NCBI GenBank assembly: GCA_030066795.1
Contig: JASJAW010000013.1
Location: 1 to 64,000, forward strand
DNA length: 64,000 nt
Source of the DNA: Dinoroseobacter sp.
Lineage (GTDB): Bacteria > Pseudomonadota > Alphaproteobacteria > Rhodobacterales > Rhodobacteraceae
Direction: 5' to 3'
Positions 1 through 64,000 of the stretch are shown one piece after another. Position numbers and translations under genes: made by a program. The notes under the pieces are model-generated. The model ran no database searches. It was given only the letters and a program-made list of their open reading frames with translations, and was not told the DNA's origin. Each line of letters opens with the position of its first letter. Position 1 is the stretch's first letter.

Positions 1-1
1 C

Positions 2-304
2 GAGATCGCGTTTGAAGGTGTACAGGAGCAGCAGCGCGTCGGTGAACGGACCACGCTCGATGTTCTGGATGCGGAGCAGGAATTGCTGGACGCGCGCACA
101 ACATTGGTTTCGGCCGATATTCAGGCGGTGCAGTCTGTCTATGATCTACTGCGGTCCATGGGCTTGCTGACCGTGGATTACCTGGGCTTGCCAGTGCCAA
201 CCTATGACCCCTCACTTTACTACAACGCGGTGAAAAACGCGCCTGCAACCAGTACCCAAGGTGCGCGTCTGGACCGCGTATTGGAGAGTATTGGCCGACA
301 GTAG
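2..304 (+). CDS. TolC-family outer membrane efflux protein, C-terminal end (partial)
   Basis: The reading frame is open from the window edge and ends with TAG at 302-304, so only the last 100 codons are present. The visible part holds the end of the second TolC repeat: a helical stretch with VGERTTLDVLDAEQELLDA near the left edge, the typical TolC signature, followed by a helix containing VYDLLRSMGLLT and then a short, variable tail. TolC proteins form the trimeric outer-membrane channel of type I secretion and RND efflux systems. The partner genes would lie to the left of the window. Family call is firm; whether it serves secretion or efflux cannot be seen. Confidence 0.88.
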   Translation, partial: EIAFEGVQEQQRVGERTTLDVLDAEQELLDARTTLVSADIQAVQSVYDLLRSMGLLTVDYLGLPVPTYDPSLYYNAVKNAPATSTQGARLDRVLESIGRQ

Positions 305-377
305 GGATTCACGCAGGTTGTCCTTGTGTCAGGGCGCATGACCTTCTACTCTATATTGTGTTTAGAGTGGGAATCTG

Positions 378-1073
378 ATGCCTTCTGCAGCGAAAAACGA
401 AAGCCCTGATGAGGTACTCGCATCGATCCGTCGGATCGTAGCGGAGGAAAACAACGACGATAACCCGTATTCCGGACCGCCGCAGGCTCCCGTTCAGTCG
501 GAGCGTGCGCGTGTGCTTTCCGGGTCATCAGCGCATGCGCAAGGAGAGCCACGGAGCCGGGATGAGGCGCTAGTTGAAGCGCGCCGCCGGTACGAAAGAC
601 GTATGGCTCAGCGCGTTGCCTACGAGGCGCCTGTGCGGCCGAAGCCCGCACCGCAACCACCCTCAAGGGCGCAGGCACATGCCAAGCTGCTCCTAACCGC
701 GGATTACCAGGTTCGCGGGCCTCAGCAAGAGACCAAAGGCTTCACCGGTGCGTCGGACAATCTGGAAGAATACACTGAGGATTCGGATCTGTCCGAAGCC
801 GAAAAGCGCCCAACCTTGGAATCAGTGGTCCGGGATGCTGTTGCAGACTCAGTCCGCGCTGCTTTGAACACCGGCGTTGAGTTGGATGACGAGCCCGGCT
901 TTCTTGACGAGGACGGGTACCTCGACGCTGATACGCTGCGTGAGTTGGTGATCAACATCGTGCGCGATGAACTTCGCGGAGAACTTGGCAGCCAAATCTC
1001 CGCCCGCGTGCGGAAACTTGTGCGGCAGGAAATTAATCGGGCGCTTCAGGTCGAGCTGATAGACTTGCGATAA
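378..1073 (+). CDS. PopZ-like DUF2497 family protein
   Basis: This 231-residue protein has the layout of DUF2497/PopZ proteins. A short N-terminal helix ([16 protein letters not shown], about residues 9-24) is followed by a long, charged, proline-rich low-complexity middle and a C-terminal helical block (about residues 140-231) ending in [17 protein letters not shown]. In Caulobacter PopZ the C-terminal helices drive polar self-assembly and the N-terminal helix binds client proteins; whether this paralogue is polar is inference. A GTGGGA sequence lies just before the ATG. The gene follows the TolC gene by 73 bases, and its last 28 bases overlap the convergent cobQ 3' end. Confidence 0.78.
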
Positions 1074-2524
1074 GCGGGCACAGCGGATAGCGCCAGCACT
1101 CGATCAAGGTCGAGATGCTCCTCCATATGCTCCGCCAACGCATCGAGCGCACTCTCAATCTCGGTATCGTAATCCGTTATCCGCGACGTGCCGCCGAGTT
1201 GCGTGAGAACTGCGGCGCGAAAAGCGTCCGAGGCAAACAATCCATGCAAATAGCACCCGCGTACACGTCCGTCTTCTGAAACGGCCCCTTCGGACCGTCC
1301 GGATATTTCAACCCAAGGGCGCGCGCAGTCGGGGCCCGTCGTCTCTCCAATATGGATCTCGTAGCCGGTCACCCTGTGGCCAGTATCAACGTCGTGACCT
1401 TCCACCTCTCGCAGGTGTTTGTGGGGCCGCATGGCGGTGACAGTGTTCAGGAGGCCAAGGCCTGGTACCTCGCCAGGGGGGCCTTCGATGCCCTCGGGAT
1501 CGCTCAACCGGTGGCCGAGCATCTGGTAGCCGCCACAAATACCGATCACGTGCCCGCCGCGGCGCAGATGCGCCTGCAGATCGATATCCCAGCCTTGTGT
1601 GCGGAAATGGGCAAGATCAGCGATAGTAGATTTTGAGCCCGGGATCAGAACCAGATCCGCATCGCCGGGCAGGGGGCGACCGGCCTCCACCAATTCGATC
1701 TCGACTTCGGGTTCCGCTGCAAGAGGATCAAGATCGTCAAAATTCGCGATCCTGTTTAGCCGTGGTACTGCGATCTTGAGCTTGCCTCCGCGGCGGGAAC
1801 TGAGATCCATCACGTCCTCAGCGGGCAGCCGCCACGCGTCTTCGAACCAGGGCAATACCCCGAGGGCTGCCCAGCCTGTGCGCGCCTCCAACTCTTGCAT
1901 ACCCTCATCAAAAAGCGAAACATCACCCCGGAACTTATTGATCGCAAAAGCAACTATACGATCGCGATCCTCGGTTGGTAAAACCGCCTGCGTGCCTACC
2001 AACTGGGCGATTACACCACCACGGTCGATATCTCCGACCAGAATAACAGGTGAGCCTACCGCTTCTGCGAAGCCCATATTCGCAATATCACCAGCGCGCA
2101 GGTTAATCTCGGCCGGACTGCCTGCCCCTTCGATCAGAACCAGATCCGCATTGGCTGCAAGGCGTTGAAAGCTCTCAATGACAGGGGGCAATAGTTTCGG
2201 CTTGGCCTTGGAGTAGTCCCGTGCCCTCAACGTAGCAAATCGCTTTCCCTGAACGATCACTTGTGCACCGGTGTCTGTCTCCGGCTTCAAAAGGACCGGG
2301 TTCATGTCCACGACGGGAGGGACGCCGGCAGCCCGCGCCTGCAATGCTTGTGCGCGCCCGATTTCCCCTCCGTCGGCCGTGACGGCGGCGTTGTTTGACA
2401 TATTCTGGGGCTTGAACGGGCGTACACGCAGGCCGCGACGCGAGAAGGCACGTGCCAGTCCCGCCACAAAGAGCGACTTTCCAACATTTGATCCAGCCCC
2501 CTGAATCATAATGGTTTTTGCCAT
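1046..2524 (-). CDS. cobQ: Cobyric acid synthase
   Basis: CobQ amidates the b, d, e and g side chains of adenosylcobyrinic a,c-diamide with glutamine and ATP in the late cobalamin pathway. The 492-residue protein starts with [17 protein letters not shown], a dethiobiotin-synthetase-type nucleotide loop, and carries the KPQNMSNN motif near residue 45. A class I glutamine amidotransferase domain follows in the C-terminal half, with the nucleophile Cys in [10 protein letters not shown] and the His in CYLHGLF. The frame is open for another 106 codons upstream, but that extension has no family resemblance and would run across the divergent gene at 2584, so the ATG at 2524 is chosen. Confidence 0.95.
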
Positions 2525-2583
2525 ACCGCCTCCGCGTATTAGCTTCTGTGCTAGACCGACGGAGGGCCAAAGGACAAGAGAAG

Positions 2584-3153
2584 ATGAACACACCGGCGCA
2601 TCTGATCTTCGGCGCCGCGGTTTTTGCCCGTCCTGACGCGCCGAGGGTAACTGCGGCGGCGCTGGCCGGCGCGTTGTTTCCCGACTTGTCGCTCTACGTG
2701 CTGGGCGCATGGGCCCTGTTTGTTCAACAGATCCCTCCGCAGATCGTGTTTGACGAGCTTTACTTTTCTGCGGCCTGGCAGCAGGTCTTTGCCATCGATA
2801 ATTCCATTCCGCTCTGGACGCTGGTGATGGCGTTCGCTGCATGGGCTAAACGACCGGTCGTGTTCGCTTTTGCGGGCGCGGCACTGTTGCACCTGCTCCT
2901 CGACCTTCCGCTGCATCACGACGACGGACGCCCCCATTTCTGGCCGTTCACGATGTGGGTCTACGAGAGCCCGCTGAGCTATTGGGACAGTGCGCGCTAT
3001 GCCCGGTTTGTCGCTCCGGTCGAGGCGGTGGCGTGCCTGGTCCTGGTTGTAATTCTTTGGAGACGGTTCAAGAGCTGGACAGCGCGGATCGGATTTGGGG
3101 TGCTTATGGCGATGGAACTCTGGGTTATTCGGCAGTGGTTGCTGTTCTTCTGA
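2584..3153 (+). CDS. Small membrane protein resembling YdjM/DUF457 metal-dependent hydrolases
   Basis: The 189-residue protein begins [11 protein letters not shown] and has about four or five hydrophobic segments. Conserved His and Asp residues lie near membrane edges (NTPAHL at the start, PDLSLY near residue 35, [13 protein letters not shown] near residue 105). This pattern is that of the YdjM/DUF457 inner-membrane putative metal-dependent hydrolases. Homologues beside cobQ are often labelled cobalamin biosynthesis protein, but nothing in the sequence supports a cobalamin step. It is divergent from cobQ with a 59-base gap that must hold both promoters, and it ends just before a strong bidirectional terminator. 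Substrate unknown. Confidence 0.7.
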
Positions 3154-3181
3154 CACCTGAGGATTCAGGCCATAAGCAAAG

Positions 3182-3215
3182 AAAAAACGCACGCTCCGCC
3201 GAGCGTGCGTTTTTT
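3182..3215. terminator. Bidirectional intrinsic terminator
   Basis: A perfect 10-bp stem (ACGCACGCTC pairing with GAGCGTGCGT, loop CGCC at 3197-3200) is flanked by an A6 run on the left and a T run on the right. It therefore works in both directions. It separates the convergent genes ending at 3153 (+) and 3235 (-). Confidence 0.9.
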
Positions 3216-3234
3216 CTGTCAAAGCGCCGTATGA

Positions 3235-3555
3235 TCAGGCGGCTTCGGCCTGCTGAGCAGCGTTCCGGCGTTCGCTCTCTTCGCGCGACAGCGCAACAGA
3301 GGTCCGCACGCCCTGTGCGACGAACTCCATAAGTCCGTTCACAACGCGCTCATTCGGGTCGATACCCGCGCACGACAACACTTCGCGCCCATCTCGGGAG
3401 CGTGCCCAACGCGCAATTTGCTCTGGGCCGTTGCCGTATTTTTTGTCATCAGCGATTGCATCGTCCAATGCGGCGAGGACAACAGCGGCGAAGAGTTTCC
3501 GCGCCCGCTGGCCCTGTTCGTAGTTGAACGCTGATGCGTCGACGAAGTCAGCCAT
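3235..3555 (-). CDS. DUF6280 family protein, Rhodobacterales-type
   Basis: A 106-residue soluble protein beginning MADFVDASAFNYEQGQRARKLF. I recognise it as the small DUF6280 family, which I associate with Rhodobacterales; function unknown. It is mainly helical, with GQRARKLFAAVVLAALDDAI near residues 15-34 and a charged, Ala-rich C-terminal tail. No catalytic motif is apparent. An AAGGATACC-type sequence precedes the ATG. It is transcribed away from efp across a 210-base region that contains a 6-bp inverted repeat. Confidence 0.72.
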   Translation of the reverse strand: MADFVDASAFNYEQGQRARKLFAAVVLAALDDAIADDKKYGNGPEQIARWARSRDGREVLSCAGIDPNERVVNGLMEFVAQGVRTSVALSREESERRNAAQQAEAA

Positions 3556-3641
3556 GAGGTATCCTTATTATTGCTCTTGTGCTTGGCGTAGCGCCGAATA
3601 TGACGATTTCGCACCGATTCTGGGCTGCGATTTAGGAATAC

Positions 3642-3658
3642 CAGATATGCACTATCTG
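3642..3658. promoter_or_regulatory. Inverted repeat in the DUF6280/efp divergent promoter region
   Basis: CAGATA-TGCAC-TATCTG is a perfect 6-bp inverted repeat with a 5-base spacer. It lies 86 bases upstream of DUF6280 and 107 bases upstream of efp. It could be an operator or a small hairpin. Nothing in the sequence says which protein would bind it. Confidence 0.3.
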
Positions 3659-3765
3659 CATGGCTTAAATCATGCGGGCCCAATTTGCTGCGGCTTGTCA
3701 GGTGGTGATGTGCCAGATATAGGAACCGCCAACATTCTATCAACCTTTCGACACGGTTTTGTCCC

Positions 3766-4329
3766 ATGCCCAAGATCAACGGAAATGAAATTCGGCCCGG
3801 CAATGTTCTGGAGCACAACGACGGTCTGTGGGCCGCTGTTAAAGTTGACCATGTAAAGCCCGGAAAAGGCGGCGCTTTCGCACAGGTGGAGTTGAAGAAC
3901 CTGCGAAACGGGTCGAAATTGAACGAGCGATTCCGGTCTGCCGATAAAGTGGAGCGGGTGCGTCTGGAACAGAAGGATCAGCAGTTTCTGTACGAGAATG
4001 ACGGCATGCTGGTCTTCATGGACAACGAAACCTACGAGCAGATCGAGTTACCGGCTGATATCCTTGGTGAGCGTCGCCCATTCTTGCAAGATGGCATGAC
4101 GATCGTCATCGAATACTACGAATCCGAGGCGCTCAACGCGACTTTGCCGCAAAAAGTGTCCTGCAAGGTGGTGGAAACCGAGCCTGTGGTGAAAGGCCAA
4201 ACGGCCGCGAACAGCTTCAAGCCTGCGATTCTCGACAATGGAATGAAGGTGATGGTCCCGCCTTTTGTGGGTCAGGACGAAGATATCATCGTTAACACCG
4301 AAACCATGGAGTATTCCGAGCGGGCCTGA
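3766..4329 (+). CDS. efp: Elongation factor P
   Basis: EF-P enters the ribosomal E site and relieves stalling at polyproline stretches. The 187-residue product has the normal length and three beta-barrel domains. The tip loop of domain I reads KPGKGGA and places Lys34 where E. coli carries the beta-lysine modification. The C-terminal domain contains the family stretch [20 protein letters not shown]. No EpmA or EpmB gene is visible in the window, so the modification state is unknown. It appears to be a single-gene unit transcribed divergently from the DUF6280 gene. Confidence 0.97.
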
Positions 4330-4437
4330 CGCAGTTGTGCAGAGGACCAGTCCTGTTTTTCAGTGACTTGGCTCCGTCAACACCTAATATTCCTCTCAAG
4401 GGGCGCCCGGATTGCCCCGTATTGGGAGGATTATTCA

Positions 4438-4874
4438 TGAGATCACTTGCTGTTGCAGCCCTAATGGCTGTCACCCCTCTGGCCGCCGTTGCCGGAGACA
4501 CGCCTGCGCCCGAAGGGGCAAAGGTCTATTTCATTAATCTTGAAGACGGTGCGACCGTTTCAAGCCCGGTTACGGTGGTCTTCGGCCTTGAAGGTATGGG
4601 CGTTGCGCCGGCCGGGACCGAGAAGGAAAAAACCGGTCACCACCATCTGCTGCTTAACCGCCCCGCTTTGGGTGAGGGCCCAGATGGGGCAGATGAATTG
4701 CTCTACGGAATTCCGGCGGACGACAATCACCTCCACTTCGGAGGTGGTCAGACTCAGGTCACGCTTGATTTGCCCGCTGGTGAGCACACAATGCAACTCG
4801 TTGTGGGCGATCTGAACCATGTTCCCCATGACCCACCGATCATGACCGAAGTGATTACGATCACCGTCCAGTAA
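4438..4874 (+). CDS. Exported DUF4399 protein
   Basis: A 145-residue protein with an N-terminal signal peptide (MRSLAVAALMAVTPLAAVAG, cleavage probably after residue 19). The mature part is a single beta-sandwich-like domain typical of DUF4399. It carries the His-rich motifs TGHHHLLL and DDNHLHFGGGQTQ and ends with a strand reading MTEVITITVQ. The clustered His residues suggest metal binding, but this is inference. GGGAGGA lies about eight bases before the chosen ATG; the frame is open further upstream but that part has no signal peptide. It is convergent with ygfZ, with a 10-base gap. Confidence 0.8.
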
Positions 4875-4884
4875 GCGGCGCGGA

Positions 4885-5655
4885 TCAGTCCGGCAGGCGG
4901 CTCACCTTGGCGTCGCCTGCTTCCATCTCTTCTTTTGCCCGGTCAAAGCGCAAGTAAGCCAATGCTAATCCCTGCGATTGGGTGAAGAGGGTGCCGGCGG
5001 TTTTTCCAGCCGCTGTAATTTCAGTGCCCACAGGCGCCCCACCAACGACAGCAACTTGGGCAAGTCCTTTGCGCAGTTCTGTTTTGTGCTTCATGCGCGC
5101 AGTTACTTCCTGCCCGACATAGCACCCTTTCTTGAAATCGACGCCGTGGAGGCGTTCGAACCCCATTTCAAGGATAAAGCTGTCATTGGGAATCAACTCG
5201 ATCCCGGCCTTCGGTATCGCATGGGCGACGCGAAGCGCGTCCCAGTCGGTCACAACCGGCCCGCCTGCAACGCCATAAAGACGCCAGCCCAGTTCCGGAT
5301 GCCTCGGATCAGAAAAAGCCCCATCCGGCGTTGGACCCAATCCGCGAGAGACCGGCGTTTCTGACAGGGTGATTTCAACGTCAGCGCGCAGTTTGAACAT
5401 CGACAGGCGTTTTGCGAGCGCATCGGCCTGCTCTTGATCTGCATCGAGCAGGAACCCGTCCTTGGACGGCACAATGAAAAAGTCAGCAAGATACTTGCCT
5501 TGTGGCGTCAGAAGGGCGGCGTAGACAAGCGCATCCTTTGCCTGAGAGACGTCGTTGGTCACCATCCCTTGCAAGAACTTGTGCGCATCGGTCCCGGTGA
5601 CCGTGATTATCCGGCGGTCGTCGGCAGCTTCAGGGGGTGTGGTCGTCTTGGTCAT
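4885..5655 (-). CDS. ygfZ: Folate-binding protein YgfZ (GcvT-like)
   Basis: YgfZ/IBA57 proteins use tetrahydrofolate to support assembly or repair of certain Fe-S clusters. The 256-residue sequence has the hallmark KGCYVGQE motif near residue 181, with the conserved Cys. It also has the GcvT-like N-terminal part (TGTDAHKFLQGMVTNDV, about residues 21-37). The size is shorter than GcvT itself, and no glycine cleavage genes lie nearby, which favours YgfZ over aminomethyltransferase. It is a monocistronic minus-strand gene, divergent from the glycosyltransferase at 5751. Confidence 0.9.
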   Translation of the reverse strand: MTKTTTPPEAADDRRIITVTGTDAHKFLQGMVTNDVSQAKDALVYAALLTPQGKYLADFFIVPSKDGFLLDADQEQADALAKRLSMFKLRADVEITLSETPVSRGLGPTPDGAFSDPRHPELGWRLYGVAGGPVVTDWDALRVAHAIPKAGIELIPNDSFILEMGFERLHGVDFKKGCYVGQEVTARMKHKTELRKGLAQVAVVGGAPVGTEITAAGKTAGTLFTQSQGLALAYLRFDRAKEEMEAGDAKVSRLPD

Positions 5656-5750
5656 TGGCAGTTAAGCCTCCCATCCTGTCTCTCGCTGACATATAGGTTT
5701 GCGCGCTCGTTACAATCTCCACCCGGCGCAAATCTCTGAGGCCAGACCGA

Positions 5751-6455
5751 ATGCCTGCTCCGCTTTCTATCGTTATGCCGGTTCTGAACGCCGCGCCTGG
5801 CTTGGAAAAAAGCCTTCCAGCGCTGGCTGAAGGGCTTGAGGTCGGGCTTATTGCCGAGTTGATCCTGTCGGACGGGGGGTCACAGGATGCAACCGCACAA
5901 ATAGCGGACGCTGCTGGCGCGATTTGGGTAACTGGTGCGCCCGGGCGCGGTGAGCAGATCGCGCGGGGAATTGCTGTTGCGAATTGCCCCTGGGTGATGG
6001 TTTTACACGCCGATACAGTTCTTTTGTCCGGATGGTCGGAAGCGGTGATCGCAGCTCTCGAAACGCCCGGGCAGGCACGCTACGGGACGCTGGTCTTCGA
6101 TGCGCCCGGAGTGGCGCCGCGCCTTGTGGCTGGTTGGGCCAACCTACGAAGCAGGCTCTTTGGCTTGCCCTACGGGGATCAGGCGCTTTTGGTGCATCAA
6201 GACCTGCTCGACTCAGTGGGCGGGTACCCTGATTTTCCACTCATGGAAGACGTGGAAATGGCCAAGCGCCTGCGCGGTGCGCTGGTCCCCCTGTGTGCAA
6301 TCGCGCGGACCTCCGCAGCGCGGTATCAGGCGGAAGGATGGTTTCGGCGCGGCGCGCGAAATCTGGGGCTTCTGCTTCGCTATCTCCGCGGCGCGGACCC
6401 ATCGGAGCTCGCGCAGGAGTACCGTGAAAGGCGAGGTGACACGAACCGGGATTGA
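5751..6455 (+). CDS. Family 2 glycosyltransferase (TIGR04283 type)
   Basis: A GT-A fold glycosyltransferase of 234 residues. The N-terminal strand PLSIVMPVLNAA and LILSDGGSQDAT (near residue 40) form the nucleotide-sugar site. VLHADTVL near residue 85 holds the Asp pair that binds metal and UDP, and FPLMEDVEMAKRLR supplies the catalytic acidic motif. It matches the TIGR04283 group, which is often labelled arsenosugar biosynthesis glycosyltransferase because of gene context in some bacteria; no ars gene is visible here, so that role is not supported. It is followed at 50 bases by an aminotransferase in the same direction, probably co-transcribed. Confidence 0.82.
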   Translation: MPAPLSIVMPVLNAAPGLEKSLPALAEGLEVGLIAELILSDGGSQDATAQIADAAGAIWVTGAPGRGEQIARGIAVANCPWVMVLHADTVLLSGWSEAVIAALETPGQARYGTLVFDAPGVAPRLVAGWANLRSRLFGLPYGDQALLVHQDLLDSVGGYPDFPLMEDVEMAKRLRGALVPLCAIARTSAARYQAEGWFRRGARNLGLLLRYLRGADPSELAQEYRERRGDTNRD

Positions 6456-6505
6456 CGCTGCTGGCCCTGCTGGTACGTCTCGCTGGATAGCAACCGGAGC
6501 TCTTT

Positions 6506-7720
6506 ATGTCCCTTGCCAACGGCCGTCACTATCTTGCCATTCCTGGTCCGTCCGTCGCTCCGGACCGCGTGTTGCAGGCGATGCACCGAGCGGCTCCGAA
6601 TATCTACACCGGGCCGCTGGTCGATATGGTCGAAGGGATTGTACCCGACCTGAACCGCGTGGCGCGCTCGTCCGGCAAAGTTGCCATGTATATCGGCAAT
6701 GGGCATGCGGCTTGGGAAGCTGCGCTGGTCAACACCTTGCAGGCGGGAGACAAGGTGCTTGTCCTCGCCACTGGCCGGTTCGCGAAATACTGGGCGTTGA
6801 TGGCCGAGACAGTTGGAGTTGAGGTCGAGATCCTGGACTTTGGAAATCGGGCTCCGATCGATCCGGCCAGGGTCGAGGAACGGTTGCGGGCGCCTGATGC
6901 AGGTGCATTTCGCGCCGTTCTGGCGGTGCAGGTTGATACAGCGACCTCAGTCCGCAACGACATCTCGATTGTGCGGGCTGCACTGGATGCTGCCCGGTAT
7001 CCGGGTCTCTTCATGGTGGACTGCATCGCTTGTCTTGGCTGCGATGAGTTTCGCATGGATGACTGGGGCGTCGATGTGATGGTTGCCGGCTGCCAGAAAG
7101 GGCTGATGACGCCGCCCGGCATGGCGTTTGTGTATTTCAACGACAAGGCAGATAGTTTCCGACAGGCGTTGCCACGAGTTTCGAGCTATTGGGATTGGCG
7201 TCCGCGCACAACGCCAGACGGGTTTTACCAGTATTTCTGCGGCACCGCGCCGACGCACCATCTTTATGGATTGCGGGAGGCGCTCACGATGCTGCTCGAC
7301 GAAGAGGGGCTCGATGCCGTGTTGGACCGGCATGCCGTTTTGGCACAGGCGGTCTGGGCCGCGCTGGAGGCCTGGGGAGAGGGTACTGCCATCGAGAGCA
7401 ACATCGCGCCCCGTGGCTTTCGCAGTCATGCGGTTACAACCGTGCGCATGACGCCGCCTCAAGCGACAGAGTTACGGGAGTGGGTTACAGAGACCGCCGG
7501 GATCACGCTGGGGATCGGTCTTGGAATGGCGGATGACAACGATCCCGCATGGCATGGCTTTCTGCGCATCGGCCATATGGGGCACGTCAACGCGCACATG
7601 GTACTGGGTGTGCTGGGCGCCATGGATGCCGGACTAAAGGCGCTCGGTATACCTCATGGGGGCGGGGCGCTGGAGGCGGCTAGTCGCGTCTGTGCGGTGG
7701 CTCCCAATCCACCGGCTTGA
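6506..7720 (+). CDS. Class V pyridoxal-phosphate aminotransferase (alanine/serine-glyoxylate type)
   Basis: A 404-residue fold-type I PLP enzyme. The N-terminus reads HYLAIPGPSVAPDRVLQAM, the usual glyoxylate aminotransferase opening, followed by a GNGHAAWEAAL cofactor phosphate loop. FMVDCIACLG holds the PLP-ring Asp, and AGCQKGLMTPPG near residue 197 holds the Schiff-base Lys. These features match serine- or alanine-glyoxylate aminotransferases, which would place it in glyoxylate/serine metabolism, but substrate choice cannot be read from sequence. The last 41 bases overlap the convergent small membrane gene. Confidence 0.85.
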   Translation: MSLANGRHYLAIPGPSVAPDRVLQAMHRAAPNIYTGPLVDMVEGIVPDLNRVARSSGKVAMYIGNGHAAWEAALVNTLQAGDKVLVLATGRFAKYWALMAETVGVEVEILDFGNRAPIDPARVEERLRAPDAGAFRAVLAVQVDTATSVRNDISIVRAALDAARYPGLFMVDCIACLGCDEFRMDDWGVDVMVAGCQKGLMTPPGMAFVYFNDKADSFRQALPRVSSYWDWRPRTTPDGFYQYFCGTAPTHHLYGLREALTMLLDEEGLDAVLDRHAVLAQAVWAALEAWGEGTAIESNIAPRGFRSHAVTTVRMTPPQATELREWVTETAGITLGIGLGMADDNDPAWHGFLRIGHMGHVNAHMVLGVLGAMDAGLKALGIPHGGGALEAASRVCAVAPNPPA

Positions 7721-7904
7721 TCCCGTTATGGACAAGTGGTTTGCGCCGGAAGATCTGGTCGAGGATATAGGCGACGCAAAGCGCTGGCAGGAAGCCGTAT
7801 AAGGCCCAGACGAAGCCCAGAACGCAGAACAGAACGATGCAGAATGCCACCAGAAAGGGCACGGTGTAATCTTGCACCCGACCAATCTTGCGGTTTTCAG
7901 ACAT
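7680..7904 (-). CDS. Small hypothetical membrane protein
   Basis: A 74-residue protein starting MSENRKIGRVQDY with one long or two short hydrophobic segments (VPFLVAFCIVLFCVLGFVWA and FLPALCVAYIL, about residues 15-47). A basic, hydrophilic tail (RRKPLVHNGIKPVDWEPPHRRD) follows. AGGAGA lies about nine bases before this ATG, which decides against a longer start at 7946. I do not recognise the family. Its 3' end overlaps the aminotransferase gene on the other strand by 41 bases. Confidence 0.6.
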   Translation of the reverse strand: MSENRKIGRVQDYTVPFLVAFCIVLFCVLGFVWALYGFLPALCVAYILDQIFRRKPLVHNGIKPVDWEPPHRRD

Positions 7905-7925
7905 GGGGGCGTCTCCTGTCTTTGT

Positions 7926-7965
7926 AACCTCCCATGCGATTAACATAGCAACGATTTGGGAGGTT
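7926..7965. repeat. Perfect 9-bp inverted repeat in the 7905-8119 intergenic region
   Basis: AACCTCCCA at 7926-7934 is repeated inverted as TGGGAGGTT at 7957-7965, with a 22-base AT-rich spacer. It sits just upstream of the small membrane gene ending at 7904 and could be an operator or an RNA hairpin. The rest of 7966-8119 shows no gene or clear terminator, only a T7 run at 8016-8022. Confidence 0.35.
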
Positions 7966-8119
7966 TGGACTCACATCTGGGTCAACACATCGCTTCTAAC
8001 TCAGAGCCTAGCCCGATTTTTTTGCGTGAACACCCCTTGCTGATCACGGGCTGATCGGAAGATGAAGCGCGGTCTCAAAAGGGGGTGGCTGGAAAGAACA
8101 CTGGGACGCGCACAGACCT

Positions 8120-8305
8120 TCAGGGGCGCATGAACGTCTTACTTGGGGCCCAAGCAATCGCGTACCGGGAACCGAGGCGCGCGATCTCGGCCATCGCCTC
8201 TTCTGGATGGGCGGGCCAGCGCTTGACCGCACCGGGCAGGTTTTCAAACTGACTTTCTGCCTGCGCTTCGGTGAGCTCTCTGAACTTGCGGTCCTTCGGC
8301 CAAAT
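8120..8305 (-). CDS. Coding-like frame directly after valS with no standard start codon
   Basis: After the valS stop (8307-8309) a second minus-strand frame runs 61 codons to TGA at 8120-8122. Its codons look coding (mostly G or C at third positions) and the product is plausible: WPKDRKFRELTEAQAESQ, then LPGAVKRWPAHPEEAM and a tail ending SKTFMRP. Between the previous in-frame stop (8330-8332) and these codons there is no ATG, GTG, TTG or CTG. The best available start is ATT at 8305, with GAGG of the valS end about ten bases before it. It is either translated from ATT by coupling to valS, or it is a gene that has lost its start. Family not recognised. Confidence 0.35.
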   Translation of the reverse strand: MWPKDRKFRELTEAQAESQFENLPGAVKRWPAHPEEAMAEIARLGSRYAIAWAPSKTFMRP

Positions 8306-8306
8306 G

Positions 8307-11300
8307 CTAAGCGACCTCGGCCAGCCTGCCTATGGCGGCCTTCAGGGTTGAGAGTTCCTCCTCGCCCGATGCGAGCCGTGCCCGGTTTTCAGTGACAACC
8401 TCTTCCGGGGCGGAGGCGAGGAACTTGTCATTGCTCAACCGTCCGCGAATCCCGCCAAGCTCCTTTTCGAGTTTCGCCACACTCTTCTCCAGGCGCGCCT
8501 TCTCCTCGGCCACATCAATGATGTCCGCGAGTGGCAGCGCAAAGGTGCCACCTTCGACCGCGATTGTCAGCGCGCCCTTGGGCGGCTCGGAGGTCTCTGT
8601 GACCCCTTCGATCCGGGCAAGCCGTTTGATAAGGGCTTCGTTCCCGGCATAGGCGGTTTTACCTGCTGCATCGAGTTCCAGCTGCAGCACCGGGACATAG
8701 AGCCCGACTGGCACACGCATCTGCGCCCGGACAGACCGGACCTGTTCGATCAGGTCGATTACCCAGTTCATTTCGCGGTCGGCTTCAGGATCGACCAGAT
8801 CAGCTGACGTATAAACTGGCCAGTCGGCATGGACGCACATCTTTTCGCGCGTGCCGGTCGTGGCCCAAAGCTCTTCGGTGATGAATGGCGTGATCGGGTG
8901 AAGCAGGATGAAACACTGGTCGAGAACCCACGCCATCGTTTCGCGGGTCTCCTGAACGATTTCAGGATCCTCGGATGCAAAGAGCGGTTTAGCGAACTCC
9001 AGGTACCAGTCGCAGACCTTACCCCAGACAAACGCATAAAGTGCGTTTGCCGCGTCGTTGAACCGATAGGCCATCAATGCCTCGTCCACCGTTTCGCGCA
9101 CTTTCGCGGTCTCGCCGACGATCCAGCGGTTTACGGTCTGTTTGGCATCAGAGATCGAGCGCTGATCGGCGCCGCGATGCTCGAAGACCGCGTTCATCTC
9201 GGCAAAGCGCGCGGCGTTCCACAGCTTGGTGGTGAAGTTTCGGTATCCTTTGATCCGCTCCATATCGAGCTTCAGTACACCGCCGAGCGCAGCCATGGCG
9301 GCAGAGGAAAAGCGCAACGCATCCGCGCCGAACTCGTCGATCACTTCCAGCGGATCGACGACATTGCCCACGGATTTGGACATCTTCTTGCCCTTGGCGT
9401 CGCGGACGAGGCCGTGCAGGTACACCTCGTCAAACGGCACTTCCTCGACGACCGCCAGCTGCATCATCATCATCCGGGCGACCCAGAAGAACAGGATGTC
9501 GAACCCGGTCACGAGGACGGAGGTCGGGAAGTATTTCTCCATCTCCGGCGAGTTGTCGGGCCACCCAAGCGTACCGATGGGCCAGAGCCCCGAGGAGAAC
9601 CACGTATCAAGCACATCGGCCTCGCGCCAGACCGGGTAAACCAGCGTGGTCGGGTCCTGGCTCATGGCATAGGCTGACAGGCTTTCGGCGAGCCGGTCCA
9701 TCGCCTCGGCCTTATCCGCGACCTCGACGATTTGCGCGTGGTTCAGCGGCGCGGGGAGCCCTGCCAGGTCGTCGAGGAATTTCTGGCTGACATCTTCAAG
9801 GTTGGCAGAGCAGTGATGGTGTTCGCCGCCATGCACCAGCCCGTCAAAGGCAAGCGCTGCCCCCATATCAACCGCATCCCAGTCTTCGGCAGACCCGGCG
9901 GGCACACCGGCCTCGGCCAGATGCTCGGACGCCAGCGACATATTCAACCCGTACCAGACCGGGATCTGATGCCCCCACCAGAGTTGGCGGGAGATACACC
10001 ACGGCTCGATGTTCTCGAGCCAGTGGTAGTAGGTTTTTTCGCCCGACTCTGGTTGGATTTTCACGCGACCGGATTTGACCGCCTCGAGCGCGGGGCCGAC
10101 GATTTTGGACGTGTCGACGAACCACTGGTCGGTCAGGAATGGCTCGATCGCCACCTTGGAGCGGTCGCCATGTGGAACCATATGGCGATCGGCATCAATA
10201 CCATCGAGCCAGCCCTGATCTTCGGCCAGTGCTATGATGCGCTTACGCGCCTCATAGCGATCGAGACCATGGAGCGCCATCGCCTCAGGCTCCGGGTCGC
10301 AGCCTTCCAGGAAATCGATGTTTTCCTCGACTGCGATGCCGGCCTTCGTGTTCATAACGTTGATAACGCGCAGCCCGGTGCGTGCGCCGACCTCGGCGTC
10401 GTTGAAATCATGAGCAGGCGTAATCTTCACGGCACCGGTACCCTTTTCCGGGTCCGCATAGCTGTCGGCCACAATGGGGATGGAGCGATTGACCAGCGGC
10501 AGCGTGACGGTCTTACCAATCAGGTGCTGGTACCGAGGGTCGTCTGGGTGCACCGCGACGCCCGTGTCGCCCAGCATCGTCTCAGGCCGGGTCGTCGCCA
10601 CGGTGAGGTAATCGCGCGTCTCAAAGGCGGTCGCGTTGCCCTCGTCATCAAACTCGATGGGGTGTTCGTAGGTCTCGCCATTCTCCAACGCATAGCGCAG
10701 GCGCCACATGTTGCCGTTGACCTCGATCTGCTCAACTTCGAGGTCGGAAATCGCGGTCTCGAAGTGTGGGTCCCAGTTCACCAGGCGCTTGCCGCGATAG
10801 ATCATGCCCTTATCGTACATGTCGACAAAGACCTTGATCACCGCGTCATGGAAATTCGGCGAACCGTCACTCTTGTTGGGATCGCCCGGTGCCCCGCCCA
10901 TTGTGAAGGCCTCACGCGACCAGTCGCAGGAGGCGCCAAGGCGCTTGAGCTGGCCAATGATCGTGCCGCGGGATTTGACCTTCTGCTGCCAGACGCGGTC
11001 GACAAAGGCCGCGCGTCCCATTTCCTGGCGCGACGGTTCCTGATTGGCGGCCATGTCGCGTTCGGTCACCATTTGTGTGGCGATACCCGCATGGTCTGTT
11101 CCGGGCTGCCACAGCGTGTCGAAGCCGCGCATCCGGTGCCATCGGATCAGGATATCCTGCAGCGTGTTGTTGAAGGCGTGCCCGATGTGAAGCGATCCCG
11201 TCACGTTTGGCGGCGGGATCATGATGCAATAGGTTTCATCACGCGACGCGTTGGCGCCAGCGGCGAAGGCGTTACCGTCTTCCCAGGCCTGCGTGATGCG

Positions 11301-11342
11301 CGGTTCTGCGCTGGCGGCGTCGAAGGTTTTTTCCATTGGCAT
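8307..11342 (-). CDS. valS: Valyl-tRNA synthetase
   Basis: ValRS charges tRNA-Val. The 1011-residue class Ia enzyme shows the HIGH motif in [16 protein letters not shown] near residue 50, the KMSKS motif in [10 protein letters not shown], and the Trp-rich [11 protein letters not shown] stretch. The C-terminal coiled coil typical of ValRS ([19 protein letters not shown]) precedes the stop. The start MPMEKTF at 11342 has AAGGAAAG about nine bases upstream; an in-frame extension to 11606 has no family resemblance and would overlap the divergent gene. A coding-like frame follows the stop immediately. Confidence 0.97.
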
Positions 11343-11468
11343 CGGTCGGTCTTTCCTTGCTTCGCTCGCCAGATACGACAGCCACGCGCGAAGGGGAAGA
11401 GGGGAACACTGGACAGCGCCGCGCCTGCGCCTAATGTCCGGGGCGAGAGGGTTTCCAGGAGCAGTGTC

Positions 11469-13754
11469 ATGGATAAGTTTGGATTGAGCCAACCGGCCAA
11501 GCGCGTTGAAGATCAGCGGCTTTTGACGGGGCAGGGGCGGTATATCGCGGATACCGCGCCGGACGGGGCGCTGGTGGGTGTGGTGCTGCGTTCGCCAGTG
11601 GCCCATGGCGAGATCACTTTGCTCGACGTGACTGACGCAGATGAGATGCCCGGCGTGGCGCTGGTCCTAACGGCAGAACGTCTGGCGGCAGAAGGCGTCA
11701 ATCTGGGGATGTTTGGCGTACGGGTTCCCAATCGGGATGGCTCGAAAGGGGCCGGACCCGAGCGGCCTTTGCTGGCGCGGGAGCGGGTGCGCTTTGTGGG
11801 GGAACCGGTAGCCATGGTCTTTGCTGAGAGCCGCGCCCAGGCAATGGATGCCGCGGAGCTGATCTCGCTGGAAATCAATGATCTGGAGGTGAAGGTCGAT
11901 CCGGTTCCCGGCGGAGCCGATCTGCATGCGGGCGTCGCGGAAAATGTCGCCTATGACTGGGGGCATGGCGATCCGGATGCTGTCGAGGCGGCGCTGGAGG
12001 GCGCCGAGCACGTGGTCAGGTTGCGCGTGGAAGACAACCGGATCATTGCCAACTCACTGGAGCCGCGCGGATGCTGGGCGGCACCCGAGGGAGACCGGCT
12101 GCACCTGAGTGTCAGTGCGCAGGGCGTCTGGCCGATCAAGAGCCAGCTTTGTCGGCACCTTGGTCTGGACGAGGATGCCGTGCGTGTGACCACTCCGGAT
12201 GTGGGCGGAGGCTTCGGCATGAAGTCGATGGGGTATCCCGAGTATTTCGTGACTGCGCAGGCTGCGCGCATGCTTGGGCGATCCTGCCTGTGGGTGTCCG
12301 AGCGGACCGAAGCGATGCTGTCGGACAATTCGGGGCGCGATCTGGTCAGCGATGTCACGCTGGGTTTTGACGCAGACCTGCGCCTCATAGCGTTCGGCGC
12401 CGATGTGCTCAACAATCTGGGCGCCTATAACTCGCAGTTTGCGCAGGCGATTCAGACAAATCTGGCTTTGAAGGTGCTGACCGGGGTCTATGACGTGGGG
12501 CTGGCGCATATGCGGGTGCGGGGCATCTACACCAATACCACGCAGGTTGATGCCTATCGTGGGGCCGGACGACCAGAGGCGATCTACACGCTTGAAAGGG
12601 CGATGGACTACGCCGCGCGTGAGCTGGGCGTCGACCCATGGGAGTTGCGGCGGCGCAACTTCATCCGGCCGGATCAGATGCCCTACAAGGCCCCGTCAGG
12701 AGAGACCTACGATGTGGGTGAGTTCGCCCGCGTGATGGACCGGGCCGCGGACGAGGCCGGTCTTGCGGGCTTTCCTGAGCGTCGGGCCAAAAGCGCGGCT
12801 CTGGGCAAGCTGCGCGGCATGGGGTTGTGCTACTACATTGAAGCGATCCTTGGGGATCCAAGTGAGGGCGCGCAGCTTCTGTTTCGGGACGATGGCATGG
12901 TGGAACTGCGCGTTGGCACGCAGTCGAACGGGCAGGGGCACGAGACTGTCTATAAACAGATCCTGTGGGAAAGCGCTGGGATCGATCCGGACCGCGTGGT
13001 GATCGTTCAGGGCGACAGCGACCTGATCAAACAGGGCGGCGGGACAGGTGGGTCTCGGTCTGTCACCGTGCAGGGGACCGCCACACGCGCCGTCATAGAC
13101 ACGACGGTTGCCGCCTTTGCGCCGTTCGTGGCTGAGGAGCTGGGCGTAGACGCAGCAGATCTGCGATTTGAGGACGGCGCCTTCCGCGCCGGGAACACCA
13201 ACCGGTTCCTGAGCATGCTCGATGCCGCAGATATGCTGCGCGCCGCGGGCCAGATGACGCTGTTGCACCAGAGTGCGCGGATCACACTGGAAGATCGGTC
13301 CTTTCCGAACGGGGCTCATGTTGCCGAGATCGAGATCGACCCCGAAACCGGTGTCCTGACGGTGGAGCGCTATACCGCGGTGGATGACTTCGGGCTGCTC
13401 ATGAACCCGCTTCTGGCAGAAGGTCAGGTTCATGGTGGCGTTGCTCAGGGCATCGGCCAGGCCGTGAGTGAACATGTGGTCTATGACCAGACCGGGCAGC
13501 TTCTGACAGCGAGTTTTATGGACTATGCCATGCCGCGCGCCGACAGCCTGCCCATGGTGGCGTTCTACTCGGAACCTGTGCCGTCAAAGAACAACATCTT
13601 CGGCATGAAAGGGTGCGGCGAGGCCGGTACGATCGGTGCTCTCGCTGCGGTTGCCAATGCGGTACAGGACGCGGTTTGGGATCTTGGCATTCGGCAGGTG
13701 GATATGCCCTTCACACCGCACCGGCTTTGGGAAATGTTACAGAAAGCTGCGTGA
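11469..13754 (+). CDS. Molybdopterin-binding subunit of a xanthine dehydrogenase/CO dehydrogenase-family hydroxylase
   Basis: A 761-residue large subunit of the molybdenum hydroxylase family. It starts [24 protein letters not shown], a typical CoxL-family opening. [12 protein letters not shown] near residue 360 and [13 protein letters not shown] near residue 245 line the Mo-pterin site. [18 protein letters not shown] near the C-terminus carries the catalytic Glu. The form I CO dehydrogenase motif AYXCSFR is absent; the position reads AYRGAGR, so this is form II or another hydroxylase, and CO oxidation should not be assumed. No FAD or Fe-S subunit gene adjoins it, which is unusual. It is divergent from valS across 126 bases. 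Confidence 0.85.
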
Positions 13755-13849
13755 TTGCCGGGTTGCGGTCTGGCACCAATCACATGGTCTCACAGCGCTT
13801 TGTTGCGCTGTGTAGCGGTGCGATGACGCATTTTTCACCTCCGTACCCA

Positions 13850-13895
13850 TATAATTAGGAGAGGCCCCGTGCCCTGATGTCCAATAGGGGCCTCT
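13850..13895 (+). promoter_or_regulatory. Promoter-like TATAAT and leader hairpin ahead of the DUF2235 gene
   Basis: A perfect TATAAT lies at 13850-13855, though no good -35 box is visible at 16-18 bases. AGAGGCCCC at 13860-13868 pairs with GGGGCCTCT at 13887-13895 (9 bp, 18-base loop). The Shine-Dalgarno AAGGAGG follows at 13897-13903, before the ATG at 13908. The hairpin sits right beside the ribosome binding site and could affect translation. Role inferred only from position. Confidence 0.4.
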
Positions 13896-13907
13896 GAAGG
13901 AGGCCTG

Positions 13908-14984
13908 ATGGCATTTGACACCCAGACGCAAAATGGCACCGATCACATCGTAATCCTCGATGGAACGATGTCGTCATTGATGCCGGGTGAGGAAACCAAT
14001 GCCGGACTGGCGTACAAACTCATCCGGGCACGGCGGTCGCCGAACGTGACGCTGTTTTATGAGCCCGGCATCCAGTGGCCCAGCTGGGGGCACACCAAAG
14101 CTGTGATGGCCGGGATCGGGATAAACCGGCAGATTCGCCGTGCATACCGGTTTTTGTGTCATCGCTGGAGGCCGGGGGACCGGATTTTCCTGTTCGGGTA
14201 TTCGCGCGGTGCGTTCGCGGTCCGCTCGCTGGCTGGGGTGATCGACCGGTACGGGCTTCTGCGACCGGATATGGCCTCCGACAAGTATGTGAACTTTGTC
14301 TACACCTACTACCGGGAGCGGCGCACAAGCCGCTACGGAGACCGCTTTGCGGCGAAGTACTGCCGGCAAGGAATGCAGGTGGAAATGATTGGCGCCTGGG
14401 ACACCGTGAAGGCGCTGGGCTTGCGCGCGCCGCTTGTGTGGCGGTTGGCGCCGATGGCGACGGAATTCCATTCGGACCAACTGAGCGATACGGTGAGGCA
14501 CGGCTTTCAGGCGCTGGCGCTCAATGAGACACGCATGGCCTTCGAGCCTGTTCTGTGGCGCTGTCCGCCGGGCTGGGACGGGCATGTGGAGCAGGTGTGG
14601 TTTCGGGGAACCCATGGCGATATCGGCGGCCAATTGAACGGATGCCATGCTGCGCGGCGGCTTTCGAATATTCCTTTCGTCTGGATGATGGAGCAGGCAG
14701 AGGCCTGCGGCCTGAAGTTGCCCGATCACTGGCAAGCTGACTATCCCTGTGATGCTAAGGCGCCTTCTGTCGGAATGAACCGGGGCTGGGGAAAGCTCTT
14801 CTGGCTGCGCAAACCGCGACAGGTCGGTCAGGACCGTTCGGAGCATCTCCACGACAGTGTGCCGCCGCGCGACAAGCCGCGCCGGTTCGGCCGTGACAGC
14901 TGGCGACCCTACGCCGGCTTAGGCCGCATGACGGCCGCATTGAAAGAGCGCGTGCGCTCTGTGCGCCGCGTCAGATCCCGCTGA
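13908..14984 (+). CDS. DUF2235 (Tle1-like) alpha/beta hydrolase
   Basis: A 358-residue protein of the DUF2235 family, which includes the type VI secretion phospholipases Tle1. The nucleophile elbow is GYSRGAFAVRSLAG near residue 97. The opening HIVILDGTMSSL corresponds to the usual oxyanion-hole strand, although the common FDGTGN form is altered here. An Asp in IGAWDTVKALG and the His in FRGTHGDIGGQ complete a plausible Ser-Asp-His triad. There are no T6SS, VgrG or immunity genes nearby and no signal peptide, so a chromosomal housekeeping lipase is as likely as an effector. It ends two bases from the convergent hydrolase gene at 14987. Confidence 0.8.
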   Translation: MAFDTQTQNGTDHIVILDGTMSSLMPGEETNAGLAYKLIRARRSPNVTLFYEPGIQWPSWGHTKAVMAGIGINRQIRRAYRFLCHRWRPGDRIFLFGYSRGAFAVRSLAGVIDRYGLLRPDMASDKYVNFVYTYYRERRTSRYGDRFAAKYCRQGMQVEMIGAWDTVKALGLRAPLVWRLAPMATEFHSDQLSDTVRHGFQALALNETRMAFEPVLWRCPPGWDGHVEQVWFRGTHGDIGGQLNGCHAARRLSNIPFVWMMEQAEACGLKLPDHWQADYPCDAKAPSVGMNRGWGKLFWLRKPRQVGQDRSEHLHDSVPPRDKPRRFGRDSWRPYAGLGRMTAALKERVRSVRRVRSR

Positions 14985-14986
14985 GA

Positions 14987-16057
14987 CTAGTTCTCGGCAG
15001 GTCCGTTGGACAAAGCCCAGAGGTTCGGACCGAGTGGTGACAGGTTGCTGCGCTGCGCAGCGCTTTTGCCTTCGTTCAGAAGCTGGTCCAGGTCCGCGCC
15101 CACTGTGGGGTTGTAAATGTGATAGAGATGCCCGGTCGGGCTGCGCAGGGGCAGGGCGCTCACATCGATCACCTCGACACCGTCAAACCCGCTGACATCG
15201 TACCCGGCTTGCCCGAGGCGGGCGTAGCCGTGCAGTTGCTCGGACAGATCAAGGGGGCGGTCGGAGTCGCTCACATAGACCGTCAGGCTCGTGGCCACGG
15301 CCCGGACACGAGGCAGGATTTTTCCGAAGATAGCCGCGTCCATGTCCGGCGCTAGCAGTACGACATGACCGACGCGGGTTTCGGGCGCCTGTATGGCGAC
15401 TTCGTTCAGAGCCAGCACAAGACCCCGGGCACCGAGGCTGTGGGCGGCGAGGTTCACCCTATCCGGGCCGAAACGGCGCTGCAGCTCGAGTATGATGTTG
15501 GTGTATTCCGGAACACTCCAATAGAGATCTGCCTCGTCATGGGTGTAGTTGAAGATTGCGCCGTCAGACGGCCAGCTGAACCAAAGGAACCGTCCATCGC
15601 TTTGTGTGTTCCTTTTGAACAGGTTTGCCCGACGGCAGCCTTTTTCGAAGTCGATAAAGAAACCGTGCGTATAGAGCAGGGGACTTCCAGGCCCTGTGCT
15701 GGCCTCAAGCGCGTCGTAAATTCCCTCTGGTGAGGTTTCGCGGATTGCCGTCACACGCATGATCTCGTCGGGAATCCGAAGGGTGCTCGCCTCTGCCAGA
15801 GGTGTGAGAAGAGACAGTTTCGTTTCCGCGATGTCGCACCAACCGGCTTTCAGATCACTCCGGTCATCACCGAAATAGCGTTGCGGAGAGTCTTCTCCGG
15901 TTCGGTCGCGGACCGTCAGAAACGGAAGCGATTGTGCGCCGGATGATTGATCTTGCTGAGCCAATGCGGCGCCAGTGTAGGTGAGCGGAGCGGCAAATGC
16001 CAAGGCCAAAGCTGCAACAAGGCGCTGAAGCTTGGTGGGTGAGAAATAGCGTCCCAT
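14987..16057 (-). CDS. Exported alpha/beta hydrolase (DUF900 family)
   Basis: A 356-residue protein with a signal peptide (LVAALALAFAAPLTYTGAALAQ, cleavage near residue 33). It is followed by a DUF900-type alpha/beta hydrolase domain. YTHGFFIDFEKGCRR gives the HG motif, NLAAHSLGARGLVLAL the Ser nucleophile elbow, and HVVLLAPDMDAAIF the Asp strand; a C-terminal His lies in TGHLYHIYNP. The start is placed at 16057 because its ATG shares the TGATG junction with the stop of the upstream thioesterase, which points to translational coupling. Substrate unknown; periplasmic location inferred. Confidence 0.8.
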   Translation of the reverse strand: MGRYFSPTKLQRLVAALALAFAAPLTYTGAALAQQDQSSGAQSLPFLTVRDRTGEDSPQRYFGDDRSDLKAGWCDIAETKLSLLTPLAEASTLRIPDEIMRVTAIRETSPEGIYDALEASTGPGSPLLYTHGFFIDFEKGCRRANLFKRNTQSDGRFLWFSWPSDGAIFNYTHDEADLYWSVPEYTNIILELQRRFGPDRVNLAAHSLGARGLVLALNEVAIQAPETRVGHVVLLAPDMDAAIFGKILPRVRAVATSLTVYVSDSDRPLDLSEQLHGYARLGQAGYDVSGFDGVEVIDVSALPLRSPTGHLYHIYNPTVGADLDQLLNEGKSAAQRSNLSPLGPNLWALSNGPAEN

Positions 16058-16521
16058 CACCCGTCCATGATCAGGCATGTTGTTGTCCCGGTTGCATACA
16101 GCTTTCCGTCTTCCACACCACGTATCTCGCCCTGGGCCACGGCAGTGGTGCGGCCCTTGTGATCGACCCGCGCTGACGCTGTGATTTCCGTTCCGGGACG
16201 CAAGGCGCGCGTGATGTTGATCTTGTATTCGAGCGTTGTATAGACGCGGCCCTTCGGCACGATTGTCATCACCGCACAGCCCATCGCACTGTCGAGTAAG
16301 GTGCCGTACCACCCGCCATGCACGCCTGCCATCGGATTGGTATGCGCAAGCGTCGGCGTTCCAGTGAACACGACCTCACCTGCCGACACGGACGTCAGGC
16401 GGTAATTGAGTGTGTCTGCCATGGGCGGACGAGGCATGTCGCCATTCAGAATGGCTTGCATAAACTCGAACCCGCTCAGAGACAGCAGGTCGTCGCGGGT
16501 TGCATGTACGGCGGTCGTCAT
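16057..16521 (-). CDS. PaaI-family hotdog thioesterase
   Basis: A 154-residue hotdog-fold protein. The family motif is HTNPMAGVHGGWYGTLLDSAMG near residues 60-80, where the GVHGG turn and the Asp bind and polarise an acyl-CoA thioester. LEYKINITRALRPGTEITASARV is the usual central strand pair. PaaI-type enzymes hydrolyse acyl- or aryl-CoA; the substrate here is unknown. It is fifth in a same-strand run from the homocysteine methyltransferase gene, 64 bases after DUF1638, and its TGA overlaps the next ATG. Confidence 0.85.
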   Translation of the reverse strand: MTTAVHATRDDLLSLSGFEFMQAILNGDMPRPPMADTLNYRLTSVSAGEVVFTGTPTLAHTNPMAGVHGGWYGTLLDSAMGCAVMTIVPKGRVYTTLEYKINITRALRPGTEITASARVDHKGRTTAVAQGEIRGVEDGKLYATGTTTCLIMDG

Positions 16522-16585
16522 AAGGGCCTTCGATAGGACATGCCGGCGAGCCTATCGCATCGCGCGAGGGCTGCAAGCGCTCGTG

Positions 16586-17218
16586 TCAAAGTGCGGCAAG
16601 CGCGGGTTCGAGGTCGCCATATCCGGTGAAGCGATGTTCGAAGCTCAGGCCAAGTCGCGCGGCGCAGTTTCTTGCCAGTTCGATCAGGGCCGGATCGTCT
16701 GTCTGCGCCTGATAAACCAGCTTTTCGTAGTTGCCGAAGTAGCTATCGCGCAGCTCCGGGTGACGGTCGAGGCCCAGCGGGCGCCAGACAAATGCATCGA
16801 ACTGCCGCACAAGAAAGTCGGTCAGGAAAAAGGCGGTCATGTCTTCGTCATGGCGTGCGGCGAAGGCTGCGTTGCCCTCGAAAAAGCTGTAGCAATGGGG
16901 ACCGGCTACCATTTCTACGCCCAAAGCGTCGCATCGTGCCTTGAGCAATCCACCAGTGCCGCAATCTGCATAAACTACGAAGATCCGGTCAAACTTTCCT
17001 TGGGCTGCGAGGACGGCGGCTTCAACCGCGTCGGGCAATTTGTCCGGCGTCAGATGATATTTTGCGGGCAAACAGGACAGGCTTAGATGGTCCCAGCCAT
17101 TCAAGCGCTTGAGCGTCAGAATCTCGTGGGCCAACGCGCCGCAAGCGATCAGCAGGACTTGGCCGCGTCCGGGCGCAGCGATCCCGTGTTCCGTCAGCTT
17201 AGCGTCGTCGAGATCCAT
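16586..17218 (-). CDS. DUF1638 protein in the methyltransferase cluster
   Basis: A 210-residue soluble protein of the DUF1638 family. Conserved Cys and His residues occur in LIACGALAHEI, YADCGTGG and GPHCYSFFEG, a pattern that suggests a metal or cluster site, though no structure is implied here. DUF1638 genes are often found next to corrinoid methyltransferase genes, and here it is three genes downstream of a homocysteine methyltransferase and two after a corrinoid protein. That context suggests a role in methyl transfer or corrinoid maintenance; this is inference. Its ATG lies one base after the stop of the preceding small gene. Confidence 0.78.
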   Translation of the reverse strand: MDLDDAKLTEHGIAAPGRGQVLLIACGALAHEILTLKRLNGWDHLSLSCLPAKYHLTPDKLPDAVEAAVLAAQGKFDRIFVVYADCGTGGLLKARCDALGVEMVAGPHCYSFFEGNAAFAARHDEDMTAFFLTDFLVRQFDAFVWRPLGLDRHPELRDSYFGNYEKLVYQAQTDDPALIELARNCAARLGLSFEHRFTGYGDLEPALAAL

Positions 17219-17219
17219 G

Positions 17220-17405
17220 TCATTCAGGTGGTCGTCGCAGCGCCCAGAGCGCCACCGCGGCGATCATCGCAAAGAGGGATAACGCAATCAATCCGCCCCC
17301 GGCCCCCGGTGCGACATAGTCGGAAAATCCCACAGCTGTGACCACTGTTAAAGCCGCGGCCGCGAGCGGTGCAACGATCAGGATGTAAAGCAGGGAGCGT
17401 GGCAT
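17220..17405 (-). CDS. Tiny two-helix membrane protein in the methyltransferase cluster
   Basis: A 61-residue product with two predicted transmembrane helices (LLYILIVAPLAAAALTVVTAV and GGLIALSLFAMIAAVALWAL). A short Gly-rich turn links them and a basic tail RRPPE ends the protein. GGAGGC precedes the ATG. It is packed between the corrinoid gene (58-base gap) and DUF1638 (1-base gap), so co-expression is nearly certain if it is real. Family not recognised. Confidence 0.62.
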   Translation of the reverse strand: MPRSLLYILIVAPLAAAALTVVTAVGFSDYVAPGAGGGLIALSLFAMIAAVALWALRRPPE

Positions 17406-17463
17406 GGATGCCTCCTTTTGGCCTGCTTCAGATATGGGGGGCAGGACGGGGCTGGGAAACCCC

Positions 17464-18168
17464 TCAGCCTGCGGCCACCTGATTGTGTTTGCGTTTCATC
17501 AGCTCTTTGGCGGTCTCCACGGCAACGGCGGCATCCCGGCAGTAGGCGTCTGCCCCGATGGCGCGGCCAAATTCTTCGTTCAGCGGCGCGCCACCCACCA
17601 TAACAATGTAGTCTTCGCGGATCCCCTGTTCCTTCATCGTGTCGATCACGACTTTCATGTAAGGCATCGTGGTCGTCAAAAGCGCCGACATACCCACGAT
17701 GTCAGCCTCTTCACGCTTGGCGGCGTCTATATAGTTCTCAACGGGATTGTTGATGCCAAGATCGACAACTTCGAAGCCGGCACCCTCCATCATCATGGAC
17801 ACAAGGTTCTTGCCGATATCGTGGATGTCGCCTTTGACTGTGCCGATCACCATCTTGCCCATGCGAGGCGCTCCGGTTTCGGCCAGAAGCGGCTTCAGGA
17901 TCGCCATCCCGCCTTTCATCGCATTTGCCGCGAGAAGGACTTCGGGTACGAACAGAATACCATCACGGAAATCGTTGCCGACGATCGTCATGCCGGCCAC
18001 CAGAGCCTCGGTCAGGATCCTGTACGGTTCCCATCCGCGTTCGAGCAGGATGTTGACACCTTCTTCGATCTCTTCCTTGAGCCCGTCATAGAGATCGTCA
18101 TGCATCTGCAGGACCAGCTCGTCATCGGGCAGTTCCGACAGAATGATATCGTCTTCTTCGTCAGCCAT
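17464..18168 (-). CDS. B12-binding corrinoid protein (methionine-synthase-like module)
   Basis: A 234-residue protein with the two-domain layout of methyltransferase corrinoid carriers. An N-terminal helical cap (about residues 1-90, including LLERGWEPYRILTEALVAGM) is followed by a Rossmann B12-binding domain. The cobalt-ligating His is in GDIHDIGKNLV near residue 110, the DXHXXG signature; VGMSALLTTTM and VMVGGAPLNEEF complete the nucleotide-tail site. It carries a methyl group as methylcobalamin between partner proteins. Placed 122 bases after a homocysteine methyltransferase gene, it most likely serves as the B12 module of a split methionine synthase, with no full-length metH in the window. 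Confidence 0.88.
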   Translation of the reverse strand: MADEEDDIILSELPDDELVLQMHDDLYDGLKEEIEEGVNILLERGWEPYRILTEALVAGMTIVGNDFRDGILFVPEVLLAANAMKGGMAILKPLLAETGAPRMGKMVIGTVKGDIHDIGKNLVSMMMEGAGFEVVDLGINNPVENYIDAAKREEADIVGMSALLTTTMPYMKVVIDTMKEQGIREDYIVMVGGAPLNEEFGRAIGADAYCRDAAVAVETAKELMKRKHNQVAAG

Positions 18169-18290
18169 AGCTCACCTTTTGGCTCAATCGCGGGCGTTTT
18201 GATCAGATTGCCCGGAAAACGACCGCCCCTTGGTGGCGGTTTGCGACATGGCGCGCCGGTTTTTCGACCTCGCGCACCGGTTTGATCGGC

Positions 18291-19328
18291 TCAGGCGCGT
18301 CTACGACGACCTGCACGCGCCCGTGACCGGGTCGGACCGCCCTCTCCGGTGCCGTCGTCTGCGGATGAAAACCCACCAAGCGCAGCGGCGATTTCGTCAA
18401 GACTCGGCCGGACGCGCTCGGGGGCCTCATCCAGAGCAGCGCGCATGTGGCGCAAATGCTCGAAAGTGGTGCCGCAGCACCCGCCGATGATCGACGCGCC
18501 CGAGGCTCTCGCAAGCAAGGCATACTCGGCCATCAACTCCGGGGTGCCATCGTAATGGATATGTCCGTCGACATATTTCGGAATCCCCGCATTGCCTTTG
18601 GCGATAATCGGTCGCTCCGGGCCTGCCGCGGAAAAGCCGAGCACGGTCCGGAGTAGATCCGAGGCGCCAACTCCACAATTGGCACCGAAGGCCACAGGCG
18701 CGTGCGCTAGTTTTTCGAGATTGCGCACCATGTCGGCAGAGGTCACGCCCATCATCGTACGTCCGGCCGTATCGAAACTCATGGTTCCCGCCCAAGGCAT
18801 GCCCGCACGCCCCGCAGCTTCGCTGGCGGCGGCGTATTCTTCTGGGGCTGATATGGTTTCCACCCAAAGCACGTCCGCGCCGCCGGCTTTCAGGCCTTCG
18901 GCCTGTTCGTGGAACATCTCCACCGCCAGATCATGCGTAAGAGATCCCATCGGGGCCATGATCTCCCCGGTCGGGCCTATCGACCCTGCGACCACGACCG
19001 TGCGCCCCGATTTGTCGGCAACCTCGCGTCCGATTTCGGCAGCGGCCCGGTTCAGTTCCCCGACGCGGTCTTGCGCATCATGAAGCTTGAGCCGCGCAGC
19101 GTTACCTCCGAACGAATTGGTCAGAAACAGGTCAGAGCCGGCGTCGACCGCGCCCTGATAGAGCGTTTCGATCCGGTCTGGATGATCGGTGTTCCACAAC
19201 TCCGGTGCGTCGCCTGAGGACAGGCCCATGTTGAAAAGTGTTGTTCCCGTCGCTCCGTCGGTCAGCAGGACCCCTTTTTCGATCAGCAGGGCGGACAGGG
19301 CATCTGGGCCAGAAAGGTGGCCGGTCAT
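18291..19328 (-). CDS. bmt: Homocysteine S-methyltransferase (annotated family: betaine-homocysteine methyltransferase)
   Basis: A 345-residue zinc-dependent homocysteine methyltransferase. The opening DGATGTTLFNMG and the zinc Cys residues in GANCGVG and GGCCGTT match the Hcy-binding domain shared by MetH and BHMT. These proteins are commonly named Bmt, but in Phaeobacter a homologue acts as the homocysteine-binding part of a three-piece methionine synthase; the adjacent corrinoid gene makes that the better reading here. The basic tail (RSRARAGRRRRA) is unusual but in frame. AAGGA lies about nine bases before the ATG. The leader contains three strong inverted repeats. Confidence 0.87.
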   Translation of the reverse strand: MTGHLSGPDALSALLIEKGVLLTDGATGTTLFNMGLSSGDAPELWNTDHPDRIETLYQGAVDAGSDLFLTNSFGGNAARLKLHDAQDRVGELNRAAAEIGREVADKSGRTVVVAGSIGPTGEIMAPMGSLTHDLAVEMFHEQAEGLKAGGADVLWVETISAPEEYAAASEAAGRAGMPWAGTMSFDTAGRTMMGVTSADMVRNLEKLAHAPVAFGANCGVGASDLLRTVLGFSAAGPERPIIAKGNAGIPKYVDGHIHYDGTPELMAEYALLARASGASIIGGCCGTTFEHLRHMRAALDEAPERVRPSLDEIAAALGGFSSADDGTGEGGPTRSRARAGRRRRA

Positions 19329-19353
19329 GGGCAGTTCCTTTTCAACGGCAAAG

Positions 19354-19474
19354 CCCGCTCTGAGGTCAGAGCGGGATTGTTTCTGCGCCGCTTTTGACAG
19401 CCCGGCTTAGTTTAAGCAATTTCATAATTCTCATGTTTTTCATGAGATCCGTGCGTATTCGGTTTTGCGCACGG
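19354..19474 (-). promoter_or_regulatory. Structured leader or operator region of the homocysteine methyltransferase operon
   Basis: Reading toward the gene there are three inverted repeats. CCGTGCG/CGCACGG spans 19449-19474 (12-base loop). TCTCATG-AAAAA-CATGAGA spans 19429-19447 (7 bp, 5-base loop). CCCGCTCTGA/TCAGAGCGGG spans 19354-19375 (up to 10 bp) and lies 13 bases before the AAGGA ribosome site. The last could act as an attenuator or block ribosome access; the second has the symmetry of a transcription factor operator. I could not match the SAM-II core consensus as I remember it. The rest of the 19376-19526 gap holds no gene. Confidence 0.45.
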
Positions 19475-19526
19475 GGTAGCTCCGGCCTCACAAGTTATGG
19501 GCGGAGCAATCTGGCGAAGTTCTCGC

Positions 19527-19844
19527 TTAATCTGTCTCGCTCATGATCTGGGCCTTAGCTTCGATCAGAAGCTCCGCCATTTTGCCCCGGATCGTTTCTT
19601 CATCTGCGAGCTCTCCGAGATCACCGGAAACTTTACGGTAGACGTCCTCGTGACCGGCCTCTTCGAAGTCCGATTTTACCACCTCGCGGGCATAGGCATC
19701 GGCGTCAGCACCGGTTTTACCCATCAATTCCGCCGCCCACAGGCCCAGAAGTTTATTGCGCCGGGCATCTGCCTTGAACTGCATTTCTGCGTCGTGGGCG
19801 AACTTGGCCTCAAAAGCGTGTTCCCGATCATCGAAGGTGGTCAT
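19527..19844 (-). CDS. F1-ATPase inhibitor subunit zeta (DUF1476)
   Basis: A 105-residue all-helical protein matching the DUF1476 family, identified in Paracoccus as the zeta subunit that blocks ATP hydrolysis by F1F0-ATP synthase. The N-terminal inhibitory segment reads TTFDDREHAFEAKFAHDAE, followed by the family core RRNKLLGLWAAELMGKTG and a helical C-terminus. The ATG at 19844 gives the usual length; an in-frame extension to 19913 has no family resemblance. It is not linked to atp genes here, as is normal for the family. It is divergent from purC. Confidence 0.9.
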   Translation of the reverse strand: MTTFDDREHAFEAKFAHDAEMQFKADARRNKLLGLWAAELMGKTGADADAYAREVVKSDFEEAGHEDVYRKVSGDLGELADEETIRGKMAELLIEAKAQIMSETD

Positions 19845-20014
19845 ATCGTATCCCCTGCCACTGAAAAGGTTGTTTTCATATGACGCTGAGCGCGCAGCAC
19901 CGCAAGCCCGCAACCCGCGCTTGCGGCGTCTTGCAGCATGGCACGCGGTGTCCTATAGCGTGCGCACCGTGAAAGAAGCGCGGCCCCGTGCTTCTGCGAC
20001 CCGGAGATTCCCAC

Positions 20015-20776
20015 ATGGCGCGCCGCAAAAAGATCTACGAAGGCAAGGCCAAGATTCTGTATGAAGGTCCCGAGCCGGGCACGTTGGTGCAGTACTTCAA
20101 GGACGATGCTACCGCCTTCAATGCGGAAAAGAGGGACGTCATTGACGGCAAAGGGGTTCTGAACAATCGCCTGAGCGAGTTCTTCATGACCGGCCTCAAT
20201 ACGATCGGGGTACCGACACATTTCATTCGCCGCCTGAACATGCGTGAGCAACTTGTTCGTGCGGTTGAAATAATTCCACTCGAAGTGGTCGTGCGGAACG
20301 TCGCGGCGGGGTCAATATCAAAGCGACTTGGGATCGAGGAAGGCACACCGATGCCGCGCCCCATCGTCGAGTTCTATTTCAAGGATGACGATCTCGGCGA
20401 TCCGATCGTGTCGGAAGAACACATCATCGCGTTTCAGTGGGCCACCCAGCAGGATCTCGATGATATGATCGCGCTCGCTCTGCGGGTGAACGACTTCATG
20501 TCGGGGTGCATGCTGTCGGTCGGAATCCAGCTCGTCGATTTTAAGATCGAAGTCGGTCGCATTTTCGAAGGTGACTACCAGCGTCTTGTCGTTGCCGACG
20601 AGATCAGCCCTGACAGTTGTCGTCTCTGGGACGTAAAAACGGGTCAGAAGCTCGACAAGGACGTGTTTCGGCGCGATCTCGGCAATCTGGCGGACGCTTA
20701 TACGGAAGTGGCGCGCCGGTTGGGTGTTCTGCCTCAGACCGCCACGCCTATGACCAAGCCCACGCTCATCAACTGA
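20015..20776 (+). CDS. purC: Phosphoribosylaminoimidazole-succinocarboxamide synthase
   Basis: SAICAR synthetase joins aspartate to CAIR with ATP in purine synthesis. The 253-residue protein starts [16 protein letters not shown], the family opening. It carries [20 protein letters not shown] near residue 87 and the C-terminal signature [15 protein letters not shown]. Length and motifs are normal. It is the first gene of a four-gene plus-strand run (purC, purS, a dehydrogenase, purQ), with a 14-base gap to purS. Confidence 0.97.
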
Positions 20777-20790
20777 AGGAACGCTTCGCA

Positions 20791-21021
20791 ATGAAAGCTC
20801 GTGTGCATGTGATGTTGAAGAACGGTGTTCTGGACCCGCAGGGGGAGGCGGTTCGGCACGCGCTGGGGACGCTGGGGTTCGACGGCGTCAACGGCGTTCG
20901 TCAGGGTAAGGTGATCGAGCTTGACCTCGCTGATGGTACGACCGAAGCGATCGTGACAGAGATGTGCGAAAAGCTCCTCGCCAATACGGTGATCGAAAGC
21001 TATCGGGTGGAAATGCTCTGA
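20791..21021 (+). CDS. purS: Phosphoribosylformylglycinamidine synthase subunit PurS
   Basis: PurS is the small subunit that couples PurQ glutaminase to PurL in the three-protein FGAM synthase. This 76-residue product shows the full family pattern: KARVHVMLKNGVLDPQGEAV, LGFDGVNGVRQGKVIELDL and the end VIESYRVEML. GAAGGAAC precedes the ATG. Its stop overlaps the ATG of the following dehydrogenase gene as TGATG, so the two are translationally coupled. Confidence 0.96.
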   Translation: MKARVHVMLKNGVLDPQGEAVRHALGTLGFDGVNGVRQGKVIELDLADGTTEAIVTEMCEKLLANTVIESYRVEML

Positions 21022-22058
21022 TGCGCGCTGCGGTCCTTCGCGAATACAATTCAGATCTGAGCCTCGAGGACGTTTCCGATCCAACCTGTCCCGAGGATGG
21101 CGTTGTCCTGAAAGTGCTGGCCTGTGGCGTGTGTCGGTCTGACTGGCATGGCTGGGTCGGGGAGCATCCGCGCGTCAAACCGGGCCAGATCGGTGGGCAT
21201 GAGTATTGTGGCGAAGTGGTCGAGGCAGGAGCGCGCGCCGCGCACAAGGTCGGCGACAGGGTGGTTGCTCCGTTTATCCTGGCATGCGGAACGTGCCCGT
21301 CCTGCCAGTCGGGCGCGCAAAACACCTGTCCCAACCAGCGACTTCCGGGATTCATCGAGCCTGGCGCCTTTGCCGAGTACGTCGCGGTGCCCTTTGATCA
21401 CAATCTGTCGCTCCTGCCAGACAGCCTTTCCCCAACCGTCGCCGCGGGGCTTGGATGTCGCGTAACTACGGCATGGCACGCACTGACGGGACGGGCGAGT
21501 GTTCAGGCCGCAGAGTGGGTGGCCGTTCACGGAACCGGGGGCATTGGTCTCAGCTCAGTGATCCTTGCCCATGCGCTCGGCGCGCGGGTCGTTGCAGTGG
21601 ATGTGGTTGATGAAAAGCTGACCCATGCCGCCCAGCACGGGGCGGAGATCACGATCAACGCGCAGGATGGCAACGTCGCGGCGCAGATCAAAGAGGCAAC
21701 TGGCGGCGGCGCCCATGTGGCGATCGAGGCGCTGGGTATTCCGGAAACCGTGAACGCATCTCTGGAATGTCTTCGGCCGCTGGGCCGGCATGTTCAAGTT
21801 GGCATGCCTGTTGGCCACACGGCCCAAATGAAGATCAATATGTCAGCGGTCTATCAGGGCAATCTCGCGGTTTACGGGACACGCGGTATGCCCTCGTGGC
21901 GTTATCCCAGCCTTTTGAGCCTGATTGAAACGGGCAGGGTTGATATGTCGCCACTTATCGCGCGCGAGATTGGCCTGTCGGGCACGTCTGACGAATTGCG
22001 CGCCTTTAACGGTCCAACGCCCCCCGGTGTGGCGGTCATCACGGATTTTCTGAATTGA
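21021..22058 (+). CDS. Zinc-dependent medium-chain alcohol dehydrogenase-family protein
   Basis: A 345-residue MDR enzyme. The catalytic-zinc residues appear in [14 protein letters not shown] (Cys), [13 protein letters not shown] (His-Glu), and the later conserved position; the structural-zinc Cys residues are in [15 protein letters not shown]. The NAD(P) site is GTGGIGLSS near residue 175. Substrate unknown. It is notable for sitting inside the purine cluster between purS and purQ, sharing a TGATG junction with purS and leaving 13 bases before purQ. A metabolic link to purines is not known to me. Confidence 0.88.
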
Positions 22059-22071
22059 GGAGCGTTCACTT

Positions 22072-22743
22072 ATGAAAGCCGCCGTCATCGTCTTTCCGGG
22101 TTCGAATTGCGACCGCGACCTCGCTGAGGCGTTCCGAAAGTCTTCTGGCATCGAGCCGGCGATGGTCTGGCACAAAGACACGCGCCTGCCTGACGGTCTC
22201 GATATTATCGGCGTGCCCGGTGGCTTTTCGTTCGGGGATTATCTGCGCTGTGGCGCAATTGCCGCCCAGTCGCCCATCGCGCGGGAGGTGAAAGCCTTCG
22301 CCGAAAAAGGCGGACCGGTTCTGGGCATCTGCAATGGGTTTCAAGTCTTGTGTGAAACCGGGCTGCTGCCGGGTGTCCTGATGCGGAATGCATCGCTCAA
22401 GTTTGCCTGCAAACCAACGGGGCTTCGTGTTGAAACCACTGAGAGCCTGTTTACCAGCCAATACACCGCCGGTGATGAAATCACCGTACCCATCGCGCAC
22501 CATGACGGGAATTACCGGGCTGAGGTCGAGACACTCGATCGGTTGGAAGCGGAAGACCGGGTCGCTTTCCGCTATACGTCCAACCCCAATGGTTCGGATC
22601 GCGATATCGCGGGTATACTGTCTGCCAATCGTCGTGTCCTTGGGATGATGCCGCATCCCGAGCGCGCTTTTGAGCCCGCCCATGGCGGCACTGATGGCCA
22701 AAAACTGTTCGCGAGCTTGCTGGATGCGCTGGCACCGGTCTGA
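22072..22743 (+). CDS. purQ: Phosphoribosylformylglycinamidine synthase glutaminase subunit PurQ
   Basis: PurQ releases ammonia from glutamine for FGAM synthase. The 223-residue class I glutamine amidotransferase opens [17 protein letters not shown]. It has [16 protein letters not shown], the nucleophile Cys in [11 protein letters not shown] near residue 86, and the His-Glu pair in [18 protein letters not shown] lies upstream of the ATG. purL is not in the window. Confidence 0.97.
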
Positions 22744-22787
22744 TCGGGCAGCTTGTGAGGGGCCACTCGAAGACTTAGTTTAGGGGC

Positions 22788-24545
22788 ATGGTCGTATCCC
22801 GCCCAGATCCGTCACGTTCTTTGTCACGGGCCACCGTGGTGGCGCGCGTCCTCGCAGTGTTGCTGGCTCTTCTTGCAGTGGGGGTGGTCTACGTCACAAA
22901 CATCTGGCTGACGGACCGCTTCACGGAAACCACGCGGACCCGAGCCGAGCTCCGGCTTTCACTTTATTCCAACTCGATCGTTTCGGAATTGCAGCGAAAC
23001 TCGGTTGTGCCGCTTCTGCTATCCCGTGACCCGGTGATCGTGAACGCCCTCAATCAGAAAGACTACGCAGCCACCTCGCAGCGGTTGATCAGTCTGCGCG
23101 AAGAGATTGGGGCCGCATCGCTGGAACTGCTGGACGAAAGCGGTCGTACAGTTGCCGCAACCGACCGGACCCAGCTCGGAACTCAGCACCGAAATATGCC
23201 TTACTTCGTTGAGGCATTGCGCTCCAATGGCACTGTTTTCACAATTTCCGAGACCGAGAGTGGCGCGTTTGGCTTTGCGTTCTCACGGCTAATCAAAGAC
23301 GACCAGCGGGTTCTGGGCGTGATGGTTGTGGAGGTCGATCTTCGCAAGCTTGAACAACGCTGGTCAGGTGGATCTGACGCGATCATGGTCACCGACAGCA
23401 CGGGGCGGGTGATCGTGTCGACCGAGCCGCGGTGGCGTGGGCGCACGGTCGATGAGGCCCTGACTGCGCAGTCCCCGCCCTCGGCGATCGCGCGGGCAAT
23501 TCAGGCGACAGGAGACTGGACCGGGCGGGCCCCGGAGACCTATTTGCTCGGCGAAGCGGTGCTACAGCTCGAAACGCTCGTTCCGTTTCGCGGATGGCGT
23601 CTTACATCCTTCGTGACGTACTCTTCCGTCCGCGAACGTGTGAATGCCGTTCTGGCGCTTGAGATTATGGTCTTTGCGATTCTGATCGCGCTGGGTTTTT
23701 ACGCCTTGAGCCGCCGCGCCGTGTCGACATCGCAATTGTTTCAGCGCGAGTCGGCAGAACTTCGCCTTCTGAACGAACGCCTGCAGCAAGAAATCGCCGA
23801 GCGCGAACGGGTGGAGCGAACGCTCGAACAGGCTGAGCAAACCCTTGCACAGTCTCAGAAACTGGCTGCGCTCGGCGAAATGTCTGCGGCCGTCAGCCAC
23901 GAGTTGAACCAACCCCTCGCAGCGATGAAGACCTATCTCGCAGGCGCACGCCTTCTGATGCAGCGTAAGCGGGTTGATGAATCGCTCAGTTCGTTCTCCC
24001 GGATCGATGACCTGATCGACCGGATGGGCAAGATCACCCGGCAGCTGAAATCCTTCGCTCGCAAGGGGGAAGACGCGTTTCAGCCTGTCGATTTGCGGGA
24101 AGCTCTGTCTTCGGCACTGGCGATCATGGAGCCGCAGCTCAAGCAAGGCCATGTAAAAATTGAAAGAAACACCCCCAAAGAGCCGGTTATGGTGATGGGC
24201 GACCGTATTCGCCTTGAGCAAGTCATCGTGAACCTGCTGCGCAACGCGATGGATGCTTCGGGCGGCGCGGAGCAGCCTTTGGTCGAAATCGATCTAAGTT
24301 TAGCAGAAGTGGCAAAGCTGGCTGTTCGGGACAATGGGCCGGGGATTGAAGACTTCGAACAGCTTTTTGAGCCGTTCTACACGACCAAGCAGCCCGGCGA
24401 CGGTGTCGGGTTGGGGCTGGCGATCTCGTCGGGGATCGTGACAGATCACGGCGGACGCCTGTTGGCAAGAAATCGCGCACACGGCGGCGCTACATTCGAG
24501 ATGCGGTTGCCGCTCTGGACGGCGCAGTCCAAGGCGGCAGAATAG
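22788..24545 (+). CDS. dctB: C4-dicarboxylate sensor histidine kinase DctB
   Basis: A 585-residue sensor kinase with two membrane helices (about residues 17-41 and 287-312). They bracket a periplasmic sensory domain of the double-PAS type (ELLDESGRTVAATDR, ISETESGAFGFAFSR). A cytoplasmic coiled coil (LNERLQQEIAERERVERTL) follows, then the H-box AAVSHELNQPLAAMKTY near residue 370. The ATPase core has the N box VNLLRNAMDAS and G boxes DNGPGIED and GVGLGLAIS. It should phosphorylate the adjacent regulator in response to C4-dicarboxylates. No dctPQM transporter gene adjoins it in the window. Confidence 0.9.
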   Translation: MVVSRPDPSRSLSRATVVARVLAVLLALLAVGVVYVTNIWLTDRFTETTRTRAELRLSLYSNSIVSELQRNSVVPLLLSRDPVIVNALNQKDYAATSQRLISLREEIGAASLELLDESGRTVAATDRTQLGTQHRNMPYFVEALRSNGTVFTISETESGAFGFAFSRLIKDDQRVLGVMVVEVDLRKLEQRWSGGSDAIMVTDSTGRVIVSTEPRWRGRTVDEALTAQSPPSAIARAIQATGDWTGRAPETYLLGEAVLQLETLVPFRGWRLTSFVTYSSVRERVNAVLALEIMVFAILIALGFYALSRRAVSTSQLFQRESAELRLLNERLQQEIAERERVERTLEQAEQTLAQSQKLAALGEMSAAVSHELNQPLAAMKTYLAGARLLMQRKRVDESLSSFSRIDDLIDRMGKITRQLKSFARKGEDAFQPVDLREALSSALAIMEPQLKQGHVKIERNTPKEPVMVMGDRIRLEQVIVNLLRNAMDASGGAEQPLVEIDLSLAEVAKLAVRDNGPGIEDFEQLFEPFYTTKQPGDGVGLGLAISSGIVTDHGGRLLARNRAHGGATFEMRLPLWTAQSKAAE

Positions 24546-24573
24546 GGACGCGCAGACGGGAAGGAGTTGGGCA

Positions 24574-25914
24574 ATGCCCAAAGCCATGAAAATAGCAATC
24601 GTTGATGATGAACAGGACATGCGGCAGTCGATCAGCCAGTGGCTGGCGTTGTCGGGGTTCGATACCGAGACGTTCGCCAGTGCGGAAGATGCGCTGAAAT
24701 CGCTTGATGCCGGGTATCCGGGTATCGTGCTTTCGGACATTCGGATGCCGGGCATGGATGGCATGGCGTTCCTTAAAAAACTGATGGGCACCGACAGCGC
24801 CCTGCCGGTGATCATGATCACTGGACATGGCGACGTACCTATGGCTGTCGAGGCGATGCGGATTGGCGCATTCGACTTTCTTGAAAAACCATTCAATCCC
24901 GACCGCATGACGCAGCTTGCCAAGAAAGCTGCTGACGCGCGGCGACTGACGCTGGAAAACCGGGCTCTGCGTCGGGAACTTGGTGATGGCTCCACGATGA
25001 TGAAAAAGCTCATCGGAGCCTCGCCTGTGATGGCACGGTTGCGTGAAGACATTCTCGATCTTGGGCAAGCTGATGGTCATGTTCTGATCGACGGGGAAAC
25101 AGGCACTGGCAAGACACTGGTCGCCCACGCGCTGCACGCGGTGGGGCCACGCGCGGGCAAGCCCTTTATTATTCAAAGTTGTGCGGCAGGCGACGACCTG
25201 TCTGCGCGCCTGTTCGGTCCGTCGGAAGAGGGTATGCCTCTGCCGCTGGTCGAGCAGGCGCGCGGCGGGACGCTGTGTCTCGAGGACATCGAAGCGCTGC
25301 CGGCAGAAGCCCAGACGCGGCTTCTGGCGATGATGAATGACACCGCTGCAGGGTTGGAGACGCGGATAATCGCGGTCTCGAACCTGTCACAGGACGGACG
25401 GACAATCGAAGACTGCCTGCGACCAGACCTGTTCTACCGCCTCGCCGCTCTGAGGATCACGTTGCCACCACTTCGTCAGCGCGGAGAAGATATTCTGACA
25501 CTCTTTACGCAGTATGCGGAAGACTTCTGTGAGGAATATGGATGTGACGCTCCGCAGGTCGCGGCTCAGGAAGCGGCGCAACTCCTGCAAGCGCCGTGGC
25601 CGGGCAACGTGCGTCAACTGATCAATCTGGCCGAACGGGCCGTGCTACAATCCCGCCGTGGATCAGGGTCGATCTCGTCGCTACTGATGGCCGACAATGC
25701 CGAAGTCGGGGCTGAGTTGGGCCCAGCGGTGACCACTGAGGGTAAACCACTGAAGGAATATGTCGAAGCGTTCGAGCGGATGCTGATTGACAACACAATG
25801 CGCCGCCACAAAGGGTCGATTTCTGCTGTGATGGATGAACTCTGCCTGCCGCGCCGAACTCTAAACGAGAAGATGGCGAAATACGGCCTGAGCCGTGCGA
25901 ATTACCTAAGTTGA
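24574..25914 (+). CDS. dctD: DctD-type response regulator with an AAA+ domain lacking the GAFTGA loop
   Basis: A 446-residue NtrC-type regulator, 28 bases after dctB. The receiver domain has acidic residues in VDDEQD, the phosphorylation site Asp55 in LSDIRMPGMDG and Lys in EKPF. The AAA+ domain has Walker A GETGTGKT near residue 173 and LCLEDIE in the Walker B place (usually LFLDEID). Between LFG (near 212) and GGTLCLED the usual GAFTGA loop is missing and about six residues are deleted (PSEEGMPLPLVEQAR instead). A Fis-type helix-turn-helix (SISAVMDELCLPRRTLNEKM) ends the protein. Loss of GAFTGA should prevent sigma-54 contact, so activation may use another sigma factor. Confidence 0.85.
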   Translation: MPKAMKIAIVDDEQDMRQSISQWLALSGFDTETFASAEDALKSLDAGYPGIVLSDIRMPGMDGMAFLKKLMGTDSALPVIMITGHGDVPMAVEAMRIGAFDFLEKPFNPDRMTQLAKKAADARRLTLENRALRRELGDGSTMMKKLIGASPVMARLREDILDLGQADGHVLIDGETGTGKTLVAHALHAVGPRAGKPFIIQSCAAGDDLSARLFGPSEEGMPLPLVEQARGGTLCLEDIEALPAEAQTRLLAMMNDTAAGLETRIIAVSNLSQDGRTIEDCLRPDLFYRLAALRITLPPLRQRGEDILTLFTQYAEDFCEEYGCDAPQVAAQEAAQLLQAPWPGNVRQLINLAERAVLQSRRGSGSISSLLMADNAEVGAELGPAVTTEGKPLKEYVEAFERMLIDNTMRRHKGSISAVMDELCLPRRTLNEKMAKYGLSRANYLS

Positions 25915-25931
25915 GATAGGCGGACTTAGTC

Positions 25932-26780
25932 TCACTTCCCGGATGTCGGCAATTGGTCGGGCAGCGTGATCTTGGCGACCTGTTCGGCAATCGGATCCAC
26001 GGAAAGAGGGTGGGTTTCGGCCTCGTGGTCCCTTGGATCGCCGATGGCCTGCCACATTCCACCCTTGTAGATTTCCAGTCCGGCAAAGCTCGCCTTGTAT
26101 CCCATCTTCGGACTGCCAGGGACCCAATAACCAAGATACACATACGGTAGGCCTGCTTCACGCGCGATATCCACGTGGTCGAGGATCATGTAGGTTCCTA
26201 ACGAGTGCGCGTGCAGATCGGGATCGTAGAACGAATAGACCATCGACAAACCGTCATCGAGAACATCCGTCAGGCACACGCCTGCAAGCGACCGGTCAGA
26301 TTGGCGCGCGGCGTCAGATGCTTCTGGCTCCGCGTATTCTATCACCCGAGAACGGACAGGGGTCTCTTCGATCATCGCTGCGAATTCGAAAATATCCATG
26401 TCTGCCATGCCGCCATCAGCGTGCCGGCTGTCGAGATATTTTCTGAAAAGGGTGTACTGATCTTCCGTCGCCCACGGGGAGGTCGCCTCCCGGATCAAGT
26501 GATTGTTGCGCTTTCGCGTCCGACGTTGGCTGCGATTCGCCTGGAACTCCGCAACATTGATCCGCGCTGAAAGGCACGCCATACACTCCGCGCAGGACGG
26601 ACGGTACAGAACATTCTGCGAGCGGCGGAACCCCTGTTTGGACAGCGCGTCATTCAGAGTTTCAGAGTATTCGCCTTGTAAAGCAGTGAATAACTTCCGT
26701 TCCATGCGCCCTTCGAGATACGGGCATGGTTGCGGAGCCGTCACATAGAATTGCGGCGCGATGGGAAGTGTGTGGCGCAT
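25932..26780 (-). CDS. bpt: Aspartate/glutamate leucyltransferase (Bpt)
   Basis: Bpt adds leucine from Leu-tRNA to proteins with N-terminal Asp or Glu, marking them for ClpAP. The 282-residue sequence has the ATE-fold N-terminal motif with Cys residues, [18 protein letters not shown] near residue 60. It also has the GNAT-like C-terminal half with [21 protein letters not shown] and [17 protein letters not shown]. Annotation as arginyltransferase is common, but bacterial members of this length transfer leucine. It is convergent with dctD (17-base gap). Confidence 0.92.
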
Positions 26781-26973
26781 TTAGTCCATTTGGCAGCGAT
26801 CGAGGAAAAGGTAGCAATCCCTGTCCCATCCGCCAACCCACTTTGCGCGTCCGCAACACATTGAATTCGTCGTCGATCGGTGGCTTGACCCGCCGCAAGC
26901 GGTTGAAGAACCCTCCGGCACGTCGGGTTTGGCAGTTGCCCAGCCCAAAGAAGCGAAATGGAAGCCTTCTTTT

Positions 26974-27942
26974 TTGAAAGTTAATCCTCAGACTCTCCGG
27001 CTCCTCGGTTGGCACGCATTGGGTTTGGCGCTTGTGCCTAACGCGGCTCACGCACAGGCTTCGCCACCTGTCGTGGGAATCGTGGGAAGCCAAGTCGAGG
27101 AAAAAGCTGCGGAGGCGCTTGCGCTCTTCGGCTTGATCGCGGTGCCCAACGATGCCGCGACCACGATTTCCCTCGATGGGGCGGGTGGCACGACGGATCT
27201 TTTGAGTGTGCAAACCGGTGGTGGCTTCCGGGTGAGCGATGACTTCCCTCTCTATCTCGAAGGCTTTGCAGGCTACCAACGTTATGATCCGGTTTTCGTG
27301 TTCTCGAACGGCGAAGACAGCGCGGATGTGCGTGCACGGTGGAACGCGGTTGCGCTGACCGGAGGGGTAGGATGGGATTTCCCTGTGACTGACAAGTTCA
27401 CGATCCGCCCTATGGGCCACGTAACTGTCGGGCGGATCATCAGCGATACCGAACTTGGGCTACGCTTTATTGGCAACCAGATCGGAAAGGACGCAGGCTT
27501 TCTATTGAACGGTGGGTTAACCGCCGCGGGCTACGGCGCTTCGATTTCTGCAATCTACGAAGACATAACAGACGCGTACGAATTCGAGGTCTCAGGCCGC
27601 GCCACATATCTTCACATCGAAACAGTCGGAAGTTCATCGGATGTAGACGCGTCTTCGGACGCATCGGTCGCCAGTTTTTGGACGCGGTACCGAGAGCCGG
27701 TCAAAGATTGGACGGCATTCGGTCAACCAGTTCGCTGGGTCGTAGATGCATCATTGGGGCTTTATGACGGTGGACCGAACGAGTTTCCCGGGATCGAATG
27801 GCTGGCAGGTCTGGGCGCGGGACTTGAGCTTGATGTGTCTGACACCAAGCTCATCTGGACGACCCGCGCGCGTGTGATGGCGCGCTACTATTTCGGTGAG
27901 GACTACCAAGGCTGGGGCCTCGGTCTCGGGATTTCATTCTGA
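26974..27942 (+). CDS. Exported outer-membrane beta-barrel-like protein
   Basis: A 322-residue protein with a signal peptide (LGWHALGLALVPNAAHAQA) followed by alternating hydrophobic and polar strands. It ends with a terminal Phe in GWGLGLGISF, the usual outer-membrane barrel signal. FRVSDDFPLYLEGFAGYQRY and VGWDFPVTDKFTIRPMGHVTVG resemble autotransporter-type barrels without a passenger. No ATG fits: the frame can start at TTG 26929 or TTG 26974. The second is preferred because GGAAG lies nine bases before it and it leaves a normal signal peptide. Function unknown. Confidence 0.68.
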   Translation: MKVNPQTLRLLGWHALGLALVPNAAHAQASPPVVGIVGSQVEEKAAEALALFGLIAVPNDAATTISLDGAGGTTDLLSVQTGGGFRVSDDFPLYLEGFAGYQRYDPVFVFSNGEDSADVRARWNAVALTGGVGWDFPVTDKFTIRPMGHVTVGRIISDTELGLRFIGNQIGKDAGFLLNGGLTAAGYGASISAIYEDITDAYEFEVSGRATYLHIETVGSSSDVDASSDASVASFWTRYREPVKDWTAFGQPVRWVVDASLGLYDGGPNEFPGIEWLAGLGAGLELDVSDTKLIWTTRARVMARYYFGEDYQGWGLGLGISF

Positions 27943-27948
27943 GACTGT

Positions 27949-28398
27949 TTAAGCGGGGGAGGCCGCGCGGTTGAGCGCAGCTGTGCCTAAAACGTGGTCG
28001 GTCAGCCCTTGCTTGCGTTCGCTCATCAGCATGAGCGCGATCGACAAAAGCTGGAGCGGAAAGACCGCAACGCTCACGTGATAGCCCAGCGTGTGCAAGA
28101 GCGCCTGACTTGTATCAAGCCGTCCGCCATCTGGGCCCCGTAATTCGATCGCTGTGAAGCGCATGCCCAGCGTGGCTGATCCGCGGGCGATCGTGACCCA
28201 ACGATAGAGAAAGCTTATCAGCATGGCGAGGAAGGGCAGGTACCACAGCGCTGTGAAGAAGGTGAACGGGACCATCACGGCCGTCAGCAAAGCAATGACC
28301 AAAAGGTCCACGAACCACGCGACCAGCCGCTTGGTCGGAACGTCGCGATAGAGTTCTTCATGCGTGTAGGGGTCGGGCAAGGCGGTCGTTTGGGTCAT
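27949..28398 (-). CDS. RDD-family membrane protein
   Basis: A 149-residue membrane protein with three hydrophobic segments (FVDLLVIALLTAVMVPFTF, LWYLPFLAMLISFLYRW, VSVAVFPLQLLSIALML). It has the RDD signature: the Arg-Asp pair of the family is in KRLVAWFVDLLV, and TLGMRFTAIEL follows helix two. RDD proteins have been linked to ion exchange in a few bacteria; no role is known here. It follows the DUF2852 gene by 75 bases with a hairpin between them. Confidence 0.82.
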   Translation of the reverse strand: MTQTTALPDPYTHEELYRDVPTKRLVAWFVDLLVIALLTAVMVPFTFFTALWYLPFLAMLISFLYRWVTIARGSATLGMRFTAIELRGPDGGRLDTSQALLHTLGYHVSVAVFPLQLLSIALMLMSERKQGLTDHVLGTAALNRAASPA

Positions 28399-28430
28399 GG
28401 TCTCTCTGAAAAATAATCTAACGTAGGAGC

Positions 28431-28452
28431 GCCGCCCCCGAATAGGGGCGGC
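28431..28452. repeat. Intercistronic hairpin between DUF2852 and RDD genes
   Basis: GCCGCCCC at 28431-28438 pairs with GGGGCGGC at 28445-28452 around a 6-base loop. There is no T run on the minus-strand side, so it is more likely an mRNA-stabilising or processing hairpin than an efficient terminator. Confidence 0.45.
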
Positions 28453-28473
28453 CGGGGTGTTTTGTGACAGATC

Positions 28474-28890
28474 TTAGGCGTCCGCCGGGTCGCTGTCTTC
28501 CGCCTTCGCGGCTTTCTTGGCAGCCTTCGCTGCTTTGGCGCGTTCGTCCATGAACTGGTCGAACTCGGATTTGTCTTTCGCGGCCCGCAGACGGTCAAGG
28601 AAGGCCTCAAACGCCTCTTGTTCGTCCTGCAGACGGCGCAGGGTTTCCGCCTTGTAAGCGTCAAACGCAGTGTTGCCGGATGTTTTAAAGCCAACGGCTT
28701 TCTCAGAATAGCGGGTACGTTTCGACGAACAGCTGAACATGCGTTTGCTCCAGATCATATAGAAAAGCAGGGCGAGGCCGACAGGCCAGAAGAAGATGAA
28801 GCCAAGGACCATGGCGATGATCCAGGCCGGTTTACCTTTGTTGTCGAGCCAGTTTTCGGCTTGGGAAGGCCAGGTGGCGACGGATGACAT
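28474..28890 (-). CDS. DUF2852 family membrane protein
   Basis: A 138-residue protein with one or two membrane helices near residues 18-44 (PAWIIAMVLGFIFFWPVGLALLFYMIW). A long cytoplasmic helical tail follows, with LRRLQDEQEAFEAFLDRLRAAKDKSEFDQFM, and an Ala/Lys-rich end. This is the layout of DUF2852, a family of unknown function in Alphaproteobacteria. GGAG six bases before the ATG at 28890 favours that start over upstream candidates at 28902 and 28917. Confidence 0.8.
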   Translation of the reverse strand: MSSVATWPSQAENWLDNKGKPAWIIAMVLGFIFFWPVGLALLFYMIWSKRMFSCSSKRTRYSEKAVGFKTSGNTAFDAYKAETLRRLQDEQEAFEAFLDRLRAAKDKSEFDQFMDERAKAAKAAKKAAKAEDSDPADA

Positions 28891-29022
28891 TTCGGGCTCC
28901 ATTCTGTTTGTGTGCAATGTGAATTCCTTTCACATCATATCAGATGGGAGCAAATTTCCGGCATACAAGGGATGTATGTTAAATTAATTTACTTTTAACC
29001 AACTGCTCGTCTACGCAGGCTC

Positions 29023-29493
29023 TCAGCAAATGAAATCTGCCTGCTTGGCGCCTGACAGGGAAAGCAAAGCCTGCGGCGCGATTGAGAAGATGTGGCGAGG
29101 AGTTCCGGCTGCGCCATAAACCACGTCGAAGTCCATGAGGCGGCTATCGAACCACGCGCGAGGCGGGTTGAGGTGGCCAATCGGTGCCACGCCACCAATG
29201 GCAAAGCCGGACTGGCTGCGGATCAGAGCGGCATCTGCCTTGCTCAATTGGCTGCCTGCCAGCGAACTGGCTTTATGTGCATCGACCCTGTTTCCGCCTG
29301 CGGTGATAAACAACACAGCCATGCCAGAGGCATCGCAGCGGGACAGAATGGATTTGGCGATCTGGTCCAGTTCGCAGCCCGCTGCATCGGCTGCCTGCTG
29401 TGCTGTTCGCGTGTCCTGGCCCATTTCCAGCACGCGGTCCTTTAAACCGGCTGATTGAAGCGCTGCGCGCACACGTTTCAGGCTTTTACTCAT
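29023..29493 (-). CDS. YbaK/EbsC-family aminoacyl-tRNA deacylase-like protein
   Basis: A 156-residue member of the YbaK/ProX superfamily, which clears mischarged tRNAs (for example Cys- or Ala-tRNA-Pro) in trans. The conserved features are AKSILSRCDASGMAVLFITAGGNRVD, with the Lys expected in the active site near residue 46, and GFAIGGVAPIGHLNPP near residues 98-112. Specific substrate cannot be told. Monocistronic and divergent from the phosphorylase gene at 29607. Confidence 0.87.
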   Translation of the reverse strand: MSKSLKRVRAALQSAGLKDRVLEMGQDTRTAQQAADAAGCELDQIAKSILSRCDASGMAVLFITAGGNRVDAHKASSLAGSQLSKADAALIRSQSGFAIGGVAPIGHLNPPRAWFDSRLMDFDVVYGAAGTPRHIFSIAPQALLSLSGAKQADFIC

Positions 29494-29606
29494 TTCTGTT
29501 TCCGTCTTGTGGAATAGGACCTTGCGCGCACTTTCCAGCGCTTAAGAATTTCCCTAAGCCAAAGGGGTTTGAGACCCAAGCTCCGAGTCGGACCCCACAC
29601 AAGCCC

Positions 29607-31355
29607 ATGACGAAACCGATCACATCTTTAAGCCAGCGTGTGGCCGAGTTCATGGAGCAGATTTACCCCGAGTTGAACGCGGACATCCTCGCGTCGCAGA
29701 TAATTGAAGCCTTTTTTCCAGGCGACACACCCAGGCGCAAACGGCCGCGTGCCCCGGGTAACAACCTGTGGTCAGAAAAAGACGCGCTGCTCATTACCTA
29801 CGGCAATTCAATCGTAGATGGCACGCATAAGCCGCTCGACCTTCTGCACGACTTCTTGCTCGAGTACATGCAGGGGGTGGTCAACGGGGTGCATATCCTG
29901 CCGTTCTTTCCGTTTACCTCGGACGACGGTTTCGCCGTGACCGATTATCGTGCGGTTAATCCTTCGCTGGGCGACTGGCCGGACATCAACAGAATTGGCG
30001 GGGACTTTCTGCTGATGTCGGATCTGGTTCTCAACCATGTCTCAAGCCAGGGGGCTTGGTTCAATGCCTATCGGCAAGGCCATACGCCCTACGACCAGTT
30101 TTTCTTTGAAGCTGATCCGGACGAAGACCACTCCATGGTGGTGCGACCGCGCACGACGCCGCTTCTGCAGGAGGTCGAAACATCCCGAGGGCTGCGCCAT
30201 GTCTGGTGTACCTTCAGCCACGACCAGATCGATCTGGATTTTCGCAATCCCGAGGTCCTGCTCGAATTCCTCCGCATTATGCGGCTGCATGTCGATAACG
30301 GGGTTCGTATCGTCAGGCTCGACGCAGTCGCTTTCATCTGGAAGGAGGCCGGCTCGTCCTCGATTCACCTGCCTCAAACCCATGCGATCGTACGCCTGAT
30401 GCGCCTGCTTTGTGATTTCGCGCACGAAGTGGTGATCCTGCTGACTGAAACCAATGTGCCCAATGCCGAAAACCTGAGTTATTTCGGGAACCGGAACGAG
30501 GCGCACGCGGTCTATAACTTCACGCTGCCACCGCTGCTGTTGCACGCAATGATGTCAGGGTCCGCCGAATACCTGCATCGCTGGCAGCAGGGGATGCCGC
30601 CTGCACAGCTTGGCTGCGCTTATCTGAATTTCTCTGCCTCGCATGACGGCATAGGAATGCGTCCCGCGGAAGGCATGCTGCCAGAGGATGAAAAAGCCCG
30701 CATGATCCAGACCGTACGCGACTTGGGCGGTCTTGTTTCCATGCGCGCGCTGCCAAATGGTGGCGAAAGTCCTTATGAGTTGAACATCACGTTCTTCGAG
30801 GCGATGGGCGGCACTTTCAATGGGCGCGACGACTATCACATAGCGCGCTTTGTCTGTTCTCAGACCATCGTTATGTCGCTTGAAGGAATACCGGCGTTCT
30901 ATATTCACTCGATGTTGGCCACGCCGAATGACCATGAACAGGTGCAGCGGCGCGGAATGAACCGCGCGATCAACCGGCACAATTGGGAATACCCGAAACT
31001 GCAGACGCTTCTGAAGGACCCGGACACACAGCACGCCATCGTTTTGTCGGCGCTGTCGGAGCGGCTGCGCCTGCGGTCAGGCCAGCCCGGCTTTCATCCC
31101 AACGCCACGCAGTTCACACTGTCGCTAGATCCGCGCATTTTTGGCGTTTGGCGCCAGAGCCTCGACCGGGACCAGTCAATCTTTGCGTTGCATAATGTCA
31201 GTGACGAGCGCGTTTCGATTCAGCCCCACGAGATCAATCTGATTGAGGGTGAAGGGTGGGTCGATCTGCTTTCGGGGGAGGTTATCCGCCCCGAAGGTGG
31301 AGAGATTCCCATGGCCCCCTATCAATGCCGCTGGATTTCAAACCGCGCTGGCTAA
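29607..31355 (+). CDS. GH13_18 sugar phosphorylase, probably glucosylglycerate phosphorylase
   Basis: A 582-residue GH13 enzyme of the sucrose-phosphorylase-like subfamily 18. The beta-4 nucleophile Asp is in VRIVRLDAVAFIWKE, the acid/base Glu in VILLTETNVPN, and the transition-state Asp in SASHDGIGMRP. VNGVHILPFFPFTSDDGFAVTDY is the family beta-2 region. Members phosphorolyse sucrose, sucrose 6-phosphate, glucosylglycerol or glucosylglycerate. The nearby GpgS-like and phosphatase genes favour glucosylglycerate, releasing glucose 1-phosphate and glycerate; this is context inference. The start MTKPITS at 29607 gives the family length; the longer frame overlaps the divergent YbaK gene. Confidence 0.87.
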   Translation: MTKPITSLSQRVAEFMEQIYPELNADILASQIIEAFFPGDTPRRKRPRAPGNNLWSEKDALLITYGNSIVDGTHKPLDLLHDFLLEYMQGVVNGVHILPFFPFTSDDGFAVTDYRAVNPSLGDWPDINRIGGDFLLMSDLVLNHVSSQGAWFNAYRQGHTPYDQFFFEADPDEDHSMVVRPRTTPLLQEVETSRGLRHVWCTFSHDQIDLDFRNPEVLLEFLRIMRLHVDNGVRIVRLDAVAFIWKEAGSSSIHLPQTHAIVRLMRLLCDFAHEVVILLTETNVPNAENLSYFGNRNEAHAVYNFTLPPLLLHAMMSGSAEYLHRWQQGMPPAQLGCAYLNFSASHDGIGMRPAEGMLPEDEKARMIQTVRDLGGLVSMRALPNGGESPYELNITFFEAMGGTFNGRDDYHIARFVCSQTIVMSLEGIPAFYIHSMLATPNDHEQVQRRGMNRAINRHNWEYPKLQTLLKDPDTQHAIVLSALSERLRLRSGQPGFHPNATQFTLSLDPRIFGVWRQSLDRDQSIFALHNVSDERVSIQPHEINLIEGEGWVDLLSGEVIRPEGGEIPMAPYQCRWISNRAG

Positions 31356-31573
31356 TCCGAATCTGGACGGTAAGAAGACTCCTGCGAAGTGCGGTGGGAT
31401 TCTGGAAAAATTGCGGCATTCCAGTTGTTTGCGAAACAAAGCTCGTACGCATTCTCGATTGGTGCGCGGCAAGACGGCAAAATCATAGAAAACTTTGAGA
31501 ATGCCGCCGGTTGTGGCAGTGTCGTCGATGGCCGGTGTTTTTGGCTGTTTACGAGTGATTTGAGAGGTGCCTC

Positions 31574-31780
31574 ATGAAACGGGTACACACCATCGCGGTA
31601 ATGAGTGTTTTTGTTGTGATCTGGGCGGTCGCCTCCGTTTTGGCGACCGGTCAGGATCTTCCACTGAGCGGAATCTTGGCGGAACTGTCCGCGACGACTG
31701 TCTGGATCGTTACCGGCGGCATCGCCGTGGTCTCAACAGCCTACGAAGCGCGCCGCAGCCGCAAACCTGCCACCGCCTAA
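31574..31780 (+). CDS. Small two-helix membrane protein
   Basis: A 68-residue protein with two hydrophobic segments (IAVMSVFVVIWAVASVLA and TTVWIVTGGIAVVSTAY), a short periplasmic-looking loop and a basic tail (EARRSRKPATA). GAGAGG precedes the ATG by about seven bases. It lies 218 bases after the phosphorylase gene, and I see nothing else in that gap. Family not recognised. Confidence 0.5.
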   Translation: MKRVHTIAVMSVFVVIWAVASVLATGQDLPLSGILAELSATTVWIVTGGIAVVSTAYEARRSRKPATA

Positions 31781-31917
31781 CACCACGAATCCCACCGATC
31801 CTGTACATTGATCTTGCGTCCTGCAGGCTGCCGGATCAGTCTATTTGCGCATCACTGAATGACGTTTCGCCACAATATTCAGCAGACGTTTCCATTGTTC
31901 ATATATCGGGAAAGAAG

Positions 31918-32090
31918 TCGGGGTCGTGCTTGGAGACACGACCCCGTGCTGGCAGTGTAGTGTCACCACGGCAAAGGTGATGGTCCGTGGCGTACAGAGT
32001 GTGAGTGTTCCGTGAAATGCGGAAATCTGTATTGTAGCGTAGTGAGTGTGGCCGCCGCTGCCCATAAGGGCGCGGCGGCTTTTCTTTTTC
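31918..32090 (+). ncRNA. Candidate structured small RNA ending in an intrinsic terminator
   Basis: The 350-base stretch 31781-32130 has no gene, yet its second half carries four consecutive inverted repeats. GGGGTCGTG/CACGACCCC is at 31920-31945 (8-base loop), CCACGG/CCGTGG at 31966-31990, TTCCG/CGGAA at 32008-32024, and then the terminator stem at 32051-32079 with a T-rich run. Serial hairpins closed by a Rho-independent terminator, with no open frame, are what a trans-acting small RNA gene looks like. No known RNA family (4.5S, 6S, tmRNA, RNase P) was recognised. A 3' untranslated region of the preceding small gene is the main alternative. Confidence 0.42.
32051..32089 (+). terminator. Strong intrinsic terminator
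   Basis: GCCGCCGC at 32051-32058 pairs perfectly with GCGGCGGC at 32072-32079. An inner GCCC-ATAA-GGGC extends the stem, and TTTTCTTTTT follows. It acts on plus-strand transcripts from the small membrane gene and/or the candidate RNA; the convergent glycosyltransferase gene ends 42 bases further on. Confidence 0.85.
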
Positions 32091-32130
32091 AGCGGAATGA
32101 CGCTGATGCGCCTTCATTCGGCACGCGGAC

Positions 32131-33360
32131 TCACGCCTGCGGGGCGAAATCCTGCAGATCGGCAGCGGCTGCGGCCCGGAAATCCGTCAGAAAATCGGGA
32201 TCTGCAGCGTGAACCCTGTTCCAGGTCGGAATAAACGGAGCTTCTGAGGGGTTCTCGATGAAAATCTGCCCGGCACGCATGATATTCTCGGCAAATAGCT
32301 CGATCGACTGTTCTTCGCGGTGCCGGTCCACGCTCAACCCATTCATTTTCGCGTCGTTGTAATAGGCCTCGAGCAGATCGAGCGCGCTGCGGTAGTAGGT
32401 TGCTTTAAGCGTGCGGAACGTGTTTGCGGTGAACGTCGTGCCATCTGCGGCCAGTTTCCGAAAAATCGACTTGCAGATATCGGTCGACATCCGGCTCAGG
32501 CCCTGGGAGGCATCCTCCGGGCTCAGATCCTGATGTTTGTGGTCGTACGCGTCGGAGATCTCGACCTGACAAACTGCCTTAGGCGCAAGATTGCGCCAGG
32601 CCTCCGACAGAACGCCGATCTCCAGTCCCCAGTCCGAGGGGATACGCAGGTCGGGCAGAATGCCCGTGCGCATCGCGAACTCGCCCGAGAGCGGATAGCG
32701 GAAGCTGCGCAGGTAATCGAGGTAGTCGCGGTCCCCGACCACGCGTTTCAACGCAATCAGCAGGGGGCTCACCAACAATCGGGTTACGCGCCCGTTCATT
32801 CTGTTATCGCCGATCCGGGGATAGAAGCCTTTGGCGACCTGATAGGGGAAAGTCGGGTTCACCACCGGGTAGACCAGCCGCGCCAGCATTCCGCGTTCAT
32901 AGGTCACGATATCGCAATCATGGATCGCCATGACCGAACTGTCGGCACAGGACATCAGGTAACCAAGGCAGGTCCAGACATTCTTTCCCTTACCCGCTTC
33001 CTGTGGGTAAAGCCCATTTTCCTGCAACCGCTTTCCCAGCTCCAACATGCGCGGACTGTCGTTCCAGATCACGATATGGTTCTGTGGCAAGCACGAGAAG
33101 AAGTGCTGAGCGTGGCGGAACTGCGCCTCGTCTGCGCGGTCCAGCCCGATGATGATCCGGTGCAAATAGGGCACCTGCGCCAGCTCCGTGAGGATGTTCT
33201 CCAGTGCTGGGCCCTCGAGCTCAGAGAACAGGCACGGGAGGATCAGGCTGATCTTGCGTGTTTGGGAGAACGTCTCAATTTCATAGGTTAGCTCATCGAG
33301 CGAGCGGGTCCGCAAATTGTGCAACGTTGCGATGTTGCCGTTCTGGTGAAAATCCGCCAC
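32131..33360 (-). CDS. Glucosyl-3-phosphoglycerate synthase-like glycosyltransferase
   Basis: A 409-residue GT-A enzyme of the GpgS/GT81 kind. KISLILPCLFSELEGPAL is the nucleotide-sugar strand. AGKGKNVWTCLGYLMS and VMAIHDCDIVTYERGM give the metal-binding D-x-D-like motif near residue 147. YPLSGEFAMRTGILPDLRIPSDWGLEIGVLSEAW holds the acceptor-side motifs shared with GpgS and MpgS. GpgS joins glucose from an NDP-sugar to 3-phosphoglycerate. The phosphatase gene lies only 12 bases upstream on the same strand, as expected for a GpgP partner. Mannosyl instead of glucosyl specificity cannot be excluded. Confidence 0.78.
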   Translation of the reverse strand: MADFHQNGNIATLHNLRTRSLDELTYEIETFSQTRKISLILPCLFSELEGPALENILTELAQVPYLHRIIIGLDRADEAQFRHAQHFFSCLPQNHIVIWNDSPRMLELGKRLQENGLYPQEAGKGKNVWTCLGYLMSCADSSVMAIHDCDIVTYERGMLARLVYPVVNPTFPYQVAKGFYPRIGDNRMNGRVTRLLVSPLLIALKRVVGDRDYLDYLRSFRYPLSGEFAMRTGILPDLRIPSDWGLEIGVLSEAWRNLAPKAVCQVEISDAYDHKHQDLSPEDASQGLSRMSTDICKSIFRKLAADGTTFTANTFRTLKATYYRSALDLLEAYYNDAKMNGLSVDRHREEQSIELFAENIMRAGQIFIENPSEAPFIPTWNRVHAADPDFLTDFRAAAAADLQDFAPQA

Positions 33361-33372
33361 GCCGTGATCCCC

Positions 33373-34158
33373 CTAAACCTCCGAGCGGTCCATGACTACA
33401 CGCAGAACCTCTGCGTTCCAACCGTCCGGTCCGGGTTTGGTGCTGCGGCGTATCCGCCCCTCGGCCTCGCCAGCGAGCGGGGGCAGGGCGGTGTGGGCAG
33501 GATTGAAGATGATGATCCCGAGATCGGCGCAGTCCAGCATTTCTGTGTCATTGGGGGCGTCCCCCAGTGCGATAGAGTAGGGCGAGCCGTACTGGGCGGA
33601 GACCTCTGCCATGCGGTCGGCCTTAGTGCCCCCGAACGAGAGGGTCAGAAATCGCCCCCCGCGCCGGGCCGCGATCCCCTTTGTTGTCAGAGCTTTGAGA
33701 AAGGCGTGCAGCCCGTGTTCTGTTCCGGTCCACAGACCGGGCTCGGAAAAAGCTCTGGTTTTCGCCAGATGCGCGGCTGCCGGCGCAAGGCCGGTGAGTT
33801 CTGAAACCTCATCCGCGTCCATATCGCCGAAGCCGCGATAGTGAGCGCGCAGCTCGCCGTCTACCGCGTCGAGCTCTGCGCGAAGCGCGTCGTAGCGGGA
33901 GTTATCTGCATCGGGGCGCGCGCCCGACGCCAATAGCCCTGCGCCGTTCTCCACAATCGCGGGACAGAGGGTCAGGCCCAATTCAGTACGTAACGGGTCG
34001 ATTTCCATGGCAGTTTTCGAGCTGGCGAGGATCACTGGGGCGCCTATCTCGGCCAGCTTTTCCAGCGCGGGGCGTGCCGCGTCGTAGCTGTAGGTATCGT
34101 GGTCCAGAAGTGTGCCGTCGAGGTCGGTGAAAACGATCAGGGGTGCAGGCACGGTCAT
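33373..34158 (-). CDS. HAD-IIB phosphatase, mannosyl/glucosyl-3-phosphoglycerate phosphatase-like
   Basis: A 261-residue HAD hydrolase. Motif I is IVFTDLDGTLLDHDTY at residues 8-23, motif II is in VILASSKTAMEI, and motif IV is ALGDAPNDTEMLDCAD near residue 210. The C2B cap and the Ser-Ser-Lys-Thr motif II are typical of mannosyl-3-phosphoglycerate phosphatase (MpgP) and its glucosyl counterpart. It would dephosphorylate the product of the glycosyltransferase encoded next in the operon, yielding glucosylglycerate. The assignment depends mainly on this pairing. Confidence 0.8.
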   Translation of the reverse strand: MTVPAPLIVFTDLDGTLLDHDTYSYDAARPALEKLAEIGAPVILASSKTAMEIDPLRTELGLTLCPAIVENGAGLLASGARPDADNSRYDALRAELDAVDGELRAHYRGFGDMDADEVSELTGLAPAAAHLAKTRAFSEPGLWTGTEHGLHAFLKALTTKGIAARRGGRFLTLSFGGTKADRMAEVSAQYGSPYSIALGDAPNDTEMLDCADLGIIIFNPAHTALPPLAGEAEGRIRRSTKPGPDGWNAEVLRVVMDRSEV

Positions 34159-34248
34159 GGTGAAAACAGGTAAAGCCTGCTCTGGTCGCTGCCAAGGCGA
34201 AACCGCTCTTGCGCCCCGGGGCCAAGCTGCGCTAGGAACGCGCGCAGC

Positions 34249-34324
<76 letters not shown>

Positions 34325-34539
34325 CTCTCCCCAATATTTGCATTAAATCGGTACATAACACCTGTGTCTTTCGCGTCTTTGTCTGCCTCAGCAGGAAGCG
34401 GGACGCGGCGATTGATCGATTTGAGGTGAGACCGCTAAGGTGTTTCCATAAAGAGCCGTGCATCCCGGTCACCCGGCACATCAATCGGGGTTTGGTCGTG
34501 GTCTCATGCGCAAGATTTTAATGGAGGGAGATCAATATT

Positions 34540-36642
34540 ATGACCACAAGACGTGACTTCATGAAAAGCGTCCCGGCGGCCGGCGCTGCGTTCGCCGTTG
34601 CAGGTAAGATTGCGCTCGACGACTCCCCTGCTTATGCGCAAGCCACGTCGGTCCCACCCGATGGGCACTTTCATCCAAAAGGAAAAGCACCCTCCGAGCA
34701 TACGCTCAAAATACTCGCCGAAGCCCGTGATGCATTACCCTTCTCGGATACGCGCGATTTTGAAGAGAACGCCCGTGGTCTGATTGCCGAGATGCCAGAG
34801 GACACGATCATGGCGGATGCGGGAAACATTGCCTGGGACATGGCGAGCTTCCGCTTCTTTGATGAGGATAAGGACTGGCCCAGCATTCATCCCTCGCTTC
34901 AGCGGATTTCGCAGCTGAACCAGAACTATGGGCTCTACGAGGTGATCCCCGGCATCTACCAGGTGCGAGGGTTCGATCTGTCCCAGATGACTATGGTGCG
35001 CGGCAAAACGGGGTGGATCGTGTTCGATACGCTCATCAGCCTCGAGACCGCCCGCGCGGCCTGGAACCTTTTTCAGGAGCATGTCGGCGAAGGGCTTCCC
35101 GTTACGGCGGTGATCCACTCCCATAGCCACGGGGATCACTGGGGCGGCGTGCGCGGGGTCGTCGACGAAGCCGATGTGCGCGCAGGCAAGGTCGAGATCA
35201 TCGTGCCGCGCGACTTCATGGAACACACGATCTCCGAGAACGTGTATGCGGGCAACGCCATGAACCGGCGGCTTTCCTATCAATATGGCCAACAGCTTCC
35301 CATCAGTCCGTTCGGTTTCGCAGGTCAGGGTCTTGGCCACCGTGTGTCCTTTGGCGTTCCCGGTCTGATCACACCAACCAAAGTTGTCGAAGAAGATATC
35401 GAATATCTCGAGGTCGACGGCGTACGCATGGTCTTCCAGAACACCCCGAACACCGAGGCGCCGTCAGAGATGAATACCTACATCCCCGAGATGAAGGCGC
35501 TCTGGATGGCGGAGAATGTCAACGCGACGCTGCACAACATCTATACCTTGCGGGGGGCGCCGGTACGCGATGCACTGCGTTGGTCCAAGTACATTTCCCG
35601 TGCGCTGCACCTGTTTGGCACCGAAGCCGATGTTCTGTTCGCGTCTCACCACTGGCCCCGTTGGGGCAGTGACCGGGTGCAGGAAGTGTTGCGCGCGCAG
35701 CGCGACCTCTATGCGCATATGAACAACCAGTGTCTGCATCTTGCCAATCAGGGCGTCACGATCAATCAGATCCACAACGTCTACGAGTTGCCGGAAAGCT
35801 TGCAGCAGAAATGGTATTGCCGCGGCTACCACGGCACACCGCGTCACAACAGCCGCGGCGTGGTGCAACGGTTTCTGGGCTTCTGGGATGCCAACCCCGC
35901 GACTTTGGTTCCGCCTTCGCCGGAGGCCTCTGCGCCGCTCTATGTCGAGATGATGGGCGGGTCGGATGCGATCCTGGCCAAGGGACAAGAGTTGCACGAC
36001 GCAGGCAACTACCTGCTGGCTGTTGAAATCCTGAACAAATTGTTCCTCGCGGAAAACGACAACCAGCCCGCGCGGGACCTGCTGGCCGATTGCTACGAAC
36101 AGCTTGGATATCAGGACGAAAACCCGGGGCTGCGGAACAGCTATCTCGCGGGCGCCTATGAACTGCGTTCTGGGATTTCGGATGCGCCCATTGCAAGCAC
36201 GTCCAGCCCGGACGTGATCCGGGCCATGTCGACGGAGTTGTTCCTGAACTTCCTCGGCATCAGGATGGATAGCCGCAAAGCGGAAGGCATGCGCTTTACC
36301 ATCAACCTGATCACACCGGACAACGGAGAGAAGTTCCTGATCGAGATGGAGAACGCGACTCTCACCAACGTTGAAGGGTTTCTTGCCGACGCGCCCGATC
36401 TGACGCTGGTCATCAACCGGTCCGATCTTGAGCGGACGATGGGGGGCGAAGTCACGCTCGATGACCAGATCGCCGGCGGTACCGCAACGGTCGAAGGCGA
36501 TGTCAGCGTCTTGGCGCAACTTGCGTCGACCATGGTCGATTTCGATCCGCTCTTTGAGATTTTGCCGGGAACGGCAACCGCGCATGAGATCAAACAGGCA
36601 AATGCCTACGAGGCGGTGCCGGGGGCAGCGATCCCGGAGTAA
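34540..36642 (+). CDS. Tat-exported alkyl sulfatase (SdsA1-type metallo-beta-lactamase fold)
   Basis: A 700-residue secreted hydrolase. The N-terminus TTRRDFMKSVPAAGAAFAVAG is a twin-arginine signal peptide, so it is exported folded. The metallo-beta-lactamase zinc motif is HSHSHGDHWGG near residue 193, and the alkyl-sulfatase dimerisation domain includes WYCRGYHGTPRHNSRG near residue 427. A C-terminal SCP2-like domain (about residues 575-700) binds lipid-like chains. SdsA1-type enzymes release sulfate from primary alkyl sulfates such as SDS. GGAGGGA lies before the ATG. No regulator or sulfate transporter adjoins it. Confidence 0.92.
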   Translation: MTTRRDFMKSVPAAGAAFAVAGKIALDDSPAYAQATSVPPDGHFHPKGKAPSEHTLKILAEARDALPFSDTRDFEENARGLIAEMPEDTIMADAGNIAWDMASFRFFDEDKDWPSIHPSLQRISQLNQNYGLYEVIPGIYQVRGFDLSQMTMVRGKTGWIVFDTLISLETARAAWNLFQEHVGEGLPVTAVIHSHSHGDHWGGVRGVVDEADVRAGKVEIIVPRDFMEHTISENVYAGNAMNRRLSYQYGQQLPISPFGFAGQGLGHRVSFGVPGLITPTKVVEEDIEYLEVDGVRMVFQNTPNTEAPSEMNTYIPEMKALWMAENVNATLHNIYTLRGAPVRDALRWSKYISRALHLFGTEADVLFASHHWPRWGSDRVQEVLRAQRDLYAHMNNQCLHLANQGVTINQIHNVYELPESLQQKWYCRGYHGTPRHNSRGVVQRFLGFWDANPATLVPPSPEASAPLYVEMMGGSDAILAKGQELHDAGNYLLAVEILNKLFLAENDNQPARDLLADCYEQLGYQDENPGLRNSYLAGAYELRSGISDAPIASTSSPDVIRAMSTELFLNFLGIRMDSRKAEGMRFTINLITPDNGEKFLIEMENATLTNVEGFLADAPDLTLVINRSDLERTMGGEVTLDDQIAGGTATVEGDVSVLAQLASTMVDFDPLFEILPGTATAHEIKQANAYEAVPGAAIPE

Positions 36643-36819
36643 GAATTTTTCCAGGATCGCATCCAGAACTCGCCTTGCACCCGGCCATCGCCAGACGCCG
36701 GACCCATGGCGCCACTGGCTATGAACGGACATACCCGTCGCGCTACATGTCTCCGGGTCGGGTCTGCCAAATAAGGGCAGGGCGCTGGTCGCGCGCGTAG
36801 CCCGATCTCGCCTGCAGCT

Positions 36820-37317
36820 TCAGGTCCCGGAACGATGGATCACGAGATTGAAGCCTTCCTTGGCGGTCGGTGGACTGTAAAAGTTCGAAAAGCGATGAAA
36901 TTGTTCTTCCGTAACCGCGAAGGGGTGTTCTCCCCGTGAGTTTCGGTCACGCAGACGCGCCAGACACACTTCGTCCGATACATCAAGGATATGCAGTTGG
37001 TGAGCGGACCCTGCATTTTCAAAAATGCCACGCATCCATGCTCGGTTGTCGACAGTATTTGCCGGGAAGTCCAAAACAACCGAGAGCCCCGCTTGCAGAA
37101 GGGACGAGATGTGCGGGCCCAAGGCTCCTCTTAGTTTGGCGGAGCATTCAACATAGTCCTTTGGACTTTTCATGCGGTCGCGGAACAGGGCGCTTAACCA
37201 GTCGTCTTCGGAAAGAAGCACCGTTCCTTGGGCGCTGGCGAGCCTTGATGCCAACGTCGACTTTCCTGAAGCGATTTTGCCGCAAAGCATGTGAAGAGCA
37301 GGGGAGGGCTGGGGCAT
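36820..37317 (-). CDS. P-loop kinase-like protein
   Basis: A 165-residue AAA_33-type nucleoside-triphosphatase or kinase. Walker A is CGKIASGKSTLASRL near residue 12, followed by VLLSEDDWLSALF and VVLDFPANTVDNRAWM. The lid carries Arg residues in VCLARLRDRNSRGEHPFAV. This resembles small kinases such as chloramphenicol phosphotransferase-like or zeta-toxin-like proteins, but the substrate cannot be told. GGAAGG ten bases before the ATG at 37317 decides that start. The upstream gap 36643-36819 shows nothing. Confidence 0.72.
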   Translation of the reverse strand: MPQPSPALHMLCGKIASGKSTLASRLASAQGTVLLSEDDWLSALFRDRMKSPKDYVECSAKLRGALGPHISSLLQAGLSVVLDFPANTVDNRAWMRGIFENAGSAHQLHILDVSDEVCLARLRDRNSRGEHPFAVTEEQFHRFSNFYSPPTAKEGFNLVIHRSGT

Positions 37318-37559
37318 TTGGCAGAGCCTTCCAGTTTGATGCAGGCCTAAATCAGAAAAAGGTTCACATATCGGCTGGTTTTGCAATCAAGCGGTGCCGC
37401 CGATGTCCGTTGTTTCTGCATAATAGTGTTGGCGATTTGGTGCGGTTGGCTTGCAAAACCTGTATGTGCGCATGCGCACCAAACTTGCGTGTCGCGTGGT
37501 CTTTATGCGCGCTCAGCGTGCTTTAAGTAATACCACAAGTATTTGATTGGAGATACGCC

Positions 37560-38498
37560 ATGAGCTGGAACCCAACCTTAGATCCCGATTGCCCGACCGG
37601 TGATGCCGTTGACGCGATCGAGACTCTGATTATTCCCCGCGCCCGAGACCTTGGCGCGCTTGAAGTGCGCCGTGCACTTCCAGCCCCCAAACGGCAGATG
37701 GTGGGGCCGTTCATCTTTTTCGACCAGATGGGGCCGGCAGAGTTTCTGCCGACCAAGGGTCTTGATGTCCGCCCACACCCCCATATCGGACTTGCCACGA
37801 TCAGCTATCTCTATCGCGGGCGGATGCACCACCGGGACAGCCTCGGAACCGACAAGTGGATTGAGCCCGGTGCAGTCAACTGGATGGTTGCCGGGCACGG
37901 AATCACCCACTCGGAACGCACAGACGACGAGACGCAGACCGATCCGATGCCGTTTTTTGGTATTCAGACTTGGGTTGCGTTGCCCAAGGATCACGAGGAC
38001 CGTGCGCCTGAATTTCAGCACGCGCCGAAGGATACGCTTCCGGTCATGGAAGGGGAGGGCAAGGAACTGCGCCTGATCCTCGGGTCCGCCTATGGGGAGC
38101 GCGCGCCGGTCGAAACCGCCTCCGAGATGTTCTATGTCGACGCGGTCTTGCAGCCGGGCGCCAGATTACCCTTGCCCGACGACCATGAGGACCGTGGTAT
38201 TTATGTGGTTGAGGGGGCGGTCGAGGTTGCAGGCGACACGTTCGAGGCTGGGCGCATGATGGTGTTCCGACCCGGCGACCGTGTTTCGGTGACAGCGGGC
38301 GCACAAGGCGCGCGACTGATGATGCTGGGCGGTGAGACGCTGGAAGGCTCGCGCTACATCTGGTGGAATTTCGTCGCCTCATCGAAAGAACGGATCGAAG
38401 AGGCAAAGGAAGCCTGGCGCGCGGGCGATTGGGAAAACGGTCGCTTCCAGCTTCCCACGGGGGACAGTTCTGAGTTTATTCCGCTTCCGGAAAAGTAG
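37560..38498 (+). CDS. Pirin-family bicupin protein
   Basis: A 312-residue bicupin. The N-terminal cupin has the metal-binding pattern of pirins: RPHPHIGLATISYLYRG, MHHRDSLG and AGHGITHSERT, supplying three His and a Glu. The pirin C-terminal domain includes EMFYVDAVLQPGARLPLP and a terminal helical tail. Some bacterial pirins have quercetin dioxygenase activity; the role here is unknown. GGAGA lies about seven bases before the ATG. A GC hairpin without a T run lies at 38538-38563. Confidence 0.9.
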   Translation: MSWNPTLDPDCPTGDAVDAIETLIIPRARDLGALEVRRALPAPKRQMVGPFIFFDQMGPAEFLPTKGLDVRPHPHIGLATISYLYRGRMHHRDSLGTDKWIEPGAVNWMVAGHGITHSERTDDETQTDPMPFFGIQTWVALPKDHEDRAPEFQHAPKDTLPVMEGEGKELRLILGSAYGERAPVETASEMFYVDAVLQPGARLPLPDDHEDRGIYVVEGAVEVAGDTFEAGRMMVFRPGDRVSVTAGAQGARLMMLGGETLEGSRYIWWNFVASSKERIEEAKEAWRAGDWENGRFQLPTGDSSEFIPLPEK

Positions 38499-38537
38499 AC
38501 CCTTTGCCGCCGCGATTTCAGGAGAAAAGTATGACGG

Positions 38538-38563
38538 CCCTGCACGCGTCTGGACGTGCAGGG
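38538..38563. repeat. GC-rich hairpin between pirin and the Hint-like gene
   Basis: CCCTGCACG at 38538-38546 pairs with CGTGCAGGG at 38555-38563 (loop 8). It lies between two convergent genes, where a terminator is expected, but no T run follows on either strand. Confidence 0.45.
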
Positions 38564-38576
38564 TCTGACCTGAAAG

Positions 38577-39059
38577 CTAGCACGCAAACCAAAGCCCCTC
38601 GGCGCTGACGAAGACCGTCCTCTGGCAAGCGATTACGATATAGGTGAAGTCGAAACTGCGGTCATCAAACAGCGTTGGATACTTTGACCACAGCAAAGCT
38701 GATCCGAAGCAACTCACCTTGTCCGACTTTTCCCCGGCCAACACAGTGTGCGATCGCGACACCAGTGTGTTCCGACGCGGTGCGCCCGGGCCGAACTGAC
38801 CGGCCTCAATAAGCACAGGTTTAAGATCGGGGTATTGCTTCAACGTCGTCGCGTCGAGGTTCAACCGCTGAATCCACTCAATCTCCACAAAGGAGCCGTC
38901 GAGTGCCTGCAACAGGTGTTGCGGCGTCACGTCTTTGGCAGGGACAGGGCCAAGGTGCGTGTCCAATATCGTTTCTTCGCTGAAGGCGCGTAAGCCGAAG
39001 ACACTGGGGTTTACTGGCCGTTTCGCGCCAGGTTTCACAAGAACTCGTTTCTCACTCAT
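38577..39059 (-). CDS. Hint_2-like protein lacking the catalytic N-terminal Cys
   Basis: A 160-residue protein resembling the Hedgehog/intein (Hint_2) domains common in Rhodobacterales surface proteins. THLGPVPAKDVTPQHLL matches the strand after the splice Cys, IEWIQRLNLD the middle strands, and PVLIEAGQFGPGAPRRNTLVSRSHTVL the late HR-type block. The usual opening CFTPGT with the nucleophilic Cys is absent: that region reads FSEETILDTHLG. Without it, autoprocessing should not occur. The start at 39059 is uncertain because the frame is open to 39170. Not linked to a repeat-containing host protein on the same strand. Confidence 0.5.
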   Translation of the reverse strand: MSEKRVLVKPGAKRPVNPSVFGLRAFSEETILDTHLGPVPAKDVTPQHLLQALDGSFVEIEWIQRLNLDATTLKQYPDLKPVLIEAGQFGPGAPRRNTLVSRSHTVLAGEKSDKVSCFGSALLWSKYPTLFDDRSFDFTYIVIACQRTVFVSAEGLWFAC

Positions 39060-39534
39060 AACCAACCTAAGGGTACTGATAGTGGCGTGCCAACCGGTCG
39101 GCAGACTCCAAAAGTCTTTCATTCCGGCGCCGAACAAATGCCACAAACACTGTTTTCGAAGCCTGCTCACCTTACACTCAGGGAACGACTCGGACTATTT
39201 GAGGTCGCGTCGGCGTGAGTATTCGCTCATATTCTACGCCACTTCAGAAACTATTATTCTGAAATTCAACGACTGTTTCTGTTTGTGCATCAACAGGTAA
39301 GCCGATACACTGTTTTGACAGGCTTCGGTCGTAATTGGCGTAGATTAGCGGCAAGCGATCGAGACGAGCAGTGCCGTCGCCTCTGACCCTGAAGATCGGG
39401 GAAGGGGGACCAACGAAGGCTTAATTGGCGCCCAAACGAAGATTTTTGACTAAAAGTCTTAAGCTTAGCGGCGTCTTGGTAGTTAGTAAGTGCGGTGGCA
39501 GCACCGTAGTGTGAGTTTGAGTAACGGAGAAAAC
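39060..39534. other. Intergenic region without a recognised gene
   Basis: Between the Hint-like gene and the repeat protein I see no convincing coding frame. It contains an inverted repeat TTCAGAA/TTCTGAA at 39243-39263 and a TTGACA at 39315-39320, which could be the -35 box of the downstream gene, though no good -10 is at 17 bases. The stretch is more AT-rich than its neighbours. Confidence 0.4.
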
Positions 39535-40113
39535 ATGAAAAAAACCGTATCTATGATTGCGCTGGCAACGCTTCCATTCCTGAGCTTGTCCGCAGCGCAA
39601 ACCGCGATAGCGCAAGAGCAGATTTGCAGCCGTAGTACCGCCCGTGAGGCTGCAAGTGCCCAAGATTACCAGACACTTTGCGACTGTGGAGTTGTAACCC
39701 GAGGGTTCCTCAACGTTTTGCAGCAGCGCAGCGATTTTGCTGACACGCTTCAAAATACATCCGCGCTTTGCCCCGGTCTGGCCAGCTTGCTCAGTGACCT
39801 TCCCACCGCAAGCACTGATGGTGGGTCTGATTACGACAACGACATCAGCGGCATCGATTTTGTTGGGTCATCTTCTCCGTCCTCGGCAAGCACCGGACCT
39901 TCTGGCGGCGGCGACGACGACACAGGCGGTGGTGACGATGACACCGGTGGCGGTCAAGACAACGGCAACGGTGGCGGTCAGGACAACGGCAACGGTGGCG
40001 GTCAGGACAACGGCAATGGTGGCGGTCAGGACAGCGGCACCGGCGGCGAGAAGGGCGATAACGGCGACGGCGGTGGCGACGACACCGGCGAAGGCTGCAC
40101 CTTCGACTGCTGA
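39535..40113 (+). CDS. Secreted Gly/Asp/Asn-rich repeat protein
   Basis: A 192-residue protein with a signal peptide (MKKTVSMIALATLPFLSLSA, cleavage near AIAQ-E, residue 27). A roughly 80-residue folded part follows with several Cys residues (ICSRSTAREAA, LCDCGVV, ALCPGLA). The C-terminal 80 residues are low complexity: two GGGDDDT units, then four GGGQDNGN-type units and EKGDNGDGGGDD, closing with CTFDC. The acidic Gly repeats suggest a flexible or calcium-binding tail but lack the exact RTX nonapeptide. GGAG precedes the ATG. Family not recognised. Confidence 0.68.
   Translation: MKKTVSMIALATLPFLSLSAAQTAIAQEQICSRSTAREAASAQDYQTLCDCGVVTRGFLNVLQQRSDFADTLQNTSALCPGLASLLSDLPTASTDGGSDYDNDISGIDFVGSSSPSSASTGPSGGGDDDTGGGDDDTGGGQDNGNGGGQDNGNGGGQDNGNGGGQDSGTGGEKGDNGDGGGDDTGEGCTFDC
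39946..40041 (+). repeat. 24-bp tandem repeat, four units, inside the secreted protein gene
   Basis: Units start at 39946, 39970, 39994 and 40018. The first three differ by single bases (for example CAAGAC against CAGGAC, and AAC against AAT); the fourth diverges at its end. Each encodes GGGQDNGN, and the unit length is a multiple of three, so gain or loss of units would keep the frame. Confidence 0.92.
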
Positions 40114-40125
40114 CGGCAGACTTTA

Positions 40126-40150
40126 AACAGGCGGGTTTTGCCCGCCTGTT
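40126..40150. terminator. Terminator hairpin after the repeat protein gene
   Basis: AACAGGCGGG at 40126-40135 and CCCGCCTGTT at 40141-40150 form a perfect 10-bp stem with loop TTTTG. T runs on both sides are short, but the location between convergent genes fits a bidirectional terminator. Confidence 0.7.
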
Positions 40151-40192
40151 ATGGATACAACGACATCGCTTTTGCGGATGTGTCTTTGCGCG

Positions 40193-40837
40193 TTAGTGGA
40201 AAATTCCACCCTTCATAACGAGACGCCATCCGGTTCTGGACGTTGCGTCCTGCGCTTTCAGGAACGAGTAGCCGGTGCGATCCCATCGCAGCATACGGTT
40301 GTGCAAATTGTCGAGGACGAGATCCCCTGAATCGGTTCTCAGCACCAGGACCGCATGGGGTGCACGTTTTTTGTCTAGGACAGTTGCAATCGACAGCCTT
40401 TTAGGGGCGATGCCTTTTTGAATCAGCAGTTGCTTCTTCAGCAACGCGAAATCTTCGCAGTCCCCCCCCCGGGATGTCGGCAGTGCCCAGTGATCGATCC
40501 GGCTGTACTGAACCTGGTCGCTCACCTGTCTGAAACGGGTGTTCACCATCTGATTCACTTTTCGCGCGTACGCGATGATGTCTGCATCATTGGTCAATGT
40601 CCCACTGGTGCTGCGCGAACACGCCCAGTAGTGCTTTTGACAAAGGGCCTTGGACGCGACAGGCGCACGGGTTTCCTTCAGGGCCACGTCAAAAAGTTCA
40701 GCCTGCGCAGGAGCAGGGGCAATTGACATAAGCGCGGCAGCCACAGCGACCGCCTGCAGCGCGTTGGACAAGCGACCCCGGGACTGGAATTTCCGAAGTG
40801 CTTCTGCAGGATAAGACAACTTAGTTTTGAGCAGCAT
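40193..40837 (-). CDS. Exported transglutaminase-like cysteine peptidase (BTLCP family)
   Basis: A 214-residue bacterial transglutaminase-like cysteine peptidase. A signal peptide or anchor (LQAVAVAAALMSIAPAPAQA) ends near residue 47. The catalytic triad is visible: Cys in RGGDCEDFALLK near residue 125, His in RAPHAVLVLRT, Asp in LVLDNLHNRML. The LapG branch of this family cleaves a surface adhesin in response to c-di-GMP, but no lapD gene adjoins, so the substrate is open. The codons for RGGD contain a run of nine G residues (C9 at 40462-40470 on the plus strand), a possible slippage site. The ATG at 40837 is chosen over a longer frame without family resemblance. Confidence 0.82.
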   Translation of the reverse strand: MLLKTKLSYPAEALRKFQSRGRLSNALQAVAVAAALMSIAPAPAQAELFDVALKETRAPVASKALCQKHYWACSRSTSGTLTNDADIIAYARKVNQMVNTRFRQVSDQVQYSRIDHWALPTSRGGDCEDFALLKKQLLIQKGIAPKRLSIATVLDKKRAPHAVLVLRTDSGDLVLDNLHNRMLRWDRTGYSFLKAQDATSRTGWRLVMKGGIFH

Positions 40838-41130
40838 AGTTTTTATCCCCAGCCGACCTCTCACGATTCCGCCACGGGCAGCATGCGGAGAAGGGCCATA
40901 CTTGATTAAATCGACACCGTTACGCTCGGCGAGAAAACCGGCCAGATTTGGGCGGAACTGAGGAAAGTCTGGTGCAGTTCTGAACGATGGGGTGTCGGCG
41001 CGCAGTGAGCCTGACGCCTTTTGCGTCGTGTACGTTATGGCCCAGCTGCTTTCGCACATAAAAAAACCTCTTCACGCGGGCCAAGGGCGCTTGACCGCAT
41101 CCCGGCCTTGGCGTATTTCGCACGCTACGC

Positions 41131-41207
41131 GCGGTTGTAGCTCAGTTGGTTAGAGTACCGGCCTGTCACGCCGGGGGTCGCGGGTTCGAGCCCCGTCAAC
41201 CGCGCCA
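41131..41207 (+). tRNA. tRNA-Asp (anticodon GTC)
   Basis: A 77-base cloverleaf. The acceptor stem is GCGGTTG/CAACCGC, the D arm is in TAGCTCAGTTGGTTAGAG, the anticodon loop CTGTCAC has anticodon GTC, and the T loop is TTCGAGC. Discriminator G and CCA are encoded. A decayed copy lies at 43170-43246. Confidence 0.97.
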
Positions 41208-41209
41208 CT

Positions 41210-43036
41210 TCACTCCGTTTGCACTCGTTTCTCTTTTAACGCGGCGAAGAATCCGTCGAGCAGATGGTGCCCACCGTGGGGCGACAGCCGCGCTTGAAGC
41301 TCTCCGTCATACGTTGCAACACGCGCCCGGCGGCGCTCTCCTCCCGCTTGATAAATCACCTGGTCTTCTTTGATCGTCAGTTCCACCCGGAGCTGGTCCA
41401 GGGTTTCGGGGTCAACCGCTGTAGGATCCGCCGACAGAACTACAAAGTCGGCCAACTTACCGGGTGTGATCGACCCTTTTTGGTCTTCCTCAAAATGTTG
41501 GTATGCCGGCCAGATCGTCATCGCTTTCAACGCGGTCATGACATCCACACGTTGCGACGGACCAAGGATGTCACCCGTCCGGGAACGCCGGGTCACTGTC
41601 GCATCCAGGACGCGCATACTGTCAGGGAAGGCCACCGGAGCGTCGTGGTGGGTTCCGAACATCATGCCGCGTTTGACGAGCCATCCCGTCGGCGAGATAT
41701 TGTCAGCGCGTTCCGGACCGACCGTATAGTCGCGGTGCCAGTCTCCCCAGTAAAACGTGTGCATCGGAAACAGCGATGGAAACACTCCCAGAGCCTGATA
41801 CGCGTCGACCTGATCTTCGCGCAGAAACTGACCATGGATGAGAACCGGTCGTCTGTCTCCGGTGCCATGTGTGGCCTCAGCTGCCTGTAGCGCGGCGATC
41901 AGCATGTCTGAAGCGCCTTCGCCGTTAGAATGGGTCAGGATCTGGATGTCGTTTGCGTATGCCCAGTCGATCGCGTCGGTGACCTGCTCCGTGGTGGCGG
42001 CCGCATAGCCAGCATATCCCGGCGGGAAGTCTCCGATCGGGTCGAAATACGGCCGGTCCCGGAGCGCAGTGAAGCCTTGGGGCGACCCGTCGATTGTGAG
42101 TTTCGCACCGCCAACGCGGACATTTTTGTCATATGCATTGGATGCAGTTGCGCCGATAAACTCTTGCTCCACCAGCACATCTGGATAGACGACCACGTCG
42201 ATTGGCAGCTCGCCCCGATCGTCCACTACGCGCAAAGTGTCATAGACCTGTGAGGTCGCACGGCCTTCCTGCCCGGTGGTGTAGCCAAAGCGCGCCCAAA
42301 GCTCGGCGCCTGCGCTGGCAAATGCTTCGAACCCTGCCTGACCCAGCCCTGCGATAAGCGGAACGAGCGCTGCAAAAAAGGCGTTCTCTTCCAATACGCC
42401 GGTCGGCACGCCATCGGGGCCTGTGCGCACCACTCCGCCCGGCGGTGTGTCTTCGGCACTTTCGATGCCAGCGGTGGCGAGAGCTGGCGTGTTGGCCACC
42501 CCAAAATGCCCCGATTGGTGCACGATGATAATGGGTACCGTGTCCGAGACTGCATCCAGCTCGTCTCGGGTTGGGGGGCGTAGTTCGGCTAACTGGCTTT
42601 CATCATATCCAAAACCCACGATCAGGTTCACCGTCTCGACTATGTTTGCATTTTCGTCGACCCACGCGCGCAGCGTGTCCTGCAAGGACGCGATATCTCG
42701 CACCTCTCCGTCCGGTGGTGACAGAAGGTTGGCGGACAGAGCCTGCAGGCCGCCCATGACAACATGTCCATGGCTGTCCACAAACCCCGGAAGCATCGCG
42801 CGTCCGGCAAGGTCGACCATCTCAGTCGCTTCGCCACGCAGGCCGGATATGTCCTCGAGCGTTCCCACTGCAAGTATCGTGCCGTCCGCGACGGCAACTG
42901 CCTCGGCGCGCGGTTGCGCGTCTTCCATCGTGAGGATTGGCCCCCCAGCGTAAATTGTATCGGCAAAAGACTGTGCAGGCGCTGGTGTAACCGACGGGAT
43001 CAGAAGAAGGGCACTTAGCAATATATGCGTCTTCAT
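41210..43036 (-). CDS. Exported YtcJ-type amidohydrolase
   Basis: A 608-residue metal-dependent amidohydrolase with a signal peptide (HILLSALLLIPSVTPAPAQS). DTIYAGGPILTMEDAQPRAEA is the typical YtcJ-like opening. The metal-binding motif is PGFVDSHGHVV near residue 75, and later His residues lie in ILTHSNGEGA, LIHGQFL and FGTHHDAPV. The closing strand reads GSITPGKLADFVVLSADP. Such enzymes hydrolyse N-acyl or amide bonds; substrate unknown. GAGG lies close before the ATG. Its stop is only two bases from the 3' end of tRNA-Asp on the other strand, and a tRNA-Asp remnant lies beyond its 5' end. Confidence 0.87.
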   Translation of the reverse strand: MKTHILLSALLLIPSVTPAPAQSFADTIYAGGPILTMEDAQPRAEAVAVADGTILAVGTLEDISGLRGEATEMVDLAGRAMLPGFVDSHGHVVMGGLQALSANLLSPPDGEVRDIASLQDTLRAWVDENANIVETVNLIVGFGYDESQLAELRPPTRDELDAVSDTVPIIIVHQSGHFGVANTPALATAGIESAEDTPPGGVVRTGPDGVPTGVLEENAFFAALVPLIAGLGQAGFEAFASAGAELWARFGYTTGQEGRATSQVYDTLRVVDDRGELPIDVVVYPDVLVEQEFIGATASNAYDKNVRVGGAKLTIDGSPQGFTALRDRPYFDPIGDFPPGYAGYAAATTEQVTDAIDWAYANDIQILTHSNGEGASDMLIAALQAAEATHGTGDRRPVLIHGQFLREDQVDAYQALGVFPSLFPMHTFYWGDWHRDYTVGPERADNISPTGWLVKRGMMFGTHHDAPVAFPDSMRVLDATVTRRSRTGDILGPSQRVDVMTALKAMTIWPAYQHFEEDQKGSITPGKLADFVVLSADPTAVDPETLDQLRVELTIKEDQVIYQAGGERRRARVATYDGELQARLSPHGGHHLLDGFFAALKEKRVQTE

Positions 43037-43169
43037 CGGAACCTCGGAGTAACTACGCTGAAACAATTCCGCAACATTACAATTATTTTAGCGATTCTCG
43101 AAATGCTCCTTTTGGAGATGTCGAATCTTCTTGTTTTTCCGCGTTGTAGGTCTGGCTTAACCGACTCAC

Positions 43170-43246
43170 ACGGGGGAAACTCAGTGGGTAAGCGGATCAG
43201 CCGGTCACGCTGGGCACCGCGAGGTTGAGCCCCATTGACCGCGCCG
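43170..43246 (+). pseudogene. Degenerate tRNA-Asp copy
   Basis: From CTCAG at 43180 onward this stretch aligns without gaps to the tRNA-Asp gene at 41131. The last 46 bases match at 35 positions, including GGTCACGC around the anticodon, GAGCCCC of the T arm and ACCGCGCC at the 3' end. The acceptor 5' strand (ACGGGGG instead of GCGGTTG) no longer pairs and the T loop has changed, so it should not work as a tRNA. The remainder of the 43037-43362 gap is AT-rich at 43075-43140, with no gene seen. Confidence 0.65.
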
Positions 43247-43362
43247 CGGGTGGAATACCTGTGAGCGGCCCGAATGCGTCATCGCGACGTCGTTTCCGGT
43301 TTTGACCGGTCTGGTGGTATCTGCGAAACGGGCAGCGAGTCGCAGCATGCCGGAGGCCAGAA

Positions 43363-44655
43363 ATGTTGATCGTCTTTCGCACGTCCGGCGTGCTGTTGCT
43401 GGGGATCCTGTTGTTGATGCTCGGCAACGGCATTCTGGCCACTCTCTTGGGTATTCGCGGCGATATCGAGGGGTTCTCGACCCAGGCAATGGCGTTTGTT
43501 ATGGCGGGCTATTTTGCGGGCTTCTTGGGGGGCTCGCGGGTAACGCCGGACCTCATCCGAAGGGTGGGTCATGTGCGGGTCTTCGCAGCACTCGGTTCTT
43601 TGATTTCGGCTGCGCTCATTCTCTTTCCGGTGTTCACGGACCCCTATGCCTGGGTCGCGCTGCGCGTTGTGATCGGCTTTTGCTTCGCTGGCGTTTACGT
43701 CACCGCCGAAAGCTGGCTGAACAACGCTGTCCCGAACGATACGCGCGGCACTGCCATGTCGATCTACGGCGTAGTGATGATGTTGGGCTTTGTCATTGCG
43801 CAGGCGCTCGTGGCCACCGGTGACGCGAGCGGCTTCATTCTGTTCATTCTGCCATCGATCTTGGTTTCTATCTCTTTTGCGCCGATCCTGCTTTCTGTCA
43901 CGCCTGCTCCGGTCTTCGAGACCTCGCGGGATATGAGCCTCAAGCAGGTCTTCGATGCCTCGCCTCTCGGCGTAGTGGGGCTGCTGCTGATGGGGGGCGT
44001 GTTTTCAGCGCTTTTTGGCATGGCCTCGGTCTATGGGACGCAAGCAGGGTTGAATGCGACGGAGGTTTCCACCTTCGTTGCGGCCATTTACCTGGGCGGG
44101 ATGCTGCTGCAAGGCCCGATCGGTTGGGTTTCTGATCGGATGGACCGACGGCAGCTGATCTTGATTGCGGCTTTGCTTGGACTGCTCGCGGCTGCCTTGG
44201 GGTGGACCGGGGTGGGCGGCTTTGCCGGCTTGCTGCTCTCGGCCTTTATTGTCGGGGGGATGGCCTATCCGCTTTATGCCCTTCTGGTCGCCTATACCAA
44301 CGACTACCTCGACCCCGAGGATATGGCCGCTGCGGCGGGCAAGCTCGTGTTTGCCAACGGCGTTGGTGCTGTGGGCGGTCCGTTTCTGACGGCTGCCCTG
44401 ATGGATACTGTCGGACCGTCCGGTTTTTTTCTTTTCATCATCTGCCAAATGGCTCTGCTGGTGGCCTATTGCGTCTGGCGCATGGGCCAGCGTCCTGCGG
44501 TCGCGGCGGAAGACACCGGCAGCTTTGCGCCGGTCTCCCCGGCCGCGTCGCCGGTGGCCATGGTTGTGGCGCAGGAAGCCGCATTTGAAGCCGACGAAGA
44601 GGCCGCGGCCGAGGCTGCCGCCGAAGCCGCTGCGGAAGCTGTTTCCGGTCCCTGA
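43363..44655 (+). CDS. MFS transporter (YcaD-like)
   Basis: A 430-residue major facilitator with twelve hydrophobic helices from about residue 5 to 385. The helix 2-3 loop reads GGSRVTPDLIRRVGHVRVF and the helix 8-9 loop GWVSDRMDRRQLI, the two half-repeats of the MFS loop motif. AVPNDTRGTAMSIYGVVMMLG marks helix 5 as in the YcaD-like group. The C-terminal 45 residues are cytoplasmic and end in an Ala/Glu repeat (EEAAAEAAAEAAAEA). Cargo unknown. The next gene starts 57 bases later in the same direction. Confidence 0.85.
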   Translation: MLIVFRTSGVLLLGILLLMLGNGILATLLGIRGDIEGFSTQAMAFVMAGYFAGFLGGSRVTPDLIRRVGHVRVFAALGSLISAALILFPVFTDPYAWVALRVVIGFCFAGVYVTAESWLNNAVPNDTRGTAMSIYGVVMMLGFVIAQALVATGDASGFILFILPSILVSISFAPILLSVTPAPVFETSRDMSLKQVFDASPLGVVGLLLMGGVFSALFGMASVYGTQAGLNATEVSTFVAAIYLGGMLLQGPIGWVSDRMDRRQLILIAALLGLLAAALGWTGVGGFAGLLLSAFIVGGMAYPLYALLVAYTNDYLDPEDMAAAAGKLVFANGVGAVGGPFLTAALMDTVGPSGFFLFIICQMALLVAYCVWRMGQRPAVAAEDTGSFAPVSPAASPVAMVVAQEAAFEADEEAAAEAAAEAAAEAVSGP

Positions 44656-44712
44656 GACATCGCCATTGACGCAACGGCACTCTCGCACCACTTAACACCT
44701 GGGAGGGGTACC

Positions 44713-45303
44713 ATGGCACAATTTCAGGATGTTTTGGATTTTTGGCTGAGCGAGATCGCTCAGTCGAATTGGTATGTGCAGGATGACGCTGTCGACGAGG
44801 CCATCCGCACGCGGTTTGGATCGCTTTGGGAGGTCGCAGCATCGGGACGTCTGCGAAGTTGGTGCTGGTGCCCGGATGGGACGCTGGCCTATTTGATCCT
44901 GACCGATCAGTTCCCGCGCAACATGTTTCGCGGCAGTCCGAAGGCCTTCGCGACGGATGTCCTCGCGCTCGAGGCCGCAAAGACCGGCATTGGACGCGGG
45001 TTCGACCTGCGGATCCCGGAGCCCCAGCGCCAGTTCTATTACCTGCCTCTGGAGCACTCCGAGATCCCGACGAACCAGAACCGCTGTGTCCGCCTGATTT
45101 TGGAACGCATGCCGGAAAGCGATGGCACGACGTTGCTCCATGCGCGCGTGCATCGCGAGATCATTCGCCGCTTCGGGCGCTTCCCATTCCGCAACGAAGC
45201 GCTCGGCCGCCAGACCACGCCGGACGAAGAACAGTTTCTGGAGCAAGGCGGATATGGCGAGATCCTGCGCCGCTACCAGGAGCCAAGCGCCTTGTCCGCC
45301 TGA
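44713..45303 (+). CDS. DUF924 family protein
   Basis: A 196-residue helical protein of the DUF924 family (TPR-like fold, function unknown). The signatures are VLDFWLSEIAQSNWYVQDDAVDEAIRTRF near the N-terminus, LILTDQFPRNMFRGSPKAFATD near residue 60 and FYYLPLEHSEI near residue 108. GGGAGGGG precedes the ATG by six bases. It lies between an MFS gene and lpd, all on the plus strand with short gaps. Confidence 0.9.
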   Translation: MAQFQDVLDFWLSEIAQSNWYVQDDAVDEAIRTRFGSLWEVAASGRLRSWCWCPDGTLAYLILTDQFPRNMFRGSPKAFATDVLALEAAKTGIGRGFDLRIPEPQRQFYYLPLEHSEIPTNQNRCVRLILERMPESDGTTLLHARVHREIIRRFGRFPFRNEALGRQTTPDEEQFLEQGGYGEILRRYQEPSALSA

Positions 45304-45356
45304 GGTGGTTGGTTTAGGGTTAAACCAATTTTTCAGATGGCTGATGGGAGGCAGGC

Positions 45357-46754
45357 ATGGCGGCGAAATCCTTTGATCTCGTGGTGATCGGGGCGGGGCC
45401 AGGAGGCTACGTTGCCGCGATCCGCGCGGCGCAACTGGGTATGAATGTTGCCATCGTCGAACGCGAACACATGGGGGGAATATGCCTCAACTGGGGCTGT
45501 ATTCCGACCAAGGCGATGCTGCGGTCGTCAGAGGTGTTCCACCTGATGCACCGCGCCAAGGAGTTTGGCCTCAAAGCGGACGGGATCAGCTATGATCTCT
45601 ACGCGGTCGTGGCGCGGTCGCGCGCGGTTGCAAAACAACTCAACGGTGGTGTTGGGCACCTTCTGAAAAAGAACAAGGTCACCGCGCTTATGGGCGACGC
45701 CACGATGCCGTCGAAGGGCGTTGTGTCTGTGACCACCGACAAGGGGGTTGAAGAGCTGCGAGCGCCGAACATCATCCTCGCCACGGGGGCGCGTGCGCGG
45801 GAATTGCCGGGGCTGGAGGCCGATGGCGATCTGGTCTGGACCTACAAACATGCGCTGACGCCGCCGCGCATGCCGAAGAAGCTCTTGGTCATCGGTTCGG
45901 GGGCCATCGGTATCGAATTTGCAAGTTTTTATAACACCCTCGGGACCGAGACGACCGTGGTCGAAGTGATGGACCGCATTCTGCCGGTCGAAGACGCCGA
46001 GATCAGCGGCTTTGCCAAGAAGCAGTTCGAGAAGCAGGGCATGACCATCCGCGAAAAGGCGATGGTGAAACAGCTCGACCGCGCCAAAGGCAAGATAACA
46101 GCGCATATCGAGCAGGGCGGAAAGGTCACCAAGGAAGAATTTGACACGGTGATCTCTGCGGTGGGCATCGTCGGCAACACCGAAGGGTTGGGGCTCGAGG
46201 CGCTCGGCGTGCGCGTGGAAAAGACCCATGTCGTCACGGACGCGTTCTGCCGGACCGGGGTCGACGGCATTTACGCCATCGGTGATCTGGCTGGCGCACC
46301 CTGGCTGGCGCATAAGGCCAGCCACGAGGGCGTGATGGTGGCCGAGCTTGTTGCTGGCAAGAACAATGTCCATCCGGTCAAGCCCGAGTCCATAGCGGGC
46401 TGTACCTACTGCCACCCTCAGGTGGCGAGTGTCGGGTTCACCGAAGCTCAGGCAAAGGAAAACGGGTTCGAGGTCAAGGTCGGGCGCTTCCCGTTTATCG
46501 GCAACGGCAAGGCAATCGCACTTGGGGAGCCCGAAGGCATGGTGAAAACCGTGTTCGATGCCGCCACCGGCGAGCTGTTGGGTGCGCATATGGTCGGTGC
46601 GGAGGTGACCGAGCTGATCCAGGGCTATGTCGTCGGGCGGCAGCTGGAGACCACCGAGGAAGACCTGATGGAGACGGTCTTCCCGCATCCGACGCTGAGC
46701 GAGATGATGCATGAAAGCGTGCTCGACGCCTATGGCCGCGCGATCCACTTCTAG
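45357..46754 (+). CDS. lpdA: Dihydrolipoyl dehydrogenase (E3)
   Basis: A 465-residue FAD flavoprotein that reoxidises lipoamide in 2-oxo acid dehydrogenase or glycine cleavage complexes. GAGPGGYVAAIRAAQLG binds FAD, GGICLNWGCIPTKAML carries the redox Cys pair, and GSGAIGIEFASFY binds NAD. IYAIGDLAGAPWLAHKA is the second FAD motif. The C-terminal interface has the catalytic His-Glu in HPTLSEMMHES. No E1 or E2 gene adjoins in the window, so the complex it serves is not shown. Confidence 0.95.
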   Translation: MAAKSFDLVVIGAGPGGYVAAIRAAQLGMNVAIVEREHMGGICLNWGCIPTKAMLRSSEVFHLMHRAKEFGLKADGISYDLYAVVARSRAVAKQLNGGVGHLLKKNKVTALMGDATMPSKGVVSVTTDKGVEELRAPNIILATGARARELPGLEADGDLVWTYKHALTPPRMPKKLLVIGSGAIGIEFASFYNTLGTETTVVEVMDRILPVEDAEISGFAKKQFEKQGMTIREKAMVKQLDRAKGKITAHIEQGGKVTKEEFDTVISAVGIVGNTEGLGLEALGVRVEKTHVVTDAFCRTGVDGIYAIGDLAGAPWLAHKASHEGVMVAELVAGKNNVHPVKPESIAGCTYCHPQVASVGFTEAQAKENGFEVKVGRFPFIGNGKAIALGEPEGMVKTVFDAATGELLGAHMVGAEVTELIQGYVVGRQLETTEEDLMETVFPHPTLSEMMHESVLDAYGRAIHF

Positions 46755-46885
46755 CGAGTGATCCCGTCGCACGGCCCTTATAGACCGCACGCGCGGTGTC
46801 CCGCGCTTGTGCGGGCGTCCTGAGGTGACAGTTTCATCTAAGAAGATGCTGGGGTTTGAGTGCGGCGCGCGCTAGGTGCTGGGCC

Positions 46886-48061
46886 ATGGCGATTGCGCGC
46901 GATCATACCGACTGGCGGCTGGTCTGGGTCCTCTGGGGCGCCGGGCTCGGTGCGGCGGCGCAATACGGTAAGGTCAGTGTCGTGTTCGACCAGCTGGGCA
47001 CACTGTTTCCCGGGGCCGGTACGGCACTTGGCTGGGCGGTCTCGCTTGTGGGGGGCGTTGGCATTGTTCTTGGGATCACCGCGGGGGTCGTTGTCGCGCG
47101 GATAACCTTGCGCAGGGCGCTCCTCTTCGGGCTCTGGCTCGGCGCAGGGGTCTCGTTCTTTCAGGCCCTTTCACCTGCGTTCAGCCTGTTTCTGGTCAGC
47201 CGTGTGCTGGAAGGGGTTTCGCATCTGGCAATGGTGGTGGCGGCGCCGACCTTGATCGCCAAGTGCAGCACCTACCGCGCTCAGGGTCTGGCGCTGACGC
47301 TTTGGGGCACGTTCTTCGGTGTTGCTTTTGCGCTGCTGGTTTGGCTGGGCTTGCCGCTGGTGGACGCCCTTGGTGTGCCCGCCCTTTTTGCAGCTCACGG
47401 GGTTTACCTGGCCGTCTTCGCGCTGGTGCTCGGGGCGCTTCTGCCGCGCGAAGACGCGGTCTCAGCCGCATTGCCAACCGCGCGCGAGGTTCTGCGTCGG
47501 CACCTGCGCGTCTACCGCTCCCCATGGCTTGGGGCGCCGGCTGCAGGTTGGCTTTTCTACACCTTCTGCTTTGTCAGTTTCATCACCCTGATCCCACCTG
47601 TTCTTGATCCGGGCCAGCGCGCCGCGATCCTCGCGGCCATTCCGTTGGTGAGTATTGCCTCTTCAATGACACTGGGGGTGTGGATGCTTCAGCGCATGTC
47701 GGCCGTTTCGGTGGTTCAGATCGGCTTTCTCGGCGCGGCCTGCTGTTCTGTGGCGCTGGCGCTGGTAACCGGCGACGCGCTGCTTTGCCTCGCACTCACG
47801 GCCGCGCTTGGATTGGTACAAGGGGCAAGTTTCGCAGCCGTACCGGAGCTAAATGAAGCGCCCGAAAATCAGGCACTCGCCAACGGGGCCATGGCGCAGA
47901 CCGGCAATATCGGCAACACACTCGGGACCCCGGTATTGTTCTTTCTTGTGACCTCAGCGGGTTACGCGGCGATGCTCGTGGTGTTTGGTCTTGTGCTGTT
48001 TGCGGGCTTCGCAGTGCATGCCTTTCTGCGGCGCCGACGCACCATAGCGGCAACCTCTTGA
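46886..48061 (+). CDS. MFS transporter
   Basis: A 391-residue major facilitator-like protein with about twelve hydrophobic segments. [20 protein letters not shown] and [22 protein letters not shown] are the helix 4-5 region, and [12 protein letters not shown] is a basic C-terminus. Substrate unknown. An upstream TTG at 46856 in the same frame is less likely than the ATG at 46886, which opens a typical short cytoplasmic N-terminus ([11 protein letters not shown]). It ends one base before the SOS box of uvrA. Confidence 0.8.
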
Positions 48062-48076
48062 GTTCTTGTTTCGTTC
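48062..48076 (+). promoter_or_regulatory. LexA (SOS) box upstream of uvrA
   Basis: GTTC-TTGTTTC-GTTC is a perfect match to the alphaproteobacterial LexA operator GTTC-N7-GTTC. It lies 66 bases before the uvrA ATG, directly after the upstream stop codon. It predicts repression of uvrA by LexA; the same motif stands before lexA at 56934. Confidence 0.88.
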
Positions 48077-48141
48077 TCATTTTTCGATTGGAGACTCGCT
48101 CCGTTTCCCCTATCTCTTGAGGACCGGTTAATGAGGTCCCC

Positions 48142-51012
<2,871 letters not shown>

Positions 51013-51050
51013 TCGGCGTGCACTAGCCCTCATAAGGATCAATCATTAAA

Positions 51051-51078
51051 AAAAGGCCGCCTGAAAAGGCGGCCTTTT
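51051..51078. terminator. Bidirectional intrinsic terminator between uvrA and gltA
   Basis: AAAA-GGCCGCC (51051-51061) pairs with GGCGGCC-TTTT (51068-51078) around a short TGAAAA loop. The A run on one side and the T run on the other serve both convergent genes. Confidence 0.92.
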
Positions 51079-51108
51079 CTTCACTGTCCCGCTTTAGGGT
51101 ATGCCGCT

Positions 51109-52401
51109 TTAGCGGTCTTCGATTTCGGTATAGTCCCGTGCGGTCTCGCCCAGATACAGCTGACGCGGGCGGCCGATTTTCATTTGCGGGTCTTCCAGTT
51201 GCTCCTTCCACTGACTGATCCAGCCCACGGTCCGCGAGAGCGCGAAGATCGGGGTGAACATCGAGGTGGGGAAGCCCATCGCCTCAAGGATGATGCCGGA
51301 ATAGAAGTCGACATTCGGAAACAGTTTCTTCTCTGAGAAATACGGATCCGCGAGCGCGGCCTGTTCCAGTTCCTTCGCGGTGGCGAGGATCGGATTGTTT
51401 TCGACGCCGAGCAGGTCCAGCACCTCGTCAGCGGATTGCTTCATCACGGTCGCGCGCGGGTCGAAGTTCTTATAAACACGGTGACCGAAGCCCATCAGGC
51501 GGAACGGGTCGTTCTTGTCTTTGGCGCGGGCGATGTATTCGGGGATACGGTCCGGCGTGCCGATTTCCTTCAGCATTTCCAGGCAGGCCTGGTTGGCGCC
51601 GCCATGGGCGGGGCCCCAGAGGCAGGCGATGCCGGCCGCAATGCAGGCAAACGGGTTCGCGCCAGAGGACGACGCCAGACGCACTGTCGAGGTCGACGCG
51701 TTCTGCTCGTGATCGGCATGAAGGGTGAAAATCCGGTCCATCGCGCGGGCAAGGATCGGGTCGACATGGTATTCCTCCGCCGGTACGGCAAAGCACATGC
51801 GCAGGAAGTTCGAGGCATAATCCAGATCGTTGCGGGGATACACGAAAGGCTGTCCAATCGTGTATTTATAGGCCCAGGCCGCGATGGTCGGCATCTTGGC
51901 AATCAGGCGGTGCGAGGCGATCTCGCGCTGGCGCGGGTCGCTGATATCGGTGCTGTCATGGTAGAAGGCCGACATGGCGCCGACCACGCCCACCATAACC
52001 GCCATTGGATGCGCGTCCCGGCGGAAACCACGGAAGAAATTACCCATCTGTTCGTGCAGCATCGTGTGATGGGTGATCGTGGTCTCAAACTCTTCAAGCT
52101 CTGCTGCGTTCGGAAGCGTGCCGTAGAGCAGCAGGTAACAAACCTCGAGATAATGGGACTGACCGGCCAGTTGATCGATCGGGTAACCACGGTGCAGCAG
52201 CACACCTTCCTCACCATCAATGAAGGTGATCGTGCTGTCGCAGGCGGCGGTCGAGGTAAATCCCGGATCGTAGGTGAAGACATCGCCCTGTGCGTAAAGC
52301 TTTCGGATGTCCAGAACGTCAGGGCCCTCCGATGGTGACAGGATCGGCAAATCAATCTCTTTGCCGTCAAATGTCAGCTTCGCAGTGCGTGTGTCAGCCA
52401 T
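51109..52401 (-). CDS. gltA: Citrate synthase
   Basis: Condenses acetyl-CoA and oxaloacetate at the entry to the TCA cycle. The 430-residue type II enzyme shows [25 protein letters not shown], the catalytic His region [15 protein letters not shown], and [15 protein letters not shown]. The Asp lies in [15 protein letters not shown]. The N-terminal extension with a beta-rich domain ([14 protein letters not shown]) matches the hexameric, Gram-negative form. GAGAGGGA precedes the ATG. It is monocistronic, 118 bases after gltX. Confidence 0.98.
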
Positions 52402-52519
52402 GTCAGTCCCTCTCTTGTAGCGAGACCCGGACAGGTCCGGGTCATGCGTGGCGTGTCGGTCTTACGACCGGCTTATTCAGGCGCAGGAGGGAGGCGCCCG
52501 GACCGGAACCGTTACCCCC

Positions 52520-53920
52520 TCATGCCGCTGCGTCGCTGAGCCGGGCGAGCGTTTCCTCGCGGCCCAGAACGAGCATCATGTCGTAAACGCTGGGGGTCAC
52601 GGACCGCCCCGCCAAGGCTGCGCGCAGGGGGCCGGCAAGTTTGCCGAATTTCAGAGATTTCTGCTCTCCGAACGCGGCCATCTGCGCCTCCAACGCGTCT
52701 CGTGACCAGCTAACATTTTGCAGGTGCGGCGTCAATTCTGACAGTATACCACGGGATACATCATCCAGTTGTTTTGCCGTCTTTTCGTCCGGGACAATTG
52801 GCCGCGCACTCAAAATAAACGCTGCTTTTTCAATAAGATCAGGGAAATTTTTGGCTCTGTCCTTGAGGCAATACATCGCACGCGACAAACCCGCGTTCTG
52901 GGGCTCCGAAAGCGCAGGCTGACCGGAGGCCGCCAGATATCCCGCTGCGCCTGCGATCAGATCCGCATCCTCAGCTGCGGCGATGTGTTGGCCCGACAGG
53001 TTTTCCAGCTTTTTCAGGTCGAACCGTGCGGGGGATTTGCCGATGCCGGACAGGTCAAACCATTCTAACGCCTGTTCGGTCGTGAAGTACTCGTCATTAC
53101 CGTGGGACCAGCCAAGCCGGGCCAGGTAGTTTCGCATCGCGGCGGCCGGAAATCCCATGGCCTCATACTGCTCAACCCCAAGCGCGCCGTGCCGCTTCGA
53201 CAGCTTCTTCCCGTCTGGCCCATGGATCAGCGGGATATGCACCCAGACGGGCACGTCCCAGCCCATCGCCTCGTAAATCATCATCTGGCGCGCGGCGTTG
53301 TTGAGGTGATCATCGCCGCGGATCACATGCGTGACGCCCATGTCGTGATCGTCCACCACCACGGCGAGCATGTAGACCGGCGTGCCATCGGACCGCAGCA
53401 GAACCATGTCGTCGAGTTGATCATTTCGGATTGTCACATCGCCCTGTACCTGATCACGGATCACGGTCTCGCCGGCTTGCGGGGCTTTGATGCGCACAAC
53501 AAAGGGTGCATTCGGGTGGGTGTCCGGGTCCGCGTCCCGCCAGGGCGAACGGAACAACGTGGACCGGCCTTCCGCCTTCGCGGCCTCCCGGAAGGCCGAG
53601 ATCTCCTCCGGAGTGGAAAAGCACTTATACGCCTTGCCCTCGGCCAGAAGCTGATGGGCTACCTCGGCATGCCGGTCCGCGCGCTCGAACTGGCTCAGTG
53701 CATCACCGTCCCAATCGAGCCCCAGCCAGCGCAATCCCTGAAAAATCGCCTCCGTCGCCTCAGGTGTGGAGCGCGCGCGATCCGTATCCTCGATGCGCAG
53801 CAGGAACTTGCCGCCGCGTCCCCGCGCGTAGAGCCAGTTGAAAAGCGCCGTCCGGGCGCCGCCGATATGCAGATAGCCGGTGGGCGAGGGGGCAAAGCGG
53901 GTTACGATCTGATCGGACAT
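52520..53920 (-). CDS. gltX: Glutamate-tRNA ligase
   Basis: A 466-residue class Ic synthetase. The HIGH-like motif is [23 protein letters not shown] near residue 12, [14 protein letters not shown] near residue 240 is the KMSKS loop, and [18 protein letters not shown] is the conserved central block. Alphaproteobacteria often have two GluRS copies, one of which also serves tRNA-Gln; the copy type cannot be told here. It is divergent from comEC, with about 100 bases between them. Confidence 0.96.
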
Positions 53921-54021
53921 GGGCGGCTCCTGAATGCTGCGACGAGAGGCGCGTTAACCACTTCGCAACCAAGGTTTCAATACGGTTGAGGCTCTCTATC
54001 CAACCCGGTGGGGCAGGACAA

Positions 54022-56118
54022 GTGAACCACGAAACCGATCTGCGCAGGGTGCTTTTCCCCTGGCTGCCCGTGCTCTACGGGCTGGGTGTTCTGGTCTACT
54101 TTTCAGTGGTATCCGAGCCGCCTGTTTGGGCCGGGGCGAGCGCGCTGGCGCTTGGCTGCGCGGCTCTGCTTGTGGGAGTGGCCGGGCCGTGGCGGCTCCG
54201 GCCTGTGGGTCTCGCGCTTTGTATGGTGTCAGCCGGTTTCGGCCTGGCGGCGGAACGAACAGGGCGGGTTTCCGCCCCGGTGCTGGACTATCGCTATTAC
54301 GGCCCGATCGAAGGGCGGCTGGTGGAGATTGACCGCTCCTACGCCGGGGCCGTGCGCCTGACGCTCGATCAGGTGCGGCTGTCGCGCCTCGCCCCGCGGG
54401 ACACGCCCCAGCGCGTGCGCGTGTCGCTGCACGGCCCCCCCGGAGATCTGGTATTCGAACCCGGACAGCTGCTTATGACCACCGGGCATTTGTCGCCGCC
54501 CGCCGCCCCGGCCGAACCCGGTGGCTTCGATTTCCGTCGCCATGCCTGGTTCGAACGGCTCGGCGGGGTGGGGTACACGCGTGTTCCGGTGCTGCTGTGG
54601 GCCGAGCCGGACAAGGTCGGAGCTGCGCTGACAGTCTACCGGTTTCGCTATGCGCTGAGCAGCGGGATACGCGATCGGATTGCAGGGCAGCCGGGGGCCT
54701 TTGCAGCCGCGATCCTGACCGGGGACCGGTCCGGTATCGACCGCGATCGGGTGGACGACCTGCGCGCCACCAACCTCGCGCACCTGCTTGCCATCTCTGG
54801 CCTGCACATGGGCCTTCTCACTGGCACGGTTTTTCTGGTTCTGCGCAGTGCAATTGCACTCGTCCCCGCTTTTGCACTGCGGGTGCCGGAAAAGAAACTG
54901 GCAGCGGTCGGGGCCTTGTGTGCCGCCAGCGCCTACTTGGTGATCTCTGGCGCGGCGGTGGCGACAGAGCGCGCCTTCATCATGGTGTCCATGATGCTGT
55001 TGGCCGTGCTGGTGGACCGCCGCGCAATTTCGCTGCGCTCCGTTGCCTGGGCCGCGTTGATCGTGCTGATATTGCGTCCCGAGGCATTGGTCGGGCCGGG
55101 CTTCCAGATGTCCTTCGCAGCCACGACCGCGCTGGTCGTAGCGTTCAATGCGATCCGACATTGGCCACCTTGGAAGGCGTTGCCGCGATGGGGGCGCGGA
55201 CCGGCGTCGCTGTTTTTGTCGTCTTTTGTCGCCGGCGCCGCGACCGCGCCAATCGCGGCGGCGCACTTCAATATTTTCGCCCATTACGGGCTGATCGCGA
55301 ACCTCGCGTCAGTGCCGGTGATGGGGATGGTCGTGATGCCCGGCGCGCTGCTCGCGCTCGCGTTGCTGCCCGTTGGTGCAGAGGGGCTTGGCCTTATGGC
55401 GACCGACTACGGAATTCGCTGGATTCTCGGAGTGGCGGGGACCATCGCAGAGTGGGATGGCGCGGTAGGACATGTCCCACGCCCCCCCGGTGCTGTTCTC
55501 GGCCTGATCCTCGCCGGAGGTCTGCTGGCCGCCCTGGGTCCCGTGAAATCCTTGCGGCTGGCCGGTGTGATCCCGGTGGTGTTGGCCCTCGGGCTCTGGA
55601 TCACGGTGGAGCGTCCTCCCTTGCTGGTAAGCGAAAGCGGCGGGCTTCTGGGGCTGATGACAGAGCAGGGTCGGGTCCTCTCGCGGCCCAAGGGCGAAGG
55701 GTTTTCGGCGCGGGTCTGGTTGGAAAATGATGGAGATGGCGCCGATCAGACCGAGGCAGCGGAACGTCCGGGCCTCCGGCAGATCGACCGGGCTGAGTTG
55801 CATCTGACCCTCGAGGACCAGCGTATCATTCAGTTGCGCGGCAAAACCGGAGCTGCGCGCTACGCCGGGGCCTGTGGCCGCGCGGATCTGGTCATCCTCA
55901 ACACCGAAGTGTCCGCGCGCGCTGGGTGTCGAAGTCTGGATGTGTCGCGCCTAAGAAAGACCGGGGCAGTTGCGATTGCTGTGGACGACGCTGGACTGCA
56001 CATCACCACGGCACGAACGCAAACAGGCGCCCGCTTGTGGAGCGGAGCGCCTGCGCGTGTCGATCTATGGACATATCTGGTGCGAGGCGGTGCCGGTGCC
56101 GCGCGTGCCGGTCTTTAA
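54022..56118 (+). CDS. comEC: ComEC/Rec2-type DNA uptake channel
   Basis: A 698-residue polytopic membrane protein. The N-terminal helices and DUF4131 domain ([14 protein letters not shown]-like segment, about residues 20-210) are followed by the Competence domain. Its signature is [18 protein letters not shown] near residue 250, with about eight further helices. The C-terminal part (about residues 530-698) lies where the metallo-beta-lactamase nuclease sits in Gram-positive ComEC, but the HXHXDH motif is not present. The GTG at 54022 has AGGAC just before it; TTG 53986 is the alternative start. Its stop overlaps that of convergent lexA. Confidence 0.87.
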
Positions 56119-56807
56119 TAGGTCCGGATCAGTCCGACCAAGCGGCCCTGTACCTTGACCTGATCGGCCGGGAAGACACGAGTCTCGTAGGCCGGGTTGG
56201 CCGCCTCGAGCGCAATCGCATTGCCGCGCTTGCGCAGGGTTTTCAGGGTTGCTTCGTGCCCCTCGACAAGTGCGACGACGATATCACCACTGTCGGCTGT
56301 CCCGGTTTCCCGGATCACAACGATGTCGCCATCGTTGATCCCGGCCTCGATCATCGAGTCGCCTTTTACCTCCAGCGCGTAGTGCTGGGCATCTCCGCGC
56401 ATCATGCTGCCGGGAACGGCGACATGGTGCGAAACCTCGGAAATCGCCTCGATCGGGGTACCGGCAGCGATCCGACCCATCACCGGCAATTCAAGCGCAT
56501 GTACCGTCTCAATAGGCAGCGCGGCCGGCGGCGGGGCCGTCTTGTCGCCTTCGATCACGCGCGGAGTGAAGCCGCCCGCCTTATCAGCGATCGCATCGGG
56601 CAGCTTAATGATCTCGAGGGCGCGTGCCTTATGTGCGAGCCGCCGGATAAACCCACGTTCTTCGAGTGCCGTGATCAGGCGGTGGATGCCAGACTTGGAG
56701 CGCAAATCCAGTGCATCCTTCATCTCGTCAAAGGATGGCGGCACACCATCCCGTTGTGTTCTGGTGTGGATAAACTCCAGAAGTTCAATCTGCTTTTTGG
56801 TCAGCAT
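56115..56807 (-). CDS. lexA: LexA repressor
   Basis: SOS repressor and self-cleaving protease, 230 residues. The winged-helix N-terminus reads [31 protein letters not shown] and [20 protein letters not shown]. The autocleavage bond is the Ala-Gly in [11 protein letters not shown] near residue 118. The catalytic Ser is in [11 protein letters not shown] and the Lys in [11 protein letters not shown]. The start at 56807 gives the family length; the longer frame to 56903 would bring it near its own operator. The last four bases overlap comEC. Confidence 0.97.
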
Positions 56808-56933
56808 GTCTGCTCCCTTGGCCTCGGGCAATTGACCCGGCTCCGCGATCCTGCGGCTTACCGGCCGGGCGCCATGCTCACCCAAGTAAAAGAGCGTTAG
56901 CAAAGGGTAAACACCGCACGCCGTTCGCGGTAC

Positions 56934-56948
56934 GTTCTACCCTTGTTC
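56934..56948 (-). promoter_or_regulatory. LexA (SOS) box upstream of lexA
   Basis: GTTC-TACCCTT-GTTC on the plus strand (GAAC-N7-GAAC on the minus) lies 127 bases before the lexA ATG. It is a perfect match to the alphaproteobacterial SOS operator, indicating autoregulation. Confidence 0.88.
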
Positions 56949-56980
56949 GCGCTTTGTGTCAACTTTCGGCCCGTGTCGGG

Positions 56981-58174
56981 TCAGAGAGGGATGTACTCGA
57001 CCTCGGCGCCGTAGGGCAGAGGGTCCGCATGGGGCGCGCGCACCAAAAGGCAGTTCGACCACGACAGAACCGACAGCAGCGAGCTGTCCTGACGACTTTC
57101 CGGATGCACCCAGACCGCCCCGTCACGGATTTCCAGTTTGGCGCGCATGTAGTGTTCGCGGTCGCCGTTCTTCCCGGCATCGGTCGCGAGCCGACCGCGC
57201 TGGCGCGGGGCGGGCTCTGGTGGCAGGCCCTGCATCGCCCGCAAGGCCGGGACGACAAAGATCTGGCCGCAGACCATGGACGAAACCGGGTTGCCCGGCA
57301 GCCCGACCAGCAGTGAGTTACCAAGTTTCCCGCACATCAGCGGTTTTCCCGGGCGCATTGCGACTTTGTAGAATTCGCGCTCCAGTCCCATGGAACCTGC
57401 GACCTCCCCGACGAGGTCATAATCGCCAACTGACGCACCACCAATCGTGATGATGACATCCGCGCCGCGGGCAAGCTCCAGCACTTGTCCAAGACTTTCT
57501 ACGTTGTCGAGTGCGATTGGTAGCATGCGGACAATTGCGCCCGCCGCTTCGAACATCGCTTTCAGGCCGTAACTATTTGAAGAGACGATCTGATCCTTGT
57601 TTGGTTCTGACCCCGGCTGAACCAATTCATCCCCGGTGGCGATGATTGCCACTTCCGGTCGGCGGTAAACGTGTACGCTGGGAAGGTTCATTGACGCGCA
57701 AAGTGCGATATCCCCAGGGCGCAGGCGCTTTGGGGCAATGATCCGGTGGCCCACGGCAAAGTCGCTTCCTTCCGGGCGGATATTGTCCGCGTCACCAAGC
57801 GTTTCCAGCAGAGTAATCTTGTCGTTGTCGCGTGAGACATCTTCTTGAATAATCACGCGCTCGGCGCCATCCGGCATCGGCGCGCCCGTGAATATGCGGA
57901 CCGCTTGCCCTGCTTCCAGTGTCCCGGACCAACTGAAACCAGCGCGGGCTTCGCCGATCACGGTCAGCTCCGTGCCGATGCGTGCATCGTCTGCCTTTAC
58001 AGCATAGCCGTCCATGGCCGAGGCGTCGAAAGGGGGCTGGTTGCGTTTTGCAACCGGGTCCTTTGCCAGCACGCGCATGGCGCACTCGGCCAGCGCAACT
58101 TCTTCGACCTCCAGGGGAGTGACCAGTTTGAACAGCGCGTCCAGCGCTTCTGAAACGGGGGTCAGCGTGCTCAT
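56981..58174 (-). CDS. moeA: Molybdopterin molybdenumtransferase MoeA
   Basis: MoeA inserts molybdate into adenylated molybdopterin. The 397-residue protein shows the family blocks [17 protein letters not shown] near residue 48, [20 protein letters not shown] near residue 93 and [14 protein letters not shown] near residue 242. The substrate-binding [11 protein letters not shown] and [12 protein letters not shown] follow. Its ATG overlaps the moaC stop as ATGA. It is the last gene of the trpG-trpD-trpC-moaC-moeA operon, and could supply cofactor to the molybdenum hydroxylase encoded at 11469. Confidence 0.96.
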
Positions 58175-58647
58175 TCTGCCTCGTATTTTCCTGATTTTCC
58201 GCCGTCTTTGAAGACGAGCCGAGTGTCGGTCAAGCGCATGCCTTTGTCTACGGCCTTAACCATGTCATAGAGCGTCAGTTGCGCGATGGTGACGGCTGTC
58301 AGAGCTTCCATCTCAACACCCGTTTGTCCGGAGGTTTTGACGGTTGCTTCGATGTGCACGCCCGGCAGGCTTTCGTCCGGGGACAACTCCAGCGCCACCT
58401 TGGTGATGGGCAGGGGGTGACAGAGCGGAATGAGGTCTGCGGTTTTCTTGCATCCCATAATACCAGCCAGCCGCGCCACGGCCAGCACATCGCCTTTCTT
58501 TGCGCGCCCCTCTGTGATCATAGACAGCGTTTCCGGCAGCATTATGACCGCGCCCTTTGCGGTTGCGATGCGGTCGGTGACCTCTTTGTCCGAGACATCG
58601 ACCATATGGGCTGCGCCCTTGGCATCGAAATGGGTCAGGTCACTCAT
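58171..58647 (-). CDS. moaC: Cyclic pyranopterin monophosphate synthase MoaC
   Basis: MoaC converts the MoaA product to cyclic pyranopterin monophosphate. The 158-residue sequence has [21 protein letters not shown] at the start and [20 protein letters not shown] near residue 65. [35 protein letters not shown] contains the catalytic residues. It overlaps trpC and moeA by four bases on either side (ATGA junctions). Confidence 0.97.
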
Positions 58648-59459
58648 GCTGCGCCCTCCATCGGCACGGGATCTTTCAAAATATTGCGGGTGGCGGTGGC
58701 CACATCGTCCTGCCGCATCAGGCTCTCGCCGATCAGGAAGGTCCGCGCCCCGTAACCTGCCAGATCAGCCAGTTCCGCGGGCCCGGCAAGCCCGCTTTCT
58801 GCCACAACCAGACGGTCGCCCGGAATGGTCGGCGCCAGCGAGCGGGTCGTATCCAGAGTTGTCTCGAAAGTCTTTAGATTACGGTTGTTTATGCCGATCA
58901 GTTCGGACTTCAACTTAAGCGCACGGTCCAGTTCCTCCGCGTCATGCACCTCGATCAGGGCATCCATGCCCCAGCCAAACGCCGCATCCTCCAATTCGGC
59001 CGCCTGCGCATCCGAGACACTGGCCATGATGATCAGGATGCAGTCCGCGCCCCAGGCGCGCGCCTCGGCCACCTGATACGGATCGTACATGAAGTCCTTG
59101 CGCAGCGCGGGAAGGCTGCAGGCGCCTCGTGCGGCGACCAGATATTCTGGCGCGCCCTGAAAAGACGGGGTGTCCGTCAGCACCGACAAACAGGTTGCGC
59201 CGCCGGCTTCATAGGCCGCCGCAATCGATGGCGGATCGAAGTCGGCCCGGATCAACCCCTTGGAAGGCGACGCTTTCTTGACCTCTGCGATCAGACCGTA
59301 GCCGGTAGACGAGGCCGTGCGCAGCGCGGCTGCAAACCCACGCAGGGCAGGGGCGGCTCTGGCTTCGGCCTCCACCTCGGCCAGCGGCTTGGCGGCCTTC
59401 GCGGCGGCCACTTCCTCCAGCTTGTAGCTCTTGATTTTGTCGAGGATGGTCTGGCTCAT
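58644..59459 (-). CDS. trpC: Indole-3-glycerol phosphate synthase
   Basis: TrpC cyclises CdRP to indole-3-glycerol phosphate. The 271-residue TIM barrel has the signature [21 protein letters not shown] near residue 57, with Glu and Lys catalytic residues. [33 protein letters not shown] and VVAESGL complete the family blocks. The start is at 59459, where ATGA overlaps the trpD stop; the longer open frame is antisense noise within trpD. Confidence 0.97.
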
Positions 59460-60478
59460 GCCGCGGCCTCCGTGGTTAGCGCCGCAAGCGCTTCGACCTT
59501 CGATTTGGCGGCTCCGCTGTCGATACTGGCGCGCGCCATCTCGGCCCCTTCGCGCAGATCGGCGGTTTTTCCCGCGACAACCAAAGCGGCGGCAGCGTTC
59601 AATAGAACTGCGTCTCGATAGGCCGAGGCCACGCCGTCCAGAAGCGCGCGGAAGGCGGCCCCGTTTTCTTCGGGCGTGCCGCCCAGAATGGCCTCGAAGG
59701 GATGCACAGGCAGCCCGGCGTCCTCCGGATGCAACTCGCGCATCTCCACTTTGCCCTCCTCCAGAGCCGCGATCCAGGACACGCCCGTGATCGTCAGCTC
59801 GTCTGTGCCGTCCGAGCCGTGCACCAGCCACGCCATGTCAGACCCAAGCGCCTTCAGCGTTTCGGCCATCGGCGCGATCAGATCGCGCGAGAACGCGCCG
59901 GTGAGTTGACGTTTCACTCCGGCCGGATTGGTCAGCGGCCCAAGAATATTGAAGATCGTCCGTGTGCCCAGTTCGGCCCGCGTCGGCATGACGTGTTTGA
60001 TCGCCGGATGGTGCATCGGCGCCATCATGAAGCCAATCCCGACCTCGGCAAGCGCGTGTTCCACCACCTCCGCGCCGACCATGACATTGATGCCCATCTG
60101 CCCCAGTGCATCTGCTGCGCCCGACTTGGAGCTCAGGTTGCGATTGCCGTGTTTGGCCACAGGCACACCGGCGCCGGCCACGACAAACGCCGTCGCTGTC
60201 GAGATGTTCAATGTTCCCTTGCCATCGCCGCCGGTGCCGACAATGTCCATTGCCCCCTCAGGCGCACGCACGGCATTGCACTTTGCGCGCATCACCGCGG
60301 CGGCGGCGGCGTATTCCTCCACGGTTTCGCCGCGCGTGCGCAGCGCCATCAGAAACCCGCCCATCTGGCTCGGGGTCGCTTCACCTTCGAATAACGCTTC
60401 AAAGGCGGTTTCGGCCTCGGCGCGGGTCAATGGTCGATCGGCGGCGGTTCCGATTAGCGGTTTGAGGTCATCGCTCAT
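59456..60478 (-). CDS. trpD: Anthranilate phosphoribosyltransferase
   Basis: TrpD attaches PRPP ribose phosphate to anthranilate. The 340-residue protein has the PRPP loop [17 protein letters not shown] near residue 80. [21 protein letters not shown] and [17 protein letters not shown] are the other family blocks. It overlaps trpG and trpC by four bases each, as expected for coupled translation. Confidence 0.97.
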
Positions 60479-61056
60479 GCCAGTTCCTTCACCGTCTCAA
60501 GGAAATTCCGGAGCATCTTGTGCCCATGCTCGGACCGAATGCTCTCGGGGTGAAACTGCACGCCATGGATTGGCAAGTCCCGATGCTGGAGGCCCATTAT
60601 CGTGCCATCCTCCAGTTCTGCCGTTACCTCCAGCGCAGTGGGAAGGGACGCGCGATCCACTACAAGCGAGTGATACCGCGTTGCGTCGAACGGCGAGGGC
60701 AGCCCGGAAAACACGCCTGTTCCGGTGTGATGCATGACGCCCATCTTGCCATGTACGATCTCGGCGTGTTGGACCACTTTCCCCCCAAAGGCCTCTCCGA
60801 TGGTTTGATGCCCAAGACACACGCCCATCAGCGGCGTTTGGGTCTCGGCGGCTGCTTCGGTCAGGGCCATGCAAATCCCGGCCTGGGCCGGATAGCCCGG
60901 GCCCGGGCTCAGAACGATTGCTCTGGGGCGCAACGCCATGGCCTGCTGCACATCCAAGGCATCGTTGCGATAAACCTGCACATCGGCACCAAGCTCGCCA
61001 AAATAGTGGACGAGGTTGTAGGTGAAGCTGTCGTAGTTATCGATCAAGAGCAGCAT
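60475..61056 (-). CDS. trpG: Anthranilate synthase component II (glutamine amidotransferase)
   Basis: TrpG supplies ammonia to TrpE. The 193-residue class I amidotransferase starts [19 protein letters not shown]. It has [10 protein letters not shown], the nucleophile Cys in [16 protein letters not shown] near residue 79, and [14 protein letters not shown] with His and Glu. PabA and TrpG are hard to separate by sequence, but the trpD and trpC genes that follow argue for tryptophan synthesis. Confidence 0.95.
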
Positions 61057-61300
61057 TTCAGTCCCTTAGGTCTCTCCCGGCCGGTGTGCCGCATCTCGGC
61101 CCGTTGGTACAGCGGGGTATAGATGCCCCCGGCCAGACGCAAGCGTCAAGCCCCTCGCCGGAGCCTGCGGCTTTCGCGTGTCACATGATGCCGGAGGTGA
61201 GTAATTTCCCAGAGCAGGGCTTGCAATAACGCGAAAACACGTGGGAAACTTAAGATTATCGCCCGATACTGGGCGCAAGAGGCAAACAGAGACTTAGGCA

Positions 61301-63313
61301 ATGGGCAGAGGACTGCTTTCCGGGCTCTTCTGGGGCGGCGTGGCCAGTATGGTCGTGCTGATTATTGTCTCGCTTTATTATCCGATGCGATCGTTGGTCA
61401 ACCAGTCGGCAGAACCCGAAACTGAGCGAACGGTGCCCATCCCCGATGTGGCCTCTGAGGGCCGCCCAATACTGTCCGATCCGCCCGCGCCCGCGCCGGG
61501 CGCAGAGCTTGCGGACACGCCGCCCGCTGTTCCCGCGCCGTCCGCCGAGCCCGACAGTGCACCAGACTTGGCGGTGCGCCCGGAAGATACAACCGAGGAG
61601 GCACTGGTCGACGGGACAGGGCCCGCGCGCCCCGAATTGTCGGATGCAAGGCAGGCTGCGCCATCGGGTCCGGCCCCGGCGGCCCCCACTGTGACACCAG
61701 AGACAGCCCCCGCGCCCGAGAGCCTTGCCAACGCTCCGGTCACGCCTGACGCCGATGTCCCAATGGCTCCCACGGCAGCGCCACCACCGCCCGAGCTGGC
61801 GGCGGCTCCTTCGGTAATCCTGCCCGCGCCATTGGCGGAAGACGTCCCGCAATCCGAGGGTGCCCCAAGCCCTGCCGCGCTACCCACCCCCGATGCGGCA
61901 GACGCCATCGCCGCGCCGTTGCGCCCCGCCGCCATTCCGGAGGCTCAGGTGCCGCTGGTGGCCCTGCCTGCGCCGCTTCCAAACCTGCCAGAGCGTCCGG
62001 GCGGCCCTGTTCCACCTCGCGGCGTCGGCAGCGCGCCGGCCCCCGATACCGCGCGCATTGCAATGCCCGCCCTTATCGGCGAAACGCCGATGCCCGACAC
62101 GCTGAGCGCTCAGGCGGGGGCGGAACCCAGCGGTGTACGCCTGCCACCCTTCGCAGGAGCGCCTGAGCAAACCCCGCCAGCGCAGCCCGATTTGCAGCTC
62201 TCCGCGCTGACCCGACCAATCACCGAGGGGCCACCTGTGCCGCAGCCGTCACCGGCGCCGGTGCAATCGGAGCAGCCGGTGCAGGATGAGCCTGCAGATC
62301 CGGCTCCCCAGGCTGTTCCGGAGACGCCCCCGGAACCTTCGGTTGAAGCTTCGCCTGACGCGGCACCCGAGCGGCCGGAGCCTGGCTTTGCGGTCACTCA
62401 ACCAAACGAGGTGGCGCCGGAAGACCCAATTGCCCGCCTGCAGCCGGCGCAGCCTGAACAGGCCGCGCCCCAGCGTACCCTTCCGCGCCGGATCGTGGTG
62501 GGGGGTGACGGCCCGCGAGACGGGGTCGCGCGACTTTCTGCACGGTTCGGCGGCAGCAATCGACTGCCACAGATCGGTTCGACCCCAGCCGCTACGCCGC
62601 CCTCAGATGCTCCGGTTGGCGAGGCCACGCCAGAGGGAGCTGGCGGCGCACCTCTTGGGGCTCTGGAGCGCAATGCCCAGCCGTGGGAAGGTGCAGCACC
62701 GCTCACATCTATTGTGCTTCAAGCCACCGGTCCGGACCGCGCGGTCTTTGACAGCCTGGCCGGTATCGCGGCGCCGTTGACTGTGGCGCTGGATCCCTCC
62801 TGGCCTGACGTAGCGGATCGCGCCACTGCGATGCGCGAGGCCGGACACGAAGTGCTGATCACTCTTACAGGGCTGCCGCCGCGCCCGGAGCCGCGGGATA
62901 TAGATGTTGCCCTGAACGCCCATGTCGCACGTTTGCCCCAAGCCGTTGGGGTCTACCTGCCCTCAGACAGTCCCATCGGCACAGACCGGGAGCTACTGAG
63001 CCATCTCGCCGCGCGTCTCACGCAGACCGGTCACGGTCTGGTCGCCGAAGCCCGGGGGCTAAACGCAATGGCGCAAATTGCGCGCGCCGAGGGAACGGCG
63101 CTGGCTGCTGTGGATGATGTGCTCGCCCCGCAACTTCTGGGGCCGCTGGCAGCGCGCGCGCTCGACCGTGCGGTGTTCGAGGCTGCGCGCGAGGGCAGAT
63201 TTGTGCTGCTGGGCCAGACGCAACCCGACACTTTGACTGCTCTGCAAAATTGGACCCGGGAGGCAGATGAAAGCCTCGCGCCAATTTCTGCGATCCTGCT
63301 CGACGACAGCTAA
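61301..63313 (+). CDS. Divergent polysaccharide deacetylase family protein (YibQ-like) with a long Pro/Ala linker
   Basis: A 670-residue protein. An N-terminal membrane anchor (GLFWGGVASMVVLIIVSLYY, residues 8-27) is followed by an extended Pro/Ala/Glu-rich stretch to about residue 450. A YibQ-like divergent polysaccharide deacetylase domain then covers residues 460-670 (PLTVALDPSWPDVADRATAMREAGHEVLITLTG, VGVYLPSDSP, GLVAEARGLNAMA). The catalytic Asp-His-His set of true deacetylases is not evident, so enzymatic activity is doubtful. It lies between trpG and trpE on the opposite strand. A role in the cell envelope is inference. Confidence 0.78.
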   Translation: MGRGLLSGLFWGGVASMVVLIIVSLYYPMRSLVNQSAEPETERTVPIPDVASEGRPILSDPPAPAPGAELADTPPAVPAPSAEPDSAPDLAVRPEDTTEEALVDGTGPARPELSDARQAAPSGPAPAAPTVTPETAPAPESLANAPVTPDADVPMAPTAAPPPPELAAAPSVILPAPLAEDVPQSEGAPSPAALPTPDAADAIAAPLRPAAIPEAQVPLVALPAPLPNLPERPGGPVPPRGVGSAPAPDTARIAMPALIGETPMPDTLSAQAGAEPSGVRLPPFAGAPEQTPPAQPDLQLSALTRPITEGPPVPQPSPAPVQSEQPVQDEPADPAPQAVPETPPEPSVEASPDAAPERPEPGFAVTQPNEVAPEDPIARLQPAQPEQAAPQRTLPRRIVVGGDGPRDGVARLSARFGGSNRLPQIGSTPAATPPSDAPVGEATPEGAGGAPLGALERNAQPWEGAAPLTSIVLQATGPDRAVFDSLAGIAAPLTVALDPSWPDVADRATAMREAGHEVLITLTGLPPRPEPRDIDVALNAHVARLPQAVGVYLPSDSPIGTDRELLSHLAARLTQTGHGLVAEARGLNAMAQIARAEGTALAAVDDVLAPQLLGPLAARALDRAVFEAAREGRFVLLGQTQPDTLTALQNWTREADESLAPISAILLDDS

Positions 63314-63369
63314 GCGCGCGTTCAAGTCGCAAGCCTGCGTACTGGTCCGACCAAAGCGCGCCTCGGGGC

Positions 63370-64000
63370 TTATCCGGTGTTCCCGGAGCCGCCAAATAGC
63401 CCGGCATCTCTGGCCGCCCGCCGGATCGCGTTGGATTTATGCACCGTCTCTTGGTACTCCGCCTCCGGGTCGCTGTCATAGACCACGCCGCCGCCCGCCT
63501 GAATGTAGAGCTTCTCATCCTTCAGCACCGCTGTGCGCAGGGCGATACACATATCCATGTCGCCATTGGCCGCGAAATAGCCGACACCACCGCCATAAAT
63601 GCCGCGCTTTTCCGGCTCCAGCTCATCGATGATCTCCATCGCACGAACCTTGGGCGCACCTGAAACTGTGCCCGCCGGCAATCCCGCCAGAAGTGCCGAC
63701 AGCGCGTCATGATCCTCGCTTAATTCGCCCACCACGTTTGAAACGATATGCATGACGTGGCTATAGCGCTCGATAATGAACTCTTCCGTCGGGCGCACGG
63801 TCCCGATCTTGGACACGCGACCCGTGTCATTGCGGCCGAGATCAAGCAGCATCAAATGTTCGGCCAGTTCTTTCTCATCGGCCAGCAGATCCTCTTCCAG
63901 TGCCTTGTCTTCCTCCGGCGTCTTGCCGCGGGGGCGGGTGCCCGCAATGGGCCGGATCGTAACTTCGCGTCCGAAAACCCGCACCAGAATCTCCGGGGAG
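63370..64000 (-). CDS. trpE: Anthranilate synthase component I, C-terminal part (partial)
   Basis: The last 209 codons of TrpE; the frame is open to the window edge and the start lies to the right. The chorismate-binding domain shows SPEILV at the edge, [20 protein letters not shown] and [56 protein letters not shown] and [22 protein letters not shown] follow, all active-site blocks. It converts chorismate to anthranilate with TrpG. It lies on the same strand as trpG but is separated from it by the opposite-strand YibQ-like gene. Confidence 0.95.

Follow-up and report, generated by a model that had tools for sequence, protein, structure and literature searches.

The locus analysed here, part of a 64,000-nucleotide stretch of a Dinoroseobacter sp. 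contig (the window), likely encodes the homocysteine module MtgE and the corrinoid module MtgC of the published MtgBCDE system, a split methionine synthase/glycine betaine demethylase, whose cobalamin would be rescued by a RACo activase and the DUF1638 protein, the 61-residue membrane protein encoded among them being a neighbour. This explanation is based on gene set, linkage, co-occurrence and conserved residues. The methionine requirement of a DUF1638 mutant (Phaeobacter) and the roles of MtgC and MtgD (Ruegeria) are results of others, and what is said about function in the host would hold by transfer from these two genera. The split synthase with a DUF1638 helper, already read from the sequence in a first-pass annotation, is a correct observation and largely a published one; new here are the tracking of RACo and mtgC by DUF1638, the clustering of its invariant residues on a structural model, and a small gene that is real and yet probably not dedicated to the synthase.

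In the proposed mechanism, MtgD (encoded on contig C10) would methylate the cob(I)alamin of MtgC from methyl-tetrahydrofolate, MtgE would hand the methyl group from MtgC to homocysteine, and MttB-family proteins could also load MtgC, from betaine. Since a MetH-type activation domain is missing, oxidised MtgC cobalamin would be rescued from outside, by the ATP-driven RACo/RamA-type activase (also on C10) together with DUF1638. The latter would act directly on the MtgC cobalamin, its invariant Cys and His residues holding cobalt, or a metal or electron-transfer group, and thereby making Co(II) reducible by RACo. In abundant marine bacteria, the MtgC/RACo/DUF1638 module carries both betaine demethylation and the synthesis of methionine (PMC12478193), and it raises a question: how does the corrinoid stay active in air without the activation domain of MetH?

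Organization of the locus

Four open reading frames (ORFs) of the window, all on the minus strand and separated by consecutive gaps of 122, 58 and 1 nt, make up the locus (Table 1). A homocysteine methyltransferase adjacent to a corrinoid protein, as well as gaps of 58 bases and 1 base around the small ORF, had been recognized in the first-pass annotation, and the domain matches and ORF coordinates bear this out. The mtgE product is identified by both Pfam and NCBIfam as a betaine/homocysteine S-methyltransferase (NF005718, 586.9 bits with a cut-off of 338). The corrinoid protein, which contains GDIHDIG, matches PF02607 (62.8 bits) and PF02310 (94.4 bits), and its top NCBIfam scores are MtgC/MtbC-like, all of them under the cut-off (for the MtgC models, NF047996 with 200.9 bits vs. 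370 and NF047995 with 176.1 vs. 310). DUF1638 is identified by Pfam and not by NCBIfam, and for the 61-residue ORF, which has AAAAGGAGG directly 5' of its ATG, no Pfam or NCBIfam family scored over the cut-off. A hotdog thioesterase gene (16521-16057) lies 64 nt beyond DUF1638.

Table 1. Features of the locus, in window coordinates.
Feature	Position	Strand	Basis
mtgE/bmt, homocysteine S-methyltransferase module, 345 aa	18291..19328	(-)	PF02574, 207 bits
mtgC, stand-alone corrinoid (cobalamin-binding) protein, 234 aa	17464..18168	(-)	PF02607 and PF02310
Two-helix membrane protein, 61 aa	17220..17405	(-)	Profile, synteny, dN<dS in relatives
DUF1638 protein, 210 aa, putative helper	16586..17218	(-)	PF07796, 104 bits (cut-off 27)
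Conserved DNA motif 5' of mtgE (CTCATGAAAAACATGAGAATTATGAAATTGC in the window), possible operator	19416..19446	(-)	Motif chosen from the regions where it was counted

The rest of the set in the host genome

The absence of metH from the window, noted in the first-pass annotation, extends to the whole genome: the MetH activation domain PF02965 was not found in the assembly, which is 94.9% complete, by a search that gave a match in 7 of 14 control genomes, and no canonical MetH (a single chain with PF02965) was detected among the locus proteins or in the genome. The remaining parts of a Phaeobacter-type split synthase, which that annotation had proposed, are found in the same genome. MtgD is a 321-aa pterin-binding methyltetrahydrofolate:corrinoid methyltransferase, encoded near 46.1-47.1 kb of C10 and unlinked to the locus, and 2 kb past it lies the gene for the one RACo/AcsV-type activase of the genome, with 683 aa and linker, middle and ASKHA domains (the ferredoxin-like match is sub-threshold). 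There are also four MTTB-family (PF06253) proteins, which are candidates for MtgB, two further PF02574 proteins, and a weak match to core-MetE-like proteins within a 377-aa frame. With mtgE, mtgC and DUF1638 in the locus, there is thus a candidate for every MtgBCDE part and for both reactivation proteins.

Comparison with known systems

A three-part vitamin B12-dependent methionine synthase was described in P. inhibens by Price et al. 2018 (PMC5764234), comprising PGA1_c13370, c13350 and c16040, together with c15200 (RamA-like) and c13340 (DUF1638). According to that work, the DUF4445/RACo and DUF1638 proteins are cofit with the synthase and their mutants are rescued by methionine (for DUF1638, that of PGA1_c13340); the authors suggest B12 reactivation and say that they can offer nothing specific for DUF1638 itself. 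Common to Phaeobacter and the host are a separate PF02574 protein, a PF02607+PF02310 protein, the lack of PF02965, an unlinked pterin-binding protein, an unlinked RACo, and DUF1638 downstream of mtgC. In contrast, judging from the locus tags, a radical SAM gene (c13360) lies between the methyltransferase gene and mtgC in Phaeobacter, where the window has a gap of 122 nt, and the small ORF goes unmentioned in the description of the operon in PMC5764234, on which this comparison is based. In Ruegeria pomeroyi, MtgC (SPO2160), DUF1638 (SPO2162), MtgD, RACo and the MttB family are shared with the host, although mtgE (SPO1884) is, by locus tag, away from mtgC instead of adjacent to it; another Ruegeria locus has a Hint-domain gene between mtgC and DUF1638. 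MtgC and MtgD of R. pomeroyi also serve glycine betaine demethylation, and SPO2162 is more abundant on N-osmolytes, as reported in PNAS in 2025 (PMC12478193). A Sinorhizobium DUF1638 protein likewise appears in a published proteomics table. The E. coli-type MetH has the same three catalytic modules as domains of one polypeptide, and, unlike the host genome as far as it was searched, its own activation domain PF02965.

The need of the modules and DUF1638 for methionine synthesis, published for Phaeobacter, would carry over to Dinoroseobacter by analogy. It could instead be argued that the host MtgE is mainly a stand-alone betaine/DMSP:homocysteine methyltransferase, with mtgC-DUF1638 serving mainly betaine demethylation, a reading that we consider unlikely. 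Bmt of Phaeobacter, purified after heterologous expression, can use DMSP or betaine directly to form methionine in vitro, and mutants lacking it retain some residual growth without methionine (2025 FEBS J, PMC12366255), which speaks for this reading and weighs against the split-synthase explanation; the four MTTB genes of the host also favour the stand-alone reading. However, MtgE-type proteins, unlike SAR11 Bhmt, are described as being without the betaine-binding residues of human Bhmt (PMC12478193), and methionine rescues each of the Phaeobacter mutants in bmt, mtgC and mtgD (PMC5764234).

What DUF1638 co-occurs with

In a sample of 289 genomes of the class, DUF1638 is present in 53 (including three others from the family of the host), RACo in 65, and both in 52 (Fisher p 1e-43, in a test that ignores phylogeny). 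Counting strong, long-type RACo matches alone, 50 genomes have both, 3 have DUF1638 without RACo and 6 the reverse. PF02965, on the other hand, is found in 24 of the 53 DUF1638 genomes, with no association by the same phylogeny-blind test (p 0.22), and DUF1638 can be discarded as a marker of genomes without MetH. RACo is encoded within 10 kb of 30 of the 55 DUF1638 copies, and mtgC flanks DUF1638 in 27 of the 29 class loci examined (the loci, no longer than about 3.5 kb, come from 30 of the 55 copies, and the own locus was left out). Plasmids of Sinorhizobium, Paracoccus and Azoarcus share the order mtgC-DUF1638-...-MTHFR C-terminal domain-metF-mtgD-ASKHA/RACo, with a trimethylamine methyltransferase family gene in the Sinorhizobium and Paracoccus stretches, betaine transporter genes in those of Sinorhizobium and Azoarcus, and bmt also nearby in Sinorhizobium. 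Operons of the betaine type that have no annotated mtgE within 10 kb also include DUF1638; the fourth annotated plasmid record (four were examined of the ten with a DUF1638 match) has the mtgC-DUF1638 pair alone, with no RACo annotated within 10 kb. Among viral contigs, none of 49 pattern matches to DUF1638 was confirmed.

Since DUF1638 tracks RACo and mtgC, and not the metH status, its distribution indicates that it belongs to the MtgC/RACo module and would serve the corrinoid protein, not methionine synthesis in itself. The need for it is not absolute, because an MtgC at 81-83% identity occurs without a detected DUF1638 in two of the family genomes sampled, G377 (97% complete) and G321 (74%); some small-genome lineages may therefore do without it, or use something that went undetected. 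Conversely, 13 of the 65 RACo genomes have no DUF1638; six of these have a strong long-type match, among them G109 and G176 (at least 90% complete).

The accessory role suggested for DUF1638 in the first-pass annotation fits the Phaeobacter mutant, being in this sense already published (PMC5764234). Of the specific roles listed there, corrinoid reactivation agrees with the proposal of Price et al. (PMC5764234), whereas methyl donor delivery and metal supply fit less well, given that DUF1638 keeps to RACo and mtgC even where the genome has an ordinary MetH or no mtgE is annotated nearby. One form of metal supply would be the delivery of zinc by DUF1638 to MtgE. MtgE-type proteins need zinc, and DUF1638 has invariant Cys and His residues to offer; nevertheless, the idea is hardly credible when DUF1638 follows mtgC and RACo, with an ordinary MetH and without mtgE within 10 kb alike, and when Phaeobacter Bmt is active after heterologous expression (PMC12366255).

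Conserved residues and predicted fold of DUF1638

Conserved Cys/His sites had been noticed in DUF1638 beforehand, and C26, H55, C86, H108 and C109 are in fact invariant, as are Asp85, Asp134 and Gln172, in alignments of 30 class-wide and 81 closer sequences (both including that of the window). The eight residues are also kept in the four plasmid-record sequences, the betaproteobacterial one of Azoarcus among them. An AlphaFold2 model based on the 81 sequences (pLDDT 91.4, pTM 0.82) has a Rossmann-like alpha/beta fold with six main strands. Of the 35 invariant residues, 19 are placed 0-6 positions past the C-terminal ends of main strands in this model, where 7 would be expected. These include C26, H55, C86, D134 and Q172; H108 and C109 come after a strand of two residues, which was left out of the strand count. 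The invariant residues, with Cys26, His55 and Cys86, would hence be clustered after strand C-terminal ends, by sequence position on the model, the usual location of active sites in Rossmann-like folds.

The fold could not be assigned to any family, since nothing stands out in the structural searches. Foldseek gave no match at E<=1e-3 (the best, an ornithine carbamoyltransferase, had E 2e-3, and TM-scores were low), and with no significant relative the fold tells nothing about the chemistry of DUF1638. The best VIA score, Z 7.1 for a ManX-type domain, was followed by a carboxylesterase, succinyl-CoA synthetase and Asp/Glu racemases, and even this peak is within the range of the tool for common arrangements. 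Asp/Glu racemases form a superfamily with two pseudo-symmetric Rossmann-like domains and paired catalytic Cys residues. Residues 18-104 of DUF1638 match their first domain at a VIA Z of about 6, in that same range of common arrangements, and a comparison of the sequence with solved structures gave nothing below E 0.25, with no racemase among four weak matches.

What, then, could DUF1638 be? Tentatively, and with more doubt than confidence, we propose a new kind of cobalamin-handling protein, Rossmann-like and with no clear structural relatives, whose Cys26, Cys86, Cys109, His55 and His108 would ligate cobalt or an electron-relay metal and would assist the re-reduction by RACo in aerobic cells, DUF1638 being the usual partner of RACo in alphaproteobacteria with the module. 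Rather doubtful, although still worth weighing, is a chaperone that would load cobalamin onto MtgC or remove its upper ligand, before RACo reduction and separately from it, with the cysteines ligating cobalt; human CblC/CblD provide a functional parallel. The 27 of 29 class loci with mtgC next to DUF1638 and the three invariant Cys and two His residues would suit such a chaperone, and a role in B12 synthesis is disfavoured by Price et al., who argued that the genes for that synthesis look essential and DUF1638 does not (PMC5764234). Against it, the near-identical distributions of DUF1638 and RACo point to the reactivation step instead of general loading. The searches also failed to link DUF1638, by sequence or by fold, with any known cobalamin chaperone, which weighs little: such proteins are absent from the fold lists, an absence that is not evidence. 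For the preferred reading, i.e., reactivation together with RACo, the confident model and the short list of invariant residues make the role of DUF1638 testable with few point mutants.

The 61-residue membrane protein

By sequence conservation, the small ORF is a real gene under purifying selection. A profile built without the window ORF ranked the window frame first of 1234 stop-to-stop frames of the window (E 3.8e-5), and dN was below dS in seven hand-chosen pairs of relatives (ratio about 0.02 to 0.36; an eighth pair differed in length), which together rule out a chance ORF. The relatives have about 49-75 aa, start with MP and have a conserved AA.

In 33 of 74 relatives' loci with mtgC upstream, the place between mtgC and DUF1638 is taken by this gene. 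The count is partly circular, as the profile was built from some of those loci (taken from 80 stretches, the best among 590 confirmed ones, all close relatives) and any in-place match was accepted (the weakest, L057, at E 0.15; the other 32 at E<=0.0004); in two more loci it is at a contig edge. Fairer tests are the profile mentioned above and a search of 120 family genomes, whose alignment holds the window and 24 of the same loci. This search detected the gene in about 40% of the genomes, with a profile that may miss diverged copies. It gave 60 matches at E<=0.01, and the counts are based on those at E<=1e-3, 49 in all (most of the 11 weaker ones are in long frames, and two, in G298 and G384, are in place upstream of DUF1638); 43 of the 49 lie just upstream of DUF1638. 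DUF1638 was found in 112 of the family genomes, and at this threshold 43 of them have the small gene beside it and 69 do not; the gene was not found in the 26 loci of the class sample outside the family.

Of the remaining six matches, that in G310 is next to mtgC at the end of a contig, and that in G292, within a 541-aa frame, is probably a false one. The other four come from genomes with a completeness of at least 99% (G311, G334, G375 and G381), which keep the small gene with neither DUF1638 nor an MtgC-type protein detected. In each of these four, the one MtgC-like match (at 33-35% identity) falls in the B12 domain of a MetH with PF02965; this MetH is split into two ORFs in G334. The 13-kb stretch examined in G311 and G375 gave no match to mtgE, mtgC, DUF1638, MtgD, RACo or MTTB. 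In G334 and G381 a PA0069-family radical SAM gene is still adjacent to the small gene, with an mtgE-like gene nearby as well in G334, and mtgC of G310 is flanked by a gene of this family too. The Phaeobacter operon also has a radical SAM gene.

The first-pass annotation had put forward the small protein as another candidate accessory part of the synthase. An association of this kind, with both DUF1638 and the membrane protein as accessory parts and the latter as a membrane anchor or delivery part, would be in line with the purifying selection, the 33 of 74 loci (one weak, E 0.15) and the 43 of 49 matches just upstream of DUF1638, a placing also expected from a functional link; the four mtgC-less genomes speak against it, as do the 26 non-family loci and the 69 of 112 family genomes without the gene in that place, and we regard it as quite improbable. 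The persistence of the gene without detected mtgC and DUF1638 in four genomes that have MetH makes a dedicated accessory role unlikely, and the protein is probably a neighbour and not a dedicated synthase part. Its position in the operon, taken alone, would have misled its annotation. The synthase model should do without the small gene, and DUF1638 is now a better-defined target.

Upstream region of mtgE

A search against Rfam around the locus, including the region upstream of mtgE, gave no match. A 13-nt inverted repeat lies just 5' of mtgE (19351-19378), and in a crude scan stems of at least 9 were present in 7 of 51 relatives, at varying positions; being so rare and variably placed, they give no grounds to claim a conserved hairpin. 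Further upstream, a conserved motif that reads CTCATGAAAAACATGAGAATTATGAAATTGC in the window, which was picked from the same regions in which it was counted and compared with mononucleotide shuffles, might be an operator.

Conserved motif upstream of mtgE

The DNA motif preceding mtgE in the window, matched as GATTATGAATTTGC with up to three mismatches, is kept in 32 of 52 other related upstream regions; with the window counted this makes 33 of 53, against 0.35 in shuffles, a comparison in which the motif was picked from the very regions counted and the background consisted of mononucleotide shuffles. This motif is possibly an operator of the MetR or SahR type; in PMC4239095, bhmT figures among the genome-specific MetR targets of Rhodobacterales.

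Variation in gene content and order

Two small genomes of the family, G377 and G321, encode MtgC (81-83% identity); DUF1638 was undetected genome-wide in both, with neither an mtgE nor a DUF1638 match near mtgC. In a Ruegeria genome (L117), the gene for a Hint-domain protein separates mtgC from DUF1638, and five further Ruegeria loci have a gap of similar length between these two genes. Three genomes have a PA0069-family radical SAM gene next to either mtgC or the small ORF; in two of these genomes mtgC and DUF1638 were undetected. On contig C10 of the window's genome, a DUF6778 protein gene lies between mtgD and the RACo activase gene. Finally, MetH of G334 is encoded by two adjacent ORFs, one of 368 aa (the homocysteine module) and one of 907 aa (the remainder, including the activation domain), which is another kind of split MetH.

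Coordinates of the features discussed
Feature	Locus	Position	Strand
Motif cTCATnATcatcATGAaGATTATGAATTTGCc, upstream of mtgE	window	19416-19446	minus
MtgC	L136 (G377)	7744-8463	
MtgC	L137 (G321)	6076-6783	
Hint-domain protein (PF13403)	L117 (Ruegeria)	8870-9904	
PA0069-family radical SAM gene	L131	6725-7873	
PA0069-family radical SAM gene	L133	5401-6552	
PA0069-family radical SAM gene	L134	4898-5845	
DUF6778 protein (PF20569)	L118 (G000, C10)	10348-10965	
MetH, two ORFs	L139 (G334)	1614-5453
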